A DNA stretch of 64,000 nt. It comes from Kiritimatiellaceae bacterium (GTDB lineage Bacteria > Verrucomicrobiota > Kiritimatiellia > Kiritimatiellales > Tichowtungiaceae). This document shows, piece after piece, positions 1 to 64,000 of this stretch. The translations under genes were made by a program, and so were the position numbers. Location: positions 186,001-250,000 of the forward strand of contig JABFQY010000001.1 in NCBI GenBank assembly GCA_013141415.1, given 5' to 3'. Position 1 is the first letter of the stretch; every line of letters starts with the position of its first letter. The notes beneath the pieces are model-generated. The model was not told the DNA's origin, made no database searches, and was given only the letters and a program-made list of their open reading frames with translations.

Positions 1-815
1 TTTTCCAATCCCAGGAAAAACTCTTCCTGCGACTGGCCGTTCAGGTCGAAGACGACGCGGTTGTAAGGCAGGATTTTGAGCTGACCAGCGGGGAAGAGCA
101 CGGTGAGGAACCAGTTGTACGGCTCGTCGCCGGTGTGCTTCGGGTTGTCTTTGCGCCGCATCTGCGCGACACGCACGGCGCTGGCCGCGCGGTGGTGGCC
201 GTCGGCTACATAAAACGCCGGAACCACGCCGAAAGCCGATTGCACGGCGGCGGAGTCGGCGATTTTCCAGACGGTGTGGATGATACCTCCGGCGGCGGTG
301 ACGCAATAAAGCGGTTTTTCCTGCGCGGTTTTTTGCATCAGGCCGGTGATCGCCGCATTGTCGCGGTAGGTCAGAAAGATCGGGCCGGTGTGGGCGTTGG
401 TGCGGTCGACGTGTTTGGTGCGGTCGTCTTCTTTTGCGCGGCGGGTTTTTTCGTGAATCTTGATTTTGCCGGATTCGTAGTCAGCCACGTTACAGAGTGC
501 GACGACGCCGTACTGGATGCGCCCGTCCATTTCCTGGCTGTAGAGATAGAGCGTCGGCTTATCTTCACGAATCAGCGAGCCACCGGTTTTCAGTTTGGCA
601 AAATTTTCGACTGCCTTGGCGTACACGGCGTCGGAGTAGGGATCGGTGCTTTCCGGCAGATCAATTTCCGAGCGGGTCACGCGCAGGAACGAGAGCGGAT
701 TGCCGGCGGCCATTTCGGCGGCCTGTTTCCGGTCCATCACATCGTAAGGAAGAGTCGCGATTTGTTCCGCCAGACTTTCGGCGGGCCGCCATGCTTTGAA
801 GGGATTAATTTTCAT
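1..815 (-). CDS. DUF1015 family protein, C-terminal part beyond window
   Basis: This reading frame runs off the left edge, so only the first 271 codons are visible. The start ATG at 815 gives MKINPFKAWRP. The order of conserved blocks matches the DUF1015 family: an N-terminal PYDVMD segment, HEKTRRAKEDDRTKHVDRT-like charged stretch, HTGPIFLTYRD, and the ADGHHRAA motif near residue 230 with its paired histidines. The family is widespread, often sits beside serine biosynthesis genes, and has no settled biochemical function; the ADGHHR motif suggests a metal or nucleotide site. Family assignment is confident; function is not claimed. A large frame on the opposite strand (135-923) is only its shadow. 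Confidence 0.85.
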   Translation of the reverse strand, partial: MKINPFKAWRPAESLAEQIATLPYDVMDRKQAAEMAAGNPLSFLRVTRSEIDLPESTDPYSDAVYAKAVENFAKLKTGGSLIREDKPTLYLYSQEMDGRIQYGVVALCNVADYESGKIKIHEKTRRAKEDDRTKHVDRTNAHTGPIFLTYRDNAAITGLMQKTAQEKPLYCVTAAGGIIHTVWKIADSAAVQSAFGVVPAFYVADGHHRAASAVRVAQMRRKDNPKHTGDEPYNWFLTVLFPAGQLKILPYNRVVFDLNGQSQEEFFLGLE

Positions 816-901
816 AATGCGGCGCAGTGTACAGAACCAGCCCGTGGAAATGAAACAGGAAAACCGGATTTTAAAAATCGGCAGGTTCAGCCCGCAGAAT
901 G

Positions 902-990
902 CACAGAGAAACACAGAAGCTAAAGGCGCGGAGGCGCAAAACGGTTCCAATGACTGGACAACTCAGCGACTTTGCGGCTTGGCGAGAGAG
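902..990. repeat. Degenerate CGCAAAGGCGC-type dispersed repeat
   Basis: The spacer between the DUF1015 gene and the pseudouridine synthase holds GGCGCGGAGGCGCAAAAC and, about 45 bases on, CTTTGCGGCTTGGCG. The words resemble those flanking the GxxExxY gene at 44.2-44.7 kb (AACGCAAAGGCGCAAAG) and CTTTGCGTCTTAGCGG near 36.34 kb. No gene is seen here. The relationship is by eye and the copy is degenerate. Confidence 0.4.
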
Positions 991-992
991 TT

Positions 993-2579
993 TCAAAACG
1001 ATGGTCGGGAACGGAACTCCAGCCGTTCTCCGGTATGCGGATGGGTGAAGCTGAGGAAACTGGCGTGGAGTTTAAGTTGACCCGGCGCGGTGCCGGAACC
1101 GTAAAGGCGGTCTCCGGAAATTGGAATACCGAGTCCGTGTTCCGACGCGGCGTGCACGCGGAGCTGGTGGGTTCGTCCGGTAACAGGAATAAACTCCACT
1201 CTTGTTTTTCCATTTTCGACGCCTAGCGTCTTCCAGTGCGTGATTCCGGTCTTTCCGTTCACCGGATCATAAATCTGATGCGGCCGATTATTGACGTCGA
1301 GGCGGAAGGGCAGTTTGATGGTTCCGGACTCTTCGGCGAGTTCGCCGTCGAGCAGCGCGATGTAGCGTTTTTCTGTTTCGCGATGTTCGAACTGTCGTGA
1401 CAGCTCACGATGCGCGTCAGCGGTCAGCGCGAGCACCATCAATCCGGAGGTATCCATATCGAGCCGGTGGACGGCAGGCTGCTCGATGCAGTTTGGATAA
1501 AGCGCTTTGATCCGCGCGACCACGCAGTCCTGGTTTTCTTTGCCCTTACCCGGAACCGCCAGCAGTCCGGACGGCTTTATTATAACGACAATGTCGTTAT
1601 CGGCGTGGAAAACAATTTGGAGTGCGGCAGCTTGCTGCCGCTTTGTTTCGGCGGAGCTTGCTACGCTATTTTCCGAAGCAAGCTTCGGAGTAGAAAGCGC
1701 AGGCAAGCCTGCGCACTCCATATTTAAACCGCAAAGCATGAAGCCGAGGATCGGCTGACATTTTTCGGCGCAGGCCGGATAAAACGCGCCATGCTTACGG
1801 GTTCCGGATTTGTTCTCTTTGCCCCAGTAAAACTCGCTCAGGCCGAGCGGCTTGAGCCCGTTGAGCGCGGAATAGTTCAGCAGTTTCGGGGCGCAGCATT
1901 CGCCGACACCCATGGGAATATTGCCGGGGATGATCTTCGTCAGCGGACGGGTTTCACCGCGAAAATTGGTCAGGTGATAGAGCGCATGAATCTCTTTCAT
2001 CAGCTGCTGAGAAAGCGCTTTGCGCTCGTCGGAAAGGTTTTTGTATTCCGGATCGGATTTTTTCATCGCCTTGAGCGCGCGGGTGCGGATGTTGATTTGC
2101 CGATCCGGCTCAGCGATCAGGTCGTAAAACTGTTTCGGATCGATGACCGGCGGAACCCAGCCGTCGACCAGCCACTCGCCGTCGTACTGGCAGGAAAAGG
2201 CCTTTAGCACGACGATATTTCCGGCAGCATCTGCACATTCGAGAACGCCGAACATTTGTCCGCGCGCGTTTCCCCATAAATAATCGGTAGAAAATGGGTT
2301 CTGTGGAGGGTCGCCGGCCTCGGACTTCGGCGAGCTCAGTCGAGCCGCGACCTGGGCAGCGAGGCCGCTGCCCCTCCAGATATCGATCCGCTTGTGTTCT
2401 TCAAGCTGAGCCATCAGCTCCAGCGCATACTTACGGCTGTTGCCGACGGGCAGCGAGTGAACCATTCCGCAGGCGGCACAGAATCCTGATGCTGAACTTT
2501 CGCCGGGTGGGGGCACCCGGCCTACAGAGTTTGTAGGCCCGCTGCCCTCAGCGGGCGCTTTGTGGAGAGAGGATGGCAT
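993..2579 (-). CDS. Large RluA-family pseudouridine synthase with N-terminal extension and three repeat insertions
   Basis: A 528-residue protein. The C-terminal ~210 residues are a complete RluA-type catalytic domain, with HRLDMDTSGL (catalytic Asp near residue 374) and the later GRTHQLRVH block, so it should isomerise uridine in rRNA or tRNA. The N-terminal ~300 residues hold FCAACGMVHSLP, a charged helical region and GECCAPKLLNY, as in the longer RluA-like enzymes of about 550 residues in some gammaproteobacteria. Three palindromic elements lie in frame: residues about 8-26, 68-92 and 287-320. They encode low-complexity peptides and separate otherwise conserved blocks. The start at 2579 lies just outside the first element and has no clear ribosome site, so the true start is uncertain. 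Target nucleotide unknown. Confidence 0.88.
   Translation of the reverse strand: MPSSLHKAPAEGSGPTNSVGRVPPPGESSASGFCAACGMVHSLPVGNSRKYALELMAQLEEHKRIDIWRGSGLAAQVAARLSSPKSEAGDPPQNPFSTDYLWGNARGQMFGVLECADAAGNIVVLKAFSCQYDGEWLVDGWVPPVIDPKQFYDLIAEPDRQINIRTRALKAMKKSDPEYKNLSDERKALSQQLMKEIHALYHLTNFRGETRPLTKIIPGNIPMGVGECCAPKLLNYSALNGLKPLGLSEFYWGKENKSGTRKHGAFYPACAEKCQPILGFMLCGLNMECAGLPALSTPKLASENSVASSAETKRQQAAALQIVFHADNDIVVIIKPSGLLAVPGKGKENQDCVVARIKALYPNCIEQPAVHRLDMDTSGLMVLALTADAHRELSRQFEHRETEKRYIALLDGELAEESGTIKLPFRLDVNNRPHQIYDPVNGKTGITHWKTLGVENGKTRVEFIPVTGRTHQLRVHAASEHGLGIPISGDRLYGSGTAPGQLKLHASFLSFTHPHTGERLEFRSRPSF
1618..1720. repeat. Palindromic element, GGAGTGCGG type, in frame inside RluA-like gene
   Basis: The ends TGGAGTGCG and CGCACTCCA pair exactly. 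Inside are further hairpins such as GCGGCAGC/GCTGCCGC and GAAGCAAGCTTC. The element is translated in frame between the N-terminal and catalytic parts of the synthase. A related intergenic copy lies at 40909-40986. Confidence 0.8.
2304..2378. repeat. Palindromic element, GGAGGG...CCCTCC type, in frame inside RluA-like gene
   Basis: Outer arms TGGAGGG and CCCTCCA enclose two internal hairpins: GTCGC...GCGAC, and GGCAGCG with CGCTGCC around a four-base loop. It is read in frame between KRID and NPFSTDY of the host protein. An element with similar GGAGGG/CCCTCC ends lies between genes at 38727-38780. Confidence 0.75.
2501..2558. repeat. Three-arm palindromic element, copy A1, in frame inside RluA-like gene
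   Basis: Arms GCCGGGTG/CACCCGGC and GCCCGCTG/CAGCGGGC flank a central CCTACA...TGTAGG pair, so the element can fold into three stems. It encodes EGSGPTNSVGRVPPPGE near the N-terminus of the host. Near-identical copies are at 13072-13132 and 20723-20788, both also inside coding sequences. Confidence 0.9.
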
Positions 2580-2746
2580 GACGGGCAGTGTACGAAGCTG
2601 ACCGATTGAAGCGAAGCGGAAAGATTATGTCGGCTGGGAAATAACGTTAAGCATGACCCGACTCGGGGATTAAAGCTGGCCTGACTTGCCGGGCGTTGTG
2701 CCGAGTAGGGCTTATGCGATGGTTCGTATTTTTTAACTTTATAACC

Positions 2747-2965
2747 CTATTTCTGCTCCAATGCGTCAATCCGACGAAATATGGATTTCAGTATTTGATG
2801 TATATTTAACCCTAGAGTTCCAATAAGTACCATAGCTACAGGGAATTGATCCGTGTTATGTGATTTCAATAGGAGTGGTATTAAACACAAGATGCCACCT
2901 GAAAACATTAGAGCAACGGAGAAGTACTTTAGCGCCTGCATGCTTTGTTTAGGTTGTTTCGTCAT
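2747..2965 (-). CDS. Small two-helix membrane protein, unrecognised
   Basis: A 72-residue protein with two hydrophobic segments at about residues 12-31 and 42-60, between a short basic N-terminus and a charged C-terminal tail (RRIDALEQK). A possible ribosome site (AGGA) lies upstream of the ATG. It sits alone downstream of gpsA on the same strand, is more A+T-rich than its neighbours, and has no family I recognise. Length and hydrophobicity suggest a real inner-membrane peptide, but coding status is only moderately supported. Confidence 0.5.
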   Translation of the reverse strand: MTKQPKQSMQALKYFSVALMFSGGILCLIPLLLKSHNTDQFPVAMVLIGTLGLNIHQILKSIFRRIDALEQK

Positions 2966-2994
2966 TATTTTATCCTACAAACATTTAATGCGCG

Positions 2995-3966
2995 TCATTC
3001 TGCTTTCGGATCGCGGCTCATCAGGTCTTTGAGCGCCTGGCGAGGATCTTTGCCGTTTTCGACAATCTGGCAGACCTCTTCGGTGATCGGCATGGAGACG
3101 CCGTGTTCATGGGCGAGGTCGCGGGCGGCTTTGGCGTTCCAGATACCTTCGGCGACCTGTTTCATGCCGCCCATGATGTCGCTGAGTTTTTCGCCTTTGC
3201 CGAGCCGCTCGCCGACAGAGCGGTTGCGGCTGTGGCGGCTTCCGCAGGTAACAATCAAATCACCGACGCCGCTCAGTCCGGAAAAAGTTTCCGGCTTCGC
3301 GCCGAGTGCGGTGCCGAGCCGTGTAATTTCGGCGAGGCCGCGCGTCATCAATGCGGCCTTCGAGTTGTCGCCCAGTCCGATGCCGTCGAGAATGCCGGCG
3401 GCGACCGCGATAATGTTTTTGAGCGCGCCGCCCAGTTCGACGCCGATGACGTCGTTCGATGTGTAAACGCGGAATGTTTTTCCGATGAACGCTTTCTGAA
3501 TCGCGGCGGCATTTTTTCCGGCCACCGTGACGGCGGTCGGAACGCCGCGTGCCACTTCTTCGGCATGACTCGGGCCGGAGAGGGCGGCGATGTCGCGGCC
3601 CAGCACATCGAAAGCGGTGGCGCTCATGCGGTGATGAGTTTTTTCGTCGAGCCCTTTGGTGGCGCTGACGATCAGCGCGTTAGCGGCGAGGTATGGCTTA
3701 AAAGTTTCAAGTGTCGTGCGCATGAAGCGCGACGGAACGACGAGGACGATCAAATCGGCATCTTTGGCGTCGGCGGGATTAGAAGTCCAGCTGATGGCTG
3801 ACGGAATTTTTACGCCCGGCAGGTAAACCGTGTTTTCACCTGCGGCGCGAATGGCTTTGATTTCCTCTTCGAACGGACCCCAGATGGTCACCTGATTGCC
3901 GTTGCCGGCCAGCACCATTCCCAGCGCGGTTCCCCATCCGCCATTTCCTATAACGAAGCAGTTCAT
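2995..3966 (-). CDS. gpsA: Glycerol-3-phosphate dehydrogenase [NAD(P)+]
   Basis: A 323-residue cytosolic enzyme that reduces dihydroxyacetone phosphate to sn-glycerol 3-phosphate for phospholipid synthesis. The N-terminal dinucleotide-binding motif GNGGWGTALG, the block SATKGLDEKTH, the GPSHAEEVARG segment and the GVELGGALKNIIAVAAG segment with the catalytic lysine are all present in the usual order. The start at 3966 is chosen because it places the Rossmann motif at residue 7, as in the family; an upstream in-frame extension only translates the palindromic repeat at 3985-4032. It lies directly downstream of plsY, whose enzyme uses its product. Confidence 0.96.
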   Translation of the reverse strand: MNCFVIGNGGWGTALGMVLAGNGNQVTIWGPFEEEIKAIRAAGENTVYLPGVKIPSAISWTSNPADAKDADLIVLVVPSRFMRTTLETFKPYLAANALIVSATKGLDEKTHHRMSATAFDVLGRDIAALSGPSHAEEVARGVPTAVTVAGKNAAAIQKAFIGKTFRVYTSNDVIGVELGGALKNIIAVAAGILDGIGLGDNSKAALMTRGLAEITRLGTALGAKPETFSGLSGVGDLIVTCGSRHSRNRSVGERLGKGEKLSDIMGGMKQVAEGIWNAKAARDLAHEHGVSMPITEEVCQIVENGKDPRQALKDLMSRDPKAE

Positions 3967-3984
3967 AAAAATTCCTTTTTCAAC

Positions 3985-4032
3985 GTAGGACAGGCTTCCA
4001 GCCTGTCGGGACAGGCAGGATGCCTGTCCTAC
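3985..4032. repeat. Palindromic element, GTAGGACAGG...CCTGTCCTAC, between plsY and gpsA
   Basis: The ends GTAGGACAGGC and GCCTGTCCTAC pair, and two inner hairpins (ACAGGC/GCCTGT twice) are nested inside. It fills most of the plsY-gpsA gap. A closely similar element lies at 39564-39611. It could form an RNA structure between the two cistrons. Confidence 0.85.
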
Positions 4033-4037
4033 ATTAT

Positions 4038-4649
4038 TTAACCTTTCGACTTTCGACGGAACTTGTTTTCCGTTCCGGCAGTCAGTCGCTTGATGTTGTC
4101 GCGATGACGCCAAATGGTCAGCGCGCCGAGTAGCGTGAGTGCAACGGCAACGGTTTTCCCATCTTTTCCGGCGCGAACCCAGCCAGTGATGACGACGACC
4201 AGCGCGGCGATGATGGAGCCGAGTGAGACATAGCCGGAGATTTTAAAGACAATAACCCAGGTCAGGACACCGATGGCGACGGCCAGCGGCGCGACGCCGA
4301 GCAATACGCCAGCGCTGGTCGCTACGCCTTTTCCGCCTTTGAAATTCAGGAACACCGGAAAGTTGTGTCCGAGAATCGCCGCCGTGCCGAAGAGAATCCC
4401 GAACGTCGGGTCAACTTTTCCGATGACAGGGAAAAGCGCCGCCGGAAGATAACCCTTCAGCGCGTCGAGCACAAAGCAGGTGATGCCGAGCGGCTTGCCG
4501 AGGCAGCGCAGTACGTTGGTCGCGCCGATATTTCCGCTGCCTTGTTTACGGATATCCACACCCTTGGCTTTTGAAATCAGCAGTCCGAACGGAACCGAAC
4601 CGAGCAGGTAGGCGAGTGCGGTGAGAAGTATGGCATTAAAGATCGTCAT
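4038..4649 (-). CDS. plsY: Glycerol-3-phosphate acyltransferase PlsY
   Basis: A 203-residue integral membrane enzyme that transfers an acyl group from acyl-phosphate to glycerol 3-phosphate, the first step of phospholipid assembly in most bacteria. Family signatures are clear: GSVPFGLLISK, the GSGNIGATNVLR block at about residues 36-47, and LGHNFPVFLNFKGGKGVATS in the middle. Five or so hydrophobic segments are visible and the length is typical. It is followed by gpsA, separated only by a palindromic repeat, and preceded two bases away by the AsmA-like gene, suggesting one transcript. Confidence 0.96.
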   Translation of the reverse strand: MTIFNAILLTALAYLLGSVPFGLLISKAKGVDIRKQGSGNIGATNVLRCLGKPLGITCFVLDALKGYLPAALFPVIGKVDPTFGILFGTAAILGHNFPVFLNFKGGKGVATSAGVLLGVAPLAVAIGVLTWVIVFKISGYVSLGSIIAALVVVITGWVRAGKDGKTVAVALTLLGALTIWRHRDNIKRLTAGTENKFRRKSKG

Positions 4650-4651
4650 GG

Positions 4652-5971
4652 TTATTTTCCGAAAAGTGAATTGCCGAGGCTCTTGAGTGAATCTTTGACG
4701 GCCTGATTATTTTCAAACCCTTTGACGTTTTTGTCGAGTTGCTCAGAGAGTGCGTTTCCGACGGCTTCGCCGAGTGTCTGGGTGGTCGCTGCCGCGTTAT
4801 TGGTTCCGGGCGCGACCTGCTCAATCAGTTGCTGCAGGGCGGGGCTGTCGGAGATCTCTTTTACGTTGTTGGTGAGAGCTCCAAGTAGCGCTTCGCGCGG
4901 CGCGGCATCGGCATCAGCACCCAGCTGTTTTTTGAGTTCGCGCAGTCCGAGAGTTTTTCCGATTTTCAGTCCTTGTTCTGAAAAGAGCGACTGGATGGCG
5001 CCGGTGATATCGAGCATTGGACGTTGGAGTGTGCCGTTGAGCGGCAGTTTGAGCGTGGTATCGCCGATGTCCGTGCCATAAATTTTGAGAGACTTCAGCA
5101 CCAGATCAATGCGCGATCCATCGAGCCGACCTTTGGCGCAGGTAATGGATGGTTTGATGGAGAATGCGCTGCTTTCCAGATTATTTTTCTTCAACAAGCT
5201 GCCCAGAAGTCCGGTGTCGATATCCAGAATACTGCCGGTTGCGTTAAAACTCGGATTGGCCGGATCAGTCAGCGGTTCTAAAATGGCATTCAGGTCGGTC
5301 ACAAAATTGTCTTTGCCGTGATCCATTGATCCGCGCAGAACCAACAGGCTGTTCGGCTGGCCTGCGGCGGGGATGGTGAAGAGATCGCTGCCAGTCAGCC
5401 GGAGATTCAGATCATTCGTTTTGTTCTGTTTGGAATCGACGTACTTAACCACCGTGTCCACGGCGAGGCGGCGGATATGCACCGGTATTGATTTTGCCTT
5501 CGCAGGTTCCATGGCGGGTGCTGTCTGCTGCGGTGCGGGGGCCTGAGCCTTCGTGCTTTTAATCGGGTTCAGAGCATCGGCCAGTTCTTTGACGTTGAAC
5601 CGCTCTTCCTTATTCCGTTCGATAACCAGCATCGCGCCCTGAGCGGTCAGTTGTTTGACGACGACGGGATTGCGCTTCAGCAGCGACATCATTTCGACTT
5701 CAAGCAGACATTTATCGAAGGTGAGCAGGGTTGGTTCTTCATAGCCCTTAAGATTGCGGACGGCAAATCCATTAAGTTCCGCTGTGCCTTTGAACAGGTT
5801 GACCGAGGCGTTGGTGATGCTGATATCGAGGCCGTACATGGTTTTGACAGCCGGGAAAACCTTCTGATTCAACGCGGTCGTGAGCCCTTTGGTGAGAAAC
5901 ATCTGCAGACCGACGCCCAGCAACGCGAGGATCACCAGCAACACAGCTAAAATAATTCCGAATATTTTCAT
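4652..5971 (-). CDS. AsmA-like envelope protein
   Basis: A 439-residue protein beginning MKIFGIILAVLLVILALLGVG, a single N-terminal transmembrane anchor, followed by a long periplasmic region. The segment ISITNASVNLFKGTAELNGFAVRN is typical of the AsmA N-terminal fold, and the C-terminal region holds the LKLPLNGTLQRPML pattern seen in AsmA/TamB-type repeats. Such proteins are thought to move or organise lipids between membranes. The central APAPQQTAPA stretch is a flexible linker. The start at 5971 was preferred over an in-frame ATG at 6025 because it begins directly at the membrane anchor. Adjacent plsY fits a lipid-related role, but exact function is inference. Confidence 0.75.
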   Translation of the reverse strand: MKIFGIILAVLLVILALLGVGLQMFLTKGLTTALNQKVFPAVKTMYGLDISITNASVNLFKGTAELNGFAVRNLKGYEEPTLLTFDKCLLEVEMMSLLKRNPVVVKQLTAQGAMLVIERNKEERFNVKELADALNPIKSTKAQAPAPQQTAPAMEPAKAKSIPVHIRRLAVDTVVKYVDSKQNKTNDLNLRLTGSDLFTIPAAGQPNSLLVLRGSMDHGKDNFVTDLNAILEPLTDPANPSFNATGSILDIDTGLLGSLLKKNNLESSAFSIKPSITCAKGRLDGSRIDLVLKSLKIYGTDIGDTTLKLPLNGTLQRPMLDITGAIQSLFSEQGLKIGKTLGLRELKKQLGADADAAPREALLGALTNNVKEISDSPALQQLIEQVAPGTNNAAATTQTLGEAVGNALSEQLDKNVKGFENNQAVKDSLKSLGNSLFGK

Positions 5972-6009
5972 GGCGGGGAATGTACTCGGAAGAAGGGTTA
6001 AAGGCAACC

Positions 6010-6040
6010 AAGCACCGCGGCACAAAGTGCGGCGGTGCTT
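6010..6040. repeat. Stem-loop between mscL and the AsmA-like gene
   Basis: AAGCACCGC pairs with GCGGTGCTT around a 13-base loop, 17 bases beyond the mscL stop codon. There is no T-run on the minus strand, so it is not a convincing intrinsic terminator; it may protect the 3' end of the mscL message or be another small palindrome. Confidence 0.45.
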
Positions 6041-6056
6041 TGCCGGAACCGGTTGA

Positions 6057-6458
6057 TTACTTCTGCTTCAGGATGTCCCGGATTTCCGTCAGCAATACTT
6101 CTTCTTTCGTTGGGGCGTGCGGCGGAACCGGCGCGGAATCCTCTTTTTTCTTCAGCGAGTTCATGCCCTTGACCACCATAAAGATGGCGAAGGCGACGAT
6201 GGTGAAATCCAGCAGGGTTTGGATGAACTTTCCGTAGTTCAGCGTTACGGCCGCGACCGCCCCGTTGGCCTTCTGGAGTGTTACGGCCAGATCTGAAAAA
6301 TTGACGCGGCCCATCAGCAGTCCGATCGGCGGCATAATCACATCCGCCACGAAGGATGACACAATTTTTCCGAATGCCGCGCCAATGACAATGCCGACCG
6401 CCATATCAATCACATTGCCGCGCATGGCAAACGCCTTGAACTCTTTCATCATGCTCAT
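6057..6458 (-). CDS. mscL: Large-conductance mechanosensitive channel
   Basis: A 133-residue inner-membrane channel that opens on hypo-osmotic shock. The N-terminal [43 protein letters not shown] pattern (amphipathic helix, TM1 and the conserved pore-lining glycines) is diagnostic. TM2 is near residues 72-95 and is followed by a KKKEDS basic turn and the C-terminal helix ending [11 protein letters not shown]. Length is usual for the family. A good ribosome site (AGGA) precedes the ATG. Confidence 0.97.
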
Positions 6459-6488
6459 GACCCGCTCCTTCCTGTTTGGTTTATGAAC

Positions 6489-7139
6489 CTAAAAGTTTTC
6501 CCAGAACCCGGGCGACAGCCGGATGGTTTTTCCTTCCCATACAAAGCCGCCGCGCTTTTCCAGTTTCTGGATCAGGCGGCTGAAAGTCTCCGGCGTAGCA
6601 CCGATGGCGGAGGCAATATCTTTTTTTGGAAGGTCTGGGGTAATCACCTGTTTTTCGCCGTAGTGGTCGCGCAGGAATTCCACGAAGCGCGCTTCGACAT
6701 CCATCGAGGTAAGCTGCTGAATGCGCTCGGCGAGGTAGCGCTGTTTGTGCATGAGCATCGCCATGAAATCATTGCGGAATTCTTCTTCGTTAAGCAGTTT
6801 GAGGAAGCCGGCGCGCGGCAGTTCGATGACTTCGGCTTCGGTACAAGCGACGGCGGTGACGGGATATTTGCTTTTCTCGAACAGGATCACTTCGGCGAAC
6901 AGCTCACCTTCTTTGACGGTTTTGATGACCGTTTCGCGCCCGTCGGCATTCGTTTTGACCAGTTGGATGCTGCCGGAAGTGAGCAGGTAAACCGCTTTGC
7001 CGTCGGATCCTTCCATGAAAAGCAGATCGCGCTTTTCGACTGCGCGGCGACGGCTGAGTTCTGCCAGCCGTTTACAGGCGGTTTCGGAAAGGCCGCTGAA
7101 AAACTTGGCGGCGCGAATGAGCTGGTAGGGATCGGTCAT
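6489..7139 (-). CDS. Crp/Fnr family transcriptional regulator, HcpR/DNR-like candidate
   Basis: A 216-residue regulator with an N-terminal cyclic-nucleotide-binding-type beta barrel (residues about 15-130, with GELFAEVILFEKSKYPVTAVA), a dimerisation helix and a C-terminal Crp-type helix-turn-helix (about 165-205). The recognition helix reads ETFSRLIQ, keeping the E-x2-S-R pattern that in Fnr reads TTGA/TCAA half sites. The N-terminal cysteine cluster that carries the Fe-S centre in true Fnr is absent, so sensing, if any, must differ, as in DNR, NnrR and HcpR. A TTGAC-N4-GTCAA site stands 2 kb away in front of hcp. Assigning it as the hcp regulator is inference. Confidence 0.9.
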   Translation of the reverse strand: MTDPYQLIRAAKFFSGLSETACKRLAELSRRRAVEKRDLLFMEGSDGKAVYLLTSGSIQLVKTNADGRETVIKTVKEGELFAEVILFEKSKYPVTAVACTEAEVIELPRAGFLKLLNEEEFRNDFMAMLMHKQRYLAERIQQLTSMDVEARFVEFLRDHYGEKQVITPDLPKKDIASAIGATPETFSRLIQKLEKRGGFVWEGKTIRLSPGFWENF

Positions 7140-7176
7140 GGGCGAAGTTTAATCATGGATGGATAAATTTTGGCAC

Positions 7177-7205
7177 AAAAAAAGGATGCCGGGATGGCAT
7201 CCTTT
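7177..7205 (-). terminator. Intrinsic terminator after the PEP-CTERM gene
   Basis: On the minus strand AAAGGATGCC and GGCATCCTTT form a perfect 10-bp stem with a five-base loop, and a T-run follows. It lies 21 bases beyond the stop codon of the PEP-CTERM gene and separates it from the Crp/Fnr gene. Confidence 0.9.
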
Positions 7206-7225
7206 TCAATGAGTTCGGAGTCAAC

Positions 7226-7924
7226 TCAGGCCAGAAAGCGGCGGCGGATCCAGAATCCGGCGACAAATATCAGCGCCGTCAAAGATGCGGAGGCTGGTTC
7301 GGGAATGGTGTAATTGTATTGAATGGACATCGAGCCGTCTGCAGAAACCGGATTGCCTTGGAACTGAGCACCGCTAAATGCACCCATGCTTAAATACTGA
7401 TTTACACCGTAAGTAACAGTGTAGGTGCCGTTTCCCTTATACTGGTCGAACACGGCAGAAGAAAGATAGGCGTTGTCGCTTACGGATGTGGCGCTTGTAA
7501 CCAGAGCATCATAGTCTGTGCCGCTGGTGCTGAAGGTCGTACTGTCGCCATCATCAGCAGCCAGTGTCATCTGTTTCGATGATGTAGAGACCAGTGTTCC
7601 GTAGAATGTAGAAAAGTTTTGTTTCAGCAACGTGACATCCGAAGCGGTAATGCCGCCATTCGATCCGAACGAGGCCGTGCCGGAAGCAGGATTTTGCCCG
7701 TCATTATCAATGCCCAAGCTTGCGCCCGCCGCTGTATTGAGAACAACGGAAACAAAAATTGAGTTCAGGGTATAAGTCCCTCCAGCGTCGTCAAACTTGT
7801 TGAATGTTAGGATCGACGAGTAATTCGGCGAACCGCTGAATGTCTTTGTTTGTGTAATGGTGGCCGCTTGAAGGGTTCCGGCGGCAACAAGCAATGCGGA
7901 GATTAAAATCAGTATTTTTTTCAT
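7226..7924 (-). CDS. PEP-CTERM sorting-domain surface protein (choice-of-anchor type)
   Basis: A 232-residue exported protein. It begins with a signal peptide (MKKILILISALLVAAGTLQA), has a Ser/Thr/Asp/Gly-rich body with ATITQTKTFSG resembling choice-of-anchor domains, and ends in a PEP-CTERM signal: IPEPAS, a hydrophobic helix and a basic RRR tail. Exosortase would cleave at PEP and attach the protein to the surface; no exosortase is in this window. The ATG at 7924 is preceded by AAGGAC. An in-frame upstream ATG at 7942 exists but only adds a charged stub. It is a single-gene unit with its own terminator; body function unknown. Confidence 0.88.
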   Translation of the reverse strand: MKKILILISALLVAAGTLQAATITQTKTFSGSPNYSSILTFNKFDDAGGTYTLNSIFVSVVLNTAAGASLGIDNDGQNPASGTASFGSNGGITASDVTLLKQNFSTFYGTLVSTSSKQMTLAADDGDSTTFSTSGTDYDALVTSATSVSDNAYLSSAVFDQYKGNGTYTVTYGVNQYLSMGAFSGAQFQGNPVSADGSMSIQYNYTIPEPASASLTALIFVAGFWIRRRFLA

Positions 7925-8073
7925 TTTTCGTCCTTCATGCAATTTGAAATCAATCTATAGAGCGATTAACGGAGCGCAATTAATCATAATGAAGCGGGTT
8001 GCGTCAATTTTAGTTACATATAGTTTTGATGATGTTGCTGTCAGGGGAGCCTTTACGCAGGCCGGACCGACGG

Positions 8074-9102
8074 TTAATTGTGATTGCAGCAGCGTTCCTT
8101 CCGGCGGGGCAGGACGGCCGAGATTAGCAGCCCGGCGAGGAGGATGGCGCAAATTTTGTCAAGACGGCCAGTCTCAGCGGCATGGTGGTGAACCTGTTCG
8201 TTGATGATCCCGGGAGTAAGGATCCGGTTAAGCAACCAGCCAGCGGCCAGCGAACAGCTGGCGAGCGTGGCAAGATAGATGATCATGGTGCGGCGGCCCA
8301 TCGTTTGCAGAACCGTAGCGATGGTTGCGGCGTTGGTGGCCGGACCGGTGATCATAAAAACCAGCGCCGCGCCCGGCGAAAGTCCCATGCCGATCATAGC
8401 GAGCGCGATCGGAATCGAGCCGGTGGAGCAGACGTAGAGCGGAATGCCGAGTGCCATAACGGCCAGCATCGAAAGCCACTCGGAACTTAAATAGCGGGTG
8501 AAGAAGTCTTCCGGCACCAGTGCTCCGATCAGGCCGGAGATGATAACGCCGATCAGCAGGGCGCGGCCAATATCGCGCGGCAGAACCCCGAAGCCGTAGG
8601 TGAAAACCTGTTTCCATTTGCTTGCGCCGGTTTTCCGGTTGCATGTCGGGCAGTCGTCATCACCGCATTTGTCATCGGACTCTTCGTCCGGTGGTGTTAA
8701 GGCTTCGACCGCCGCGCCGCAAATGACACCGGTGATGAATGCTACCGCCATGCGGAAAATGGCAAAGAGCGGACCGAGCAGTCCCCACGTGGCGGCGATG
8801 CTGTCCACGCCGGTTTGCGGCGTGGAGGTGAGGAACGAAATTGCGGCGCCTTTGGTTGCGCCGTGGCGGCGTAGCGAAGCGGTAACCGGAATGACACTGC
8901 ACGAACAGAGCGGAATCGGGACACCGAACAGGGAAGCTTTGGTGATCTGCCACAGACCGCGCTTGCCGAGATGGTTTTCGATAAAGGAGACCGGGACAAA
9001 AGCGCTGAGTACGCCCGCCACGAAAAAGCCGAGCAGAAGATACGGCGCCATAATTGCCATGACATCCCACGCTTTGAGGACTACGTTAACGGCGATTTCC
9101 AT
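8074..9102 (-). CDS. DUF318/ArsP-like permease, SO_0444-type Cu/Zn efflux candidate
   Basis: A 342-residue membrane protein with two bundles of hydrophobic helices (about residues 10-125 and 170-310) joined by a cytoplasmic Asp/Cys-rich loop (DDKCGDDDCPTCNRK). PIPLCSCSVIPV in the first half and PLYVCSTGSIPIA in the second are the family hallmarks; the conserved cysteines are thought to bind the exported metal or metalloid. The Cys/Asp loop and the CCNHN tail fit a soft-metal substrate. The family includes organoarsenical permeases and SO_0444-type Cu/Zn exporters; which applies cannot be decided from sequence. It is divergent from hcp and may share its regulated intergenic region. Confidence 0.85.
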   Translation of the reverse strand: MEIAVNVVLKAWDVMAIMAPYLLLGFFVAGVLSAFVPVSFIENHLGKRGLWQITKASLFGVPIPLCSCSVIPVTASLRRHGATKGAAISFLTSTPQTGVDSIAATWGLLGPLFAIFRMAVAFITGVICGAAVEALTPPDEESDDKCGDDDCPTCNRKTGASKWKQVFTYGFGVLPRDIGRALLIGVIISGLIGALVPEDFFTRYLSSEWLSMLAVMALGIPLYVCSTGSIPIALAMIGMGLSPGAALVFMITGPATNAATIATVLQTMGRRTMIIYLATLASCSLAAGWLLNRILTPGIINEQVHHHAAETGRLDKICAILLAGLLISAVLPRRKERCCNHN

Positions 9103-9125
9103 GAGGACACCTTTTTTTTACCAAC

Positions 9126-9166
9126 TTGACGCAGGTCAAGGAGCTGTTTTCAGAAGTGAGCATAAT
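9126..9166 (+). promoter_or_regulatory. Fnr/HcpR-type box and -10 element in front of hcp
   Basis: TTGAC-GCAG-GTCAA at 9126-9139 is a perfect palindrome of the kind bound by Fnr, DNR, NnrR or HcpR regulators. CATAAT at 9161-9166 is a good -10. The predicted transcription start near 9173 puts the palindrome centre about 41 bases upstream, the spacing typical of Fnr-activated promoters. No good -35 hexamer is present, which also fits activator dependence. Confidence 0.75.
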
Positions 9167-9209
9167 CTCTGGCATTGAATGTAGGAAACCAAAACCGAAA
9201 GGAACTCTC

Positions 9210-10793
9210 ATGAGCATGTTTTGCTATCAGTGTGAACAGACTGTCAAATGCACCGGATGCACCACCTTTGGCGTATGCGGAAAAGATCCGGACACCTCGA
9301 CGCTTCAGGACTTGCTGGTCGAAGTGTGCAAGCAGATTGCCGTTGCTGCGAAAGATAAGAAGAACCGTGCCGCCGACCTCTACGTGATGGAAGGGCTCTT
9401 CACCACCGTCACCAACGTCAACTTCGATGTCGAAGATATCGCCGGTGTCATCCGCCGTGGCGCGGATGTACTTAAAGGTCTCGGCGCAAAATCAACAATC
9501 GATTTCAACGCCAATCTCGCCGGCCTGATTAAGCAGGGCGAAGCCGTAGGCGTTGTCAGTCGCAAGCAAAAGTTCGGCGACGATATCGCCGGTTTATTGG
9601 ACTTGGTGTTGTTCGGCCTTAAAGGCACGGCGGCCTACGCCGACCACGCCTATGTTCTCGGCAAAGAAGATCCCGCCGTTTACGCCTTCTTCCACGAAGC
9701 GCTGGCAACTCTCAAAAACGGCCCGGCGACCGTCGATGTGCTTCTGCCGCTGGCTCTCAAAGTCGGCGAAGTCAACCTGACGGTCATGGGACTGCTCGAC
9801 GCGGCCAACACCGAAACCTACGGCCACCCCGTACCGACGCCAGTGAATATCAAGGCCGTCAAAGGCAAAGCGATCCTCGTTTCGGGTCACGACCTGAAAG
9901 ACCTCGACCTGCTTCTCAAGCAGACCGAAGGCAAAGGCATTAACATTTACACTCATGGTGAAATGCTTCCATGCCACGGTTATCCGGAGCTGAAAAAGTA
10001 TAAACACCTCGTCGGAAATTACGGCGGTGCATGGCAGGATCAGCAGAAAGAATTCGAAGCATTTCCCGGCGCCATCCTGATGACCACCAATTGCATCCAG
10101 AAGCCGAAGGAAAACTACAAAGCGCGCATCTTCACCTGCGGCCTTGTTCAGTGGCCCGGCGTAGAGCATATCGACGACGGCAACTTCGCGCCGGTCATTA
10201 AAGCCGCGCTCGAAGCTCCCGGCTTCACCACGACCGAACCGGAAAAAACCATTCTGGTTGGCTTCGGCCATAATGCGGTGCTCAGCGTTGCTCCGACTGT
10301 CATTGAAGCGGTCAAGAGCGGTGCGCTCAAGCACTTCTTCCTGATCGGCGGGTGCGACGGCGCCAAGAGCGGACGCAACTATTACACCGAGTTTGCCGAG
10401 GCTGTGCCGAAAGACTGCGTGATCCTCACGCTGGCCTGCGGTAAATACCGCTTCAACAAACTGGAGTTCGGTGACATCGGCGGCATTCCGCGCCTGCTCG
10501 ACATCGGGCAGTGCAACGACGCCTACTCGGCGATTCAGATCGCCGTCGCGCTTGCCGGAGCCTTCGGTTGCGGCGTCAACGACCTGCCGCTCTCGATGAT
10601 CCTGTCGTGGTACGAACAGAAAGCCGTCTGCATTCTGCTGACACTGCTGCACCTCGGCATCAAGAACATCAAACTTGGCCCGAGCCTTCCGGCGTTCGTC
10701 ACGCCTGCCGTGTTGAATGTACTGGTTGAAAAATTCAACATTGCACCGACGACTACGGCTGAAGCCGATCTGAAACAATGTTTGGCGAAGTAA
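9210..10793 (+). CDS. hcp: Hybrid cluster protein (hydroxylamine/NO reductase)
   Basis: A 527-residue cytoplasmic iron-sulfur enzyme. The N-terminal CYQCEQT...GC....GVCGK arrangement (Cys 5, 8, 17 and 23) matches the cluster-binding pattern of the short-spaced Hcp classes. Hybrid-cluster ligand regions include GLFTTVTNVNFD, THGEMLPCHGYPELKKY, TTNCIQKP, GCDGAKSGRNYYTEFAEAVP and TLACGKYRFNKLEFGDIGGIPRLLDIGQCND. Hcp reduces nitric oxide or hydroxylamine under anaerobic nitrosative stress. The start at 9210 has a strong AAAGGAA ribosome site seven bases upstream. A Fnr-type box precedes it and an intrinsic terminator follows it, so it appears monocistronic; no hcr reductase is adjacent. Confidence 0.97.
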   Translation: MSMFCYQCEQTVKCTGCTTFGVCGKDPDTSTLQDLLVEVCKQIAVAAKDKKNRAADLYVMEGLFTTVTNVNFDVEDIAGVIRRGADVLKGLGAKSTIDFNANLAGLIKQGEAVGVVSRKQKFGDDIAGLLDLVLFGLKGTAAYADHAYVLGKEDPAVYAFFHEALATLKNGPATVDVLLPLALKVGEVNLTVMGLLDAANTETYGHPVPTPVNIKAVKGKAILVSGHDLKDLDLLLKQTEGKGINIYTHGEMLPCHGYPELKKYKHLVGNYGGAWQDQQKEFEAFPGAILMTTNCIQKPKENYKARIFTCGLVQWPGVEHIDDGNFAPVIKAALEAPGFTTTEPEKTILVGFGHNAVLSVAPTVIEAVKSGALKHFFLIGGCDGAKSGRNYYTEFAEAVPKDCVILTLACGKYRFNKLEFGDIGGIPRLLDIGQCNDAYSAIQIAVALAGAFGCGVNDLPLSMILSWYEQKAVCILLTLLHLGIKNIKLGPSLPAFVTPAVLNVLVEKFNIAPTTTAEADLKQCLAK

Positions 10794-10809
10794 GCTGACA
10801 GAAAACAAA

Positions 10810-10837
10810 AACGCCCCGGATTTTTCCGGGGCGTTTT
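10810..10837 (+). terminator. Intrinsic terminator downstream of hcp
   Basis: AACGCCCCGG and CCGGGGCGTT form a strong G+C stem with a short T-rich loop, followed by TTTT. It is nearly symmetrical, so it can also serve the convergent gene that ends at 10854. Confidence 0.92.
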
Positions 10838-10853
10838 CCGTTCCAATGACGGT

Positions 10854-11078
10854 TTACGGCTTGCAGACTTTGCAGGCGTTGTATCCGGCCTTGAGCGCGG
10901 CTTCCGGCGCGCTGAATGTAGCGGTGCAGTTTGTGTTACTGAAGAATCGGCAGCTTGATTTATGGAAGGTCTTGCTGTCCGGATTGCCTTTATATGTGGT
11001 CTCGACTCCTGCGTCAGCGGCGATAGAAACAAACGCTGCGCTTAATACGGCTGCTGTAATGATCGCTAACTTTTTCAT
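10854..11078 (-). CDS. Small exported protein with Ada-type metal-binding motif
   Basis: A 74-residue protein with a signal peptide (MKKLAIITAAVLSAAFVSIAADA) followed by a single small domain, YKGNPDSKTFHKSSC...KAGYNACKVCKP. This resembles the Ada metal-binding fold found as a stand-alone domain in secreted or nuclease-linked proteins, where four cysteines hold zinc; Cys in HKSSC, NTNC and the final C-x2-C are visible. The start at 11078 is preferred over an in-frame ATG at 11183 because it begins the signal peptide and has AAGGAGA upstream. Role unknown; it shares the hcp terminator. Confidence 0.75.
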   Translation of the reverse strand: MKKLAIITAAVLSAAFVSIAADAGVETTYKGNPDSKTFHKSSCRFFSNTNCTATFSAPEAALKAGYNACKVCKP

Positions 11079-11259
11079 CCCGTCTCCTTGTGATGGTTCC
11101 TGTTTACGCGAATACGACCCCGTGCCGCATTCTGGCGGAGAACATACCAGAGATTTAAAGAATGAAAAGATTTGCTTCAACAAAATTAACTTTTCAGCAA
11201 TCCGGTTGTAACATCCGGAACTTGAAGCAGCGGCGGAAGCAGGATAGCGTTCGGGCCGC

Positions 11260-13608
11260 TTGAATAAACAACCTCCAGAACTTTTAGCACCCGCCGGAAC
11301 GCCGGAAGCGGCGTGGGCCGCGCTGGCCTACGGCGCGGATGCCGTTTACGCCGGACTGCCGCGCTTTTCCGCCCGCGCCGAAGCCGGTAATTTTTCCGCC
11401 GAAGCGCTCGACGAGCTGATCGGCTACGCGCACCACCTCGGCCGCCGCGTTTACATCACCTTCAACACACTGGTTCAGCAACGCGAACTGGATGCGGCGC
11501 TCGAAACGCTCGCGCTCATCCGCGATCTGAACGCTGACGGCGTGATCGTTCAGGACATGGGCGTCGTGCGTCTGGCGCAGAAAAACTTTCCGGAACTCCG
11601 TCTTCACGCCAGCACACAGCTGGCAGTTCATAATCTCGAAGGAGCCAAACAGCTCGCGTCGCTCGGTTTCAAGCGTGTCGTGCTGGCGCGCGAGCTGAGC
11701 CTGAAAGAAATCGTGCACATCAGCCTCCACTGCGGCATCGAAACCGAAACGTTCATCCACGGTGCGCTGTGTTATTCCTACAGCGGGCTTTGCCTTTTCT
11801 CGTCGCACCTGCTGGGCCGTAGCGGCAACCGCGGACGTTGCGCCTACTGTTGTCGCCAGCCGTTCCGTGACGGCGACGGCAAAGAAACCCTGCCGTTTTC
11901 AATGAAAGATTTCTCTGCCGCTGAACATCTGCCGGAACTTCTCAATGCCGGAGTCGCCTCGCTCAAAATCGAAGGGCGCATGAAAAGTCCGCTCTATGTC
12001 GCCGCCGTCACCGACTTCTATCGCAAGGCACTGGCGGGCGACTCTGCCGACTCCGCGCAGCGGCTGGCGGACATTCAGACGATTTTCGGCAGACCTTCCA
12101 CCGAACTGTATTTAAAAAATTCTGAAACCAGTCCGGTCGATCCGGTCAACGACGGACATCGCGGCGCACTGATCGGAACCGTTAAGGCCGTCGCCGGGCC
12201 GTGGCTGATTCTGCACAGCAATCGCGCATTGCAGAAACACGACGGCTTGAAATTTGAAAACGCATTCGGCTTTGCCGCCGATGAAATGCGGCTGGCGAGC
12301 GATCCGGAATCCAAGCGCCGGTTTGAACTTCCGGCGGATGCGGAGATCGCGCTCAAACTTCCGGCCGATGCACCGCGACTCGAAAAAGGCGCGCCGGTTT
12401 ACTGCTCCTATTCTCAGGTGGTGCGTCAGCGCTACGAATTTACTGCCCCGCGCCCCGGACAGTTCCGTCAGCGGAAGCCGGTGAACATTTACGTTTCCCA
12501 ATCTTCGGAAAACGTGAAGTTTGTTGCGTCAGCGGACGGCGTGCAGTCTGAACTGGTTTTGCCCGGCCCGTTCGAAGCGGCGAAAAATCCGGAGAAAGCT
12601 GCGGCCACAATTCGTCAGTGTTTTGAAAAACTCGGCGACACCGACTGTAAACTTGGCGAACTGACGCTGGAAGGCGCGCCGGTTTTTATTCCGGTGTCCG
12701 TTTTAAACGATGCCCGCCGCCGGTTGATTTCAGATTTTTCCAATCTCTGGGAAAATAATTGTAGGGCGGGATCCGTGATCCCGCCGGTTTCCGAGGTCAC
12801 GGACCTCGGCTACAAACAGGAGCCGGTTGCTTGGGCAGTGAAGTCACGGGTCTTTCAACCGCTGGAAAACATCGACGAATTCGTACTGGAAATTGATCCG
12901 GCGCGGACGGAAGAGATCGAAAAGGCGCTGTCGTTTTATGGCGATAAACTTCGGCTGGCTCTGCCGGTGATTATTCGCGAAGAAGACGTTGCGGCATTCC
13001 GTAAACTGATTGCGGCATTGCCGGATCAGCAAAAGTGGGAAGCGGCCAATGTCGGCGGACTTAATCTGCTGCGCCGGGTGGGGTCACCCGGCCTACAGAA
13101 GATTGGTGTAGGCCCGCTGACCTCAGCGGGCGATATTGAATATGACATCACCACCGACTGGCCGCTCTATACGCTCAATACACAAGCCGCTTTGCAGTGG
13201 CGCGAGCAGGGCGTTCAGCAGTTTGTGCTTTCACCGGAAGACGACGCCAAAAATCTTTTTGCGCTGATCGAACAGCTCGGAGGCGCGGCGGTTGTTCCGG
13301 TTTATCAGCATACGCCGCTGATGATTTCCGCCACGCGTCCGGCGGCGTCCGGCGATGAATTAACCGACCGTTCACGGCGGAATTTCCGCGTCGAACCGAA
13401 CGGACGGCAGTTTGTGTTTCTCAACGAGACACCGTTTTCGCTGACCGGTCATCTGGATGAACTGAAAGCCAAAGGCGCGCGCCGCTTCCGCATCGATCTG
13501 TCGTATGGAATCAGTTCGTCGGACGAAGTTGCCGACATCGTCCGACGCATTACCTCCTGCTCCGCCGTTCCCGGCCACGCCGGAAACTTTGCCCGCGGGC
13601 TTCAGTGA
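11260..13608 (+). CDS. U32 family peptidase (RlhA/YegQ-like) with two in-frame repeat insertions
   Basis: A 782-residue cytosolic protein. The N-terminal half carries PPELLAPAGTPEAAWAALAYGADAVYAG and the U32 signature around residues 166-185 (ETFIHGALCYSYSGLC), followed by the GNRGRCAYCCR cysteines thought to hold an iron-sulfur cluster. The middle holds a DUF3656-like region. U32 members include RlhA, which hydroxylates 23S rRNA, so 'peptidase' is partly historical. It starts with TTG at 11260; no better ATG lies nearby and the family motif begins at once. Two palindromic repeats (12761-12813 and 13072-13132) are translated in frame in the C-terminal half. The 3' end overlaps the convergent DUF1294 gene by seven bases. 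Confidence 0.92.
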   Translation: MNKQPPELLAPAGTPEAAWAALAYGADAVYAGLPRFSARAEAGNFSAEALDELIGYAHHLGRRVYITFNTLVQQRELDAALETLALIRDLNADGVIVQDMGVVRLAQKNFPELRLHASTQLAVHNLEGAKQLASLGFKRVVLARELSLKEIVHISLHCGIETETFIHGALCYSYSGLCLFSSHLLGRSGNRGRCAYCCRQPFRDGDGKETLPFSMKDFSAAEHLPELLNAGVASLKIEGRMKSPLYVAAVTDFYRKALAGDSADSAQRLADIQTIFGRPSTELYLKNSETSPVDPVNDGHRGALIGTVKAVAGPWLILHSNRALQKHDGLKFENAFGFAADEMRLASDPESKRRFELPADAEIALKLPADAPRLEKGAPVYCSYSQVVRQRYEFTAPRPGQFRQRKPVNIYVSQSSENVKFVASADGVQSELVLPGPFEAAKNPEKAAATIRQCFEKLGDTDCKLGELTLEGAPVFIPVSVLNDARRRLISDFSNLWENNCRAGSVIPPVSEVTDLGYKQEPVAWAVKSRVFQPLENIDEFVLEIDPARTEEIEKALSFYGDKLRLALPVIIREEDVAAFRKLIAALPDQQKWEAANVGGLNLLRRVGSPGLQKIGVGPLTSAGDIEYDITTDWPLYTLNTQAALQWREQGVQQFVLSPEDDAKNLFALIEQLGGAAVVPVYQHTPLMISATRPAASGDELTDRSRRNFRVEPNGRQFVFLNETPFSLTGHLDELKAKGARRFRIDLSYGISSSDEVADIVRRITSCSAVPGHAGNFARGLQ
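12761..12813. repeat. Palindromic element GTAG...CTAC with two hairpins, in frame inside U32 gene
   Basis: Ends GTAG and CTAC enclose GGCGGGATC/GATCCCGCC with a three-base loop and CCGAGGTC/GACCTCGG with a three-base loop. It encodes CRAGSVIPPVSEVTDLGY inside the U32 peptidase. The layout matches the intergenic elements at 3985 and 39564. Confidence 0.88.
13072..13132. repeat. Three-arm palindromic element, copy A2, in frame inside U32 gene
   Basis: Same arms as copy A1 (GCCGGGTG/CACCCGGC, CCTACA/TGTAGG, CCCGCTGA/TCAGCGGG). Here the host gene is on the plus strand, so the element is read in the opposite direction from copies A1 and A3 and encodes RVGSPGLQKIGVGPLTSAGD. It is open in both reading directions used. 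Confidence 0.9.
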
Positions 13609-14042
13609 TCCAGATACGGTTTGGCGAATTGGTAGAGCATCTTTGTGTACCGCCAGTTGAGAATGTAGTCGAATGATGCGTATTGCTGTGTTAACGCGAT
13701 CAACCAGAATGAAACCTGGTATTCGGTTTTAGAAATTTTGTGTCTGAATATCCGTTGGGAAAAAAATGCGGCGGGCCATCCCCCGAGAAGCTCGAACAGA
13801 TGAAGCGTGCTCTCCGGTGTGCGCCTTAAATCAAGCCGAGCTTTCTTTTTATCAGACCAATAGGCGTAAGTAGTGGTGGCCGAAATTATTGATAGGTATG
13901 CGATGACGAGCCCGCAGCCATACAAACTTACAACTTTAGTTGTGGCGATGCTTGGGAGGATGAGTACTAGTATCAGCAACAGGCAGGAATAGATCCAATA
14001 GAGGACTCCTCCACGTCTTTTTTTTCTCTTAATTTTTTTCAT
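13602..14042 (-). CDS. DUF1294 membrane protein
   Basis: A 146-residue protein. After a strongly basic N-terminus it has three or four hydrophobic helices and the DUF1294 signature: YAYWSDKKKARLDLRRTPESTLHLFELLGGWPAAF...FRHKISKTEYQVSFW. DUF1294 proteins are small inner-membrane proteins of unknown role, sometimes fused to cold-shock or helicase-linked domains. The 3' end overlaps the end of the U32 gene on the opposite strand. Codon use looks more A+T-rich than the neighbours. Family assignment is confident, function open. Confidence 0.85.
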   Translation of the reverse strand: MKKIKRKKRRGGVLYWIYSCLLLILVLILPSIATTKVVSLYGCGLVIAYLSIISATTTYAYWSDKKKARLDLRRTPESTLHLFELLGGWPAAFFSQRIFRHKISKTEYQVSFWLIALTQQYASFDYILNWRYTKMLYQFAKPYLDH

Positions 14043-14067
14043 AACTTAGCGAGCATCTGGATGAGTT

Positions 14068-15666
14068 TCACGGCTTCAGATTCAGCCAGCCGATGGTGTG
14101 CAGGAATGTGATTAGGATCGCGACGGGGCAGACGAAGCGGACGAAGATGCCCCACATGGATGCCAGCGTGAGCGGATGAGTGCTGGAGTTGTGCGATGGG
14201 TCGTCTTTGAGTCCAGCCAGCAGAGCCAGCAGGTGAACGTCGGCGAAGTTTTTTGAGCCGTGGCGGATTTCTTCAATCGCTTTGCGGGTTCCCCAGATCC
14301 AGCCGGTAAAGAGGCAGATGAAGAGTCCGCCGAGCGGAAGCATCCAGTTGCAGGTGAGGTTGTCCACCAGGTCAAAGAAGCTGGCTCTGGCTCCGCCGAA
14401 ACAGGCGGCGACTGCTTTTTGAATGGCCGGAAGTTTGTCCCAGTTTTCAATGCTGACGGCGGAGAGTCCGCCGAGCAGGAAGATGGCGATGCCGGTGACG
14501 ATGGCGGCGCGGTGGCGCGTCCATTTTTTCTCGTCCACAAAGTAGGCGGTGACGACTTCGAGCAGGCTGATGCCGGCGGCGAGCGCCGCCACGGCGAGCA
14601 GGATGAAGAACAGAGTTCCCCACAGCGGCCCGGCGGGTAGCCGGTGGAAGACCGCCGGAACGACCTGAAAGACAAGGCCGGGGCCTTCGCCCGGTTCGAA
14701 GCCCATGGCGAAGACGGCGGGGAAAATCATCAGGCAGGAGAGCACCGAGACGAGCGTGTCGAGTCCGGTGATCCAGACACTGGAAGCAAAAATATTTTCG
14801 TTTTTGCCGAGGTAACTGCCGTAGGTGATCATTGCGCCCATGCCGAGGCTGAGGGTGAAGAAGGCGTGGCCGAGCGCGACCAGCACGCCTTGCGCGGTGA
14901 GTTTGGAAAAGTCCGGCGTGAAGCAGAAGCTGACGCCCGCCTTGGCGCCGGGCAGAGTCAGGGCGCGCAGAATCAGCACCAGCATGATGATGAAGAGCAG
15001 AGGCACCATGAATTTGCAGGCGGTCTCGATCCCTTTCTGGACACCTTTGTAGATGATCGCCACGCAGAGCAGCATGAAAACAAAGTGGAAGCCGATTACC
15101 AGACCGGTACTGCCGATGAAATCCAGGTAAGTCGTTTTTGCCTGTGCAACAGTTTCAAATACGAGCTGGTTGCTGGCGGCTTTCACGACGTAACCGATGG
15201 CCCAGCCGCCGATGACGCTGTAGTAGGAAAGAATCAGGAATCCGGCAACGACACCCATGATGCCGACGATCCGCCAGCTTTTCCAGAAGACCAGTCCGCC
15301 GAGAATCAGCGAAGTGATGCCCCAGCCGATGGCGTGGAAGCAGAGCAGGGCGATGCCGGTGAGCACCATGCCGCCGCCGAGGAAGTGGGCCAGCAGAGAG
15401 GCGGGCGGTGTGAGCTGGTTGAAGCAGCCGACCGGATTGCGCTGGGTGTGGCGTCCGAGCGTGATTTCGCAGATCATCACCGGAATGCCGACGGCGGCGC
15501 AGCATAACAGATAGACGAGCATGAAAGCGCCGCCGCCGTTTTCGCCGGTGATGTACGGGAAGCGCCAGATACTTCCCAGTCCGATGGCCGAGCCCGCCGC
15601 CGCGAGAATGAATCCGAGTTGGCCGCTCCACTTCTCACGTTCAGGTTTTACGCTTGGTTCGTTCAT
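14068..15666 (-). CDS. Sodium:neurotransmitter symporter family transporter
   Basis: A 532-residue inner-membrane transporter of the NSS/SLC6 (LeuT-like) family, which couples sodium entry to uptake of amino acids or related solutes. The N-terminal WSGQLGFILAAAGSAIGLGSIWRFPYITGENGGGAF is the diagnostic TM1-TM2 region that builds the sodium and substrate sites. About twelve hydrophobic segments follow, with SLGMGAMITYGSYL in TM6-7. The start at 15666 (MNEPSVKPERE) puts TM1 at the usual distance; an in-frame upstream start would be inside the flavin reductase gene. Its 5' end overlaps that gene by 26 bases, suggesting translational coupling. Substrate unknown. Confidence 0.94.
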   Translation of the reverse strand: MNEPSVKPEREKWSGQLGFILAAAGSAIGLGSIWRFPYITGENGGGAFMLVYLLCCAAVGIPVMICEITLGRHTQRNPVGCFNQLTPPASLLAHFLGGGMVLTGIALLCFHAIGWGITSLILGGLVFWKSWRIVGIMGVVAGFLILSYYSVIGGWAIGYVVKAASNQLVFETVAQAKTTYLDFIGSTGLVIGFHFVFMLLCVAIIYKGVQKGIETACKFMVPLLFIIMLVLILRALTLPGAKAGVSFCFTPDFSKLTAQGVLVALGHAFFTLSLGMGAMITYGSYLGKNENIFASSVWITGLDTLVSVLSCLMIFPAVFAMGFEPGEGPGLVFQVVPAVFHRLPAGPLWGTLFFILLAVAALAAGISLLEVVTAYFVDEKKWTRHRAAIVTGIAIFLLGGLSAVSIENWDKLPAIQKAVAACFGGARASFFDLVDNLTCNWMLPLGGLFICLFTGWIWGTRKAIEEIRHGSKNFADVHLLALLAGLKDDPSHNSSTHPLTLASMWGIFVRFVCPVAILITFLHTIGWLNLKP

Positions 15667-16279
15667 GCGGTTTCCTTTTTCCGGTCGGTGCGGGTTTGTG
15701 TTTGCGGACAGAAAAACCGAAGTGGCCGAGGGTTTGGCCGAGCGCGAAATATTCGCCGTGAACAAAGGCGATGAGTCCGGCTTTTTCGAGGCAGAGCTTG
15801 CCTTTGGCGTCGATCAGTTCCGAGGAAGCCTGCACAGCGACGACTTCGGCGAGGAACATGACGTGCGAACCGAGTTCCAAGGTCTGGGTGACGCGGCACT
15901 CGATGTTCACCGGACATTCCAAGGCGATCGGGCATTTAACTTTCAGACCGGGCGCGGGCGTCAGCCCGGTTTTTTCAAACTTATCGTGCTCGCGGCCCGA
16001 GACGACGCCGCACCAGTCGGTGGCTTTGGTCTGTTTGACGGTGGGAAGATTTACCACGAATTCGCCGGTCTGTTTGATGATGTCGTAGGAATGCCGTTCG
16101 GGCCGGACAGAGATGGAAAGCATTGGCGGATTGGTGCAGACGGTTCCGGCCCACGCGATGGTGATCAGGTTTGGCTTCCATTCTTTGGTGCCGCCGCAAC
16201 TGACGAGAACCACCGGAACCGGCGAAAGCATATTGCCGGGTTTCCACGATTGTTTTTTGATGGGCGGTTTGGATTGCAT
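15641..16279 (-). CDS. Flavin reductase-like FMN-binding protein
   Basis: A 212-residue protein of the flavoredoxin/flavin reductase-like family. The segments SPVPVVLVSCGGTKEWKPNLITIAWAG, NPPMLSISVRPERHSYDIIKQTGEFVVNLP and the later HVMFLAEVVAV block are typical of the split-barrel FMN-binding fold. Residues 195-212 form a basic tail (RKHKPAPTGKRKPHERTKRKT). Such proteins pass electrons using bound FMN in anaerobes. It is the first gene of a two-gene unit with the NSS transporter; the functional link is not obvious. Confidence 0.88.
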   Translation of the reverse strand: MQSKPPIKKQSWKPGNMLSPVPVVLVSCGGTKEWKPNLITIAWAGTVCTNPPMLSISVRPERHSYDIIKQTGEFVVNLPTVKQTKATDWCGVVSGREHDKFEKTGLTPAPGLKVKCPIALECPVNIECRVTQTLELGSHVMFLAEVVAVQASSELIDAKGKLCLEKAGLIAFVHGEYFALGQTLGHFGFSVRKHKPAPTGKRKPHERTKRKT

Positions 16280-16407
16280 GAAAACTTTTTAGGCCGGATG
16301 AGCCGGTCAGGCCAGCAGATTTTTTTCAATGTTTTGGAAAAAGAAATCCGCCCCGGCGGCGGAGCGGCTTTTATGAGGCCGGAATCTTTTCCAAGGGATC
16401 CCGCCGG

Positions 16408-17388
16408 TCAGGCGAAAAACGCTTTATACAAATTCAGTGCGCTTACCAGTGAAATCAGAACGCCAACCATGATTAACAGCGCTTTAGCGTGAACTTTGCG
16501 TGTCAGCAGTGCCGCCAGCGGGGCGGTAAACACGCCGCCGAGCACCAGTCCGGCGACAACCGGCCAGGGCCCGTTACCCACCAGCAGCGAAAAGGCAATC
16601 GCACTGCCGAAGGTCAGGAAGAACTCGGCAAAATTCACCGAACCGATCGTTGTTCTGGGATCGTGACCCGAGCCGATCAGCGTGGTGGTTACAACCGGGC
16701 CCCAGCCGCCGCCGCCCACGGAATCAACAAAGCCGCCGAACAGGGCGAGCTTCGCCACATGCTTAGGTTCGTGCTGCGCCGCCTTATATTTGCGGAAAAT
16801 TTTGCTGACGAGATACAGCCCCATTAAGAACAGGTAGATTGAAATGTACGGCTTCAGCACCTTGCCATCAATGGATGAAACCAGAAATGCTCCGGCGACC
16901 GCGCCGATAATTCCCGGCACCAGTAGCCGCAGGAACAGCTTCGCATTCACGTTTTTCATCCGGACATGGGAAATTCCGGAGATACCGGTCGTGAAAACCT
17001 CGGCAATATGCACACTGGCTGTTGCAACGGCCGGCGGAATGCCCGACGCCAGCAGAAATGTATTCGACGTTATGCCGTAGGCCATGCCGAGAGCCCCGTC
17101 GATGGTTTGTGCGAGCACGCCCACGGCGACGGCGCTCCAGAACAGTCGGCTTTGCAAGGTTCCCAGAACGATCTGTCCTGCGCTTTCAAGGCTGCCCGAA
17201 AAGTTGAATAGACGAACAGCCAGATAGCCGACAGCTCCGACAAACATGAACGCCGCCAGCCAGGCTCCGACTCTCAGGATCGGATGGTCGCCAGGATGTG
17301 CGACCGACGTTTCGATCGGGGATAAATCCAATGTCGCATGCTCAGCACCGGCGGGGTTAGTTGCCAAATCAATATTTACAAGTTTCAT
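16408..17388 (-). CDS. TauE/SafE family sulfite or sulfur-anion exporter
   Basis: A 326-residue membrane protein with about eight hydrophobic helices. The start at 17388 (MKLVNIDLATNP) has GAGAAG upstream. TauE/SafE features include QTIDGALGMAYGITSN, ASVHIAEVFTTGISGISH, the GGFVDSVGGGGWGPVVTTTLIG block and SVNFAEFFLTF. The family moves sulfite, sulfoacetate or other sulfur oxyanions or organosulfonates. It is divergent from the ArsR-CoA-disulfide reductase-ferredoxin genes, which fits a sulfur-handling locus under shared control. The usual role is export, but direction and substrate are inferred. Confidence 0.9.
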   Translation of the reverse strand: MKLVNIDLATNPAGAEHATLDLSPIETSVAHPGDHPILRVGAWLAAFMFVGAVGYLAVRLFNFSGSLESAGQIVLGTLQSRLFWSAVAVGVLAQTIDGALGMAYGITSNTFLLASGIPPAVATASVHIAEVFTTGISGISHVRMKNVNAKLFLRLLVPGIIGAVAGAFLVSSIDGKVLKPYISIYLFLMGLYLVSKIFRKYKAAQHEPKHVAKLALFGGFVDSVGGGGWGPVVTTTLIGSGHDPRTTIGSVNFAEFFLTFGSAIAFSLLVGNGPWPVVAGLVLGGVFTAPLAALLTRKVHAKALLIMVGVLISLVSALNLYKAFFA

Positions 17389-17452
17389 GATCAACTTCTC
17401 AGTATTTAAAGACAGATAACCAGAACTGCGGTCGGCCTGCAATGATAAACAT

Positions 17453-17479
17453 GATAAACATTATCGCGTAATACGTATT
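17453..17479. promoter_or_regulatory. Palindromes in the TauE-ArsR intergenic region
   Basis: GATAA-ACA-TTATC (17453-17465) and AATACGTATT (17470-17479) are perfect palindromes in the A+T-rich divergent spacer. The first is preceded by a second GATAAAC. They are candidate operators for the exporter promoter, bound by the adjacent ArsR protein or another regulator. Confidence 0.45.
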
Positions 17480-17536
17480 TAGCTATAAGGGTATTAATGC
17501 CGAAAAACCGGAGATTTTAATTGCTTTAAATTTATA

Positions 17537-17556
17537 ACATTATAATTTTCTAATGT
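17537..17556. promoter_or_regulatory. Candidate ArsR operator overlapping a TATAAT box
   Basis: ACATTA-N8-TAATGT is a perfect inverted repeat. A TATAAT hexamer (17541-17546) lies inside it, just upstream of the ArsR gene. Binding here would block the promoter of the regulator and the downstream reductase, the usual ArsR autorepression layout. Confidence 0.6.
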
Positions 17557-17567
17557 ATGAGGTGGAT

Positions 17568-17867
17568 ATGAACAATCGAGAACGGGAAATGACGGCAGAG
17601 GTGCTTAAGGCGATGGCGCATCCGGTACGGCTCGGCGTGATTGAACTGCTGGCGGACGGCGAGCAAACCTGTACGGAACTGTTTGAGCAGCTGGGATGCA
17701 GCCAGTCGCTGATGTCGCAACAGCTTAAAATCCTCTGTCAGCAGAAGCTGATTTCCATCCGCAAGGAGGGGACGCAGAAATACTGCGCGTTGCAGAATCC
17801 TGATTTCCTGAAACTGTTCGACTGTATGAGCAAACACCTGAGAACCTTTTTACACTTCAAGGACTGA
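17568..17867 (+). CDS. ArsR family winged-helix regulator
   Basis: A 99-residue repressor with the ArsR fold: MAHPVRLGVIELLADGEQTCTELFEQLGCSQSLMSQQLKILCQQKLISIRKEGTQ-type helix-turn-helix and wing, followed by a C-terminal dimerisation helix. Five cysteines are present (in QTCTE, LGCSQ, ILCQQ, KYCAL and FDCMS); the spread suggests thiol or persulfide sensing like SqrR/BigR rather than the ELCVCDL arsenic motif, which is absent. The start at 17568 follows GAGGTGG, although an in-frame ATG at 17553 is possible. The gene ends eight bases before the large sulfur-transfer fusion gene and is probably co-transcribed with it. Confidence 0.88.
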   Translation: MNNREREMTAEVLKAMAHPVRLGVIELLADGEQTCTELFEQLGCSQSLMSQQLKILCQQKLISIRKEGTQKYCALQNPDFLKLFDCMSKHLRTFLHFKD

Positions 17868-17874
17868 ATAAATT

Positions 17875-20295
17875 ATGAAACCGAAAAAAATTATCATCAT
17901 TGGCGGCGTGGCTGGCGGAGCCAGCGCGGCGGCGCGCGCCCGGCGGCTGAGCGAAGAAGCGGAAATCATTTTGCTCGAACGCGGCCTGTACGTCTCGTTC
18001 GCCAACTGCGGTCTGCCGTACCACATTGGCGGCGAAATCGCCGACCGCGACCGTTTGCTCGTCACCACGCCGGAACAGCTCCGCACCCGATTCCGGCTTG
18101 ATGTGCGCACGCAAAACGAAGTCACCGCGATTTATCCGGCGGCGAAAGAAGTCGAAATCAAAAATCTGGAAACCGGAAAAGTTTACCGCGAGTCGTACGA
18201 CGCGCTGATTCTCAGTCCCGGCGCACATCCGGTTCATCCGCCAGTGCCCGGCATCGACAGTCCGAAGGTTCTTTCGCTCCGCAACATGGAGGACATGGAT
18301 CGCATCATCAAAGCGCTCGACGGCAAGCAGCACGCCACTGTCATCGGCGGCGGTTACATCGGTCTCGAAATGGTCGAAGCGCTGCGTCAGCGGAAAATCG
18401 CCACCGCGCTGATCCAACGTCCGGCGCAGGTGATGAATCTGGCTGATCCGGAAATGGTTTCGATTCTTCATCAGGAACTGACACTCAACGGCGTTGATCT
18501 GCGTCTGAATACTTCGGTCACCCGCTACAGCGAGTCGGCGAACGGGTTGAAGCTGACACTCAGCTCCGGTGAAACGCTTGAAACCGGCGTGGTAATTCTG
18601 GCGATCGGCGTAAAACCCGAAACCGCGCTCGCCGAAGCGGCGGGCCTTGAACTCGGTCCGCACGGCGGCATCAAGGTGAACGACCGGATGCAAACCTCGG
18701 ACGCAAACATTTACGCGGTCGGCGATGCGGTCGAAGTCACCGACTTTATCACCCGCCAGTCTGCGCTGATTCCGCTGGCCGGACCGGCCAATCGGCAGGG
18801 ACGCATTGCCGCCGACAATATGTTCGGTCGCGACTCGCGCTACAAAGACACGCAGGGCACCGCGATCTGCAAGGTCTTCAACCTCGCTATCGGTATGACC
18901 GGCCTCAGCGAAAAAGCGGCGAAGCGCGCCGGAATTCCGTTTGAAAAAATCTACGTTCATCCCGCCAGCCACGCATCATATTATCCCGGCGCCTCGCCGC
19001 TGAGCATTAAAATGCTGTTCGATCCGAAAGATGGAAAAGTGCTCGGCGCGCAAGCGGTCGGCTCCGACGGCGTGGATAAGCGAATTGATGTTTTTGCCGT
19101 CGCCATTCGCGCCGGACTGACCGTTTATGATCTCGAGGAGCTTGAACTTTCCTACGCGCCGCCGTACGGCTCCGCCAAAGATCCCGTTAATATGGCTGGA
19201 TTCGTCGCGGCGAATGCTTTGCGCGGCGACGTCAAACTCTGTCAGGTGGAAGATGTTTTGAAACCGGCGGCGCATCAGCAGGTGCTCGATGTCCGCACGT
19301 CCGGCGAAGTGGCGGCGGGCACGATTCCCGGTGCGAAGAATATTCCGCTCGATGAACTGCGCGACCGGCTTGGCGAGCTTTCGAAAGAAAAGGAATATCT
19401 CGTCTTCTGTAAAGTGGGACAGCGCGGCTATCTCGCCTGCCGCATTCTGACGCAGAACGGATTTAAATGCCGGAACCTCAGCGGCGGCTATACCACGTAT
19501 CAGCGGACGGTTGAAGTACCTGCCGCCGAAATGCCGGAAAAACACAAACCCGCTCAGAATGTTGAAAAGGAACCGACCATGAAAATTGTTAAAACCGTTA
19601 ATGCCTGCGGACTGCAATGCCCCGGCCCGATTCTTCAGCTTAAAAATGCGATTGATGAAGTCAACGAGGGCGAAGCCGTCAGCATCACCGCCACGGATCC
19701 GGGGTTTGTCGCCGACGCCCCGGCCTGGTGCAACACCACCGGCCATGAGCTCGTCAGCATGGAGCCGGCGGGGAAAGGTGAATATCGCGCCACCGTTATC
19801 AAACGCGGCGGGCAGGGTTCCGGTAAACGCGCCATGACCAATGTCGTATTCAGCAACGATTTCGACAAAGCCATGGCCGCCTTTATCATCGCCAACGGCG
19901 CGGCGGCGGCAGGTTATGAAGTGACGCTGTTTTTCACCTTCTGGGGAATTAACATTCTGCGGAAGTCCGGGCCGGTTGCGGCGAAGAAAAACCTGATCGA
20001 AAAAATGTTCGGCTTCATGATGCCGAAAGGTGCGGAGCGTCTGAAGCTTTCGCAGATGAATATGGGCGGCATGGGTCTGGCGATGATCAAAGGCATTATG
20101 AAGAAGAAAAACGTCATGCCGCTTTCGGCGCTTATCGCTCAGGCAAAACTTGGCGGAGTTAAGCTGGTTGTCTGCACCATGAGCATGGATTTGATGGGCA
20201 TTAAGAAAGAAGAACTGATCGATGGAGTTGAAGAAGGCGGAGTCGCCATGTACATTGACCGTCTTAGCTGTTCATCGGCCAACCTGTTCATTTAA
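17875..20295 (+). CDS. CoA-disulfide reductase-like / rhodanese / TusA / DsrE2 four-domain fusion
   Basis: An 806-residue multi-domain protein. Residues 1-445 are a pyridine nucleotide-disulfide oxidoreductase of the CoA-disulfide reductase/NADH-dependent persulfide reductase group: IIIIGGVAGGASAAARARR for FAD, redox Cys 45 in FANCGLPY, and GGGYIGLEM for NAD(P)H. Residues about 455-555 form a rhodanese domain with Cys 512 (FCKVGQRG). Residues about 569-640 form a TusA domain with Cys 582 in CPGP. Residues about 647-806 form a DsrE2-like domain with Cys 767 (VCTMSMDLMG). The four reactive cysteines can form a relay that moves sulfane sulfur and releases it as sulfide. An internal ATG at 19579 starts the TusA part. 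Domain calls are secure; direction of flow is inferred. Confidence 0.93.
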   Translation: MKPKKIIIIGGVAGGASAAARARRLSEEAEIILLERGLYVSFANCGLPYHIGGEIADRDRLLVTTPEQLRTRFRLDVRTQNEVTAIYPAAKEVEIKNLETGKVYRESYDALILSPGAHPVHPPVPGIDSPKVLSLRNMEDMDRIIKALDGKQHATVIGGGYIGLEMVEALRQRKIATALIQRPAQVMNLADPEMVSILHQELTLNGVDLRLNTSVTRYSESANGLKLTLSSGETLETGVVILAIGVKPETALAEAAGLELGPHGGIKVNDRMQTSDANIYAVGDAVEVTDFITRQSALIPLAGPANRQGRIAADNMFGRDSRYKDTQGTAICKVFNLAIGMTGLSEKAAKRAGIPFEKIYVHPASHASYYPGASPLSIKMLFDPKDGKVLGAQAVGSDGVDKRIDVFAVAIRAGLTVYDLEELELSYAPPYGSAKDPVNMAGFVAANALRGDVKLCQVEDVLKPAAHQQVLDVRTSGEVAAGTIPGAKNIPLDELRDRLGELSKEKEYLVFCKVGQRGYLACRILTQNGFKCRNLSGGYTTYQRTVEVPAAEMPEKHKPAQNVEKEPTMKIVKTVNACGLQCPGPILQLKNAIDEVNEGEAVSITATDPGFVADAPAWCNTTGHELVSMEPAGKGEYRATVIKRGGQGSGKRAMTNVVFSNDFDKAMAAFIIANGAAAAGYEVTLFFTFWGINILRKSGPVAAKKNLIEKMFGFMMPKGAERLKLSQMNMGGMGLAMIKGIMKKKNVMPLSALIAQAKLGGVKLVVCTMSMDLMGIKKEELIDGVEEGGVAMYIDRLSCSSANLFI

Positions 20296-20310
20296 CCAAG
20301 GGAGAACGTC

Positions 20311-20484
20311 ATGGCACGAATCATCAAAAAAGACGAATGTATAAACTGCGGAGCCTGTGAGCCGGTTTGTCCGGTGGGCTGTATTTCTGAAGTAGGCGAA
20401 AAACGCTTCATCAAAGCGGCGGACTGTATCGACTGCGGAGCCTGTGAACCCGTCTGTCCCGTCAGCTGCATTTCCGAAGCGTAA
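20311..20484 (+). CDS. Small 2[4Fe-4S] ferredoxin
   Basis: A 57-residue protein with two nearly identical cluster motifs, CINCGACEPVCPVGCIS and CIDCGACEPVCPVSCIS, each C-x2-C-x2-C-x3-C. It is a low-potential cytosolic electron carrier. AAGGGAGA lies just upstream of the ATG, and the gene begins 15 bases after the sulfur-transfer fusion, suggesting it is its electron partner or part of the same transcript. The extra Cys in PVGCIS/PVSCIS resembles clostridial-type ferredoxins. Confidence 0.93.
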   Translation: MARIIKKDECINCGACEPVCPVGCISEVGEKRFIKAADCIDCGACEPVCPVSCISEA

Positions 20485-20489
20485 CGCTT

Positions 20490-21203
20490 TTAGACCGTCG
20501 GCCAGTGATCGGGATACGGTGCTTCGATAACGATCTCCGCTTTGCTGACCGGATGAATCACCGTCAACCGCGCATGGTGCAAGGCAATCGCACCACAGGC
20601 CAGCTTTACTTTTGAGCCGTACTTTTCGTCGCCGACAATCGGACAGCCGACCGCGGCGAGCTGCGCACGGATCTGATGGTAGCGCCCGGTGTGCAGTTGA
20701 ATTTCCAGTAGCGTATGTTTGTCGCCGGGTGAGGTCACCCGGCCTACAGGTGCGGAATGGTTTGTAGGCCCGCTGCCCTCAGCGGGCGTAATAACCCGAT
20801 AATCCAGCAGACACTCTTTCGCCTCGGGATCGCCTTCCTTCGCCACTTCGGCGCGGTAATCGTCGTGAATCAGAAAATGACGCAGCGAACCTTCGTTCTG
20901 CGGCGGCGCGCCGGAAACGACCGCATGGTAGATTTTGGTGAAGCGGTGGGCGCGCATATCGGCGTTCAGACGCGACAGCGCTTTATCGGTGCAGGCGAAC
21001 AGAACGATGCCGCTCACGTCCTTGTCGAGCCGGTGAACGGCGTGCAGGAACACATTGCCCGGCTTGCCTTTGACTTCCTTGATGTATGCTTTCGCGCGGT
21101 CTTCGAGATTGTCCTTATCCGTTCCGCTCGGCTGCGTCAGCAAGCCCGCCGGTTTATTCACCGCCAGCAGTTGGTTGTCGTGATAAAGCACATCAAGAGT
21201 CAT
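20490..21203 (-). CDS. RluA-family pseudouridine synthase with in-frame repeat
   Basis: A 237-residue single-domain enzyme. HAVHRLDKDVSGIVLFA carries the catalytic aspartate, and LHTGRYHQIRAQLAAVG and GDEKYGS follow in the order usual for RluA-type enzymes that modify rRNA or tRNA uridines. Between DYRVITPA and HTLLEIQLHTGR, where relatives have a short beta-hairpin turn, the peptide EGSGPTNHSAPVGRVTSPGD is encoded by palindromic element A3. It converges on the ferredoxin gene, five bases away, and is followed on its own 5' side by VF530. Target position in RNA is unknown. Confidence 0.92.
   Translation of the reverse strand: MTLDVLYHDNQLLAVNKPAGLLTQPSGTDKDNLEDRAKAYIKEVKGKPGNVFLHAVHRLDKDVSGIVLFACTDKALSRLNADMRAHRFTKIYHAVVSGAPPQNEGSLRHFLIHDDYRAEVAKEGDPEAKECLLDYRVITPAEGSGPTNHSAPVGRVTSPGDKHTLLEIQLHTGRYHQIRAQLAAVGCPIVGDEKYGSKVKLACGAIALHHARLTVIHPVSKAEIVIEAPYPDHWPTV
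20723..20788. repeat. Three-arm palindromic element, copy A3, in frame inside RluA-type gene
   Basis: Same three arms as copies A1 and A2, with a longer centre loop (CCTACA, 13 bases, TGTAGG). It is read on the minus strand in the same frame as copy A1, so both RluA proteins contain EGSGPTN...VGRV. Confidence 0.92.
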
Positions 21204-21206
21204 GGG

Positions 21207-21449
21207 CTATCTTCCTCTTCGTTTGCGGCGGGCGTCGGCGACATACCACTGTTCGACCTTTTCCCGCGCCCACGGTGTTTTGCGTAGAAACGTCAGGCTG
21301 GACTTGATCGATGGATCGACCTTGAAGCAGCGGATTCGAATACGCTCGCCCATCTCCTCCCAGCCGTGATCCTCCACCAGCTGATTAAGCATCATCTCCA
21401 GCGTAACGCCGTGCAGCAGATTCCACGGTTGTTCAGATGGTGAGGTCAT
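21207..21449 (-). CDS. VF530/DUF2132 family DNA-binding protein
   Basis: An 80-residue protein matching the VF530 family almost end to end: [58 protein letters not shown], then a basic tail ([10 protein letters not shown]). A Vibrio member has a solved structure and is described as DNA-binding; physiological role is unclear. The start at 21449 shares an ATGA overlap with the stop of the upstream DUF3465 gene. The last base is three away from the pseudouridine synthase start, so four genes here form a tight block. Confidence 0.9.
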
Positions 21450-21844
21450 TGATAGGCTTGACCGTTGTGTTTTATCCAGCCTGCAGTGTGCCGGCCTTGG
21501 GGGTCGTGATGAGTCCAGTGGATTACACCGCCTTGCGGGTTCCATTCGTATTCGCCAGAAAACCCGACGGTATCACCGACTTTTAGCGAATCAATCCGCG
21601 TCGCTATATCAATGTTGTGAGCTATTAAAAGCGTCTGTCCTGATGCGAGCTTGATGATAAAGCGCTGGTGTCGGCTTCCATTGTTATCATCAGACAGAAC
21701 CTTTATGACCTGTCCGGAGCCTTGTACCTGAATATTGCTTTTGTGATTGGCGAAAGCCGAAGCCACAACCGCGTCGCCGCCACTCCCGAATCCTTCGAGA
21801 GAAACGGAGAACGAAAGAAGAAATATGAAAATCAATCTGTTCAT
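21446..21844 (-). CDS. DUF3465 exported protein
   Basis: A 132-residue protein with an N-terminal signal peptide ([20 protein letters not shown]) and a DUF3465 domain: [53 protein letters not shown] and [18 protein letters not shown]. The domain looks like a small OB-type barrel with conserved histidines. The start at 21844 is supported by an ATGA overlap with the stop of the methyltransferase gene. Function of the family is unknown; its place between cytoplasmic nucleic-acid proteins is notable. Confidence 0.85.
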
Positions 21845-22695
21845 CTGTTGCCGATCCATCTCGCAAACGCACCACTTGGTAGCGGCATGACATCCGGGTT
21901 GCCGGTGAGGAGCATTTCGCCGCAGTCGGTGGCGCCGTTTAAATCCTTGAGCCACTGCGTGAGCAGGTTTTTGAGGATCATCGGCGAGTATTCGGGCGTG
22001 TGGCAGCTCAGGAGTAGGAACGACGGATTGTCCGACAGCAGGTCGCGGCAGAGGCTGAGTAGTTCCGGCAGGGCTTCCTGAATCTTGAAGACCTCGCCTT
22101 TTTTCCCGCGTCCGAACGACGGCGGGTCGAGAATGATGCCGTCGTAGCGCCGCTCGCGTTTAACTTCGCGGCGCAGGAAGCCGATGGCGTCGTCGACGAT
22201 CCAGCGGATCGGCGCTTCTTCCAGTCCGTTGAGCACAGCATTTTCGCGCGCCCAGTCGACCATTCCTTTGGAGGCGTCGAGGTGGCAGACTTCCGCGCCG
22301 CCCTGCGCGGCAGCCAATGTCGATCCGCCGGAGTAGGCAAAGAGATTCAGCACATTGGAGGTTCCGGTTTGCTCTTTGCGCCGCTGCACGGTTTCGCGGA
22401 TCCATTTCCACATGACGCGCTGTTCGGGGAAAATGCCGAGATGTCCGAAGTCGGTGGAAGAAAGTTTAAAGGTGATTCCGGCGACGGTGACCTTCCAGTT
22501 GTCGGGCAGGTTGTGGCGGTTATGCCAGCGGTTCCCGCCTTCACGGTCGAATCCGGCGGAAATATTCTGCCAGTCATTTTCGGGTAGCGACTGCTGCCAA
22601 GCGGCCTGTCCGGCGGGGCGCACCAGTTTCACATCGCCGAAGCGCTCCAGCTTGCGGCCGTCGCCGCTGTCGATCAGTTCATAGTCGTCGTTCAT
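21841..22695 (-). CDS. Class I SAM-dependent rRNA methyltransferase, RlmI/RlmK-like
   Basis: A 284-residue methyltransferase. The SAM-binding motif is VLNLFAYSGGSTLAAAQGGAEVCHLDAS (about residues 114-141), the acidic motif IRWIVDDAIGFLRRE follows, and the catalytic motif is ILDPPSFGRGKKGEVF. This order matches the COG1092-type rRNA cytosine/guanine methyltransferases, but the N-terminal PUA domain of RlmI is lacking and replaced by a short beta-rich region. It probably methylates a 23S rRNA base. First gene of a run (methyltransferase, DUF3465, VF530, RluA) with overlapping start and stop codons. Confidence 0.9.
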   Translation of the reverse strand: MNDDYELIDSGDGRKLERFGDVKLVRPAGQAAWQQSLPENDWQNISAGFDREGGNRWHNRHNLPDNWKVTVAGITFKLSSTDFGHLGIFPEQRVMWKWIRETVQRRKEQTGTSNVLNLFAYSGGSTLAAAQGGAEVCHLDASKGMVDWARENAVLNGLEEAPIRWIVDDAIGFLRREVKRERRYDGIILDPPSFGRGKKGEVFKIQEALPELLSLCRDLLSDNPSFLLLSCHTPEYSPMILKNLLTQWLKDLNGATDCGEMLLTGNPDVMPLPSGAFARWIGNR

Positions 22696-22719
22696 GGGGC
22701 GGGAGTCTAGAGACGAAAC

Positions 22720-22740
22720 CTGAAAGCTGAAAGCTGAAAG
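22720..22740. repeat. Short tandem repeat, three CTGAAAG units
   Basis: Three perfect seven-base units lie in the spacer between the methyltransferase start and the SET-domain gene. No function is evident. Confidence 0.7.
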
Positions 22741-22752
22741 TCGAAGGTCTGC

Positions 22753-23337
22753 TTATCCACAATGCAGGCAGTTCAGAATCGAATCCATCGGTGCGCGCTG
22801 TTCGGCGATGTTGCCGGCGGTTTCCCATTGTTCTGCGGAAAGCAGTTCGCGCAGAGGTTGTTCGACCGTTTGAATGCGTTTGAAAGCTTTTTCGAGCTGG
22901 CGATCCCAGTCGGCGTAGTGGCGGGCGAGGTCGTCGGGGTAGACGACTTTGCGATCGGTTCCTTCGTCGCAGGCGTGGAACGGTTCGAGGATATTGAGCG
23001 AGCCGTAGTCGTTGGTGAGCTCTTCACCTTCCCGGATATCGCGCACGGCCAGCTCAAAGTTGTAGGCGGTGGTGATGCAGTTGGGATTAAAGCTGTGGTT
23101 CATGAAGCGCGTGTTGTCCCAGCAGAAGACATAATTGCCGTCGCGGTTGCGGTAGGAATATTTATAGAGCGTCTCGCGGCAGCGGTCAGGAAGCGCGGCG
23201 ACCTGCTGAGCGGTGAAGAAGCGGTCGAGCGGATCCATCGTCCAGGTAACGGTGCCTTTGGGAATATCGCGGGTGGCGACAATGCCGCAACCGATCTCCT
23301 CACTGATCCAGCGAACTTCTGTGTCGGGGTGTAGCAT
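22753..23337 (-). CDS. SET-domain protein (putative lysine methyltransferase)
   Basis: A 194-residue protein with a compact SET fold: GCGIVATRDIPKGT near the N-terminus, RFMNHSFNPNCITTAY (the pseudoknot NHS motif that binds SAM) at about residues 85-100, and REGEELTNDYGS near residue 115. SET proteins methylate protein lysines; bacterial members are scattered and substrates mostly unknown. The start at 23337 gives MLHPDTEVRWISEEIG with GGGAAA upstream; further upstream the frame runs into the tRNA gene. It lies only 19 bases after the tRNA-Val 3' end on the same strand, so both are probably on one transcript. Confidence 0.88.
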   Translation of the reverse strand: MLHPDTEVRWISEEIGCGIVATRDIPKGTVTWTMDPLDRFFTAQQVAALPDRCRETLYKYSYRNRDGNYVFCWDNTRFMNHSFNPNCITTAYNFELAVRDIREGEELTNDYGSLNILEPFHACDEGTDRKVVYPDDLARHYADWDRQLEKAFKRIQTVEQPLRELLSAEQWETAGNIAEQRAPMDSILNCLHCG

Positions 23338-23356
23338 ATTTTCCCGGGTTAAATAA

Positions 23357-23433
23357 TGGTGGGCGTTACAAGATTCGAACTTGTGACTTCTACCGTGTGA
23401 AGGTAGCGCTCTAACCAACTGAGCTAAACGCCC
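23357..23433 (-). tRNA. tRNA-Val (anticodon CAC)
   Basis: The minus strand gives a full cloverleaf of 77 bases: acceptor GGGCGTT/AACGCCC, D-arm AGCTCAGTTGGTTAGAGC, anticodon stem CTACC/GGTAG with loop TTCACAC (anticodon CAC), and T-arm with GTTCGAATC. The discriminator A and the 3' CCA are encoded. It lies between obgE and the SET-domain gene. Confidence 0.97.
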
Positions 23434-23493
23434 TCAAATCCTCCTTCGTTCGCCGCCGCCGAACTCCGGCGCGACAAAAAAGAAGCATACCTT

Positions 23494-24489
23494 TTACTTG
23501 CCGAAAAACTGTTCGTAAAGGATTTCTTTAATCTGTTCGAGGCCTTCGCCGAGTCCGGCGGAAATCTCGAGCGGTTTCAGGCGGGTTTTTCTTTTAAAAA
23601 TTTTCAGATTTTCGCCCGCAGTCGGCATGTCCATTTTGTTAGCCAGTACGAGAGATGGGCGGTTGGCCAGATCCGGGTTGTAGGCTTTCAGTTCGCGCCG
23701 CAGGCTGCGGTAGTCTTCAACCGGATCGCGCCCGTCTTCGGCGGCCATGTCGATGACAAACATGAGGAAGCGGGAGCGTTCGATGTGGCGCAGAAAATAG
23801 TGGCCGAGGCCGAGGCCTTCGCTGGCCCCTTCGATCAGGCCGGGAATGTCGGCGATTTTAATCTGATTAAAGTTTTCGTAGATCAGCGTCCCGATGATCG
23901 GGTTGAGCGTGGTGAAAGGATACGAAGCGACTTTAGGATGGGCGCTGGTGAGTTCGGTGATCAAAGTGGATTTCCCGGCATTTGGATACCCGACCAGTCC
24001 GACGTCAGTCATCAGCTTGAGTTCCAGCCGGTAGTCGCGCTCTTCGCCGGGAGTTCCGGGGGTGCATTTGGTCGGAGCCTGATTCACGGATGATTTAAAG
24101 TGCGGGTTGCCGAGTCCGCCGCGACCGCCGCGCGCAATGATCAGCTCCTGACCGTCTTCGAGAATCTCACCGACGAATTCTTCGGTGTCCGCGTCGAGAA
24201 CAACTGTTCCGCAGGGAACAACCAGAATGTTGTCTTCGCCGGTGTGTCCGGTGCAGTCACAACCCTTACCGTGCCCGCCGTTTTCAGCGTTCTGGTGGGG
24301 GTGGTGGTAGAGGTGGTTGAGCGAGTCGGCGTTGGTATCGCCGCGCAGAATGACGCTGCCGCCGTGCCCGCCGTCGCCGCCGTTAGGGCCGCCGTGCGGG
24401 GCAAATTTTTCGCGCCGGAATGAGGAAATCCCATTGCCGCCGTTGCCGGCTTTGACGAAGATTTTGACGCGGTCTTTAAATACAATCAC
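23494..24489 (-). CDS. obgE: Obg family ribosome-associated GTPase
   Basis: A 331-residue GTPase acting in 50S ribosome assembly and stress response. The N-terminal glycine-rich Obg fold is clear (GNGGNGISSFRREKFAPHGGP, GDGGHGGSVIL, ARGGRGGLGNPHF), followed by the G domain with GYPNAGKST, the DIPGLIEGA switch and NKMD. The start at GTG 24489 is preferred because AAGG lies eight bases upstream and the protein then begins like family members (MIVFKDRVKIFVKAG); a GTG at 24498 is too close to that site. It follows rplU and rpmA, the classic bacterial order. Confidence 0.96.
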   Translation of the reverse strand: MIVFKDRVKIFVKAGNGGNGISSFRREKFAPHGGPNGGDGGHGGSVILRGDTNADSLNHLYHHPHQNAENGGHGKGCDCTGHTGEDNILVVPCGTVVLDADTEEFVGEILEDGQELIIARGGRGGLGNPHFKSSVNQAPTKCTPGTPGEERDYRLELKLMTDVGLVGYPNAGKSTLITELTSAHPKVASYPFTTLNPIIGTLIYENFNQIKIADIPGLIEGASEGLGLGHYFLRHIERSRFLMFVIDMAAEDGRDPVEDYRSLRRELKAYNPDLANRPSLVLANKMDMPTAGENLKIFKRKTRLKPLEISAGLGEGLEQIKEILYEQFFGK

Positions 24490-24562
24490 GGCGGACACCT
24501 TAAATGAAGCAGGCGAGCCCAGAAAGCCCGCCTTTTCTTTTTTCCGAACATTGGGAAAACAA

Positions 24563-24817
24563 TTATGCAGTCTGCATTTCGCGAATGTTGACGCGGCGAC
24601 CGGCTTTGTCGAACTCGACGATGCCGTGCTTGAGCGCGAAAAGCGTGAAATCGCGGCCTTGACCGACGTTGGATCCGGCGACGAATTTGTTGCCGACCTG
24701 ACGAACGATGATGCTGCCTGCGGTTACTTCCTGACCGGCGTAGCGTTTGACGCCACGGCGTTTTGGCTGACTGTCGCGACCGTTGGTAGAAGCCCCTTGT
24801 CCCTTTTTATGTGCCAT
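24563..24817 (-). CDS. rpmA: Ribosomal protein bL27
   Basis: An 84-residue 50S subunit protein. [29 protein letters not shown] and [15 protein letters not shown] are the family hallmarks. The N-terminus reaches towards the peptidyl transferase centre and here lacks the cleavable extension found in Firmicutes. It follows rplU by 18 bases, with GGAGCAG upstream of the ATG. Confidence 0.98.
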
Positions 24818-24835
24818 TGTTCTGCTCCTTCAAAA

Positions 24836-25156
24836 TTAAGCGCGGATGGATTCGATTTTGATCTTCGTCAGGCCCTGACGGTGACCGATTTTTTTGCGGT
24901 ACCCCTGACGGCGTTTCTTTTTGAACGCCACCACTTTGTCTCCGCGGTAGTTTTCGACCACCGTGGCGGTTACTTTGGCGCCAGCCACAACGGGCGCGCC
25001 GATGGTGAGCTGGCTGCCGTTGGAGACGGCCAGCACCTGATCAAATTCAACGGTTTTACCGGCTTCAGCGGCGTCCAGCAGTTCGACGCTCAGCACGGTA
25101 TCTTTTTCCACGCGGTACTGTTTACCGCCGGTTTCAATCACTGCGTATGCTTCCAT
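24836..25156 (-). CDS. rplU: Ribosomal protein bL21
   Basis: A 106-residue 50S protein with MEAYAVIETGGKQYRVEKDT at the start and the basic C-terminal KKKRRQGYRKKIGHRQGLTKIKI signature that binds 23S rRNA. It is the first gene of the rplU-rpmA-obgE operon, with a strong promoter at 25188-25216 and AAGGAATTT as ribosome site. Confidence 0.98.
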   Translation of the reverse strand: MEAYAVIETGGKQYRVEKDTVLSVELLDAAEAGKTVEFDQVLAVSNGSQLTIGAPVVAGAKVTATVVENYRGDKVVAFKKKRRQGYRKKIGHRQGLTKIKIESIRA

Positions 25157-25187
25157 ATCAAATTCCTTTTTGAGTCAAAGACGTGAG

Positions 25188-25216
25188 AAAGTAGGCCAGA
25201 AGGCGGGGGCTGTCAA
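25188..25216 (-). promoter_or_regulatory. Sigma-70 promoter of rplU-rpmA-obgE
   Basis: On the minus strand a perfect -35 TTGACA (25211-25216) is followed after 17 bases by TACTTT (25188-25193). The predicted start near 25181 leaves a leader of about 25 bases before the rplU ATG. Confidence 0.85.
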
Positions 25217-25220
25217 CACC

Positions 25221-25985
25221 TTATGGCCGATCTTTTGCGACCGGCGGTTTTGCGGCTTTTTGGATGCCGTTTGTATAAAGCGACTCGGCTCCGACGGGCG
25301 GCGAGCTGAGCTTTAATCCGCCGCGCGCGGCTTCAGGAACCGGGTTGGGCGGTGTATAAAGATAAGCTCCTGCCGGATCGGCTGATGGCAGGCTGAACGA
25401 CGGGAAGGAAATGCCGGAAGCCATTTCAACCGGCAAGGTATCATATCTTTCCAGTGTGACAATTCGCGGAGTGGCTAGACGGTAAGGGGAATAGCCCAGT
25501 CCCAGGGTGGCTTGCGGGAATATTGCTATAGAGTAAAGCCGGGTTTGGGCCGAGCGTATGGTCGAGCCTTCGCCGTGCGCACTTGCGGTCAGTGCGGCTT
25601 TCGGCTTTTGCGGCTCCTCCGGACCGCTTGGCGTAAATTTGCGCTGGTCAATTTGAGACAGGCGGACGGCTGGCGAAGGCTCCTGTTTTGACCCCTCTTT
25701 GGATGCGTTGAGCAGTTCATCCTGCACGGCCTTCTGCTCCGCCTGCTTCCCTTCGGCAATCTGACGGAACGTCGTGTCTTCCTTGCGTTCCAGATCAGGC
25801 TTGGAGGTGAATCCGCGTTTTGCCAGATAGCTGGCGTCAATCTTGGAGGGGTCGAGAAGGTTGAAGGTGAAAGCCACGACGCCGAGATAAATCAGCATGT
25901 TGGTGAGCATTACAACAGCACAGCCGGTTTGAAGCGGCGAGAACGGCCCCTTCTGATCACTGTTCTGTTGTAGGTTCTCTGTCAT
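25221..25985 (-). CDS. Single-pass membrane protein, unrecognised
   Basis: A 254-residue protein with one transmembrane segment near residues 20-44 (GCAVVMLTNMLIYLGVVAFTFNLL), a charged helical region rich in Glu/Lys/Gln (about 65-110), then a Pro/Ser/Gly-rich extended part to the end. This layout looks like an envelope protein anchored by its N-terminus with a flexible periplasmic tail. No known domain was recognised. It ends just before the rplU promoter on the same strand but has no visible link to ribosomal genes. Confidence 0.65.
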   Translation of the reverse strand: MTENLQQNSDQKGPFSPLQTGCAVVMLTNMLIYLGVVAFTFNLLDPSKIDASYLAKRGFTSKPDLERKEDTTFRQIAEGKQAEQKAVQDELLNASKEGSKQEPSPAVRLSQIDQRKFTPSGPEEPQKPKAALTASAHGEGSTIRSAQTRLYSIAIFPQATLGLGYSPYRLATPRIVTLERYDTLPVEMASGISFPSFSLPSADPAGAYLYTPPNPVPEAARGGLKLSSPPVGAESLYTNGIQKAAKPPVAKDRP

Positions 25986-26068
25986 ATTGCAATCAGGTCA
26001 CTCGCAGGATTAATGCCCGTTTAAATAAAACCATCCGGACGGTAGCCTGAATTTTTAAAATTTACAAC

Positions 26069-26458
26069 TCAGCGTTCAAGCCGATTGACTCTTAACGGAT
26101 AGCGTATTTTCAAATCGCCATCGAGCAGGATCTCCACCCAATAGGTGCCGGCTTCGGGAAATGTGACGTTCATGAACACTTCGACACTGGTGGCGGCGGC
26201 CTCCGGCGAAGGCAGATTCACCTGCACATCCTGACCTTCGGCCAACACTTTTTTCTGGTCAGGGTGAACGATCCTCGACCGCTGGGTGAAAGCGCCTTCG
26301 CCGCTGCACCAGCGGGTGACGAGGCACATCTTGGCGAAAGCGACCGGCAGGCGTTCGGCGTGGATGGCATCGAACAGGCCGATCAGCATAAACTTGCCGT
26401 TTCGTTCCTGACGGACGTCGTCGCAAATCAGACTGGACTGGAGATCGGGAATCATCAT
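26069..26458 (-). CDS. DUF6941-like beta-sandwich protein
   Basis: A 129-residue cytosolic protein beginning MMIPDLQSSLICDDVRQERNGKFMLIGLFDAI, which resembles the small DUF6941 family (LICDDVR...GKxxLIGxFD). The remainder alternates short beta strands, ending in FPEAGTYWVEILLDGDLKIRYPLRV, as in an Ig-like or C2-like sandwich. It overlaps the stop of the acetolactate decarboxylase gene by four bases (ATGA), so it is translated with it. Function unknown. Confidence 0.7.
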   Translation of the reverse strand: MMIPDLQSSLICDDVRQERNGKFMLIGLFDAIHAERLPVAFAKMCLVTRWCSGEGAFTQRSRIVHPDQKKVLAEGQDVQVNLPSPEAAATSVEVFMNVTFPEAGTYWVEILLDGDLKIRYPLRVNRLER

Positions 26459-27216
26459 TTTTCGATTTTCTCGAGTTCTGCGGAACGGTCTTTAGAAAGG
26501 TCGAGCGCGCGCAGCTGGTTTTGGTCAGGCAGTATCATATAGAAGCGGTTGCAGGCATCGAGTTGCAGATTGCCGCCGACGGTGGTGAAGTCAAGAATGT
26601 GTCCGCCTTTGGTTTTATCGTCAGAAATAAAATGGAGGTGGTAACCGGGAACATTGACGCCTTTCACAAATGACGGACAGCGGAAGCCGAGTACGGTGCC
26701 GTGCACGCCGGTGTACTCAAACACCGACTGGTGTTCTGCGGCTTCGGCCAGCGGCGGATAGGGTTTTTCCTGTTTTGGAACGGAACGGACTTTCATGGAT
26801 GTAAAGTATCCGTCGAACCGCACGGCAAGGAAAAGATTCTGGTTGGGTGCCAAGCCATCCACACGGGTTTGGAACGTCTCTTTAGTGAGAACGTCGGTCA
26901 GTCCCAGCGTCATGTCCGGCTTAAAGTTCACCACGCTGGCAAACGGTGTAGAGGAATCTTCCGGCATCTGGCGAACGGTTCCGTCGGCACGAGCCTGATA
27001 GACATGGTGATCGAGCATAATCATCTCGCCTTCGAGCGCGTCGAAGGTGCCGATGCCGAGATCGCCGCAGTCTAACAGGTCATCGAGTGATACCTGGCCG
27101 TCATAAGCGCCTGCCAGCAGAGCATCAATCGTCGAAACCTGCACGACGGTATCTCTCGGTGCGGTGGCGCACCCGGCCAGAAGGACGAGCAGGAGCAAGG
27201 CAATCCATTGTTTCAT
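26455..27216 (-). CDS. budA: Acetolactate decarboxylase with lipoprotein signal
   Basis: A 253-residue enzyme that converts (S)-2-acetolactate to acetoin. VSTIDALLAGAYDGQVSLDDLLDCGDLGIGTFDALEGEMI is the family N-terminal block, the conserved zinc histidines sit in GYHLHFISDDKTKGGHILDF, and FNTHG-equivalent glutamates are present. Unusually it starts with a lipoprotein signal, KQWIALLLLVLLAGCA, with a lipobox cysteine near residue 16, implying an extracytoplasmic, lipid-anchored enzyme. It is coupled by ATGA overlaps to the aminotransferase upstream and the DUF6941 gene downstream. The enzyme family is secure; the exported location is inferred from the signal. Confidence 0.9.
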   Translation of the reverse strand: MKQWIALLLLVLLAGCATAPRDTVVQVSTIDALLAGAYDGQVSLDDLLDCGDLGIGTFDALEGEMIMLDHHVYQARADGTVRQMPEDSSTPFASVVNFKPDMTLGLTDVLTKETFQTRVDGLAPNQNLFLAVRFDGYFTSMKVRSVPKQEKPYPPLAEAAEHQSVFEYTGVHGTVLGFRCPSFVKGVNVPGYHLHFISDDKTKGGHILDFTTVGGNLQLDACNRFYMILPDQNQLRALDLSKDRSAELEKIEK

Positions 27217-28208
27217 TTGAATACCTCCGTTAACGTTTCACTTTCGGGCGTCATATCGTTTTTCAACAGCGCGAGCAGTTGTTCGGCGATTGGGCCGACC
27301 TTTCCGTCGCCGACGGGCCGGCCTTCCCATTCGATAACCGGTGTGACGTCGGTGGTGGTGCCGAAGATAAAAATTTCTTTGGCCCGTGCCGCTTGTGCCG
27401 GAGAAATATCGCGGTATTCGGCTGTTTTGAGTGTACCGTTGGCAACCAGTGTTTTGGCCAGATCGAGCGCTCGCCGGGCGGTGGTGCCGGAAAGAACATA
27501 ATCGGGTGTCGGCATCAGCAATTCGTTGTCCGGTGTCAGGATGCCGATGTTCTCCGTGGCGCCTTCGCCAAGATTGCCGTTCGTGTCTATGGAAATAACG
27601 AAATCGAGTCCGCGCCGGTTCGCTTCAAGTTTCATCAGCACGTTCGGCAGATAGTTGCAGGTCTTGATTGTGGCAAAATCCGGCGACTTAATCGGAACAG
27701 CACTTAGCGCAACACGCGCCGGTTTGAGCTTTCCGTTTTCAATTCGTGCGGTGTAACGGTAAACGACGACGTAGATCACCGGCCCTTTGCAGAGTGCGGG
27801 ATCAATCCCCATGTTTTCGGTGCCGCGCGAAACCAGTACGCGGATCAGACAATCGCGCTTTCCCCCGGCGCGGATCGTCGAGCAGATGATCTCAAGAAGT
27901 TTCGCGTAAGAGCAGGGCAATTCCATGCCGATGCCTTTACACGAAAGCTCCAGCCGTGTGAGATGGGCCTCTGCATTGTAGAGTTGCCCGTTCAGACATT
28001 TGAGCGATTCAAAAACGCCGTCGCCGCGCTGAGGCAGGTGGTCGTCCGCCGGAATCATCATCAGTGACGGGTCAACGGTAATGCCTCCGGTCAGGCCGGA
28101 GTACATCGCGTAAAGAGTGGTTGAAAGGCCGTTACGGGTTTTATCAAGCCGCGCGAGCCATTCCGGATTTTCCAAACAGTGAATTTTTTCAATCATCGGA
28201 AAAACCAT
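27213..28208 (-). CDS. Class IV aminotransferase (branched-chain or ADC-lyase-like)
   Basis: A 331-residue PLP enzyme of fold type IV. RGDGVFESLKCLNGQLYNAEAHLTRL is the N-terminal block, the PLP lysine lies in ATIKTCNYLPNVLMKLEA, and GNLGEGATENI with the later SGTTARRALDLA completes the pattern. The family includes branched-chain aminotransferase, D-amino acid aminotransferase and aminodeoxychorismate lyase; sequence alone does not decide. The coupled acetolactate decarboxylase gives a weak hint towards branched-chain metabolism. Either the ATG at 28208 or the one at 28196 could be the start. Confidence 0.9.
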   Translation of the reverse strand: MVFPMIEKIHCLENPEWLARLDKTRNGLSTTLYAMYSGLTGGITVDPSLMMIPADDHLPQRGDGVFESLKCLNGQLYNAEAHLTRLELSCKGIGMELPCSYAKLLEIICSTIRAGGKRDCLIRVLVSRGTENMGIDPALCKGPVIYVVVYRYTARIENGKLKPARVALSAVPIKSPDFATIKTCNYLPNVLMKLEANRRGLDFVISIDTNGNLGEGATENIGILTPDNELLMPTPDYVLSGTTARRALDLAKTLVANGTLKTAEYRDISPAQAARAKEIFIFGTTTDVTPVIEWEGRPVGDGKVGPIAEQLLALLKNDMTPESETLTEVFK

Positions 28209-28214
28209 ACGCTA

Positions 28215-28237
28215 AAGTTTCCAGCCTTTGGAAGCTT
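28215..28237. repeat. Hairpin AAGTTTCCA...TGGAAGCTT in divergent spacer
   Basis: Nine-base arms (one mismatch) around a five-base loop lie seven bases upstream of the aminotransferase start, between it and the divergent kinase. A related TTTCC...GGAAA hairpin is at 36316-36332. It may be an operator or a dispersed hairpin. Confidence 0.45.
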
Positions 28238-28277
28238 ATGTTAAGGTCATTGCAGTTAAGCGACCGGAGGGTATCCA

Positions 28278-29522
28278 ATGACTATGACAACGGAATTCGC
28301 GCCAGCGGAACGCGCTTCGAAGGAAGCAATCCGGCGGCAGTATGAAACACTGGCAGCGTTGCCGTTTGTTCGCGATTTTCTCGATGCCGTTCCGAACATG
28401 TCGGTGGTTCTCAACGAACAGCGGCAGATCATTTTTGCCAACCGCGCTTTTGCGGAATTCCTTGGTCTGAAAAACGCTGACGAACTGCTCGGTAAAAGTC
28501 ATTGCGAAGCGTTCAGCTGTCTTTACGGCGAATTTCTCGGTCGCCGCCCCGGCGAGGCAGTCGGCTGTATCCGCGCACGTTTGACCGAAGGCGGCTGCGG
28601 AACCACCGCCTTTTGCAAAACCTGCGGCGCGGTCATTTCGATCATGAACAGTCAGAAGTTCCGCACGCTGGATATTCAGGAATGCCGGATGGTCTGCGGC
28701 GAAGAAGGCGTAAACGAAACGGCGCTCGATTTACGGGTCTGGTCACGGCCGATCTCCGTGGCGGATGATTTTTTTACAGTTTTTTCGGTGGTTGATATCA
28801 GTAACGAAAAACGGCGCAAGGTGCTGGAGCGGATTTTCTTTCACGATGTGCTTAATACGGCCGGCGGCGTGAAGGGATTGGCCGATCTGCTGATTCAGGT
28901 CGGGCTTTCGGAAATGGAAATCAAAGATATCGCCAGTATGATTTCTGAATCGTCCGATCAGCTGATCGAAGAGATCAGTGCACAACGGATGCTTTCGGCG
29001 GCCGAAACTGGCGAGTTGAAGGTTTCAACGCAGGAGCTTCACTCGCTGGAACTTCTTTACCGGATTATCCGGCAGTTCCATTCGCACAGCACCGCTCGCG
29101 GCAAAGTGCTGGTGGTGGACGAAGCGGCTGTGCATTTTGATTTTACATCCGATCCGGTGCTGCTGCGGCGGGTGATGATTAATCTGGTGAAAAATGCGCT
29201 GGAAGCGATTGATGAAGGCGGCACGGTTACCCTGGGAGCTTATGCGGACGGCGATTCAGTCTGCTTTACGGTGCACGACGCGGCGGTGATGCCGCCCGAA
29301 ATTCAGTTGCAGGTTTTTTCGCGATCGTTTTCAACCAAGGGAAGCGGGCGCGGACTGGGCACTTACAGCATCAAGCTGATCAGCGAAAAATATCTGCACG
29401 GGCATGTCTCATTTGTCTCCAACGAAAAAGAGGGAACGCGGTTCACGGTACGTTATCCGCGGGTGATCCAGTCGATGAGCGAAGACGAGGAGACGTTGCA
29501 ACTCAATGAAGCCGACCGTTGA
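28278..29522 (+). CDS. PAS-domain sensor histidine kinase with Cys-rich insert
   Basis: A 414-residue soluble kinase. The PAS domain (about residues 28-170) reads VVLNEQRQIIFANRAFAEFLG and then holds a cysteine-rich stretch (HCEAFSC, GCIRARLTEGGCG, FCKTCGA, QECRMVC; eight cysteines) that could bind a metal or Fe-S cluster. The phospho-acceptor is His 189 in FFHDVLNTAGG, and the ATPase domain carries NLVKNALEAIDEGG and GRGLGTYSIKLI. No transmembrane segment is present, so it senses a cytosolic signal. GGAGGG eight bases before the ATG is a strong ribosome site. No response regulator is adjacent; the next gene overlaps by 17 bases. Confidence 0.92.
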   Translation: MTMTTEFAPAERASKEAIRRQYETLAALPFVRDFLDAVPNMSVVLNEQRQIIFANRAFAEFLGLKNADELLGKSHCEAFSCLYGEFLGRRPGEAVGCIRARLTEGGCGTTAFCKTCGAVISIMNSQKFRTLDIQECRMVCGEEGVNETALDLRVWSRPISVADDFFTVFSVVDISNEKRRKVLERIFFHDVLNTAGGVKGLADLLIQVGLSEMEIKDIASMISESSDQLIEEISAQRMLSAAETGELKVSTQELHSLELLYRIIRQFHSHSTARGKVLVVDEAAVHFDFTSDPVLLRRVMINLVKNALEAIDEGGTVTLGAYADGDSVCFTVHDAAVMPPEIQLQVFSRSFSTKGSGRGLGTYSIKLISEKYLHGHVSFVSNEKEGTRFTVRYPRVIQSMSEDEETLQLNEADR

Positions 29523-29883
29523 GATTATCTGCACACATTGCGGCGCGGAAACGTTCCTGAAGCGCGAGCCGGTTTATGACGGATTCAAAAAAACCGGCGA
29601 GGAGCTGAGCTGCTCCGCCTGTGGATTTGTATTTGCTTCCGAGACGGCGGTTCCATTCAAGGAGATATCCTCCGCTCCAAAAATTTTCACCGATGCTGAC
29701 CGCTCGAAAAAGGTGACGGTTTTTGACGAAGGTGAAAACAAACTCATTTGCCGCTACTGCGCGAATTATGTGGTGAACCCGTTTATACAGTTCTGCTCGC
29801 TGCATAAAAAAGAAGTTCAGGCGACGGATAGTTGTCCTCAATTTTTACCGGCACCGGAAAATCCGGCTAAGCCGATTTTTTAG
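29506..29883 (+). CDS. Zinc-ribbon-type protein, unrecognised
   Basis: A 125-residue cytosolic protein with three cysteine pairs: IICTHCGAE near the N-terminus, SCSACGF at about residue 37, and ICRYCANY at about residue 82, plus single cysteines in FCSLH and SCPQF. The layout suggests two zinc or redox knuckles joined by a linker. It overlaps the 3' end of the Cys-rich PAS kinase gene by 17 bases, implying coupled synthesis and perhaps a shared sensing task. No known family recognised. Confidence 0.7.
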   Translation: MKPTVEIICTHCGAETFLKREPVYDGFKKTGEELSCSACGFVFASETAVPFKEISSAPKIFTDADRSKKVTVFDEGENKLICRYCANYVVNPFIQFCSLHKKEVQATDSCPQFLPAPENPAKPIF

Positions 29884-30749
29884 AAACTCCGCCGGACGAC
29901 AAATCCAGCCAGCTGTTCGAGGCGGGCGGAGTTTTTTAATCCTCGCAGTGCAGCGAGGGCTTCGGTTTCCAACCATCGCATATCGGCGGCGGTTTTTTCT
30001 GTTCCGTGAACGGCGGGCCAGGTCATTTTCCCCCGTGCTTTATCGGAGCCGATATCCTTGCCCAATTCTTCGACCGTTGCGTTCTCATCCAGCAGATCGT
30101 CGGCCAGCTGAAACGCCAGCCCGATGTTTTCGCCGTAGGACGTCAGTTTTTCCAGTGTCTGGACATTTGCTCCGGCACAGATTCCGCCCATAACGCAGGC
30201 GGCGCGGATCAGTGCGGCGGTTTTGTTGCGGTGGATGTACTCCACGAGATTTGCGTCCGGCGTTTTCCCTTCGGCATCCATATCTTCTATTTGCCCGCCG
30301 ATTACACCGCGACTGCCTGCCGCCCGCGCCAGCTCCAAAGCGAGGGATCCTCCGATGTCCGGAATCCCGGCCAGCACTTCAAAGGCCAGCGTCAGCAGAG
30401 CGTCGCCCGCCAGAATCGCGGTTGCTTCGTCAAAAGCGATGTGGCAGGTCGGATGTCCGCGCCGCAAAGTATCGTTGTCCATCGCGGGCAGATCATCGTG
30501 AATCAGCGTATAGGTGTGAAGCAGTTCCAGCGCACAGGCGGCCCGCATCGACTGTGCCGCCGTGCCGCCGCAGGACTCGCACGCTGAAATGCAAAGTGCG
30601 GGGCGCAACCGCTTGCCGCCGGCAAAAACGCTGTACCGCATCGCTTCATGAAGTCTGACCGGGCGTTCTCCGGCCAGCGGAAGCAAAGTTTCAAGCGCTT
30701 GGTTAATGGTATCTGCCTGCTGTTTCAGGTAATTTTGCAGCTCATTCAT
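29880..30749 (-). CDS. ispA: Polyprenyl (farnesyl/geranylgeranyl) diphosphate synthase
   Basis: A 289-residue trans-prenyltransferase that condenses isopentenyl diphosphate with allylic diphosphates. The first Asp-rich motif is in LIHDDLPAMDNDTLRRG (DDxxxxD, the bacterial type I/II short-chain form), the GGKRLRPAL block binds diphosphate, and the second Asp-rich motif is FQLADDLLD. The length and the six-residue first Asp motif fit farnesyl diphosphate synthase (IspA); the final chain length is inferred. The 3' end overlaps the convergent zinc-ribbon gene by four bases. Confidence 0.94.
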   Translation of the reverse strand: MNELQNYLKQQADTINQALETLLPLAGERPVRLHEAMRYSVFAGGKRLRPALCISACESCGGTAAQSMRAACALELLHTYTLIHDDLPAMDNDTLRRGHPTCHIAFDEATAILAGDALLTLAFEVLAGIPDIGGSLALELARAAGSRGVIGGQIEDMDAEGKTPDANLVEYIHRNKTAALIRAACVMGGICAGANVQTLEKLTSYGENIGLAFQLADDLLDENATVEELGKDIGSDKARGKMTWPAVHGTEKTAADMRWLETEALAALRGLKNSARLEQLAGFVVRRSF

Positions 30750-30805
30750 GCGGCGGATGATAGCCCAACGCCTTTATTAGTAAAGTAATAGCAGGGTAGA
30801 ATGGT

Positions 30806-30835
30806 TTGACAGCGGCAGGGGGGCAATCCTACTAT
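30806..30835 (+). promoter_or_regulatory. Sigma-70 promoter of the ABC-class ATPase gene
   Basis: TTGACA (30806-30811), an 18-base spacer and TACTAT (30830-30835) form a near-consensus promoter. Predicted start near 30842 gives a leader of about 50 bases. It probably also drives dtd. Confidence 0.82.
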
Positions 30836-30890
30836 CCCGACTCATTTTGCAGATGGAGACGGTCAACCACCAAAACGGGGAAGCTTCGCT

Positions 30891-32612
30891 ATGAAAGACA
30901 GAAAAGAGTTCTATAACCTGCTCGCCGAAATCGACGGAAAGCCTTTTGCTGAATACGAACGGCTGATTGGTGACTTTGACTTTGCCCGTTATGTGATCAA
31001 ATTCACCAAGCTTGAAACCGCCGCCGACGGCGAAAACCCGGTATTCAACATCCGCGTTCCCCAGTCGATTGCCGAACTGCCGGGCCACCTTTACGACTCG
31101 CCCGTCCGCCGTACCGCGCTGGAAGATTACATCACCCGCCATCTTTGCTCGGTCGCCGGACACATCGCCCAGTTCAACGAAAGCGGCTGGGCCCGCCGCA
31201 ACATCATCATCGCCGAACCCGGACAGAAAATTCTGCCGCGCACTTCAGTATTCGTCAGCAAAGAATATATCGACGCCCGCGTCCGCATCGCATTGCCCTA
31301 TAAAGTCTACGCCTCCGGCGAACGGCTGGTTGACGGAGAAATGGCCCGCAAGGTGTTTTTCGAAGACCTTCCTGAAGTGGTCAGCAACGGTATTTTCTGC
31401 TGCAATCTCAATCTCGACGAAGTCGAAGAATTCGTCAGCGGCATGGAAGACGCCGACCGGATCCGCCAGACGCTTGCCACCCTCGGACTCGTCAGCTTCG
31501 TCGGCGAAGGTTCTTTGCTGGCCCGTGAACAGGATAGCGACCTGCCGGATTACGACTGCATTGCGCCCTTCGAAGTTTCCGAAGCTGCGCAGACCGAAAT
31601 TGATGTTCCGAACGCCGGCAAAATTATCGGCCTTGGCATTCCTGCCGGGTTGACTGTTGTTCTCGGCGACGCCGCCAACGGCCGGAAAGATTTCATGTCC
31701 GCCCTTGCCGCCGGTGTATTCAATCATATTCCCGGCGACGGACGCGAAACGGTCGTCACCGTTTCCGATGCGGTTCAGATTGCCGCAGAACGCGGCCGCA
31801 GTGTGCAGGAAGTCAATATCTCGCCGTTCCTTGCCGAATCCGAGACCAGCAACCCGGCCTCTTACAGCACCCGCTCTGCCGACTCGTTTGTCTCGCAGGC
31901 CGCCGCCACCATCGAAGCGCTCGAAGTTGGCGCCCGCGTACTGATCGTTGACGAAAACAGCTCCGCGCCCGCGTTTCTCACTACCGACGCCCGCGTCGCC
32001 GGACTGCTCGGTTCCACGCCGCGCTCCTCACTGGCACAGCGCGCCCGCCAGATGGTGGACGAACTCGGTGTCTCGATCATCATCGGCGGTGAAAACCTCG
32101 TCGCTGAATATATTCCCGTCGCCGACACCATCCTCAAAGTTGAAGACTTCCAGGTCACCAACATTACCGAAGAAGCCAAAGCGCTCAATCTGGCCGTTCC
32201 GCCGGAAGCGCCCGCCGTCAACCTCGGCCCGATGCTGGGCCGCTCGCGCTGGATTATGCCGAGCAGTATCGACGCCGCCGTCGGCAGAAAAGACGTCGTC
32301 ATCGAAGCGATCGACCTCAATGCCATCCAGTTCGGCCGTTCTGTCATCGAACTCGACGGCGTTCCGCAGATCGCCGACAAGAGCCAGACGCTCACCCTCG
32401 GACTGCTTCTTTATTACGCCAAACTGCGCTACATGCAGGAAGGCTATCCGTTGCGCGAAATGCTCGACATGATCGACCGCGACCTCAGTAGTGAAGGCCT
32501 CGGAACCATTTCCCGCGACTTGCGCGGCGACCTGGCCCGTCCGCGCCGCTACGAACTGGCTGCCGCGCTCAACCGCCTGCCGACGTTCCGCGTATCGCAC
32601 GCTACCGAGTAA
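30891..32612 (+). CDS. Predicted ATPase of the ABC class (COG3044-like)
   Basis: A 573-residue cytosolic protein matching the bacterial COG3044/PF09818 group. Seen are the N-terminal FYNLLAEIDGKPFAEYERLIGDFDFARYVIKF region, HLYDSPVRRTALEDYITRH, RRNIIIAEPGQKILPRTSV, and in the C-terminal half a degenerate nucleotide loop (IPAGLTVVLGDAANGRKDFMSALAAGV), the ABC-like STRSADSFVSQAAATIEAL and the ARVLIVDENSSAPAF Walker B-like strand. In relatives the loop is GGGYHGKST; here DAANGRKDF departs from it, so ATP binding may be altered. Role unknown. It is followed four bases later by dtd. Confidence 0.82.
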   Translation: MKDRKEFYNLLAEIDGKPFAEYERLIGDFDFARYVIKFTKLETAADGENPVFNIRVPQSIAELPGHLYDSPVRRTALEDYITRHLCSVAGHIAQFNESGWARRNIIIAEPGQKILPRTSVFVSKEYIDARVRIALPYKVYASGERLVDGEMARKVFFEDLPEVVSNGIFCCNLNLDEVEEFVSGMEDADRIRQTLATLGLVSFVGEGSLLAREQDSDLPDYDCIAPFEVSEAAQTEIDVPNAGKIIGLGIPAGLTVVLGDAANGRKDFMSALAAGVFNHIPGDGRETVVTVSDAVQIAAERGRSVQEVNISPFLAESETSNPASYSTRSADSFVSQAAATIEALEVGARVLIVDENSSAPAFLTTDARVAGLLGSTPRSSLAQRARQMVDELGVSIIIGGENLVAEYIPVADTILKVEDFQVTNITEEAKALNLAVPPEAPAVNLGPMLGRSRWIMPSSIDAAVGRKDVVIEAIDLNAIQFGRSVIELDGVPQIADKSQTLTLGLLLYYAKLRYMQEGYPLREMLDMIDRDLSSEGLGTISRDLRGDLARPRRYELAAALNRLPTFRVSHATE

Positions 32613-32616
32613 GCCT

Positions 32617-33069
32617 ATGCGGCTGGTCGTCCAGCGCGTGAAGGCCGCGTCCGTAAAAGTTGACGGGAAAACCGTCGGCGACATCGGAAGCGGCCTTCTC
32701 GTTTTAGTCGGCGTCTCGCACGGCGACACCGCCGCCGATGCCGCCTTCCTCGCCAGGAAAACCGTCAACCTGCGCATCTTTGACGACGAGAACGGTGTAA
32801 TGAACCTTTCCGTTCTCGATACCGGCGGCGCGATTCTGGCCGTCAGCCAGTTCACTCTCTACGGCGACTGTAAAAAGGGCAACCGCCCCAGCTATATTGA
32901 CGCCGCCCCGCCGGAGAAAGGCTTGAAGCTCTACGAAGAATATGTCAAACAGCTCCGCGAACTCGGCCCGCGTGTTGAAACCGGCATCTTCCAGGCCGAA
33001 ATGGAAGTCAGCCTCATCAACCACGGCCCGGTTACACTGATTCTCGAAAGCACCGAAAGATCGGAATAA
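32617..33069 (+). CDS. dtd: D-aminoacyl-tRNA deacylase
   Basis: A 150-residue cytosolic editing enzyme that removes D-amino acids (and glycine from tRNA-Ala). MRLVVQRVKAASVKVDGK is the typical start, SQFTLYGDCKKGNRPSY carries the active-site segment, and NHGPVTLILES supplies the Gly-cisPro motif that enforces chirality. The length is standard. It follows the ABC-class ATPase gene with a four-base gap. An upstream in-frame extension would only overlap that gene. Confidence 0.97.
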   Translation: MRLVVQRVKAASVKVDGKTVGDIGSGLLVLVGVSHGDTAADAAFLARKTVNLRIFDDENGVMNLSVLDTGGAILAVSQFTLYGDCKKGNRPSYIDAAPPEKGLKLYEEYVKQLRELGPRVETGIFQAEMEVSLINHGPVTLILESTERSE

Positions 33070-33091
33070 TGGAATACTGGAATGCTGGAGT
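33067..33091. repeat. TGGAATACTGGAATGCTGG mini-repeat, left copy
   Basis: Degenerate TGGAAT units with short spacers begin at the dtd stop codon. A second run is at 33244-33284, so the two bracket a tiny reading frame. Confidence 0.6.
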
Positions 33092-33130
33092 GTTGAAGGA
33101 GTAGAAAGTATCTATCTTGCTGAAAGAGAA

Positions 33131-33256
33131 ATGGTTATAAATCTGCCACAAGCGGTGGCAGAAATTGCCGAAAAGGTCGAAGAAGACAATGATGGCGAAA
33201 CCGGAATGATCATCCGCGAGTGGGCTGAAAAATATCGGACAAAGGGAATGGAATAG
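33131..33256 (+). CDS. Possible 41-residue small protein between TGGAAT repeats
   Basis: The frame encodes MVINLPQAVAEIAEK, an acidic stretch EEDNDGETG, and a helical end IIREWAEKYRTKGME. GAAAGAGAA lies just upstream of the ATG. The predicted peptide is soluble and mostly helical. It could be a real small protein linked to the downstream membrane pair or a remnant left by repeat-mediated rearrangement. Evidence is weak. Confidence 0.3.
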   Translation: MVINLPQAVAEIAEKVEEDNDGETGMIIREWAEKYRTKGME

Positions 33257-33284
33257 TGGAATGGTGTTAATGGAATAAAAGGAA
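33244..33284. repeat. TGGAATAGTGGAATGG mini-repeat, right copy
   Basis: Four to five degenerate GGAAT units lie between the small frame and the first membrane gene; the last unit (AAAGGAATT) also provides the ribosome site for the gene at 33291. Confidence 0.6.
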
Positions 33285-33290
33285 TTCATT

Positions 33291-33668
33291 ATGGCAATGT
33301 CCGTTGATGTGTCACCAACAGAAAAAAGCGCCAAAAAACGACTAAAACAAGACACGCAGGTTGTTGCCTCCGCATATATGCGGCGCATTTGGCTGTCCGT
33401 TCTGATGCCTGTTTGCGTTGATCTCACAGCTACGGCACTGATCATCTCTGTTATATGGGCAATCGCACAATGCCTCGTATTAATGATTCTTCATCGCATC
33501 GGCATCACGGCATCTCATATTTCTGAAGCGACAGCTCTGCTGGGGCTTCTTTACCTCGCCGCAATCACGGTCACTATGACACGCCGTTTTTACTACTCAG
33601 CATTCCGAGACATGCTCCGAGCTCCAACGCCTCCTTTAGAGGAGAGCAAGCCTGCTGAGGAGGATTAG
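33291..33668 (+). CDS. Small two-helix membrane protein of accessory pair, unrecognised
   Basis: A 125-residue protein with a basic N-terminal cytoplasmic segment (SAKKRLKQDTQ), two long hydrophobic segments at about residues 36-66 and 80-100, and a short Pro/Glu-rich tail. AAGGAATT precedes the ATG. It ends two bases before the 868-residue membrane gene, with GAGGAGGATTAG at its end serving as ribosome site for that gene. The pair is visibly more A+T-rich than the flanking genes, a sign of transfer. No family recognised. Confidence 0.72.
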   Translation: MAMSVDVSPTEKSAKKRLKQDTQVVASAYMRRIWLSVLMPVCVDLTATALIISVIWAIAQCLVLMILHRIGITASHISEATALLGLLYLAAITVTMTRRFYYSAFRDMLRAPTPPLEESKPAEED

Positions 33669-33670
33669 GA

Positions 33671-36277
33671 ATGCTGCACCTGATACAAGAGGAAATGGAG
33701 CGCCACCTCGGACAAACGCAAGGCGCAGTAATGAATCAGCTTTTTCTTCATCGGATTAAGTGGGCCGCCTATTATCTGATTACCATTGTTGCGAGCTGTA
33801 TGGCGTTTGGGCTCTTGCTCTTCCTTGTGTTTTGGGCAATCCCAGAGGGCTCTTGGATAGTGGGCAGCCTGCTGGCAATACTCGCGCTTCTCGTACTAAT
33901 TTTAGGCGAATACCTTAGAACGAGCGCGTCTATACAGGACAAGACGGCATATCGAATGTTACAAGTGGTGATATGGCGAACCCGCATTGGGCGCGGTGAT
34001 TTTTTAGCTACACGGTATTGGTTGAGCCTGTTGTTTGTTGTGCTGCCTTTCGTTGTCTTCTTAGCGTTCTTCCTGCTGGGGCTTAAAAACATGGTGCTGC
34101 CAGACACTGCACCGTTCGCGTCAATGCTCAACAAGTTACAAGTGACCACAACTTTCGCGGGTTGGCTCCTCGCTGGACAGATCGCATTATTTAATTTTCT
34201 CTTCAGCTATAGCCTCGGAAAATACTCTACAAAGCTTGCGACCATAATAGTTAAACACCGGGCTGTTGCGGCGCTTCAATATACTGCGGTTTTATTAGTG
34301 GCGATCCTCCTGACAATTCAGCAGTGGGGCTGTCCCCGCCTTTGTTTGACGTCACTCTGGCTTTTGCACGTATCGCTCGTGGCCTCCCTTATTCTCACAA
34401 TTTCTGTATCAAGAAAGGGTGTCGACACAGATGGACTTCTTGTTTACGCAGGACATCTTTTTTCCAGAAAACTAAGAAAAGCAATAGTTCGCCCAATAAC
34501 AGCCGGCGCGGACAGTGCCAAGCTATGGTGGCGCTTGTTGCAGATTCTCGGACTGGATTTTCGGCGCATGGAACGGTTCAAGGTGTTCTCTGAGCCGATT
34601 GCGGGGGCATCCCTCTGTAAACAGCAATTAACATTGTTATTCAGCGCCGCTAACAAGACCATTATGGACGGGCAGCACGAGTCGTTGCGAGCGGCTCTTT
34701 ACTCGATATATCTCGTGATGGACACCTACTCGTTGAAGAGGGCAGACCACTTGTCATCTGAGGATTCTGCATATTCGTACTGCAACGATCAGTTTTCGGC
34801 GCTAATGCGGGCCGCCGCAAGGGCTCCCAACGAACACCTTGCGGAAGAGATCGTCTGCACTATTGGGCGTGTGGGACAAACAGTGCTTCGAATCAAATAC
34901 CTTCCTGACCCTCCTGGCGGAACCGAAGAAAACCGCCGCACTCGGAGAGAGCACACCTTAGCCATGTACTGGATCGGTCTTCTGGAAGAATCCTTTGATC
35001 AGCTACATTCTTTGCAAAGAAGTGCTGCGCCAAAAGACGTGTTAGAACAGTTGCGTTGCTTTGCAATACACGCAGATAGTAAGGGGGATCCATCGGTAGT
35101 GGTGAACTCGTATTTCCCAACGATCGAAAGGCTTATTATGGTGTGCGTTTTACACAGAGATGCATATCACCAAATACTCATGGTTCAATGCGTTTGTGAC
35201 GTGCTCACAGTTTGGAATACTAACCTCAGAAGTCACCATGATTATCTAGGCGACTATGGGTCGATACACAAGCGGGCTATCAAGACAATCCAAAGCGCGG
35301 CTCAGCATGGCGGGGTGGGAAGCGCACGAGATATGTTTCTTCCTGCACAAAATTTAGCACAACGTCTTACGGGATGTGCGCTGGACGGGAGGCTCGCACT
35401 TCAGGATATTTTTATGTCCATCGTACAACGGCAGATCGCTGACATTTACGAGCAGAATGACGCAACAAACGGATTGATTGAGGTGATTAATCTCATTTCG
35501 GAATTAGCCGTTCATGCCGCAAGAGAAGGCAGCTCCGATGCAAAAACCATTAGCGCCGCTCTTTATGAGGTCTCCTTTTTTGTGTTCCAAAAGCTGCCGC
35601 AAACTTTTGAGGTGATACATGACCCATTCTATGATGCTTGCCCTGTAATTTTGAGACGGCGTCGGACGAGCGAGGACGAACCGCGCAATCGTTTGGAAGC
35701 TGCACTGTTCATCGCGTGGAATAAAGTCATGCCAGCGCTGTACATCACGAAGGGCTTTGTTTTTGACTGGGAACAAGAGTATTTTGGCTTTGTTGGGCTC
35801 GCGATCTGTGCTTATGAAAAACGCAATGAGGAACGGCTTAAAGAAGGCGTCCGCCGTTGTGTGGAAAATTATTTAACCTTGATAAAAAATGAGCTGTGCG
35901 AAGAAGATAAAGGCGCGGCGAGACTTGCACATGGGAATGGTGCGTATTTGCAGCTGTGTGGAGCTTGGATTAGCAAAGTTATTGAGCTGCCTGAGCTGGC
36001 CGAAAGAGTTACAGACTTCGTTTCCCTTCTTAATATCAGGAATCCTCCCAGCGGAATGTCTCTTGGCTATCCAGACGGAGAGTCTATTGGAGGAAAGTTC
36101 TGCTTGCCTCCACTTTCCAACATCCGCAAGTACATCTCACAAGAAGACTGGGATATTCATAAGAGCTACGAGAGTCGGCTTACCGCTGACGAGGTGCTAT
36201 TTTCCTACTACAAAAAAGTGCAAGACAACGAAGAGGCCGTTCGGAAGGGAGAAAAAACAGTTTTGATGGACGGCTAA
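33671..36277 (+). CDS. Large membrane protein of accessory pair, unrecognised
   Basis: An 868-residue protein. The N-terminal quarter has about six hydrophobic segments (near residues 31-55, 62-80, 117-140, 165-190, 203-222 and 228-248); the remaining ~600 residues are soluble, helical and cytoplasmic by the positive-inside pattern, with no recognised nuclease, NTPase or protease motif. The helix-rich C-terminal part resembles a repeat solenoid only in general character. Codon use and lower G+C differ from neighbours. It is coupled to the small membrane gene before it and followed by an ORF6N gene. A defence or stress-response role is possible but unproven; no function is assigned. Confidence 0.75.
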   Translation: MLHLIQEEMERHLGQTQGAVMNQLFLHRIKWAAYYLITIVASCMAFGLLLFLVFWAIPEGSWIVGSLLAILALLVLILGEYLRTSASIQDKTAYRMLQVVIWRTRIGRGDFLATRYWLSLLFVVLPFVVFLAFFLLGLKNMVLPDTAPFASMLNKLQVTTTFAGWLLAGQIALFNFLFSYSLGKYSTKLATIIVKHRAVAALQYTAVLLVAILLTIQQWGCPRLCLTSLWLLHVSLVASLILTISVSRKGVDTDGLLVYAGHLFSRKLRKAIVRPITAGADSAKLWWRLLQILGLDFRRMERFKVFSEPIAGASLCKQQLTLLFSAANKTIMDGQHESLRAALYSIYLVMDTYSLKRADHLSSEDSAYSYCNDQFSALMRAAARAPNEHLAEEIVCTIGRVGQTVLRIKYLPDPPGGTEENRRTRREHTLAMYWIGLLEESFDQLHSLQRSAAPKDVLEQLRCFAIHADSKGDPSVVVNSYFPTIERLIMVCVLHRDAYHQILMVQCVCDVLTVWNTNLRSHHDYLGDYGSIHKRAIKTIQSAAQHGGVGSARDMFLPAQNLAQRLTGCALDGRLALQDIFMSIVQRQIADIYEQNDATNGLIEVINLISELAVHAAREGSSDAKTISAALYEVSFFVFQKLPQTFEVIHDPFYDACPVILRRRRTSEDEPRNRLEAALFIAWNKVMPALYITKGFVFDWEQEYFGFVGLAICAYEKRNEERLKEGVRRCVENYLTLIKNELCEEDKGAARLAHGNGAYLQLCGAWISKVIELPELAERVTDFVSLLNIRNPPSGMSLGYPDGESIGGKFCLPPLSNIRKYISQEDWDIHKSYESRLTADEVLFSYYKKVQDNEEAVRKGEKTVLMDG

Positions 36278-36360
36278 AAGGGTCCGTCCCATAATCTAGT
36301 AATTTTTGGATTCGGTTTCCAAGGTTCGGAAAAATTCTTTGCGTCTTAGCGGTCAAAAAT

Positions 36361-36398
36361 CCATCCGCCTTCGCAGGGGCTACGGCGTGACAGGATGG
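36361..36398. repeat. Small palindrome CCATCC...GGATGG
   Basis: CCATCC and GGATGG bracket CGCCTTCGC and GGCTACGGCG. Just upstream are a TTTCC...GGAAA hairpin (36316-36332) and CTTTGCGTCTTAGCGG. The gap between the large membrane gene and the ORF6N gene is thus made of repeat fragments. Confidence 0.5.
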
Positions 36399-36453
36399 TT
36401 GGGAAAGTGATAGAGAGAATGGGCGTCCAAATAGATGACGTGGGGAAACATCG

Positions 36454-37350
36454 ATGAATGAGCTGGTCAGAAAAGATGGAATTGCGGGGAAGATTTATCT
36501 GATTCGCGGAGTTCAGGTGATGCTGGATCGCGATCTAGCGGAATTGTATGAGACCGAAACCCGTATACTCAAACAGGCCGTCAAACGAAACATCGAACGA
36601 TTCCCGGCGGATTTTATGTTTGAGCTTGAGGATGCGGATATCAACCTGCTGGTATCACAATCTGTGATACCTTCTAAAAAGCACTTCGGAGGTGCTGTGC
36701 CGCTGGTTTTCACCGAACAAGGTGTAGCCATGCTTTCCAGCGTTTTACGCACGCCTCTTGCGGTCGAAATGGGTATCAAAATCATTCGCGCATTCGTAGA
36801 GGTGCGCCGCTTCATGATGGCAAATGCGGAAATATTCCAGCGGATCGGGTCGTTGGAAATCAGACAACTCAAGACAGAGCAAAAAGTGGATGCCGTTCTG
36901 GACGCCATCAGCGCTCAAGAGCCGGAGCCAAAACAGGGGATATTTTTTGACGGACAAATATTTGATGCCTACGCCTTCGTGTCCAAGCTTGTCCGCAAGG
37001 CGAGGTCGTCTGTTGTTCTGATTGACAACTATGTGGACGATTCGGTGCTGACCCTGCTTTCCAAGCGCGGCAAAAAGGTGTCCGCACGGATTTACAGTCG
37101 GCGCATTTCAAAACAGCTTCAGCTCGACCTGGAAAAGCACAATGCGCAATATCGACCGGTTGAGATCGTTCCATTTGAGGAGGCACATGACCGCTTTTTG
37201 ATTTTGGATAATACGGAGGTTTACCACATTGGCGCCTCGCTCAAGGATCTGGGCAAAAAATGGTTTGCCTTCTCGAAAATCGAAAAGGATGCCATCAAGT
37301 TGGTTGGACGGCTCGGAGCAGGAGTTAATTTCAGTGGCCGGGAAAAATGA
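36454..37350 (+). CDS. ORF6N-domain protein with C-terminal PLD-like region
   Basis: A 298-residue protein. Residues 10-95 form an ORF6N domain: IYLIRGVQVMLDRDLAELYETETRILKQAVKRNIERFPADFMFEL and FTEQGVAMLSSVL, the DNA-binding fold common in phage antirepressors. Residues 115-150 are a helical linker. Residues 165-285 (FDAYAFVSKLVRKARSSVVLIDNYVDDSVLTLL, then EEAHDRFLILDN) resemble the phospholipase D-like region found in many chromosomal ORF6N proteins. Such genes spread on mobile elements and often stand alone. Here it lies between the unrecognised membrane pair and argH. Role, possibly regulatory or nuclease-like, is not established. Confidence 0.88.
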   Translation: MNELVRKDGIAGKIYLIRGVQVMLDRDLAELYETETRILKQAVKRNIERFPADFMFELEDADINLLVSQSVIPSKKHFGGAVPLVFTEQGVAMLSSVLRTPLAVEMGIKIIRAFVEVRRFMMANAEIFQRIGSLEIRQLKTEQKVDAVLDAISAQEPEPKQGIFFDGQIFDAYAFVSKLVRKARSSVVLIDNYVDDSVLTLLSKRGKKVSARIYSRRISKQLQLDLEKHNAQYRPVEIVPFEEAHDRFLILDNTEVYHIGASLKDLGKKWFAFSKIEKDAIKLVGRLGAGVNFSGREK

Positions 37351-37363
37351 AGGAATCAGATTT

Positions 37364-38719
37364 ATGAAAACACAGAAAACAACGGTTGGAACGATTAACG
37401 AGGAAGTGCTGGCGTTTACGGCGGGGCGAGATGTTGAACTCGACATCAACCTGATCGCCGCCGACTGCATCGGGACTGCCGCGCATGTGACGATGCTTTC
37501 GAAAATGAAGCCTGCTATTATTACGGCTGCTGAGAAAAAGAAAGTAATCAGAGAGCTCAATGCAATTGTCGCGCTGGCGGCCGAAGGAAAATTTAAAATC
37601 CGCCTCGCCGATCAGGATGTTCATCTGGCGGTCGAGCGGACGTTGACCGAAAAGCTGGGCGATCTAGGCAAGAAGGTTCATACCTGCCGCAGCCGCAACG
37701 ATCAGGTCGCCGTCGATCTGCGCCTTTATGCCCGCGAAGAAATTCTCGGCACGCTGGACGAAGCTGCCGCGCTGATTTCCGCGCTGCTGGCCTTCGCGAA
37801 GAAAAATGAAAAAGTTCCAATGGTTGGAAGAACCCACATGCAGCCGGGCATGCCGTCGTCCGTCGGCCTGTGGGCCGCCGCGCACGCCGAAAGTCTGCTC
37901 GACGACTGCGCTCTGCTGGTCAACGCCTATGAATTGAACGACCAGTGTCCGCTCGGCTCCGCTGCCAGCTACGGCGTACCGCTTCCGATTGACCGCGAGC
38001 TGACCGCCGACTTGCTCGGCTTCAGCCGTCCGTCGCACACGGTGCTTTACGCCAACAACGGACGCGGCAAACTGGAATCTATCGTGCTCGGCGCGATGAG
38101 CCAGGTGATGCTGTCGCTGTCGCGCATGGCGCAGGATTTGATGCTGTTCACCATGCCGGAGTTCGGCTACTTCACACTGCCGGACGAACTGACGACCGGA
38201 AGCAGCATTATGCCGCAGAAGAAAAACCCGGACGTGATCGAGCTGGTTCGCGCCCGCGCCACCCGCGTGAAAGCGTGTGAGCTGGCGGTTTACGACCTGA
38301 TCAAAGGTTCACCCGGCGGTTACAACCGCGATCTGCAGGATGCCAAAGAACCGTTCATGGAAGGAATCTCTATGACCCGCGCCTGTTTGCGCGTGCTGTC
38401 CCCGTTTGTGAACACAATCAAGGTTAATAAGAAAGCCCTGCTTGCAGGGTTCACGCCGGATGTTTTCGCCACCGACCGCGCGCTGGAACTGGTCGGGCAG
38501 GGGATGCCGTTCCGCGACGCGTATCACCACGTCAAAGAAAACCTCGGCGAACTGGCGAATATCGATCCGGTGAAAGCGATTATGCAAAAGACGCACCTCG
38601 GCGCGCCGCTCGGCATAGACTGGGAACTGCTCAAAGACCGCGTATCCGCCGTCGCCGAAACCGTCCGCGAAGAGCGCCGTGTCATCGACCATGCAGTTTC
38701 GAAATTAATGAAAGCGTAA
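37364..38719 (+). CDS. argH: Argininosuccinate lyase family protein
   Basis: A 451-residue enzyme of the fumarase/aspartase superfamily, which would split argininosuccinate into arginine and fumarate. The signature GSSIMPQKKNPD is complete, with THMQPGMPSSVGLWAAAHAE and HTCRSRNDQVAVDLRLYAREEI upstream. The usual N-terminal WGGRF motif of ArgH is missing; the protein begins TVGTINEEVLAFTAGRDVELD, so this is a divergent branch. The start at 37364 lies just after the ORF6N stop and has GAAGGA upstream; earlier in-frame codons would overlap the ORF6N gene. No other arginine gene is nearby. Confidence 0.88.
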   Translation: MKTQKTTVGTINEEVLAFTAGRDVELDINLIAADCIGTAAHVTMLSKMKPAIITAAEKKKVIRELNAIVALAAEGKFKIRLADQDVHLAVERTLTEKLGDLGKKVHTCRSRNDQVAVDLRLYAREEILGTLDEAAALISALLAFAKKNEKVPMVGRTHMQPGMPSSVGLWAAAHAESLLDDCALLVNAYELNDQCPLGSAASYGVPLPIDRELTADLLGFSRPSHTVLYANNGRGKLESIVLGAMSQVMLSLSRMAQDLMLFTMPEFGYFTLPDELTTGSSIMPQKKNPDVIELVRARATRVKACELAVYDLIKGSPGGYNRDLQDAKEPFMEGISMTRACLRVLSPFVNTIKVNKKALLAGFTPDVFATDRALELVGQGMPFRDAYHHVKENLGELANIDPVKAIMQKTHLGAPLGIDWELLKDRVSAVAETVREERRVIDHAVSKLMKA

Positions 38720-38726
38720 TATTACG

Positions 38727-38780
38727 GGAGGGCGGCGCTCTGTCGCCGCCGGAACCGGTTTCGACAGAGCGAAACCCTCC
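38727..38780. repeat. Palindromic element GGAGGG...CCCTCC between argH and EFR1 gene
   Basis: Outer arms GGAGGG and CCCTCC enclose GGCGGCG/CGCCGCC and TTTCGACAGAGCGAAA. Similar ends occur in the in-frame element at 2304-2378. Confidence 0.75.
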
Positions 38781-38796
38781 ATCAATGCGGGGGAGT

Positions 38797-39567
38797 ATGA
38801 AAACGATCATCTACTGGTTCTCGGGAACGGGAAATTCGCTGGCGGTTGCCAAAGAGCTGGCGAAACAGTGCGGCGATGCCGAGCTGATTCCGGTTGCCCG
38901 CGCCATCAGAAATCCGCCGCCGTCCGCCGGGCGCATCGGACTGGTTTTCCCTGTGTACGCATTCTGTCCGCCCGCGCTGGTGGCGCGTTTTGTCGCAAAA
39001 CTCAACGCCTCACCGGATTCGTATATTTTCTCCGTCATCACCTATGCGGGCAGTCCGGGCGGAACAATCTCTGTTTTACAGCGTCTGATGAAAAAGCGCG
39101 GTCTTGATCTGTCCGCCAGTTGGGGCGTTAAGATGCCGGAAAACTATCCACCGTTTGGCGGCGCGCCCGCACCGGAAAAACAGCAGACGGTCAACGCCGC
39201 TGCGGCTGAACGGATTAATAAAATTGCCGCCGAGATTCAGCAGTCGCCGCGCGGACGGCATGAAAAAATCAAGACGGTTTGGAAGATCGTCAGCCGGATG
39301 ATGTTTCCTGTATTCCAAAAGAGGGCGGCGCGCGCCGACCGCTCTTTCCGTGCGGACAAGAAATGCAACGGGTGCTGTCTTTGCACTCGGGTATGTCCGG
39401 TGAATAACGTGGCGATGGTTGATGGCCGTCCGTCATGGATGGGACACTGCGAGCAGTGCTACGCCTGTTTCCACTGGTGCCCGCAGAAGGCGGTACAGTA
39501 CGGCCGCTCTGAAAAGCAGCACCGCTATCATCATCCGGCGGTTTCGTTGTCTGATTTCGAAATGTAG
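38797..39567 (+). CDS. EFR1-type flavodoxin/ferredoxin fusion protein
   Basis: A 256-residue cytosolic redox protein. The N-terminal flavodoxin-like domain starts KTIIYWFSGTGNSLAVAKELA (FMN phosphate loop) and the C-terminal part carries two [4Fe-4S] motifs, CNGCCLCTRVCPVNNV and CEQCYACFHWCPQKAV. This EF-ferredoxin (EFR1) architecture is frequent in anaerobes and thought to shuttle electrons. The start at 38797 follows a GGGGGAG site; an in-frame ATG at 38785 is possible. Its stop codon lies inside the palindromic element at 39564-39611. Confidence 0.9.
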   Translation: MKTIIYWFSGTGNSLAVAKELAKQCGDAELIPVARAIRNPPPSAGRIGLVFPVYAFCPPALVARFVAKLNASPDSYIFSVITYAGSPGGTISVLQRLMKKRGLDLSASWGVKMPENYPPFGGAPAPEKQQTVNAAAAERINKIAAEIQQSPRGRHEKIKTVWKIVSRMMFPVFQKRAARADRSFRADKKCNGCCLCTRVCPVNNVAMVDGRPSWMGHCEQCYACFHWCPQKAVQYGRSEKQHRYHHPAVSLSDFEM

Positions 39568-39611
39568 GACAGCCATCCTGGCTGTCTGGACAGGCTGGAA
39601 GCCCGTCCTAC
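39564..39611. repeat. Palindromic element GTAGGACAG...CGTCCTAC at the end of the EFR1 gene
   Basis: Ends GTAGGAC/GTCCTAC enclose ACAGCCATCCTGGCTGT and a second partial hairpin. It supplies the TAG stop codon of the EFR1 gene and fills the gap to the convergent radical SAM gene. Closest relative in the window is 3985-4032. Confidence 0.85.
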
Positions 39612-39612
39612 T

Positions 39613-40848
39613 TTATTTTTTCGGAGGAATCATGGCCATGATATCCGAGGCGGGCCGCTTGTCCCGGATCAGTTGCGCCATGGTACGCATGTACGGATCA
39701 ATGTGCGGCAGGAACATTTTGTAGCCTTCGCACAGCCAGTTTAGGCCCGGTTCGCCGTCCGGTGTTTTGATGAAACGGTGTTTCGGACATTCGCCGTGGC
39801 AGGCAAAGAAAAAATTGCACTGACGGCAGTACCCCGGAAGCTTATCGAATTTGTCGCTGCCGAACTGCCGCTGTTTTTCCGAGGCGGCCATTTCCGTCAT
39901 TGGTGTTTCCAGAATATTGCCGAGACGGTATTCCGGATAAACGAAATGGTCGCAGGCGTAGATGTCGCCGTTGTGTTCGATAATCATCGCGCTACCGCAC
40001 TTTTCGGCAAAGACGCACAGCGGCGGCGGCATACCCATCCAGGCATTCAGCATGACATCGCATATCTGCACGAAGACGTTGCCGACATCGTGCCGCACCC
40101 ACTCATCGAAAATATCGATCAGGAACTGGCCGTACTGTTTAGGCTGAACCGTCCACGGCATCACGCGGTCGTCGGTATCGTCGGCGGCTAGATCCGGCGG
40201 CATGGCGAGTTTGAGGCCGAGCCGTGCGGCGGCATCGTCGGGCTTGCGCTCAATGATCGGAATGAATTGGAGGAACGTGCTGCCGGTGCTTTTCAGGAAG
40301 TCATAAATTTCCAGCGCATACGGCGCGCTCTGGCGGGTGACACAGGTAAGTGTGTTGAAATCCACCCGGTGAGATTTCATCAGCTTGAGCGATTTCATCA
40401 CCCGGTCAAAGGTCGGCTGGCCGCCGCGGTAAACGCGGAATTTGTCATGGATGTGGCGCGGGCCGTCGAGGCTCAGCCCGATCAGAAACTTTTCTTTCGC
40501 CAGAAACTTGCACCAGTCGTTGTCGAGCAGTGTACCGTTGGTCTGAAAAGCGTTCAGAACCGGGCGCCCGGCGGAATATTTTTTCTGGAGCTGGACGGCC
40601 TTCTGGAAAAACTCCAGACCCATCAGTGTCGGCTCGCCGCCCTGCCAGGCAAAAAGAATTTCCGGCGTATTCTGCGACTCACAGTATTGCTTGGTATAGG
40701 CCTCAAGCACCTCGTCGTTCATCCGGTGGATTTTCTGTTCCTTAAAGAGAACCTCTTTTTCCAGATAGAAACAGTACTGGCAGGCCAGATTGCAATCCGG
40801 CCCGGCAGGCTTAGCCATCAGGTGAAACGGTGTTTTCTTTGGAATCAT
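39613..40848 (-). CDS. Anaerobic sulfatase-maturating radical SAM enzyme
   Basis: A 411-residue radical SAM/SPASM enzyme. The cluster motif CNLACQYC (Cys 19, 23, 26) is followed by YLEKEVLF, the AWQGGEPTLMG and QTNGTLL segments, and a C-terminal SPASM region with cysteines in CVFAEKCGSAMI, YACDHFVYPEYRLGNI and YCRQCNFFFACHGECPKHR. This is the anSME pattern: conversion of an active-site Cys or Ser of sulfatases to formylglycine without oxygen. A cysteine-type sulfatase lies in this window at 61137. The gene is separated from carB by a palindromic element. Confidence 0.95.
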   Translation of the reverse strand: MIPKKTPFHLMAKPAGPDCNLACQYCFYLEKEVLFKEQKIHRMNDEVLEAYTKQYCESQNTPEILFAWQGGEPTLMGLEFFQKAVQLQKKYSAGRPVLNAFQTNGTLLDNDWCKFLAKEKFLIGLSLDGPRHIHDKFRVYRGGQPTFDRVMKSLKLMKSHRVDFNTLTCVTRQSAPYALEIYDFLKSTGSTFLQFIPIIERKPDDAAARLGLKLAMPPDLAADDTDDRVMPWTVQPKQYGQFLIDIFDEWVRHDVGNVFVQICDVMLNAWMGMPPPLCVFAEKCGSAMIIEHNGDIYACDHFVYPEYRLGNILETPMTEMAASEKQRQFGSDKFDKLPGYCRQCNFFFACHGECPKHRFIKTPDGEPGLNWLCEGYKMFLPHIDPYMRTMAQLIRDKRPASDIMAMIPPKK

Positions 40849-40908
40849 CGGGATAGATTAGAGCGCGGCACGAATGGCGTCGAGCATTCTTCGAGCGCCG
40901 CTCCCTTT

Positions 40909-40986
40909 TGGAGTGCGGACGCAAGCCAAAGGCGCGAGGCCGCTCTGTTTAAAGCGGCGTCGCACTGCGTTTGCCGCCGCACTCCA
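40909..40986. repeat. Palindromic element TGGAGTGCGG...CCGCACTCCA between carB and anSME
   Basis: The ten-base ends pair perfectly, and inner words include CGCAAGCC and GCGGCGTCGCACTGCG. It shares its ends with the in-frame element at 1618-1720. Confidence 0.8.
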
Positions 40987-40999
40987 GAATAATAATCGG

Positions 41000-44218
<3,219 letters not shown>

Positions 44219-44231
44219 ATGTCGGATCCTC

Positions 44232-44689
44232 AACGCAAAGGCGCAAAGCGCGCCGAGTTTCGCAAAGTTCAATTAAAGGTTATTTACAATTCGTGTAATT
44301 CCGTTTTTCAGTAAAGGTTCATGAAAGTTAATCAGCAGTCCCAGTTTTATGCCGCTTAGGCGAAGGTATGTCAGAGTTTGAGATTTATCAATCGGAGAGA
44401 CTGTTTCGCGGGCTTTGATTTCAATAACCACTTTTCCGTCAACCAGCAGATCAATCCGGTAATCTGTTTTCAGCACTTTGTTTTTATAATTCAACGGACG
44501 GTACTTTTGTCGCTCATAGGAAATTCCCCGCAATTCCAGCTCATAGCAAAGAGCTTCCTCATAGGCGCTTTCCAAAAGGCCGGAACCCAGCACCCGATGG
44601 ACTTCGATTGCTGCTCCGATAATCTCTTTAGAAAGTTCATTCTCTGTCATCTTCTCAGCGATCCTTGGCACCCTCTGCGTCTTTGCGTT
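44232..44689. mobile_element. Inverted-repeat-bounded cassette carrying a GxxExxY gene
   Basis: AACGCAAAGGCGCAAAG (44232-44248) and CTCTGCGTCTTTGCGTT (44673-44689) are inverted repeats matching at 15 of 17 positions. They bound a single gene and lie immediately between the guaA stop (44694) and the carB start (44218). The layout looks like a small inserted unit, though no transposase is present and no target duplication was identified. Confidence 0.6.
44273..44650 (-). CDS. GxxExxY family protein
   Basis: A 125-residue protein of the GxxExxY group (PDDEXK_3-like). The naming motif is GLLESAYEEAL after AIEVHRVLGSG, and the nuclease-like core DYRIDLLVDGKVVIEIKARE has the D-x(n)-E-x-K pattern of PD-(D/E)XK folds. 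Family members are small, occur in many copies, and are of unknown function. The start at 44650 begins MTENELSKEI. A longer in-frame start would prepend NAKTQR, which translates the flanking repeat; the same prefix is common in database copies, by recollection. It interrupts the guaA-carB order. Confidence 0.88.
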   Translation of the reverse strand: MTENELSKEIIGAAIEVHRVLGSGLLESAYEEALCYELELRGISYERQKYRPLNYKNKVLKTDYRIDLLVDGKVVIEIKARETVSPIDKSQTLTYLRLSGIKLGLLINFHEPLLKNGITRIVNNL

Positions 44690-44693
44690 GAAA

Positions 44694-46241
44694 TTATTCC
44701 CATTCAATCGTTGAAGGCGGTTTGGAAGAAATGTCGTAGACAACGCGGTTGACGCCTTTGACTTCGTTGATGATGCGGTTGGAAATGCTGTCGAGCACTT
44801 CGTACGGCAGTTTGAACCAGTCGGCGGTCATGCCGTCGAGACTTTGCACGGCGCGCACGGCGACGACGTTTTCGTAGGTGCGGTCGTCGCCCATGACGCC
44901 GACGGTCTGGATCGGAAGCAGTACGGCGAAGTATTGCCAGACATCGAGGTGGTTCGGCATTTTTAAAATTTCTTCGCGGACGCGCAGGTCGGCGAGTTGG
45001 AGCAGGTCAACGCGGTCGCGGGTGATGTCGCCGAGAATGCGCACGGCCAGACCGGGACCGGGGAAAGGCTGGCGATCGACAACATAGCTCGGCAGTCCAA
45101 GTTCGCGGCCGACGGCGCGTACTTCGTCTTTGAAAAGTTCGCGTAGCGGTTCAATGAGATCAAATTTTAGATCGGCGGGCAGTCCGCCGACGTTATGATG
45201 GCTCTTAATCGTGGCTGAAGGTCCGCCGATCGGCGAAACGCTTTCGATGACGTCGGGATAAAGTGTGCCCTGCGCGAGGTATTTAACCTTGCCGCTCAGG
45301 GTGCGTGCTTTTTCGGCGAAGACATCAATGAAGGTTTTGCCGATGATCTTGCGCTTTTTCTCCGGGTCGCTGACGCCAGCCAGTGCGTCGAGGAAAATAT
45401 CCTGTGAGTGGGCAGTGTGCAGATCGATGCCGAAGGCGTTACCGAAAAGTTCTTCGACTTCGCGGGCTTCGTTGTAGCGGAGCAGGCCGTTGTCCACGAA
45501 GACGCAGTGAAGTTGCGGGCCGATTGCTTTATGAAGCAGGGCGGCCACGACAGAAGAATCGACGCCGCCGCTTAGTCCGAGCAGAACGTGGTCGGTGCCG
45601 ACTTTGGTGCGGATGGCCTGAATGTTGTCTTCAATAAATTTGCTCATCTTCCAGTCGCCGGAACATCCGCAGACTTTGTAGGCGAAGTTGCCGAGCATCT
45701 GCGCGCCCTGTGGCGTATGGACGACTTCCGGATGGAACTGCACGCCATAGATTTTCTTCGCAGAGTTCTGCATGGCGGCGTACGGGCAGTTGTCGGATTC
45801 GGCGACGGCTTCAAAACCGGCGGGTATCGCTTCGACTTTGTCGCCGTGGCTCATCCAGACCTGAAGGTTTTTGTCGAGACCCTGGAAAAGCGGACAGTCT
45901 TTGGTGACCTGCATCATCGCCTTGCCGTATTCGCGCTTCGTGCCGCGGTGCACTTTTCCGTCGAGTGTCTGGGCGGTGAGCTGCATGCCGTAGCAGATTC
46001 CGAGAATCGGAATGCCGAGTTCGAAAATTGCGGGATCGCACAGCGGCGAGCCTTGGTCGGTGACGCTGGCCGGTCCGCCGGAAAGAATGATGCCTTTCGG
46101 GGCGCGTTTGGCGAGGTCGGCGGCTTTGGTGTCAAAGCGGATGATTTCGCAATACACCTTCTGCTCGCGGATACGGCGGGCGATCAGCTGCGTCACCTGC
46201 GAGCCGTAATCTAAAATGGCAATCCATTCGCTATGTTTCAT
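44694..46241 (-). CDS. guaA: GMP synthase (glutamine-hydrolysing)
   Basis: A 515-residue cytosolic enzyme that aminates XMP to GMP. The N-terminal class I amidotransferase domain has [18 protein letters not shown], the nucleophile in GICYGMQL and the FHPEV histidine/glutamate site. The central ATP pyrophosphatase domain has [14 protein letters not shown]. The C-terminal dimerisation domain ends [10 protein letters not shown]. Its start overlaps the stop of carA (ATGA), so the two glutamine amidotransferase genes are translated together. Confidence 0.98.
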
Positions 46242-47341
46242 GACTTCTTTCCTTTTTCCATCAGCGCAATGAATTCCTCGAACAGATAATAAGGGTCATG
46301 CGGGCCGGGGCAGGCTTCGGGATGATACTGTACGCAGAATACCGGCAACGTTTTGTGCCGCAGGCCGGCGACGGTGTTGTCGTTCAGGTTGATGTGGCTC
46401 ACTTCGGCGATTTTTGGATCAAGGGTGGCTGGATCAACGCAGAAGCCGTGGTTGTGCGAGGCGATTTCCACTTTGCCGGTGCGCAGATCCTGAATCGGCT
46501 GGTTTGCGCCGCGGTGGCCGAATTTAAGTTTATAGGTTTTTGCGCCGAACGCCTGACCGAGCATCTGGTGGCCGAAGCAGATTCCGAAGGTCGGAAGTCT
46601 GGATTCGATCAGTTCTTTGACGGTCGCGACAATCTGCGGAACGCCAGCCGGGTCGCCGGGGCCGTTGGAAAGGAAAAGACCGTCGGGTTTGCAGGAAAGG
46701 ATTTCTTTGGCCGAGGCCGTGTTCGGGAATACATGACATTCGCAACCGAGTTCGTCGAAAATACGGAGCTGATTCGTCTTAATGCCGCAGTCGATTACGG
46801 CGACGCGGAAGCGGGCATTTTTCTTTCCGCCTTCCGGGAAAACGTAAGGTTTCTGTGCGCTGACTTCGGTGGAAAGGTCGCGCCCGACGAGTCCGGCTGA
46901 GTTTTTTGCCTTCTGAACGAGACTCTTGCAGTCGAGGTCTTCGGTTGAAATGACGCACTTCATGGCACCCTTGTCGCGGATGTGAATGGTGACGGCGCGT
47001 GTGTCGATCTGGTCGACGCCGATGATGCCAGCCTGTTCCAGATAGTCGGGCAGGCTCATGGTGGCGCGCCAGTTGCTGACAATACGGCTGCACTCGCTGA
47101 CCACCAGTCCGCTGGCAAAAACGGCGCGTGACTCGACATCTTCCGGATTTACACCGTAGTTGCCGATGAGCGGATAGGTCATGGTGACGATCTGGCCGTT
47201 ATAGGAAGGGTCGGTCAGAATTTCCTGATAGCCGGTCATCGAGGTGTTGAACACCAGCTCGCCGTAGAATTCGCCCGAACCGGCAAAGGCCCGGCCGGTG
47301 AAGCAGGTGCCGTCTTCGAGTGCAATGATTGCTTTTTTCAT
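46238..47341 (-). CDS. carA: Carbamoyl-phosphate synthase small subunit
   Basis: A 367-residue glutaminase subunit that feeds ammonia to CarB. The N-terminal [57 protein letters not shown] block is typical, and the C-terminal class I amidotransferase has FLSNGPGDP, the catalytic Cys in FGICFGHQ and the YHPEACPGP site. It is the first gene of a carA-guaA-carB unit on the minus strand. Confidence 0.98.
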
Positions 47342-47453
47342 TTTGTGTCCGCTGAAAAGTCCCGTAATTCCGCCAAAATTCCGGACATAATCACAAGCCG
47401 AACCGAGCCTTGCAACCCTTTTCCTGCTCCGGAAGGGGGATATTTTTCAGGGG

Positions 47454-47482
47454 TTGACTGTACCGGTTCCGACGCATACACT
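47454..47482 (+). promoter_or_regulatory. Sigma-70 promoter of the HAD-like gene
   Basis: TTGACT (47454-47459), exactly 17 bases, and TACACT (47477-47482). Predicted start near 47489 gives a leader of about 40 bases with GGAGCAG before the ATG. Confidence 0.8.
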
Positions 47483-47530
47483 GCCCCCCTGTTTTTATGA
47501 AAAAAGTGTAATTAACCGGAGCAGAATTGA

Positions 47531-48244
47531 ATGAGCAAAGTCAAAATCGAAACTAAACCGCCGACCGAAAAAATCAAGGCGCGGGAAGTCCTTTTCTTCG
47601 AACTCGAATACGTCGCGATCAATGGCCGGCAGATCATGTTTGACGTGCTCAAACAGGTGATGAAAGGCAAAGATATCGACGTCACTCCGGCGCTGTTTGC
47701 CCGCTACGGTCTCACGCCCCGCCCAGGGAAGGCGATTTCTGCGATGATTGAATCCACGGGACGCAATTTGACCACTGGCGACCAGCTGACCGAGCAGGCC
47801 GAAAATCTGCTGGTTAAAGCCTTCGCGGACAAAGCGGTGCTGAATAAAGGCCTTCCGGCGCTGATTAAAGCGGCTCAGGATCGAAACATTCAGGTTGTTG
47901 CTCTTTCGGCCTGGCCGGAACCCGCCGCTAAAGAACTGATGAAGAAAACCGGACTCGACGAGCTGGGGGTTGATCTGGTGGCGATGGACAGTGTCGATCC
48001 GATTTTCCCGCGTGCCGACCACTGGTTGCGTATTCTCAAACTGCGCAATCAGGAAAACATTCCGCTGATCGCGGTTGTTGCCTCACGCGCCGCCTGCAAG
48101 GGCGCGCTGACGGCGGGCGCCACGGCGGTTGCTCTGCCGGATGCCTACACAGCCTTCGAAGATTTCACCGGGGCCAAAGTGGTACTCGAAACGCTCGGCG
48201 ACATGTCGGCCAAAGAACTGCTGGAACTGGTCAGCCGCCGGTAA
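47531..48244 (+). CDS. HAD-fold-like protein lacking the catalytic aspartates
   Basis: A 237-residue cytosolic protein. The general plan is that of a HAD phosphatase of the phosphoglycolate type: a first strand with a helical cap (FDVLKQVMKGKDIDV...RYGLTPRPGKAI), a second strand VVALSAWPEPAAKELMKKTGLDELGVDLVAM, and PRADHWLRILKLRNQENIPLIAVVAS...GALTAGATAVALPD. At the nucleophile position the expected D-x-D is replaced by FFELEYV, so phosphatase activity is unlikely. It has its own strong promoter and terminator. It could be a regulatory or binding protein; function open. Confidence 0.7.
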   Translation: MSKVKIETKPPTEKIKAREVLFFELEYVAINGRQIMFDVLKQVMKGKDIDVTPALFARYGLTPRPGKAISAMIESTGRNLTTGDQLTEQAENLLVKAFADKAVLNKGLPALIKAAQDRNIQVVALSAWPEPAAKELMKKTGLDELGVDLVAMDSVDPIFPRADHWLRILKLRNQENIPLIAVVASRAACKGALTAGATAVALPDAYTAFEDFTGAKVVLETLGDMSAKELLELVSRR

Positions 48245-48266
48245 CGCGAATTCCGGTATTCTGAGA

Positions 48267-48299
48267 AAAGGCTGAACCGCGGTTCAGCCTTTTTGTTTT
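48267..48299 (+). terminator. Intrinsic terminator after the HAD-like gene
   Basis: AAAGGCTGAACC and GGTTCAGCCTTT pair around a CGC-type turn, followed by TTGTTTTAT. It stands 22 bases after the stop codon. Confidence 0.93.
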
Positions 48300-48311
48300 A
48301 TAAGGAGTGCA

Positions 48312-49103
48312 ATGAAAGAGAAGCCGATTGAGCGGTTGCTTGGAATTATGCGCAAACTGCGCGGGCCGGGCGGCTGCCCGTGGGATCGTGAGCAGACATT
48401 GGATTCACTCAAGTCCAATCTGATCGAAGAGACCTATGAGGTGATCGACGCCATTGAAAGCGGCGACCGCGACGAGCTGCGCGGCGAGCTGGGCGATTTG
48501 CTCTTGCAGGTCGTTTTTCAGGCGCAGATTTGTGACGAAGCCGGGGAGTTTAATTTTGACGACGTGGTTACCGGCATCGCCGACAAACTCGTCCGGCGTC
48601 ATCCGCACGTTTTCGGTGATGTGCAGGCGGATACTTCCGGCGAAGTGCTGCGCAACTGGGAAAAAATCAAGAAGACCGAGAAGGACACGGAAACGCCGCG
48701 GTCGCTGGTCGAAGGAATACCGCGCCATCTGCCAGCGCTGGCTAAGGCGCATCTGGTACAGAAGCGTGTTGCCCGTGCCGGTTTCGAATGGGATGAGATC
48801 GGCGGAGTTATCGCCAAGCTGGAAGAGGAGCTCGCCGAAGTAAAAGAAGCGATGGAGCAGAAAGATGTTGCGGCCATTCGCGAGGAGCTTGGCGATTTGC
48901 TTTTTTCCACCGTCAATCTAAGCCGCTACCTTGGCCACGAGTCCGAAGAACTGCTTAACGAAAACATCGCCAAGTTTATGCGCCGTTTCCAGTGCCTGGA
49001 AAGCCGGCTTCACGCCGAAGGACGCGAGATTGAAAAATGCTCGCTGGAAGAACTCGAAGCGGTTTGGGTTGCAGTTAAAACGGCGGAGAGACAAAAGTCC
49101 TGA
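48312..49103 (+). CDS. mazG: Nucleoside triphosphate pyrophosphohydrolase MazG
   Basis: A 263-residue enzyme with two MazG domains. The first (about residues 8-115) has LRGPGGCPWDREQTLDSLKSNLIEETYEVIDAI with the metal-binding EExxE/D pattern and ELGDLLLQVVFQ; the second (about 140-240) has VIAKLEEELAEVKEA and REELGDLLFSTVNLSRYL. It hydrolyses NTPs and damaged nucleotides to NMP and pyrophosphate. AAGGAG lies just before the ATG, right after the terminator of the previous gene. Confidence 0.96.
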   Translation: MKEKPIERLLGIMRKLRGPGGCPWDREQTLDSLKSNLIEETYEVIDAIESGDRDELRGELGDLLLQVVFQAQICDEAGEFNFDDVVTGIADKLVRRHPHVFGDVQADTSGEVLRNWEKIKKTEKDTETPRSLVEGIPRHLPALAKAHLVQKRVARAGFEWDEIGGVIAKLEEELAEVKEAMEQKDVAAIREELGDLLFSTVNLSRYLGHESEELLNENIAKFMRRFQCLESRLHAEGREIEKCSLEELEAVWVAVKTAERQKS

Positions 49104-49138
49104 AAACAGGCGTTGTAATTCATATAAAATTTGGCAGT

Positions 49139-49813
49139 ATGCGTCGCATGAGCGCAACAAATCCCAAAACAGCGAAGAAGAGAATCCTCATTGTTGACGA
49201 CCATCCGTTTGTCCGGCAGGGGTTGCGGGGCTGTATAGAATGCGAAGCTGACCTTTCTGTTTGCGGCGAAGCGGCGGGTCGCGCGGAAGCGTTGCAGCTT
49301 TGTTCTAGCGCAGATCCTCATTTGGTTCTCATCGATTTATCACTGGGCGGAGAGTCTGGGCTGGATTTGGTTAAAGACGTCGCGGTTCAGTTTCCGGGCC
49401 TTAAGATGCTTGTGCTTTCCATGCAGGATGAATTGCTTTACGCCGAGCGGGTTCTGCGTGCCGGTGCCGGCGGCTACGTCGGCAAGAGCGCTCCTCCCAA
49501 CCAGCTGGTTGAAGCGATCCGTTGCGTGCTGGATGGCGGTGTCTATGCCAGCGAAGCGGTTAAACAGAAAATTATGCAGACCGTTCGACGGAATGAGACG
49601 GGGTGCGATCCGGTCACCACTCTTAGCGACCGTGAACTGGCGGTTTTCGAGCAGATCGGGAAAGGGCAGAGCACGGCGGATATCGCCGAAGCGATGCACC
49701 TGAGTGTTAAGACCGTCGAAACGTATCGCGCACGCATCAAGGCCAAACTCAGCTTGCAAACCGCAACCGAGCTGATGCAACGCGCCGTTCAGTGGCTTCT
49801 CGACAAGAAGTGA
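49139..49813 (+). CDS. NarL/FixJ-type response regulator
   Basis: A 224-residue regulator with an N-terminal receiver domain (residues about 15-130: ILIVDDHPFVRQGL acidic pocket, phospho-acceptor Asp 66 in LVLIDLSLGGESG, and AGGYVGKSAPPNQL with the conserved lysine) and a C-terminal LuxR-type helix-turn-helix (LSDRELAVFEQIGKGQSTADIAEAMHLSVKTVETYRARIKAKL). No kinase is adjacent. ATG codons at 49139 and 49148 are both possible; neither has a strong ribosome site. Confidence 0.94.
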   Translation: MRRMSATNPKTAKKRILIVDDHPFVRQGLRGCIECEADLSVCGEAAGRAEALQLCSSADPHLVLIDLSLGGESGLDLVKDVAVQFPGLKMLVLSMQDELLYAERVLRAGAGGYVGKSAPPNQLVEAIRCVLDGGVYASEAVKQKIMQTVRRNETGCDPVTTLSDRELAVFEQIGKGQSTADIAEAMHLSVKTVETYRARIKAKLSLQTATELMQRAVQWLLDKK

Positions 49814-49937
49814 TGATTTTTCCTCTGTTGTCTTGTAATACATTTCCCCACAGAACTTTCAGGCAGGCTCCCGCTATACAGCATCTCTGGAAGTGAACAG
49901 CATACAAACCCGTACCGGTCTAAGGAGATATGCTGTT

Positions 49938-50924
49938 TTGAATAAACTGTGGTTTTCAATTTCTGTTTTCACGGTCGCACTGTTTATTTTTGCCGGACTG
50001 TGCTGGCTGGATATGCGTCCGGTTCAGACCCTTCATCGTGCCGCCGCCGATGGGAATTTGAGGCTGATTCAAAAACAGCTGACCGCCGGCGCCGACATCA
50101 ACGCGCTTGATAAGAACGGGCTTTCGCCGCTGATGTGCGCCGTCCAGGGCGGAGATGCGGGGGCTGTTGATTTCCTGCTGACTGCCGGAGCGAACGTCAA
50201 CCGGGCCGGACAGAAGGGAAACACCGCGCTGCACGTTGCCGCACAGCAGAACGATTCGCGTCTAACCGACCGGCTGGTCGCTGCCGGTGCTGATTTCCAG
50301 CGGCTCAACGCCGACAAAGCCACGCCGCTTTATCTTGCCATACAGGCCAATTCTCCGGCGGCTGAACGGCTGGTGGCCGCAGGCGCACTTCCGGCCGATT
50401 TTTCCTGCGCCGGAGAAAGTTACCTTTTATGCGCGGCCCGAACCGGTAATTTCGCCATGCTGAAACTTCTGATCGAACGCGGAGCCGATGTCAATGTCAG
50501 CGCGAAAAACGGCGCGACCGCATTGCACTATGCCGTGAACAGGGGCCATCTGGAGGAGTTTGAACTGCTTCTTGATCACGGCGCGAAGATCAATGCAAAG
50601 GACAGGCAGGGATGGACTCCGCTGCATCATGCCGTGCGCGGAAACCAGGCCGACGTGGTTCGAATACTTCTTGAGCGCGGGGCGGATACAGAAATCTGCG
50701 GGAATCAGGGTCGCACTCCTTTACTCATGGCAGCGCAGACGGGTCTCGTGGATGTTTTTGAAACTTTGGTGCGGGGCGGCGCAAAAACTGATGCCAAGCT
50801 ATCTTCCGGTGAAACTGCTTTCGATCTGGCCGCTACCGAGCGTCATCCTGAAATCATACAGTTTCTTTCTGATTACCATCGCGAACAGCGGGAAATCAAG
50901 AAGACCCCTGTACTGCGGGATTGA
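49938..50924 (+). CDS. Ankyrin-repeat protein with N-terminal membrane anchor
   Basis: A 328-residue protein. After a transmembrane segment (KLWFSISVFTVALFIFAGLCWL) it holds about eight ankyrin repeats, easily seen as LHRAAADGNLRLI, GLSPLMCAVQGGDAGAV, GNTALHVAAQQND, ATPLYLAIQANS, ESYLLCAARTGN, GATALHYAVNRGH, GWTPLHHAVRGNQ and GRTPLLMAAQTGL. Ankyrin arrays bind other proteins; the anchor suggests a periplasmic or membrane-surface scaffold. TTG at 49938 is taken as start because AAGGAG lies ten bases upstream; an in-frame GTG at 49893 lacks such a site. Confidence 0.85.
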   Translation: MNKLWFSISVFTVALFIFAGLCWLDMRPVQTLHRAAADGNLRLIQKQLTAGADINALDKNGLSPLMCAVQGGDAGAVDFLLTAGANVNRAGQKGNTALHVAAQQNDSRLTDRLVAAGADFQRLNADKATPLYLAIQANSPAAERLVAAGALPADFSCAGESYLLCAARTGNFAMLKLLIERGADVNVSAKNGATALHYAVNRGHLEEFELLLDHGAKINAKDRQGWTPLHHAVRGNQADVVRILLERGADTEICGNQGRTPLLMAAQTGLVDVFETLVRGGAKTDAKLSSGETAFDLAATERHPEIIQFLSDYHREQREIKKTPVLRD

Positions 50925-50984
50925 TCTGCCGCCGGGCGGAATGCGTTTGACCTCTCTTTTGAAACCTCGCACAATCTCCGCCCG

Positions 50985-51770
50985 ATGATACAGGAAAACA
51001 CCACCGTAATTGAACATCGCATCTTTCAGGGCGAATACCGCCTGATTAAACTTTCTGCTCCGGCCATCGGCCCGCTTGTGAAGCCGGGGCAGTTCGTTCA
51101 TCTGCGTGTACCGCGCCTCTCCGGCGCTGTTTTGCGCCGCCCGTTCAGCGTTTTTAAAGCGGACGCTGAAAGCCTTTCGATCCTTTATAAATCCGTCGGC
51201 AAGGGCACCGCCGCAATGTGTCTTGTGCTGGAAGGCGAAGAGATCAATCTGATCGGCCCTCTCGGCAACGGGTTTCCAATCATCGGGCAAAGCTCGAAAA
51301 CACCGGTGCTGGTGGCGGGCGGGTACGGCAACGCCGCGCTCTATTTGCAAGCGGCCAAACTTCCGGTTAAAGGGGTTGCCTTTTTTGGCGGACGCAGCGC
51401 GATAGACATTCTTTGTGTCGATGAATTCAAGGCGCTCGGCTGGGACGTACGAGTTACCACCGACGACGGATCGCTTGGGCAAAAAGGTCTCGTCACCGCT
51501 GCGCTCGATCCATGGATTGAGGAACAAAAAGACACCCAAACTCTGGAGATTTTTGCCTGCGGACCGAACGCCATGCTCAAAGCTGTCGGTGATCGTGCTG
51601 TTAAGAAAAACATCACCGCGTGGCTTTCCATGGATCGCAACATGGCCTGTGGTGTCGGCGCCTGTCTCACCTGTGTTATCAAACGCAAAACCGCCGACGG
51701 ATGGGAATGGGCGCGCTGTTGCAAAACCGGCCCGGTCTTCAAAGCACGGGAGATTCTTTGGGATGAATAA
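50985..51770 (+). CDS. pyrK: Dihydroorotate dehydrogenase electron transfer subunit
   Basis: A 261-residue FAD and [2Fe-2S] subunit that passes electrons from PyrD to NAD+. LRRPFSVFKAD is the FAD-binding motif, VLVAGGYGNAALYLQA and IFACGPNAMLKAV form the NAD site, and the C-terminal cluster cysteines are in MACGVGACLTCVIK and RCCKTGPVF. The 3' end overlaps pyrD by eight bases, as in other two-subunit class 1B enzymes. Confidence 0.96.
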   Translation: MIQENTTVIEHRIFQGEYRLIKLSAPAIGPLVKPGQFVHLRVPRLSGAVLRRPFSVFKADAESLSILYKSVGKGTAAMCLVLEGEEINLIGPLGNGFPIIGQSSKTPVLVAGGYGNAALYLQAAKLPVKGVAFFGGRSAIDILCVDEFKALGWDVRVTTDDGSLGQKGLVTAALDPWIEEQKDTQTLEIFACGPNAMLKAVGDRAVKKNITAWLSMDRNMACGVGACLTCVIKRKTADGWEWARCCKTGPVFKAREILWDE

Positions 51771-52683
51771 AAAACCCGACATGCGCGTAAAAATCGGCGC
51801 ACTGGAAATGAAAAATCCGGTGACGGTGGCTTCCGGAACGTTCGGCTACGGCCCGGAATACGCCGACCTCGTTGATCTTGATCGCCTCGGTGCGATCACG
51901 GTGAAAGGCATTTGTACTGAACCGCATGTCGGCAATTCCACGCCGCGCACCTTTGAAACCGCTGGCGGCATGCTCAATGCGATCGGCCTGCCGGGCCCCG
52001 GCGCACAGGGATTCATCAAAAAATATCTACCGTTCTTCGACGATTACCGGGTTCCGCTCATCGTCAATATCTGGGGAAAAACGGTCGAAGACTACGCTGG
52101 TGTCACCGAGATCTTTAACGAACAGTCGCGGATCAATGCGCTCGAAGTGAATGTTTCCTGCCCGAACGTCAAAGAGGGCGGGGCGCTTTACGGAACCGAC
52201 GTAAATCTTTTCCGCACCGTCGTGGACGCTGTGCGCGCCAAGACGCAGAAACCGCTCATCATCAAACTGGCGCCGAATGTTGCCGACATCAAAGCGTTTG
52301 CCCGCGCCGCCGAAGAGTGCGGTGCCGATGCGGTCTCCATCATGAATTCCTATCCGGCGATGGCGATTAATATCGAAACGCGCAAACCGGAACTCGCCAA
52401 CCGTACCGGCGGACTTTCCGGTCCGGCGATTAAACCGATAGCCATCAAATTGGTTTGGGAAGCCGCCAAAGCCATCAAAATTCCAATCATTGGAATGGGC
52501 GGCATCTATACGCCTGAAGACGCGCTCGAATTTATCATCGCCGGGGCAACAGCCGTCGCCGTCGGCACGGCCAGTTTCTCCGATCCGTCCACCGCCGTCC
52601 GCGTGATGGACGGAATGGAGAAGTGGATGGCGGCCAAAGGCATTGGTTCGGTTGCAGAGTTTAGAGGAACGGTGCAGGCATGA
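51763..52683 (+). CDS. pyrD: Dihydroorotate dehydrogenase, NAD-dependent class 1B catalytic subunit
   Basis: A 306-residue FMN enzyme that oxidises dihydroorotate to orotate. KIGALEMKNPVTVASGTFGYG, the GGMLNAIGLPGPGAQGF loop, EVNVSCPNVKEGG with the catalytic cysteine, and IIGMGGIYTPEDALEFIIAGATAVAVGTA are the expected blocks. The catalytic Cys (rather than Ser) and the adjacent pyrK define class 1B. The start at 51763 lies inside the pyrK 3' end; long upstream extensions are an artefact of an open frame through pyrK. Confidence 0.97.
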   Translation: MNKKPDMRVKIGALEMKNPVTVASGTFGYGPEYADLVDLDRLGAITVKGICTEPHVGNSTPRTFETAGGMLNAIGLPGPGAQGFIKKYLPFFDDYRVPLIVNIWGKTVEDYAGVTEIFNEQSRINALEVNVSCPNVKEGGALYGTDVNLFRTVVDAVRAKTQKPLIIKLAPNVADIKAFARAAEECGADAVSIMNSYPAMAINIETRKPELANRTGGLSGPAIKPIAIKLVWEAAKAIKIPIIGMGGIYTPEDALEFIIAGATAVAVGTASFSDPSTAVRVMDGMEKWMAAKGIGSVAEFRGTVQA

Positions 52684-53234
52684 TGCGCCGCTGGACGATT
52701 GGTGCGCTGACGCTTCTGCTGGCGCTTTCTGTGGCCGGATGGATTTTTTATATGCCTCCGGCGGCGTTGCAGACGCTCAAGCCGGTTCCGGCGCACGCTC
52801 AGATTATCTACCGCAGTGCGATGCCCGATCTATCCGTTCTAAAACAGCTTCACGATTCAAACGGCTGGAAGGCGGCGGGCCGCTTTTCCCAAACGCTGGA
52901 AAAAAGTCCCCTGACGTTGGCTGCGGTTCCGCTCGGCGGACGCGACCGGCGCGATACATGGATTGCGGTCAGCGCCGTCGGGCCGCGCGCCGTTTTTCTG
53001 CACTGGAAGTTGAGGTTTTCTCCGCCGGAAGGTGTTAAGCCGATTCGTTCGTACGGCTCTTGGCCGATCTGGCAGTACAGCGATCCGTCACTGCCGCCGT
53101 GGGTGCGGGTTCGTTTCTCGATTGCCGAGGGATTGCTGATTTGTTCGATTTCCGATGACAGTCATGATATCTACTACCTGCTTGATACACTCGATGGCCG
53201 CCGCCCCTCGGCGGAACAAAAGGAACCCCGATGA
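52680..53234 (+). CDS. Membrane-anchored protein, unrecognised
   Basis: A 184-residue protein with an N-terminal transmembrane segment (RRWTIGALTLLLALSVAGWIFYM) and a beta-rich extracytoplasmic part ending in a charged tail. Start overlaps the pyrD stop (ATGA) and its own stop overlaps the next gene (ATGA), so it is firmly part of the pyrK-pyrD transcript. No domain recognised; the region DTWIAVSAVGPRAVFLHWKLRF looks like a small sandwich fold. Confidence 0.68.
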   Translation: MMRRWTIGALTLLLALSVAGWIFYMPPAALQTLKPVPAHAQIIYRSAMPDLSVLKQLHDSNGWKAAGRFSQTLEKSPLTLAAVPLGGRDRRDTWIAVSAVGPRAVFLHWKLRFSPPEGVKPIRSYGSWPIWQYSDPSLPPWVRVRFSIAEGLLICSISDDSHDIYYLLDTLDGRRPSAEQKEPR

Positions 53235-54196
53235 AAACAACTGCGATGATTCTGGCGGCGTCTGCTGTTTTACTGGCGGCAGGATGCAAGACTACCGAAC
53301 CGAAACCGCCGGAGCCGGTGAAGTGGAAAGAACAGTCGGCCTACATGGCGAAAGTGCGCGATCCGCGCATTTACGGTTTTAATATTTACCAGACACCCGG
53401 CGGAGGAATCGAATATCGCGACGGCTGCCGTCTGCATCCGAACCAGATCGCAGAACTTCCGATGAAAGCGAAGGAACCGCTCCGTCCGGTGGTGATGCTG
53501 CGCGGGAATTTTGGCTTGGACTCTCCGGTTCTTTTTGATTTCACAGCAGCAGCCGGCTGGCTGGAATTTGATCTGGCGCAGGAACTCGGCGCGATCCCGC
53601 TCAACGAACGCACGGCTCAGCTGGTCAAAATGCCCGGCGAGGAATTTGCCGGCTGTCTTTCAACAGTGCCCGTTATGCGGTTTAAGCAGCTTCATGTTGA
53701 ACGTCCGCTGGTTTATGTGCGTATGGCGAACGGGCCGATCGGAACGCTGGCGCGCGGCATTGAGGAGCCGGAGCTCAAGGGAGTACTTGGCTGGGATCTG
53801 CTCAAAAATTTCGGCCAGATTCATTTAGACTACGCCGGGAAGCGGACGGTTATTTCGACGGTCGAAGCGGCTTATGTTCCGGAACCGTCGCTGTTAATCG
53901 CCAGAGTTCCGCTGGTTAAGCATGCCGGAGTCTGTGCGGTGCGCGGTCTGGTGGATGGCAAGCCGGAGATTATTCTGATTGATCCGGCGGGCGATTTTGA
54001 AGTGGCGACAGCTGGCGCGCAGGCCGTTTCCTCCGTTCAGCTTGATCCAGGCCTTGGTTTTTCGTCTCCGGCGGCGTCTTCGTCTCCCGGCGGATTGCGG
54101 ATCGGTGCGCAGTTGCTGAAGAATTTTAAAATCACGGTCTGCCCGAAAGAGGGGGCGATCTATTTTGAAAAGCCGGAAACCGCCAAAGATAGTTAG
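53231..54196 (+). CDS. Lipoprotein with degenerate retropepsin-like domains
   Basis: A 321-residue predicted lipoprotein; the signal TTAMILAASAVLLAAGC carries a lipobox with Cys 19. The body looks like a pair of aspartic-protease-type barrels: VVMLRGNFGLDSPVLFDFTAAAGWLEFDLA, then LKGVLGWDLLKNFGQIHLDYAGKRTVIST, which matches the GxDLL...F pattern of bacterial retropepsin-like proteins. The catalytic DTG is replaced (DFTAAA), so it is probably inactive or binds ligand only. Start overlaps the preceding gene by four bases. Fold assignment is tentative. Confidence 0.65.
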   Translation: MKTTAMILAASAVLLAAGCKTTEPKPPEPVKWKEQSAYMAKVRDPRIYGFNIYQTPGGGIEYRDGCRLHPNQIAELPMKAKEPLRPVVMLRGNFGLDSPVLFDFTAAAGWLEFDLAQELGAIPLNERTAQLVKMPGEEFAGCLSTVPVMRFKQLHVERPLVYVRMANGPIGTLARGIEEPELKGVLGWDLLKNFGQIHLDYAGKRTVISTVEAAYVPEPSLLIARVPLVKHAGVCAVRGLVDGKPEIILIDPAGDFEVATAGAQAVSSVQLDPGLGFSSPAASSSPGGLRIGAQLLKNFKITVCPKEGAIYFEKPETAKDS

Positions 54197-54230
54197 AGCA
54201 TGTAACGATTTAAGCACCACAAAAGGTAAA

Positions 54231-54345
54231 GCCGGAACTTAGGGCGTATTCGCCCGTAGATCCGGCTTCTTAGCGCTAATAGCCGGATCCACGGCTTCGC
54301 CTGAGTTCCGGCTATACCGACATCTCAATCGTGTTAACACGCCCT
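54231..54345. repeat. Large nested palindromic element before the response regulator stop
   Basis: GCCGGAACT pairs with AGTTCCGGC, and inside it GATCCGGCT pairs with AGCCGGATC. Flanking words AGGGCGT and ACGCCCT also pair, and GTGTTAACAC (54331-54340) is a perfect palindrome. It fills the gap between convergent genes and reaches the stop codon of the response regulator. Confidence 0.8.
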
Positions 54346-54718
54346 AGTCCGGCTTGCTGAGCAGTTTCCTGACGACGGCCAGCAGAGCGGTCAGCGAAAC
54401 CGGTTTTTCAAACACGCAGTCTGCGCCGAATTTTTTTGCATGCGGCAGAAAATTAACCGAGGCCGTTTTCATGCCGCCGGAAATGGCGATCACCGGTAGA
54501 CCGGCATGCTGATGCCGCAGATTCCGGATCACTTCCAGCCCGTCCATTTCGGGCATCATGATGTCGGTGATGACCAGATCGGGCTTCTGCTGTTTGAGCA
54601 GAGCAAGCCCTTCCTTTCCGTTCGACGCCTGAGATACGGTGAAGCCTTCGCCTTCGAGAAACTGCCCGAAAAGCCGGCACACCGATTCGTCATCTTCGAT
54701 CACCAGAATATGGGCCAT
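54344..54718 (-). CDS. Single-domain response regulator (CheY-like)
   Basis: A 124-residue receiver domain without an output domain. The acidic pair in LVIEDDESV, phospho-acceptor Asp 52 in VITDIMMPEMDG, AISGG with the conserved Ser, and FEKPVS with the lysine are all present. It follows the hybrid kinase by 12 bases and probably works with it in a phosphorelay. AAAGGAATAAACC precedes the ATG. Confidence 0.94.
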   Translation of the reverse strand: MAHILVIEDDESVCRLFGQFLEGEGFTVSQASNGKEGLALLKQQKPDLVITDIMMPEMDGLEVIRNLRHQHAGLPVIAISGGMKTASVNFLPHAKKFGADCVFEKPVSLTALLAVVRKLLSKPD

Positions 54719-54730
54719 GGTTTATTCCTT

Positions 54731-57700
54731 TCAGCCGGTTCGTTCTGCCAATGTGTCGTGGACCGCCGCGATCAGACTGGTTACGCCGAACGGTTTTTGT
54801 AAAAAGCGGTACCCTTTGCGATCCAGATCGCTCCAGCGTTCGTATGGATCTCTGTAGCCGCTGTAGAGCAGTACTGGGATTCCGGGATTTTTTTCACGGA
54901 TTATATCGGCCAGTTCGACACCGTTTTTTCCGGGCAGGACGACGTCGCTGAAGAGCAGGTCAAAACCGGGGCCGTCCTGTTCGAAAAGCTGTAACGCTTC
55001 TTCTGCGGAAGCGGCGGCGGCCACTTCGTATCCCGCCGGAGTCAGGATGCGGAGAACCAGATTGCGGGCATCCGTATCGTCATCCACCAGTAGAATCCGC
55101 TCCTGATTTGCCTGTCCGTGGCGAACCGGAGCCGTTTCAGCCGGCCGGGATGCGGGCAGATAGATTTTGACCGTCGTTCCGTGCCCTTCCTCACTGTAAA
55201 CGTGAATCCAGCCGTTGCTCTGTTTAACGATTCCGTACACCACCGCCAGACCGAGTCCGGTGCCTTTACCAACTTCTTTGGTTGTGAAGAACGGTTCAAA
55301 CAGATGATTTTTCACTTCCTGACTCATGCCGGTGCCGGTGTCGGTGACGGACAGACAGGCAAAGGTTCCTGCTTCCGCTTCAGGTATCCCGGCGGCGGCC
55401 TGCGAATCGAAAGCGATGTTTTCGGTTGCAATGCTCAGGCGTCCGCCTGCGGGCATGGCGTCCCGCGCATTGATGGCCAGATTCATGATGATTTGTGTGA
55501 TCTGCCCCTGGTCGGCATGAACCGGTTGTAAATCCGGGGCAAGATCAAAGACGCACCGGGTTTTTTCGCCCAGCAGCATATCGAGCAGCACCTCCGCATC
55601 ACGAACGGCGCTGTTGAGGTTGAACAGTTTTTTATCCACCGGCTGTTTGCGGCTGAAGGCCAGCAGTTGACGGGTCAGTTCGGCGGCCCGGAGTGCGGCT
55701 TTATGAATTTCGTTCACGTTCCGGTGTTCGACGGTGTCGGTTTTCATTCGGGTCTGCAGAATTTCACAGAATCCGAGAATGGCCTGAAGGATATTGTTGA
55801 AGTCGTGCGCGACGCCCCCGGCGAGCTGGCCGATTGCTTCCATCTTCTGGCTCTGCTGAAACTTTTCTTCTCTGGCCAGTTCGCCGGTGATGTCCCGCTT
55901 AACGGCGACATATCCGCCGATTTCTCCGGACGGGTCGCGTACCGGCGAAATGGAAGCTTCCTCGGTGTAGAGTTCGCCGTTTTTCTTCTTATTGGTAAAC
56001 CGGCCATACCAGATATTTCCGGCCGTAATGGTTTTCCAGAGGCTGGAATAAAAGCCGGCATCGTGCTGTCCGCTTTTGATCAGCCGCATGTTTTTCCCGA
56101 TCGCCTCCTCAAGGGAATATCCGGTTATGCGTTCAAAAGCCGGATTGGCATATTGGATCGTGCCGTCGGTGCCGGTGATGACGACGGCTTCCGGCGACTG
56201 ATTAATCGCCGTGGAAAGACGGAGAAGTTCCGCCGTGCGCCGCTGGATAAGCTGTTCGAGTAAGAATGGACGGTTGGATAAGATGGCGACCAGCGTCGTC
56301 AGCAGCAGCGTCAGAATGAGTCCGGTGAACAGCGCGGTCTGTCCGGCGTGCAGGGGGTGCGCCTCCAGCCACTGCTTCTCCGGGGTAATCAGCAGATCGT
56401 AGGTTTTGCCGAAGGCGAAAACCGGTGTGCTGGAATAAAGCCCGGTTCGTAAGGTTGTTTCGCACTCGTAACAATCTTTCCGTGAGCAGGCGAGCCAGAG
56501 CGGCGGGCGTCCGGCGCGCAATTCAACCAGACTGACCGAGAGCCCGGAGATTTCGCTGCCTGAACCTCCGGCGTGGGATTCCAGCAGAGCCTTTGGGCTT
56601 ACAGAAAACCCGGCCATACCGAGACCCTGTTTGGCGTGAACCGGCTGAAGAATAAAAAGGCCGGTTGGATGATCGTTCTCCGCAATCAGAGTGACCGGGT
56701 CGGTAGCCGTTGCCCGATCGGTGCGCAGTGCGTCGGCGATGGCGGCTCTGCGGACCGGTTCAGAGTAGAGGTCATATCCCAGAGCTTTTTCGTGTCCGGC
56801 CAGCGGTTCAATGTAAACCTCCGGATAGAGCACTGTGCCTTGCGCCGGAATCCGGGCGTTCTGCTCATTAAACTGCCAAATGGAAAATTCCGGCAGATCG
56901 TCCGAGCGAACGCGCGCGGTGAAGCCGGCGGCATCGGTGGCGGAAACTTCCGGAAACCAGAAGCAGGCCCGGATAGGGTTTTTATCGATGAGCGGTCCGC
57001 AGTAGGTTCGGAAATCCTGACGGCTGATGTAATCGCTGGACTCAAAAAAACAGACCAGCATGTTCAGGTCGTGAGAGATGTTTTTAAACAAGGTCGTGTA
57101 AATTTCCGCTTTGATTTGCGCCTGGGAGTAGAAATTTTCTTCTTGCGATTTTTTGTCCGCAACATGAAGCAGCCGCGCCACGGTTCCCGTCAGCAGCAGC
57201 ATGATGATGGCGCAGGTGAACGCTTCGATGTGGCGGAAGCGCCGATGGTTCGCGGCGGAGAGGCGTGTGCGGACTTTTAATGCGGCAAACCCAAGTGCCA
57301 GCATCAGCAGCGGAGCCATTGCGGTCAGAAAAGGAACCCATTGCGCTTTACGGATTTCGGCCTGCCAGACCGCCGCTTCGATGTCGATTCCGACCGTCAT
57401 CAGCACTTCACCGCCACGAGGGTCAATGACAGAAGCTGTCGCCGTGACAAAGTCTCCGTATTCGTCGCGGGCCGGACCCTGAACGGTGGCGCCGCCGGTT
57501 TCGAAAATCCCGAAATCCTTTTTTGTGGGAGTCAGATAAACCGTTCCGGGCGGCGAGGCTTGCGGATGGCCCGGTTCAAAGTTTTCCGGCCCGAATACCA
57601 GTTGGCCGTCACGCAGAGCCATGGTGTAGAGACTGCGGATGCCGGACGCCTCGGCATAGGCTTTGATCTGATCGCGCAGCCGCTGGAACTCTGGGCGGTC

Positions 57701-57937
57701 AACATCCTCCGCGCTGAAAGAAAGTTTGCGGACGAGATCTGCCGGAATCGCTTCGGCGATGCGGCGGATCTGACCGGCTGCTTCACGGCGCATATTCAAA
57801 TCCGTCTGCAGTCCCGCCTCTTTGGCGGCCAGAATGCCGACGAGCAGCAGCAGGAACGCTGTGGCATATATAATCCAGTAACGCTTGCGCCCCGGGGCGG
57901 CGTCTAATGTCCAAAAGCCGGTTTTGTGTGTGTTCAT
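54731..57937 (-). CDS. CHASE-PAS hybrid sensor histidine kinase with receiver domain
   Basis: A 1068-residue membrane kinase. Order: TM near 20-38, a first periplasmic region (about 40-200), two TMs near 205-260, a CHASE-type periplasmic domain (about 280-510; FKNISHDLNMLVCFFESS...), TM near 530-550, PAS (about 575-690; SPEAVVITGTDGTIQYANPAFERITGYSLEEAIGKN), a HisKA helix with phospho-His 711 in GGVAHDFNN, the HATPase domain (NLAINARDAMPAGG, GTGLGLAVVYGIVKQSNG) and a C-terminal receiver (ILLVDDDTDARNL, LLFSDVVLPGKNG, LQKPFG). Unusual is the presence of two separate periplasmic sensor regions. It is coupled to the single-domain regulator after it. Signal unknown. Confidence 0.95.
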   Translation of the reverse strand: MNTHKTGFWTLDAAPGRKRYWIIYATAFLLLLVGILAAKEAGLQTDLNMRREAAGQIRRIAEAIPADLVRKLSFSAEDVDRPEFQRLRDQIKAYAEASGIRSLYTMALRDGQLVFGPENFEPGHPQASPPGTVYLTPTKKDFGIFETGGATVQGPARDEYGDFVTATASVIDPRGGEVLMTVGIDIEAAVWQAEIRKAQWVPFLTAMAPLLMLALGFAALKVRTRLSAANHRRFRHIEAFTCAIIMLLLTGTVARLLHVADKKSQEENFYSQAQIKAEIYTTLFKNISHDLNMLVCFFESSDYISRQDFRTYCGPLIDKNPIRACFWFPEVSATDAAGFTARVRSDDLPEFSIWQFNEQNARIPAQGTVLYPEVYIEPLAGHEKALGYDLYSEPVRRAAIADALRTDRATATDPVTLIAENDHPTGLFILQPVHAKQGLGMAGFSVSPKALLESHAGGSGSEISGLSVSLVELRAGRPPLWLACSRKDCYECETTLRTGLYSSTPVFAFGKTYDLLITPEKQWLEAHPLHAGQTALFTGLILTLLLTTLVAILSNRPFLLEQLIQRRTAELLRLSTAINQSPEAVVITGTDGTIQYANPAFERITGYSLEEAIGKNMRLIKSGQHDAGFYSSLWKTITAGNIWYGRFTNKKKNGELYTEEASISPVRDPSGEIGGYVAVKRDITGELAREEKFQQSQKMEAIGQLAGGVAHDFNNILQAILGFCEILQTRMKTDTVEHRNVNEIHKAALRAAELTRQLLAFSRKQPVDKKLFNLNSAVRDAEVLLDMLLGEKTRCVFDLAPDLQPVHADQGQITQIIMNLAINARDAMPAGGRLSIATENIAFDSQAAAGIPEAEAGTFACLSVTDTGTGMSQEVKNHLFEPFFTTKEVGKGTGLGLAVVYGIVKQSNGWIHVYSEEGHGTTVKIYLPASRPAETAPVRHGQANQERILLVDDDTDARNLVLRILTPAGYEVAAAASAEEALQLFEQDGPGFDLLFSDVVLPGKNGVELADIIREKNPGIPVLLYSGYRDPYERWSDLDRKGYRFLQKPFGVTSLIAAVHDTLAERTG

Positions 57938-58058
57938 GATTTCTTTGCCGCTCAATAACGCTCTTCTCGGAGCCGAGTATAGGGACTCGCCTGAAAAAGG
58001 CATTCAAAAAAACAGGGCATATCACCGGCGTTTTTCAGTCTCTGGGCGGGGATTTTAA

Positions 58059-58088
58059 TTGGCGGAGGGGTTCTTTGGACGCTATCTT
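58059..58088 (+). promoter_or_regulatory. Weak candidate promoter of galE
   Basis: TTGGCG (58059-58064), 18 bases and TATCTT (58083-58088) lie about 30 bases upstream of the galE ATG. Both hexamers deviate from consensus. Confidence 0.35.
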
Positions 58089-58118
58089 TCACCGCTTTGA
58101 AGTCCAACAGGAGAAGGC

Positions 58119-59093
58119 ATGAATGTTTTAGTTGCCGGCGGTGCCGGATATATCGGCAGTGTCACCACCGAGATGCTTTGCGATGCAGGGCACGATGTTA
58201 CCGTGTTTGACAATCTGGAACGCGGGCATCGCGCCGCGATTGATCCGCGCGCCAAATTTATTCAGGGCGACCTGCGCCGGCCGGAAGTCATTGAAGCCGC
58301 GCTGAAAAAAGTGAAGCCGGAAGCCGTTATTCACTTCGCTGCTTACATCGAAGTCGGCGAATCCATGGTCAATCCACTACCGTTTTTCGAAAACAACGTC
58401 GTTGGCTCACTGAACCTGATGAAGGCCATGGTTGCGGCGGACTGCAAAAAGCTGATCTTCTCCTCGACCTGCGCCACCTACGGCACGCCGGAGCGGGTTC
58501 CGATGGACGAATCGCTGCCGCAGAAGCCGGAGAGCGTTTACGGCGAATCCAAACTGCTTTGTGAAAAAATCTTCCAGTGGGCGCAGCAGATTCACGGTGT
58601 CGAGTGCGTTTTCCTGCGCTACTTCAACGCCTGCGGCGCCACCGCTAAATACGGCGAAGACCACGCGCCGGAAAGCCACCTGATTCCGCTGATTCTGCAA
58701 GTTCCGCTCGGTAAGCGGCAGAAAATTTTTATCTTCGGTGACGACTACGACACGCCGGACGGAACCTGTATCCGCGACTACATTCACATCCGCGATCTGG
58801 CACAGGCTCATATTCTTGCGCTCAAGCTCGGCATCACTGGTGCATTCAATCTCGGCAACGGCGATGGTTATTCCGTTAAAGAAGTCATTGAAGTTTCCCG
58901 CGCTGTTACCGGACATTCGATTCCGGCGGAGCTTCAGCCGCGCCGCGTCGGCGATTGTACCCGCCTGATTTCCAACTCCGCCAAGGCCAAAACCGTCCTC
59001 GGCTGGAAACCGGAATATGCCGACCTGCGCTCTATCGTTGAAAGCGCATGGAATTGGCACAAGGCGCATCCGAACGGATACGCCGATAATTAG
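58119..59093 (+). CDS. galE: UDP-glucose 4-epimerase
   Basis: A 324-residue short-chain dehydrogenase-type epimerase that interconverts UDP-glucose and UDP-galactose. VLVAGGAGYIGSVTTEML binds NAD, the catalytic residues are in SSTCATYG and VYGESKLLCE (Y-x3-K), and CIRDYIHIRDLAQAH and VLGWKPEY are family blocks. AGGAGAAGG precedes the ATG. The 3' end overlaps that of rhaB on the other strand by four bases. Confidence 0.96.
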   Translation: MNVLVAGGAGYIGSVTTEMLCDAGHDVTVFDNLERGHRAAIDPRAKFIQGDLRRPEVIEAALKKVKPEAVIHFAAYIEVGESMVNPLPFFENNVVGSLNLMKAMVAADCKKLIFSSTCATYGTPERVPMDESLPQKPESVYGESKLLCEKIFQWAQQIHGVECVFLRYFNACGATAKYGEDHAPESHLIPLILQVPLGKRQKIFIFGDDYDTPDGTCIRDYIHIRDLAQAHILALKLGITGAFNLGNGDGYSVKEVIEVSRAVTGHSIPAELQPRRVGDCTRLISNSAKAKTVLGWKPEYADLRSIVESAWNWHKAHPNGYADN

Positions 59094-60553
59094 ACAATCG
59101 CGGTAAAGCGCTCGAATGCTTTGTCCCACGCGGCGGTGTCTTCCGGCAGAATGACTCTGGCAGCGAACGATTCGCTGATCATGGCGCGTCCTTCGGCGAG
59201 TCCGCCGACGTCGCCTTTGGCAATCATCTGCATCAGAATATTTCCGATGGCCGTCGCTTCGATCGGTCCGGCGACGATCGGGCGGTTAAGTGCATCGGCA
59301 GAGAACTGGTTGAGAACTTTGTTCTGACATCCGCCGCCGACAATATGCAGTTTTTCCAGCCGCCGTCCGTGCAGTTTTTCCAGAGTCTGGAAAACGGAAC
59401 GGTAACGCATGGCGAGACTTTCATAGGCGGTGCGGGCAATTTCCCCTTTGGTCTGCGGCACGCGCTGGCCGGTCTTTTTACAGAACGCCTGAATCGCGGC
59501 GGGCATGTCGCAAGGCTTGGCGAATTCCGGGGCGTCCGGATTAATGAATGCGACGAACGGTTCAGCGGCCATGGCCAGCTCGGCAATCTGTATGAAGTCG
59601 AGTTCTTCACCCTGTTCCATCCAGTTGCGGCGGCATTCCTGCAATAGCCAGAGTCCGCCGATGTTTTTGAGAAAACGGATGGTATTGCAGACGCCGCCTT
59701 CGTTGGTGACATCGTATTTCGCGCTCTCCGCTGTGATGATCGGGTTCGATTCTTCGAGTCCCATGAGCGACCATGTGCCGGAGCTGAGATAGGCGCAGTC
59801 TTTATTTGCAAGCGGAGCGGCCGCGACGGCTGAGGCGGTATCGTGGCCGCCGACGGCAATCACCTGTGCGTTGCCGCCCAGTTCTTTCTGAAGCTCTGCG
59901 GTCAGCGATCCGAGAACGGTTCCCGGCGGAACAATCTTTCCAAAGATTTTTTTCGGCAGGCCCAGCTTTTCGATCAGATCAAAATCCCAGTCGCGTTTTT
60001 TGGCGTCGAGCAGCTGGCTGGTGGAGGCAATCGTGTATTCCGTGGCCGCCTTGCCGGTCAGCCAGTAGTTGAGCAGGTCGGGCATGAACAGCATCTGTTC
60101 CGCTTTCTTGAAGTCCGGGCGGCTGAGCTCGGCGGAAAGCTGATAGAGGGTGTTGAAGAACATGAACTGCAAGCCGGTGCGGTTATAGACTTCCGCTTTC
60201 GGGACGGTCTTAAAAACCTTCTCCATCATGCCGTCGGTACGGGCGTCGCGATACTGGAAAGGTGTGTTAACCAGTTTTCCGTTTGCATCAAGCAGACCGT
60301 AGTCCACGCCCCAGGTATCCACACCGATAGCCTGAACCGCGCTGCCGTAGGCTGCAAAGCCGTTTTTCAATCCGGTTTTAATTTCGGTGAAGAGCTGGTC
60401 GATGTCCCAGTGCAGCCCGTCTTCTTTCTCAATGGCGCCGTTCCAGAAACGGTGCATCTCTTTCAGTTCCAGTTTTTCGTTTTCAAAAAGGCCGGCGAGT
60501 ACGCGTCCGCTGGAGGCTCCGAGGTCGATTGCAAGATAGCATTTGGTTGGCAT
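59090..60553 (-). CDS. rhaB: Rhamnulokinase
   Basis: A 487-residue FGGY-family sugar kinase. LAIDLGASSGRVLAG is the phosphate loop, FWNGAIEKEDGLHWDIDQLF, GVDTWGVDYGLLD and YRDARTDGMMEKVF are typical of RhaB, as are QFMFFNTLYQL and SSGTWSLMGLE. It phosphorylates L-rhamnulose after rhamnose isomerisation. The start at 60553 gives MPTKCYLAIDLGA with GGAGAC upstream. No rhaA or rhaD is in this window. Fuculokinase is a possible alternative, but the WNG and TWGVDYG blocks favour rhamnulose. Confidence 0.93.
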   Translation of the reverse strand: MPTKCYLAIDLGASSGRVLAGLFENEKLELKEMHRFWNGAIEKEDGLHWDIDQLFTEIKTGLKNGFAAYGSAVQAIGVDTWGVDYGLLDANGKLVNTPFQYRDARTDGMMEKVFKTVPKAEVYNRTGLQFMFFNTLYQLSAELSRPDFKKAEQMLFMPDLLNYWLTGKAATEYTIASTSQLLDAKKRDWDFDLIEKLGLPKKIFGKIVPPGTVLGSLTAELQKELGGNAQVIAVGGHDTASAVAAAPLANKDCAYLSSGTWSLMGLEESNPIITAESAKYDVTNEGGVCNTIRFLKNIGGLWLLQECRRNWMEQGEELDFIQIAELAMAAEPFVAFINPDAPEFAKPCDMPAAIQAFCKKTGQRVPQTKGEIARTAYESLAMRYRSVFQTLEKLHGRRLEKLHIVGGGCQNKVLNQFSADALNRPIVAGPIEATAIGNILMQMIAKGDVGGLAEGRAMISESFAARVILPEDTAAWDKAFERFTAIV

Positions 60554-60705
60554 AGTTCTGTCTCCGATCAAAAAATAGGGGGCGAGCATAATGAAAGCGG
60601 CCCGTCTTGCCAAATAAATGATGGCGCGATAATCTCGCGGTATGCTTTGGCTGTGCAGGACAAAGGCCTGTGCTGATATTCGAGACGAACCGGAGGGTGA
60701 ATTGT

Positions 60706-61140
60706 ATGAAGCGGAACTGGAAAATTATGCCGAAATATCTTCACAGCCTTTTAGGGGCTATCCTTGTGGTGATGGTGGTGCAGTATCTTCTGTTGGCTGG
60801 TTTAGTTCGTCCGGTTCATCTGGTTTTTAATATCATGCAGCTTTTCTGTTACCTCCTGCTGGCGGTGGCGGTATTCCGCGGATTCATCCAACGCTCCCGG
60901 CTGGCTTGGCTGGTCGCTCAGACAATGCTTTCGGCCCTGTTTGCTTTTTCTCTTTTGTTCACGGTGATCAGCGCGGTCTTTTCCCTGAAGGATCGGGGTC
61001 TTGTCGTCATGCTTAGTGCGGCACTGCTGACCGCGATTTCAAACGGGCTGTTGCTGGGATTTATTTTTTCACTTCCAGTTTGCGACTATTTCAGTCCGAT
61101 AGATAACGGGGAAGAGGGACAGGGAAAAGCGGAACAATGA
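60706..61140 (+). CDS. Four-helix membrane protein upstream of sulfatase, unrecognised
   Basis: A 144-residue protein with four hydrophobic segments at about residues 12-34, 40-58, 66-86 and 98-118, and an acidic tail (NGEEGQGKAEQ). GGAGG lies nine bases before the ATG at 60706. It overlaps the sulfatase start by four bases, so the two are coupled. No known family. Confidence 0.7.
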   Translation: MKRNWKIMPKYLHSLLGAILVVMVVQYLLLAGLVRPVHLVFNIMQLFCYLLLAVAVFRGFIQRSRLAWLVAQTMLSALFAFSLLFTVISAVFSLKDRGLVVMLSAALLTAISNGLLLGFIFSLPVCDYFSPIDNGEEGQGKAEQ

Positions 61141-62588
61141 ATGTAAAATCGCGGCGCGAGTTGATTGGCAGCATCATGGCGGGGTTTGGATCTTTATTTC
61201 TGACGGCGGAAGGTAACGCGGCGGAAAGTAAACGCCCCAATATCATTTATATTTTTACGGATCAGCAAAGCGCCACGATGATGAGCTGCGCCGGAAACCA
61301 ATGGCTCAAAACTCCGGCCATGGATTACATCGCTCAGAACGGAATCCGTTTCGAACGCGCCTACACAGCCAATCCGGTCTGCGTTCCCGCCCGAATCAGT
61401 ATGATGACCGGACGGTTTCCTACAGCCTTTGTCGCGCCGTCTGGGTCGGCGCTGGAAAATGACGACAGCCTTCGTATCTCAAAGATAGATGAGAAAGTGA
61501 AAAAGACATTTCTCGGAAACCAGTTAAAGAAGGCCGGGTATGATCTGGCGTACGGAGGGAAAGTCCATCTGCCGGATCTTATGACCCCTGAACGAACGGG
61601 CTTTGAAATGCTGACCGCCAGTGCGACGGAAGAGCTTTCCCAAGCTTGTGTTGACTATATCAAGCGCGCCCACGACAAACCATACTGTCTGATTGCTTCG
61701 TTCATAAATCCCCACGACATCTGTTTTTTTGCAATTAAAGACGTCCGCTATGCAACGCGTGATCAAGTTGTGGTTAAGGAAAAAAAGGCCGGGCCGGGCG
61801 TACCGAAGAAGCTCAAAGATGCGATAACAATTCCGGAAGGTGTCACTGACGACGAGTTCTTCGGCAAATACTGCCCGCCGCTTCCGCCCAACTATGCACC
61901 TCAGCAGGACGAGCCGGAAGCAATCAAGGGGATGGTTAAAGACGAAAAGTTCAGACTTCTTGCCCGGCAGAATTATACGGATCGGGACTGGCGCTTGCAC
62001 CGCTGGGCCTACCACCGTCTTACAGAGGTGGCAGACCGGCAGATCCAGCCGATTCTGGATGCACTGAAGGCTAGCGGTCAGGAAGACAACACCCTGATTA
62101 TTTTCTCCAGCGACCACGGCGATCACGATGCGTCTCACCGTTTGGAGCATAAGAGCTCTCTTTATGAAGAGTCGGCGCGCATTCCCTTTCTGGTCATGTA
62201 TAAGGGCGTTGTACCGGCCGGACAGGTTGACACCACGCATCTGATATCCAACGGACTTGATCTCCTGCCGACCATTCTGGATTACGCCGGAATCGAAAAC
62301 GCCCAGACGGATGATCGGGGCCGGAGCCTGCGGAATCTTATTGAAGGCAAGGCTTCGGTTGAGTGGCGGAAAAGTCTCGGTGTAGAAAGTCAGATCGGGC
62401 GAATGGTGGTCAGCGGGCCTTACAAGTATATCCGCTACGACAAGGGCGCTGTTCAGGAGCAGCTGATGGATTTGCAGAAAGATCCCTACGAGACAAAGCA
62501 GTTCGCGGACGATCCCGCCCACGCCGAAGCACTAAAAGCCATGAGGAAAGAGTTTAAGGCGTGGTTTCCTCAAGCTGACACCAAGTAA
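61137..62588 (+). CDS. Cysteine-type sulfatase, exported
   Basis: A 483-residue sulfatase. The N-terminus resembles a Tat signal (SRRELIGSIMAGFGSLFLTAEGNAA). RPNIIYIFTDQQSA is the metal-binding start of the fold, and the formylglycine motif is C-V-P-A-R at Cys 82, followed by SMMTGRFPT. Later metal residues are in IIFSSDHGDHDASHRLEHKSS. Cys must be converted to formylglycine; the anSME encoded at 39613-40848 fits that need. Substrate is probably a sulfated polysaccharide. Being followed by purine nucleoside phosphorylase is unexpected. Confidence 0.95.
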   Translation: MNVKSRRELIGSIMAGFGSLFLTAEGNAAESKRPNIIYIFTDQQSATMMSCAGNQWLKTPAMDYIAQNGIRFERAYTANPVCVPARISMMTGRFPTAFVAPSGSALENDDSLRISKIDEKVKKTFLGNQLKKAGYDLAYGGKVHLPDLMTPERTGFEMLTASATEELSQACVDYIKRAHDKPYCLIASFINPHDICFFAIKDVRYATRDQVVVKEKKAGPGVPKKLKDAITIPEGVTDDEFFGKYCPPLPPNYAPQQDEPEAIKGMVKDEKFRLLARQNYTDRDWRLHRWAYHRLTEVADRQIQPILDALKASGQEDNTLIIFSSDHGDHDASHRLEHKSSLYEESARIPFLVMYKGVVPAGQVDTTHLISNGLDLLPTILDYAGIENAQTDDRGRSLRNLIEGKASVEWRKSLGVESQIGRMVVSGPYKYIRYDKGAVQEQLMDLQKDPYETKQFADDPAHAEALKAMRKEFKAWFPQADTK

Positions 62589-62590
62589 TC

Positions 62591-63409
62591 ATGCAGGCAA
62601 TCAATCAATTGGTAATGAATGAGGCCGCTTTGGCCGTCAAAAAAGCGTGGCCGCAGGCGGAGCCGCGGCTTGGCATCGTGCTCGGCTCCGGCTGGGGCGA
62701 AGCCGTCAGCGGATTTCAGATCAAAGACGAGCTGCCGTACGACAAAATTCCAAACCTTGGGAGGCCCGGCGCGCCAGGCCACACCGGGAAACTGCTCTAT
62801 GCGGAACTAGACGGAATAGAAATTTTTATTTTTCAGGGTCGCCGCCATGTTTATGAAGGCGAGGGCTGGACACCGGTCGTTCTGCCGGTCTGGATTCTGA
62901 AGCAGTTTGGTGCGCAGACGGTTTTGTTGACGAACGCTTCCGGCGGAATTCGCGAAGACCTGCGGCCCGGCACGCTGATGGCGATTGAGGATCATATTAA
63001 TCTGCTCGGCGGCAGTCCGCTCGCCGGCCCGCACAACTTGGCGTTCGGCGAGCGCTTTCCTGATCAGACGTCTGTTTACGGTCACGATTTGCGTCGGGCG
63101 CTGATGGACTCCGGCGCGGACGCTTCCGGTATTTATATCGCGACCGCTGGGCCGAACTTTGAAACACCAGCTGAAATCCGCGCCTTCCGCGCGCTCGGCG
63201 CCGATGCCGTCGGTATGTCCACTGTGCCGGAAGCGATTTTCGCCAACGCACTCGGATTGAAAGTTGCCGGACTTAGTTGTATCTGTAACTGGGCGGCGGG
63301 ACTCGGCGACGAAAAATTGAGCGGCGAAGATGTCCTTCGTACAGCGGATGCCGCGATGCCTCAGATGCAATCAGTCATAAGGAGCTTTGTAGAAAAATGC
63401 GCATATTGA
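62591..63409 (+). CDS. punA: Purine nucleoside phosphorylase
   Basis: A 272-residue trimeric-type PNP that splits inosine or guanosine with phosphate. LGIVLGSGWGEAV, GRPGAPGHTGKLLYAEL, IFQGRRHVYEGEGW, LTNASGGIREDLRPG and GPNFETPAEIRAFRALGADAVGMSTVPEAI are the family's phosphate and purine sites. The start lies two bases after the sulfatase stop. The end overlaps the carbonic anhydrase start by 13 bases. Confidence 0.95.
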   Translation: MQAINQLVMNEAALAVKKAWPQAEPRLGIVLGSGWGEAVSGFQIKDELPYDKIPNLGRPGAPGHTGKLLYAELDGIEIFIFQGRRHVYEGEGWTPVVLPVWILKQFGAQTVLLTNASGGIREDLRPGTLMAIEDHINLLGGSPLAGPHNLAFGERFPDQTSVYGHDLRRALMDSGADASGIYIATAGPNFETPAEIRAFRALGADAVGMSTVPEAIFANALGLKVAGLSCICNWAAGLGDEKLSGEDVLRTADAAMPQMQSVIRSFVEKCAY

Positions 63410-64000
63410 ACGAACTGTTTGAAAACAACCGGAACTGGGCGCGGAGCATTGTCGAAAAAGATCCGGAGTTTTTTAAAAAACTCTCGAACCAGCAGGCGCC
63501 GCAATATCTTTGGATCGGTTGTTCCGACAGCCGTGTGCCAGCCAACGAAATCATCGGTCTGGCGCCTGGCGAAGTATTTGTACACCGCAACATCGCCAAC
63601 ATGGTGATTCATACCGACATGAATTGCCTCTCCGTCATTCAGTACGCCGTCGATTTTCTGAAGGTGAAACACATCATCGTTTGCGGACACTACGGTTGCG
63701 GCGGCGTGGAAGGCGCGATGGACAACCGTCCGCAGGGCTTGGTGGATAACTGGCTGCGGCACATTCGCGACATTTACCAGAAGTATGAACTGACGCTCGA
63801 CCGCATCACGGACAAGAAGCGCCGCAGTGATAAACTCTGCGAGCTGAACGTGATTGAGCAGGTTTCCAACGTCTGCCACACCACGATTGTGCAAGATGTC
63901 TGGCGGCGCGGACAGGAACTGGCGGTTCACGGCTGGGTTTACGGTCTGGACAACGGACTGCTGCGCGACCTGCACGTCTGTGTGCGCGGCGCCGACGAAC
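63397..64000 (+). CDS. can: Beta-carbonic anhydrase, 3' end beyond window
   Basis: The first 201 codons are visible. LFENNRNWARSIVEKDPEFFKKLSNQQAPQYLWIGCSDSRVPANEI carries the zinc ligand Cys and the Asp-Arg dyad, HRNIANMV follows, and HIIVCGHYGCGGV supplies the remaining His and Cys ligands. It interconverts CO2 and bicarbonate in the cytosol. AAGGAG stands 20 bases upstream; the ATG lies inside the punA 3' end. The right window edge cuts off only the last part. Confidence 0.95.
   Translation, partial: MRILNELFENNRNWARSIVEKDPEFFKKLSNQQAPQYLWIGCSDSRVPANEIIGLAPGEVFVHRNIANMVIHTDMNCLSVIQYAVDFLKVKHIIVCGHYGCGGVEGAMDNRPQGLVDNWLRHIRDIYQKYELTLDRITDKKRRSDKLCELNVIEQVSNVCHTTIVQDVWRRGQELAVHGWVYGLDNGLLRDLHVCVRGADE

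Follow-up and report, generated by a model that had tools for sequence, protein, structure and literature searches.

A predicted HcpR-type regulator and its putative box upstream of hcp in a bacterium of the Kiritimatiellota

Introduction

The HcpR regulon was predicted in 2004 and 2005 (Rodionov 2004, PMC545781; Rodionov 2005, PMC1274295). In the available excerpts of the later paper, regulators of the HcpR1 branch from the delta-proteobacteria carry Ser or Pro at position 180 and have the motif TTGACnnnnGTCAA, while most members of the HcpR2 branch have the motif GTAACnnnnGTTAC, with a different one in Porphyromonas gingivalis (PMC1274295). The P. gingivalis HcpR, which belongs to the HcpR2 branch, governs hcp under NO and has Met68 as a heme ligand, according to the excerpt of that report (PMC12750200), and the HcpR2 of D. 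desulfuricans is modelled in the portion available as a repressor of hcp (PMC5701242). DNR regulates denitrification genes (excerpt of PMC1274295).

Here, a comparable arrangement is described from a 64-kb window, the whole stretch of DNA analysed, which contains a Crp/Fnr regulator gene, hcp and a palindromic box.

Results

The gene at 6489..7139 (minus strand) encodes a 216 aa protein, assigned as an HcpR-like Crp/Fnr transcriptional regulator on the basis of profile matches, predicted structure, tree and family alignment. It matches cNMP_binding (76 bits) and HTH_Crp_2 (35.6 bits), and its predicted structure has the Crp/Fnr fold, a cNMP-binding domain with an HTH_Crp domain (mean pLDDT 93.1, pTM 0.68). 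An earlier note on this DNA had described the protein as lacking the Fnr Fe-S cysteines but keeping the E-x2-S-R recognition pattern, and had named closer Crp/Fnr homologues elsewhere in the genome as a finding that would speak against its reading. Both features are confirmed. By reading, there are two Cys, neither in a conserved column, and the Fnr-type cluster is absent. The recognition helix is TPETFSR, giving both P-E-x3-R and E-x2-S-R. No closer homologue was found, this regulator being the single HTH_Crp_2 match in its own genome (95.5 % complete), in which a family-profile search also returned one match; for Rrf2, one full-length protein and one weak partial match are present.

Across 66 family members, no conserved Cys column exists, the best reaching 36 of 66 at a position where this regulator has Ser29, and there is no conserved His column. 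The residues that stand out are Met130 (60 members), Tyr135 (64), Tyr92 (61) and the FAE motif. Residues equivalent to CRP 180, 181 and 185 are Pro, Glu and Arg, with the Pro found in 65 of the 66. The combination of Ser or Pro at 180 and Glu at 181 with the box TTGACnnnnGTCAA, characteristic of HcpR1, is present in the regulator and the box at 9126–9139.

The best Foldseek matches of the predicted model are CRP-like structures with cAMP, with DNR only at rank 21, a ranking that does not decide the subfamily. In a search of PDB with the family profile, DNR is the best full-length bacterial regulator (113 bits), against about 65 bits for Fnr structures. The regulator falls inside a 66-row clade that includes hcp-linked delta-proteobacterial MAG proteins, in a tree that had no named, experimentally studied HcpR1 (named HcpR1 proteins are those of Geobacter, Desulfuromonas and Synechocystis) and from which 17 of 80 loci were omitted as likely near-duplicates, judged by eye. 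Outside this clade (support 100/98), DNR pairs with a regulator from an Acidithiobacillus plasmid; the outgroup branches are long, therefore only the ingroup clade is used. A plasmid collection yielded no close relative, all 724 records having less than 60 % identity, and about 30 % in the 25 listed.

The hcp gene (9210..10793, plus strand), annotated as hydroxylamine reductase, encodes a hybrid cluster protein of 527 aa (PF03063, 563 bits; TIGR01703, 759 bits, cut-off 361). The HcpR-type box TTGACGCAGGTCAA (9126..9139, no strand), assigned by exact pattern match and by same-class sites at the hcp loci of relatives, starts 84 nt upstream of the hcp ATG. The perfect TTGAC-N4-GTCAA palindrome that the earlier note had reported before hcp is thus confirmed, and it is the only exact occurrence in the window, where about 0.06 would be expected by our own arithmetic; matches with up to two mismatches are not in excess in the 64 kb (20 observed, 25.6 by chance). 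The candidate -10 hexamer CATAAT (9161..9166, plus strand), read from the sequence and conserved in its spacing, lies 21 nt after the box, which places the palindrome centre approximately 40.5–41.5 nt before the expected transcription start, in agreement with the 41 bases given previously. A spacing of 21–22 nt between box and -10 is the geometry of class II activators, and E. coli Fnr sites have a geometry of about -41.

A perfect TTGA-N6-TCAA core is present upstream of hcp in all 19 loci compared (20 genomes, own included), starting 81–105 nt before the ATG. The -10 hexamer scored best by script is 21 nt past the box in 16 of these loci and 22 nt in two; in the other, L010, GATAAT at 15 nt was selected, and CATAAT is also present at 21 nt. 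When the intergenic regions of 12 of the 19 loci are aligned, they are mostly unconserved except for the box and the -10.

Divergent from hcp is an SO_0444-family permease gene (8074..9102, minus strand; NF033936, 338 bits, cut-off 300), whose start codon is 23 nt from the box on the side opposite hcp. Between permease and regulator sits a gene for a PEP-CTERM-like secreted protein (7226..7942, minus strand), with a choice-of-anchor E domain (NF033208, 27.7 bits, cut-off 23.8) and PEP-CTERM assigned by reading. A search found similar genes in this gap in L076, L077 and L080, and L079 has an ORF there without a significant match; in three close relatives (L078, L081, and L084) the permease gene overlaps the regulator gene. 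Regulator and hcp are on the same contig, no more than 2.2 kb apart, in seven of the ten genus genomes with the regulator; they are on separate contigs in G001 and G003, and approximately 340 kb apart in the single-contig G009. Outside this phylum, the regulator gene and hcp are often transcribed divergently and flank the box.

Strict TTGAY-N4-RTCAA sites number six in the own genome, compared with one for a reversed control pattern, and by ORF reading only two precede a gene start: that of hcp and that of an frdX-like 4Fe-4S ferredoxin gene on another contig (C2). The frdX box has the same 21-nt spacing to its -10 (TAGAAT). Among other loci, 17 frdX-like genes lie beside boxes, and Fer4 domains are present in all three proteins scanned. 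Counting frdX genes with their start in view (the 25 loci L156–L180, minus three without a gene start and five repeats), the box is upstream in 16 of 17, own included, with one mismatch in the G009 site. Nitrite reductase gene nrfA was considered as a further target and rejected as a regulon member, there being no PF02335 match in the own genome and no strict box in the stretches read at five sister-family nrfA loci, of the seven such loci.

In a first control of 30 hcp loci, the box was present in 13/13 with the regulator and 2/17 without. Most of the 17 regulator-less loci came from other classes, therefore the control was widened across the phylum, taking one hcp per genome. Of the 109 genomes that have hcp, 106 were used; G079 and G122 (gene start missing) and G283 (contig end) were dropped. 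The regulator cut-off of E <= 1e-50, which gives 30 genomes, was set after the data had been seen, the next match being 1.5e-38. The hcp gene has a strict box before it in 22 of the 23 genomes with the regulator and in 4 of the 83 without. Relatedness is corrected only by the subset of the own class with the own order omitted, where the counts are 12/13 and 1/24. The hcp gene itself is present in 23/30 genomes with the regulator, the other seven having no hcp match, and in 86/258 without (p 6e-6).

In the one exception with a regulator, G030, the hcp site TTGAGGCAAGTCAA is outside the strict pattern. The four that carry the box without a counted regulator are G022, G006, G293, and G139; in the last of these, a more distant regulator homologue is encoded beside hcp in divergent orientation, at a distance of 166 nt. 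A contig end was rejected as the cause of the missing G006 regulator, since that end lies downstream of hcp. Across many phyla, among the loci of the best 80 of 116 relatives, hcp is present in 29, and in 27 of these a strict box lies no more than 250 nt upstream of hcp. Regulator, box and targets are also found in MAGs labelled Lentisphaerota, Spirochaetota, Acidobacteriota, Fibrobacterota, and others. Plasmid hcp loci of Pelobacter, Acidithiobacillus and Desulfosarcina were taken as sources of reference proteins; that of Desulfosarcina has a distant regulator and no strict box directly before hcp.

Ferrochelatase was found in none of the 13 genus genomes, compared with all seven sister-family genomes, and HemB in 6 of the 13. 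In G008 (97 % complete), for example, both are absent, and regulator, box and hcp are present.

Discussion

It is highly probable, judging from the sequence comparisons, that the product of 6489–7139 is an HcpR of Rodionov's HcpR1 branch that acts from the box as a class II activator of hcp and frdX in response to an NO-type signal. A dimer would bind the palindrome at 9126–9139, with the downstream half site taking the place of the -35 element in the hcp promoter, so that activation would be Fnr-like, and the same protein would activate the frdX-like ferredoxin gene through the second box. Regulator and box very probably switch on hcp and its partner ferredoxin together; in an anaerobe, Hcp and FrdX would then work together to reduce NO or hydroxylamine. 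The protein family, the box with its conservation and geometry, the co-occurrence with the regulator and the two predicted targets are read from the sequences themselves, from which we infer binding, and activation rather than repression. NO or a related reactive nitrogen species as the signal is suggested by what is known of the HcpR family and of Hcp.

The earlier note had proposed a local NO response circuit in a phylum where none was described. The pairing of regulator, box and hcp is supported by the sole candidate regulator, its linkage to hcp, the box and regulator control, the promoter geometry and the frdX target. With frdX on another contig, the circuit extends beyond this locus, and its NO signal is an assignment by analogy. 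No report for the phylum was found in the literature searched; the kind of regulon, however, has been known since 2004.

As in HcpR1 (excerpts of PMC545781 and PMC1274295), there is a Crp/Fnr protein without Fnr cysteines, with Pro and Glu at the specificity positions and the same box, core targets hcp and frdX, and a regulator gene often adjoining hcp. The differences are the host phylum, here Kiritimatiellota (NCBI), the presence of just two strict sites before genes in this genome and, in this genus, a regulator gene that comes after a permease gene of SO_0444 type. The FAE motif and the PETFSR helix also occur in DNR of Pseudomonas (3dkw); however, the regulator falls outside the DNR pair on long branches. 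The targets found here are hcp and frdX, and those of DNR are denitrification genes (PMC1274295, in part). The P. gingivalis HcpR, compared by description only, is likewise a Crp/Fnr protein that targets hcp, but with another box motif and the heme ligand Met68 (excerpts of PMC1274295 and PMC12750200).

It is unlikely that the regulator binds the box as a repressor, blocking hcp when NO is absent or blocking the divergent permease. The closeness of the permease start codon to the box and the model for D. desulfuricans HcpR2 (PMC5701242, in part) would fit repression; the class II spacing, however, is kept in all 19 hcp promoters compared from the genus and its sister family, and a scan of 7000–9300 found no consensus sigma-70 promoter. 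The palindrome class and the position near -41 are shared with E. coli Fnr, and hcp boxes in L011, L013, and L014 read TTGAT-N4-ATCAA, the Fnr consensus. Yet it is very improbable that the box is a usual Fnr site for an Fe-S Fnr that senses oxygen: the one HTH_Crp_2 protein found in this genome has two Cys in place of the four-cysteine cluster, the family has no conserved Cys column, and its profile scores lower on Fnr structures than on DNR.

Slighter still is the chance of a cAMP-type Crp that senses a cyclic nucleotide. Although the PF00027 match and the cAMP-bound structures at the top of the Foldseek ranking point that way, the phosphate-contact Arg82 of CRP is replaced by an invariant Pro (66/66), the phosphate-cassette GE reads AE, and the cAMP contacts Arg82/Ser83 of CRP align to Pro93/Val94, and its Arg180 to Pro183. 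Least credible of all is a chance site or intrinsic terminator. The palindrome is selected by a terminator-like scan (CTTGACGCAGGTCAAG then GAGCTGTTTT), but its half-site letters and position are kept in 19/19 loci where most intergenic sequence is not, the box tracks the regulator across the phylum, and the upstream gene in the ORF list is the minus-strand permease.

With the HcpR1-type activator as the preferred reading, the heme genes and the lack of a conserved His or Cys column raise the tentative and rather doubtful idea that the genus HcpR senses NO or a related species using no heme made by the cell, or even no heme at all. The system would lend itself to studying NO sensing by HcpR in genomes whose heme synthesis looks incomplete, and the order of the permease and regulator genes points to a testable candidate for a new partner. 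The HcpR/hcp/frdX nitrosative-stress circuit would be extended to the Kiritimatiellota, where this 2.2 Mb genome, in which one HTH_Crp_2 protein was detected and two strict sites precede genes, may represent a small natural version of it.

The box upstream of hcp

Four genes occupy 6489-10793: a Crp/Fnr regulator gene (6489-7139, minus strand), a small PEP-CTERM-like gene of the choice-of-anchor type (7226-7942, minus), an SO_0444-family permease gene (8074-9102, minus), and the hybrid cluster protein gene hcp (plus, ending at 10793). The palindrome TTGACGCAGGTCAA (9126-9139), the perfect box of the earlier note, is in the gap that separates the start codon of the permease from that of hcp; it is the only exact match to TTGAC-N4-GTCAA within the window. 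Read from the window sequence, 70 nt separate this box from the hcp ATG, and a CATAAT is 21 nt downstream of the box; the promoter scan found no consensus sigma-70 promoter in 7000-9300. By our own arithmetic, about 0.06 exact matches would be expected by chance in the window, and matches with two mismatches permitted are not more frequent there than in shuffled sequence. By itself the exact match is modest statistics; the main evidence is conservation.

Comparison was made with 20 genomes of the same order, 13 from one genus (including this one) and seven from a sister family. There are 19 hcp loci in 18 of these, all of which have a perfect TTGA-N6-TCAA core, starting 81-105 nt before the ATG, and fit TTGAY-N4-RTCAA (the strict box). 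The -10 hexamer chosen by script is 21 nt from the box in 16 loci and 22 nt in two; in locus L010 a hexamer at 15 nt was chosen, yet CATAAT is present at 21 nt too. A 21-22 nt spacing fits the geometry used by class II activators, Fnr among them. When the hcp upstream regions of 12 genus members are aligned, TTGAC and TCAA are the invariant columns and the others are mostly variable, the -10 excepted.

Association of the box with the regulator

As a control, 288 genomes of the same GTDB phylum were investigated, counting the regulator at E ≤ 1e-50, a cut-off of our choice. The regulator was found in 30 and hcp in 109, with hcp present in 23 of the 30 genomes with the regulator versus 86 of the 258 without (P = 6e-6, rough because related genomes are not independent). 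Upstream DNA was read for one hcp per genome in 106 of the 109. Where the regulator is present, 22 of 23 genomes have the strict box ahead of hcp; where it is absent, 4 of 83 do (Fisher P = 1e-17, likewise rough for related genomes). Within the class, own order included, the counts are 22/23 and 2/25; leaving out the order, they are 12/13 versus 1/24 (P = 9e-8, with the same roughness from relatedness). Outside this class the regulator is absent at E ≤ 1e-50, and 2 of 58 genomes have the box.

Some genomes count against the pairing. G030 has the regulator with TTGAGGCAAGTCAA, one letter off the strict box, and the box is found without a counted regulator in G022, G006 (a 93 %-complete genome of the same genus), G293 (at -226), and G139. 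In G139, from another class, a weaker regulator homologue (133 bits) is divergent from hcp, 166 nt away, with the box present (C1:2702825-2705246); the circuit, on this example, reaches wider than the cut-off.

A second target, frdX

This genome contains six strict sites versus one for the reversed control pattern, an excess of the strict pattern that is seen in each of 14 genus genomes. By ORF reading, four of the six are inside genes and two precede genes, these being hcp and a gene on contig C2 for a 239-aa protein with 4Fe-4S domains (Fer4_6, 31.4 bits, cut-off 25). Passages by Rodionov and colleagues (PMC545781, PMC1274295) name a ferredoxin of this type frdX and give hcp and frdX as the HcpR regulon core. 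Of the 17 relatives of the 239-aa protein examined, 16 have a strict box 65-73 nt upstream of the start, and only G009 departs from this, with ATGATCTGGATCAA. In this genome TAGAAT is exactly 21 nt past the frdX box, and the best -10 is at 21 nt in 7 of 10 genus frdX promoters; a good -10 was not seen in any of the seven sister-family frdX promoters. In all seven sister-family genomes the regulator is on the same contig as frdX, and in four (G013, G015, G016, and G018) the two are close convergent neighbours; G016 has both, with the hcp match absent.

The regulator protein

The 216-aa regulator has cNMP_binding and HTH_Crp_2 domains and, as the earlier note proposed, lacks Fnr-type cysteines, having two Cys in total. 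Its recognition helix is TPETFSR; in alignment, E. coli CRP positions 180, 181, and 185 correspond to Pro, Glu, and Arg, and the cAMP contact Arg82 to a Pro invariant in 66/66 family members. The AlphaFold model, made from a 67-row alignment, has a Crp/Fnr fold (mean pLDDT 93.1, pTM 0.68). Among the 60 of 152 matches to solved structures listed for the family profile, DNR is top of the full-length bacterial regulators (113 bits), with M. tuberculosis CRP at 98-99, E. coli CRP at 67-73, and Fnr at about 65 bits. No rival Crp/Fnr homologue was found elsewhere in this genome (95.5 % complete): the regulator is its sole HTH_Crp_2 match and its only family profile match. Orthologues are present in 17 of the 20 genomes of the order, this one included. 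Of the 10 genus genomes having the regulator, 7 carry it on one contig with hcp, at most 2.2 kb away.

In a 72-row tree, the protein groups with its own genus (support 100/100). This group is part of a 66-row clade, supported at 100/98, to which hcp-linked delta-proteobacterial proteins also belong. DNR with an Acidithiobacillus plasmid regulator, the CRPs, and Fnr are outside. Because the outgroups sit on long branches and the rows include no named HcpR1, membership of HcpR1 by descent is likely rather than certain. According to passages of PMC5701242, D. desulfuricans HcpR1 binds heme and a CRP-like site, HcpR2 was modelled with Fe-S clusters, and these names do not simply match the Rodionov branch names.

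Occurrence in other phyla

The best 80 of 116 regulator relatives in named genomes were kept, some with short loci. Their labels include Kiritimatiellota, Verrucomicrobia, Lentisphaerota, Spirochaetota, Acidobacteria, Fibrobacter, delta-proteobacteria, KSB1, and Krumholzibacteria, among others. The closest is L076 (90 %), from an uncultured Verrucomicrobia MAG, and further close regulators are from MAGs of Kiritimatiellales and of Pontiellaceae, which NCBI places in Kiritimatiellota. Of these 80 loci 29 contain hcp, often divergent from the regulator around the box, and 27 of the 29 have a strict box in the 250 nt upstream of hcp. In L124 the box precedes a frdX-like gene, itself upstream of hcp, and in L132 it is about 0.9 kb before hcp. 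Across the loci, 17 frdX-like genes adjoin boxes; single cases adjoin genes for a hemerythrin-domain protein (L107), a DUF438-hemerythrin-PAS protein (L114), a PAS protein (L144), and a NapC/NirT-type cytochrome (L126). Boxes counted in, strict sites occur across these loci at a rate of 0.013 per 237 positions.

The permease and neighbouring elements

The permease stays beside the regulator in other relatives too. In L078, L081, and L084 the two genes overlap by 11 nt and are therefore probably co-transcribed; a permease-hcpR operon divergent from hcp is likely. An ORF of about 230-250 aa separates them in the window, L076, L077, L079, and L080. By search it matches the PEP-CTERM-like gene of the window in L076 (35 %), L077 (67 %), and L080 (27 % identity), with no link found for L079. 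Between this gene and the regulator, 7180-7206 reads as a perfect 11-bp inverted repeat, AAAAGGATGCC-GGGAT-GGCATCCTTTT, accompanied by a minus-strand T run. It resembles an intrinsic terminator, although the terminator-like scan did not pick it; the regulator in the window may therefore have its own promoter. At 10854-11183, a small protein has a weak sunset domain match (23.9 bits, below the cut-off of 27).

Signal and significance

No conserved His or Cys column was found among the 66 family members; the best are present in 25 and 36, and the window protein has Val61 and Ser29, respectively, at these columns. Met130 (60/66), Tyr135 (64/66), and Tyr92 (61/66) are conserved. Ferrochelatase was found in none of the 13 genus genomes versus all seven of the sister family, and HemB in six (this genome included) and seven, respectively; the genus may have lost heme synthesis or carry it out differently. 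A passage of PMC12750200 states that P. gingivalis HcpR uses heme. The organism itself obtains heme from outside. Heme-free sensing by the present regulator is therefore only a possibility.

The observation in the earlier note, a regulator without Fe-S cysteines and a perfect box before hcp, is confirmed, and its interpretation as a nitric oxide response circuit is largely, not wholly, supported, NO as the signal being what would be expected from the HcpR family. In titles and abstracts searched, with most subscription papers and RegPrecise outside the search, HcpR is reported neither from Kiritimatiellota nor from Verrucomicrobiota. The circuit is a well-preserved example of a known regulon, new as far as searched.

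Follow-up and report, generated by a model that had tools for sequence, protein, structure and literature searches.

The window analysed here, 64,000 nt in length, comprises bases 186001–250000 of contig 1 in an assembly of 2.22 Mb and seven contigs, whose closest named relatives are MAGs of the Kiritimatiellales. On its minus strand lie guaA (GMP synthase, 44694..46241) and, downstream, carB (carbamoyl-phosphate synthase large chain, 41000..44218), both named from sequence as members of established families. Between these operon neighbours, a GxxExxY gene of 125 aa occupies 44273..44650 on the same strand, with the ATG at 44650 as its likely start codon. The gene is bordered by two arms detected in an inverted-pair search: an upstream arm on the guaA side at 44658..44691 (minus strand, TCAACGCAAAGACGCAGAGGGTGCCAAGGATCGC) and a downstream arm on the carB side at 44230..44263 (plus strand, TCAACGCAAAGGCGCAAAGCGCGCCGAGTTTCGC). 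Together they form an inverted repeat whose 34-nt halves are 79% complementary and stand 394 nt apart, and the 17-nt inverted repeats reported in the preliminary description were located as cores inside these arms. The closeness of the repeats to the neighbouring genes, also noted there, was borne out, with 2 nt separating the unit from the guaA stop codon and 11 nt from the carB start codon. The latter interval (44219..44229, minus strand) is a leftover spacer with the Shine-Dalgarno-like GAGGA of carB. Arm, gene and arm thus make up a stretch of 462 bp (44230–44691).

The inverted-pair scan covered 1.62 of the 2.22 Mb of the genome. Within this portion, a score of at least 18 was reached by 17 inverted pairs whose halves lay 250–600 nt apart, compared with 0 among mirror-repeat controls; the guaA/carB pair scored 18.6. 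Long gene-flanking inverted pairs in the genome were chiefly RAYT/Y1 genes with REPs, five high-scoring GxxExxY places, IVS-type genes (the 23S rRNA intervening-sequence family), and REP pairs at ordinary genes. REP pairs of the GTAGGACAGGCTTCCAGCCTGTC and GTAGGCCCGCTGCCCTCAGCGGGCG types were also observed in the window (3982–4035 and 39561–39614; 2501–2557, 13072–13132 and 20723–20788), and these are of the kind seen around the RAYT genes of the genome.

The identity of the gene was confirmed by profile searches, with 144 bits for TIGR04256 and 135 bits for PF13366 against curated cut-offs of 35 and 22 bits, respectively. In a Pfam search up to E 1, PF13366 was the sole match, and no match to the Y1/HUH transposase family (PF01797) was obtained. 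The motif residues are E27, D67, E77-x-K79 and Q91xxxY95; in 179 proteins, the E, D and K were conserved at 100% and the E of ExK at 94%, and QxxxY was nearly always kept. An AlphaFold2 model (pLDDT 94) matched PD-(D/E)XK folds, the nearest solved structure being Cas4 SSO0001 (Foldseek 2e-4, Z 9.3), and no solved structure related by sequence was found in the PDB. Profiles, motif and model together predict a DNA-processing PD-(D/E)XK nuclease of the Cas4/RecB-like type. In an earlier paper (PMC8934634), two pipelines differed over a gene next to a CRISPR-associated reverse transcriptase, one naming it GxxExxY and the other cas4; this double call fits the Cas4-like fold found here. A phage origin was rejected, with no match in 50,697 phage records and only weak matches in PHROGs, as was membership in an anti-phage defence family, for which PADLOC gave no match. 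The NAKTQR-like prefix of database copies mentioned in the preliminary description does emerge when a longer ORF is read through the arm. However, the reading frame is open through the arm in 64 of 141 loci, which is about the chance level, and the prefix is therefore no conserved part of the protein.

The guaA ends from thirty relatives were compared. Sites with guaA directly beside carB, whose existence had been raised earlier as a question, were found in five loci (L156, L159, L160, L170 and L176), with carB beginning 16–33 nt after guaA. The leftover spacer of the window is kept in such empty sites, as illustrated by TAATTTGAGGAAACCA-ATG (L159). Compared with these empty sites, the filled site, TAATTTC[AACGC...GCGTT]GAGGA, revealed no visible loss or duplication of bases. 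Five further loci (L153, L154, L168, L038 and L039) carried a GxxExxY gene with the same AACGCAAAG arms in the spacer, with the proviso that L039 and L038 may represent the same assemblies as L154 and L153; the window itself is L148. Damaged copies were present at this place in L165 (decayed) and L053 (frameshifted), and the carB-side arm recurred at the orthologous place in L038, L039, L053, L153, L154 and L168. Only a bare hairpin of arm-type words was left in the spacer of L162, L167 and L171. In other relatives, the spacer was occupied several times by a gene of the IVS family (PF05635/TIGR02436), whose arms differ and consist of GAAACYTGAAAC or ATGAAAG words. A nucleotidyltransferase gene (PF01909) and a HepT-like gene (PF01934), gene types known from MNT/HEPN toxin-antitoxin pairs and here with no obvious arms, were observed in the spacer of L163 and L172.

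In the guaA tree, these spacer states were intermingled among sister genomes. DNA identity between the GxxExxY copies at guaA–carB was 68–81%, as compared with 76–84% for guaA; synonymous changes were saturated and non-synonymous ones few, indicating strong purifying selection. Divergence in step with guaA points to an old, selected insertion rather than a recent arrival. Judged from these sequences, the copy at guaA/carB is an old insertion that has been kept by selection and often lost or replaced in relatives, and its descent looks mostly vertical. A fresh insertion was ruled out by the guaA-paced divergence together with the sharing of the copy by at least 8 loci. As to conserved synteny, which the preliminary description had set against mobility, the copy is common to these loci, which belong to two families, and the site is empty or refilled in other relatives. 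Sequence comparison supports well the view that arm, gene and arm constitute one compact transferable unit, cleanly seated in the guaA–carB operon spacer.

Terminal repeats were also evident at GxxExxY loci elsewhere, being present in most genomes examined, as had been anticipated. Inverted arms better than 100 shuffles were detected at 27 of 29 Kiritimatiellota GxxExxY loci and at 21 of 29 IVS-type loci. Across phyla, in a sample that included Planctomycetota, Bacteroidota, Acidobacteriota, Methanophagales archaea and others, arms were found at 50 of 78 GxxExxY loci, compared with 5 of 150 control ORFs. Loci without flanking repeats, which the preliminary description had regarded as contrary evidence, do occur, accounting for about a third of the all-phyla sample when significant arms are counted; most loci have them.

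Gene and arms tended to be shared together. Among pairs of loci at non-homologous places, the proportion sharing both arms decreased from 88% through 55%, 19% and 10% to 2% as protein identity dropped from at least 90% to 50–60%, and no such pair was found below that range (197 distinct loci). In printed alignments of non-homologous-place pairs, homology ended at or near the outer arm edge. The homology end lay at a median of 0 nt from the arm edge on the upstream side and +6 nt on the downstream side, the offsets being widely scattered (27 pairs), and it fell no more than 8 nt from that edge in only 54% of upstream and 35% of downstream cases. Empty sites were also encountered between fabD and fabG in Sphingomonas, a spacer that holds a GxxExxY unit in Sphingomonas parapaucimobilis YK209, and at a Prevotella site the two genes were adjacent in 24 of 29 relatives, none of which carried the element.

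In 141 of 186 loci (76%), the unit pointed in the same direction as the genes on either side, compared with 56% of control genes. The unit began 0–4 nt past a stop trinucleotide in 55 of 141 loci, and the next ATG followed within 20 nt in 91 of 141. The target duplications envisaged in the preliminary description proved to be absent in general: with exact and mismatch-tolerant scoring, a score of at least 8 was reached in 3 of 141 loci, and the overall distribution resembled that of swapped controls. Direct repeats of 8–13 nt were seen in about three loci, some of them being parts of tandem arms. A second crowded site was observed in relatives (L135, L282, L236 and L230), where units with TCTCGCAAAG-like arms stand directly before a gene beginning ATGATTTTGGTCATCGAT or similar; this gene (MILVID) is probably trpG/pabA.

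The arms of GxxExxY loci are built from degenerate words, such as CACAGAGnn, CGCAAAGn and CACGGATnnn, and often start with AACCAC or AACGC. A period of 8–10 was found in 58 of 71 distinct GxxExxY arms, and a period of 7 in 16 of 18 IVS-type arms, the latter being a small sample from one phylum. The period of 7 fits the tandem heptamers known from the Coxiella IVS. When arm 3-mers were used to predict the cargo family, leave-one-out accuracy was 93% and 89%, as against about 0.6 and 0.5 with shuffled labels. By this sequence measure, arm type tracks gene family.

Arm-only copies exist for four of the five GxxExxY loci of the genome, while shuffled arms yielded practically none. The related words recognised earlier at 902–990 of the window belong to this class: the copy at 891..918 (plus strand, CCCGCAGAATGCACAGAGAAACACAGAA) agrees at 24 of 28 positions with the arm of L003, one of the genome's other GxxExxY loci, and more arm-like words stand at 962..984 (minus strand, CGCCAAGCCGCAAAGTCGCTGAG). 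The word noted near 36340 is likewise arm-like (36337..36351, minus strand, CGCTAAGACGCAAAG), but it stands alone, and a search for its partner arm found none. The 29-nt arm of L005 recurs at two places in the form of a free inverted pair (C1:167221–167304 and C1:429983–430066). L005/L007 itself (G000 contig 1, 424006–424887) encodes a 271-aa protein with two tandem GxxExxY-like domains between near-perfect 29-nt arms.

Across 97 genomes, arm words were absent from 13 of 21 genomes without GxxExxY and from 2 of 76 with it (Fisher 4e-9, not corrected for phylogeny). The rank correlation between arm words and GxxExxY was 0.35 (p 4e-4) after adjustment for RAYT, IVS-type genes and genome size, phylogeny being uncorrected here as well; IVS-type gene counts kept a correlation of 0.24 with arm words. 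Two relatives (G049 and G062) contained 24–37 arm words with no GxxExxY gene detected, for which loss of the gene, missing contigs or another mover are candidate readings.

Copies within the same genome were diverged, being at most 85% and mostly under 70% identical, and the nearest copies at other places sat in other genomes, with up to 92% identity. Units therefore move rarely, and often from one genome to another. Recent amplification within a single genome was rejected on the same identities, and no active transposition was caught among same-genome GxxExxY copies.

The reading we favour, with a probability of roughly 0.6, is that GxxExxY is a nuclease that operates together with dispersed terminal repeats of its own, in the manner of RAYT/REP. 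Each genome would retain a small number of diverged copies of a small PD-(D/E)XK nuclease gene, each bordered by its own inverted short-period repeats; the unit would only rarely settle at a new site, in many cases in a different genome, and arm-only copies, single or as hairpins, would spread through the genome. The protein would recognise and cut its own arms, as a DNA hairpin or duplex, and this would be how both units and arm-only copies spread. Comparative sequence analysis provides the unit boundaries, empty and filled sites, joint transfer of arms and gene, cargo-specific grammar, arm-only copies, the lack of general target duplication, and purifying selection; from these we infer that the GxxExxY protein acts on its own arms. 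The earlier suggestion of a unit that moves without its own transposase holds in so far as gene and arms go together as one unit. Its second half may be wrong, since the gene carried is predicted to encode a nuclease and the grammar of the repeats tracks the protein. More tentatively, and at somewhat less than even odds, GxxExxY may be the mobility enzyme of a self-directed element of ~460 bp across bacteria and archaea. Together with IVS-type four-helix-bundle genes, it would then represent one of two branches of a "small protein plus own short-period terminal repeats" design, of which the rRNA IVS is the described case.

A similar layout would arise if the unit were an IVS-like element acting at the RNA level, its arms forming a long transcript stem whose cutting by RNase III would let a gene reside harmlessly in the operon, with a selfish or neutral protein and incidental mobility. 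This is conceivable, and we rate it as rather improbable. Size and design resemble the Coxiella IVS, IVS-family genes (PF05635) occupy the same guaA–carB spacer, IVS-type arms have a period of 7, the arms of the unit pair at its ends when folded as RNA (−138 kcal/mol, z −2.6), and the excess of co-directional units in operons points the same way. On the other hand, G.U did not significantly exceed A.C mismatches on the sense strand (167:137, p 0.10), and arm-only DNA copies are found elsewhere in the genome. It is also unlikely that GxxExxY is simply cargo of other function in a non-autonomous passenger cassette (MITE-like, or a mobile insertion cassette) that depends in trans on an unrelated enzyme, e.g., a RAYT/Y1 transposase, for its movement. 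The genome does encode 11 Y1 transposases, its RAYT genes lie between REP pairs in the same layout, and differing cargo types share one operon spacer. Nevertheless, the RAYT REPs have other sequences and are built as hairpins, and both arm grammar and period track the cargo family, a pattern that one shared mover would not yield. RAYT counts showed no significant partial correlation with arm words (rho 0.13, p 0.20), as against 0.35 for GxxExxY.

Finally, the gene could have been inserted by chance, or through a target-site effect, into pre-existing intergenic repeats such as REP-like hairpin loops, the repeats being no part of a mobile unit. Standalone hairpins of the same words at guaA–carB (L167 and L171) and elsewhere in the genome would agree with this. 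Against it, related genes at unrelated places have their arms in common and lose homology close to the arm edge, arm type follows gene family, and empty spacers lack such a repeat. Arm sharing and homology edges already largely refute this explanation, which we regard as very improbable.

In the literature searched, which included few subscription journals, no prior description of the gene–arm system was found, and a full-text search for the arm repeat words gave unrelated matches only. Elements of the rRNA IVS and RAYT/REP kinds have been described before; a version with a PD-(D/E)XK nuclease and short-period arms in operon spacers, and its link to IVS-type genes through a shared spacer, were not found described there. 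The data suggest that GxxExxY units represent a type of mobile DNA that has drawn little attention and is present in many bacteria as well as some archaea. Many genomes have annotated GxxExxY and four-helix-bundle genes to which no function is assigned, and the words of period 8 to 10 around them take up intergenic space across many phyla; a single system of gene and words would account for both. If so, operon insertions of the ordinary kind would make the nature and spread of rRNA intervening sequences testable, and REP-like repeats could also arise by a second route that does not depend on HUH enzymes.

Among known systems, Cas4, lambda-exonuclease and RecB-type PD-(D/E)XK nucleases (4ic1, 3syy) share with GxxExxY the predicted fold and the E, D, ExK and QxxxY motif. 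GxxExxY differs in being a stand-alone protein of 125 aa, a size at which the extra Fe-S domain is not expected, and in having no adjoining CRISPR or recombination partner. MITEs and mobile insertion cassettes likewise consist of inverted repeats around cargo with no transposase of a known class, whereas GxxExxY units show no general target duplication and have cargo-specific ends; no parent insertion sequence with GxxExxY-type ends was found. The 23S IVS of Coxiella burnetii, with 428 nt, a 28-bp terminal stem and an S23p ORF preceded by tandem heptamers (PMC4990558), illustrates a further parallel. The 23S rRNA IVS (S23/IVP ORF, PF05635, TIGR02436) matches the unit in its length of ~430–460 nt, its single small ORF, its short tandem arm words and its terminal inverted repeats forming a stem of roughly 30 bp, and genes of the IVP family occupy the guaA–carB spacer with their own arms. 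The GxxExxY unit, in contrast, is located in a protein-coding operon rather than an rRNA helix loop, carries GxxExxY in place of S23, and has an arm period of 8–10 instead of 7.

The RAYT/REP system (REPIN; IS200/IS605-like Y1 transposases; PMC2817692, PMC3116915) provides the model for the favoured reading. For GxxExxY, cutting and movement are putative, and the predicted enzyme is a Cas4-like PD-(D/E)XK nuclease rather than an HUH/Y1 transposase. The GxxExxY arms consist of degenerate words of period 8–10, have no GTAG head and are not each palindromic, and the units are co-directional in operon spacers. Common to both are a small enzyme gene between two inverted repeats of its own, many enzyme-free repeats that stand singly or in inverted pairs, a low gene copy number in each genome, the absence of sizeable target duplication, and a repeat type tied to the enzyme.
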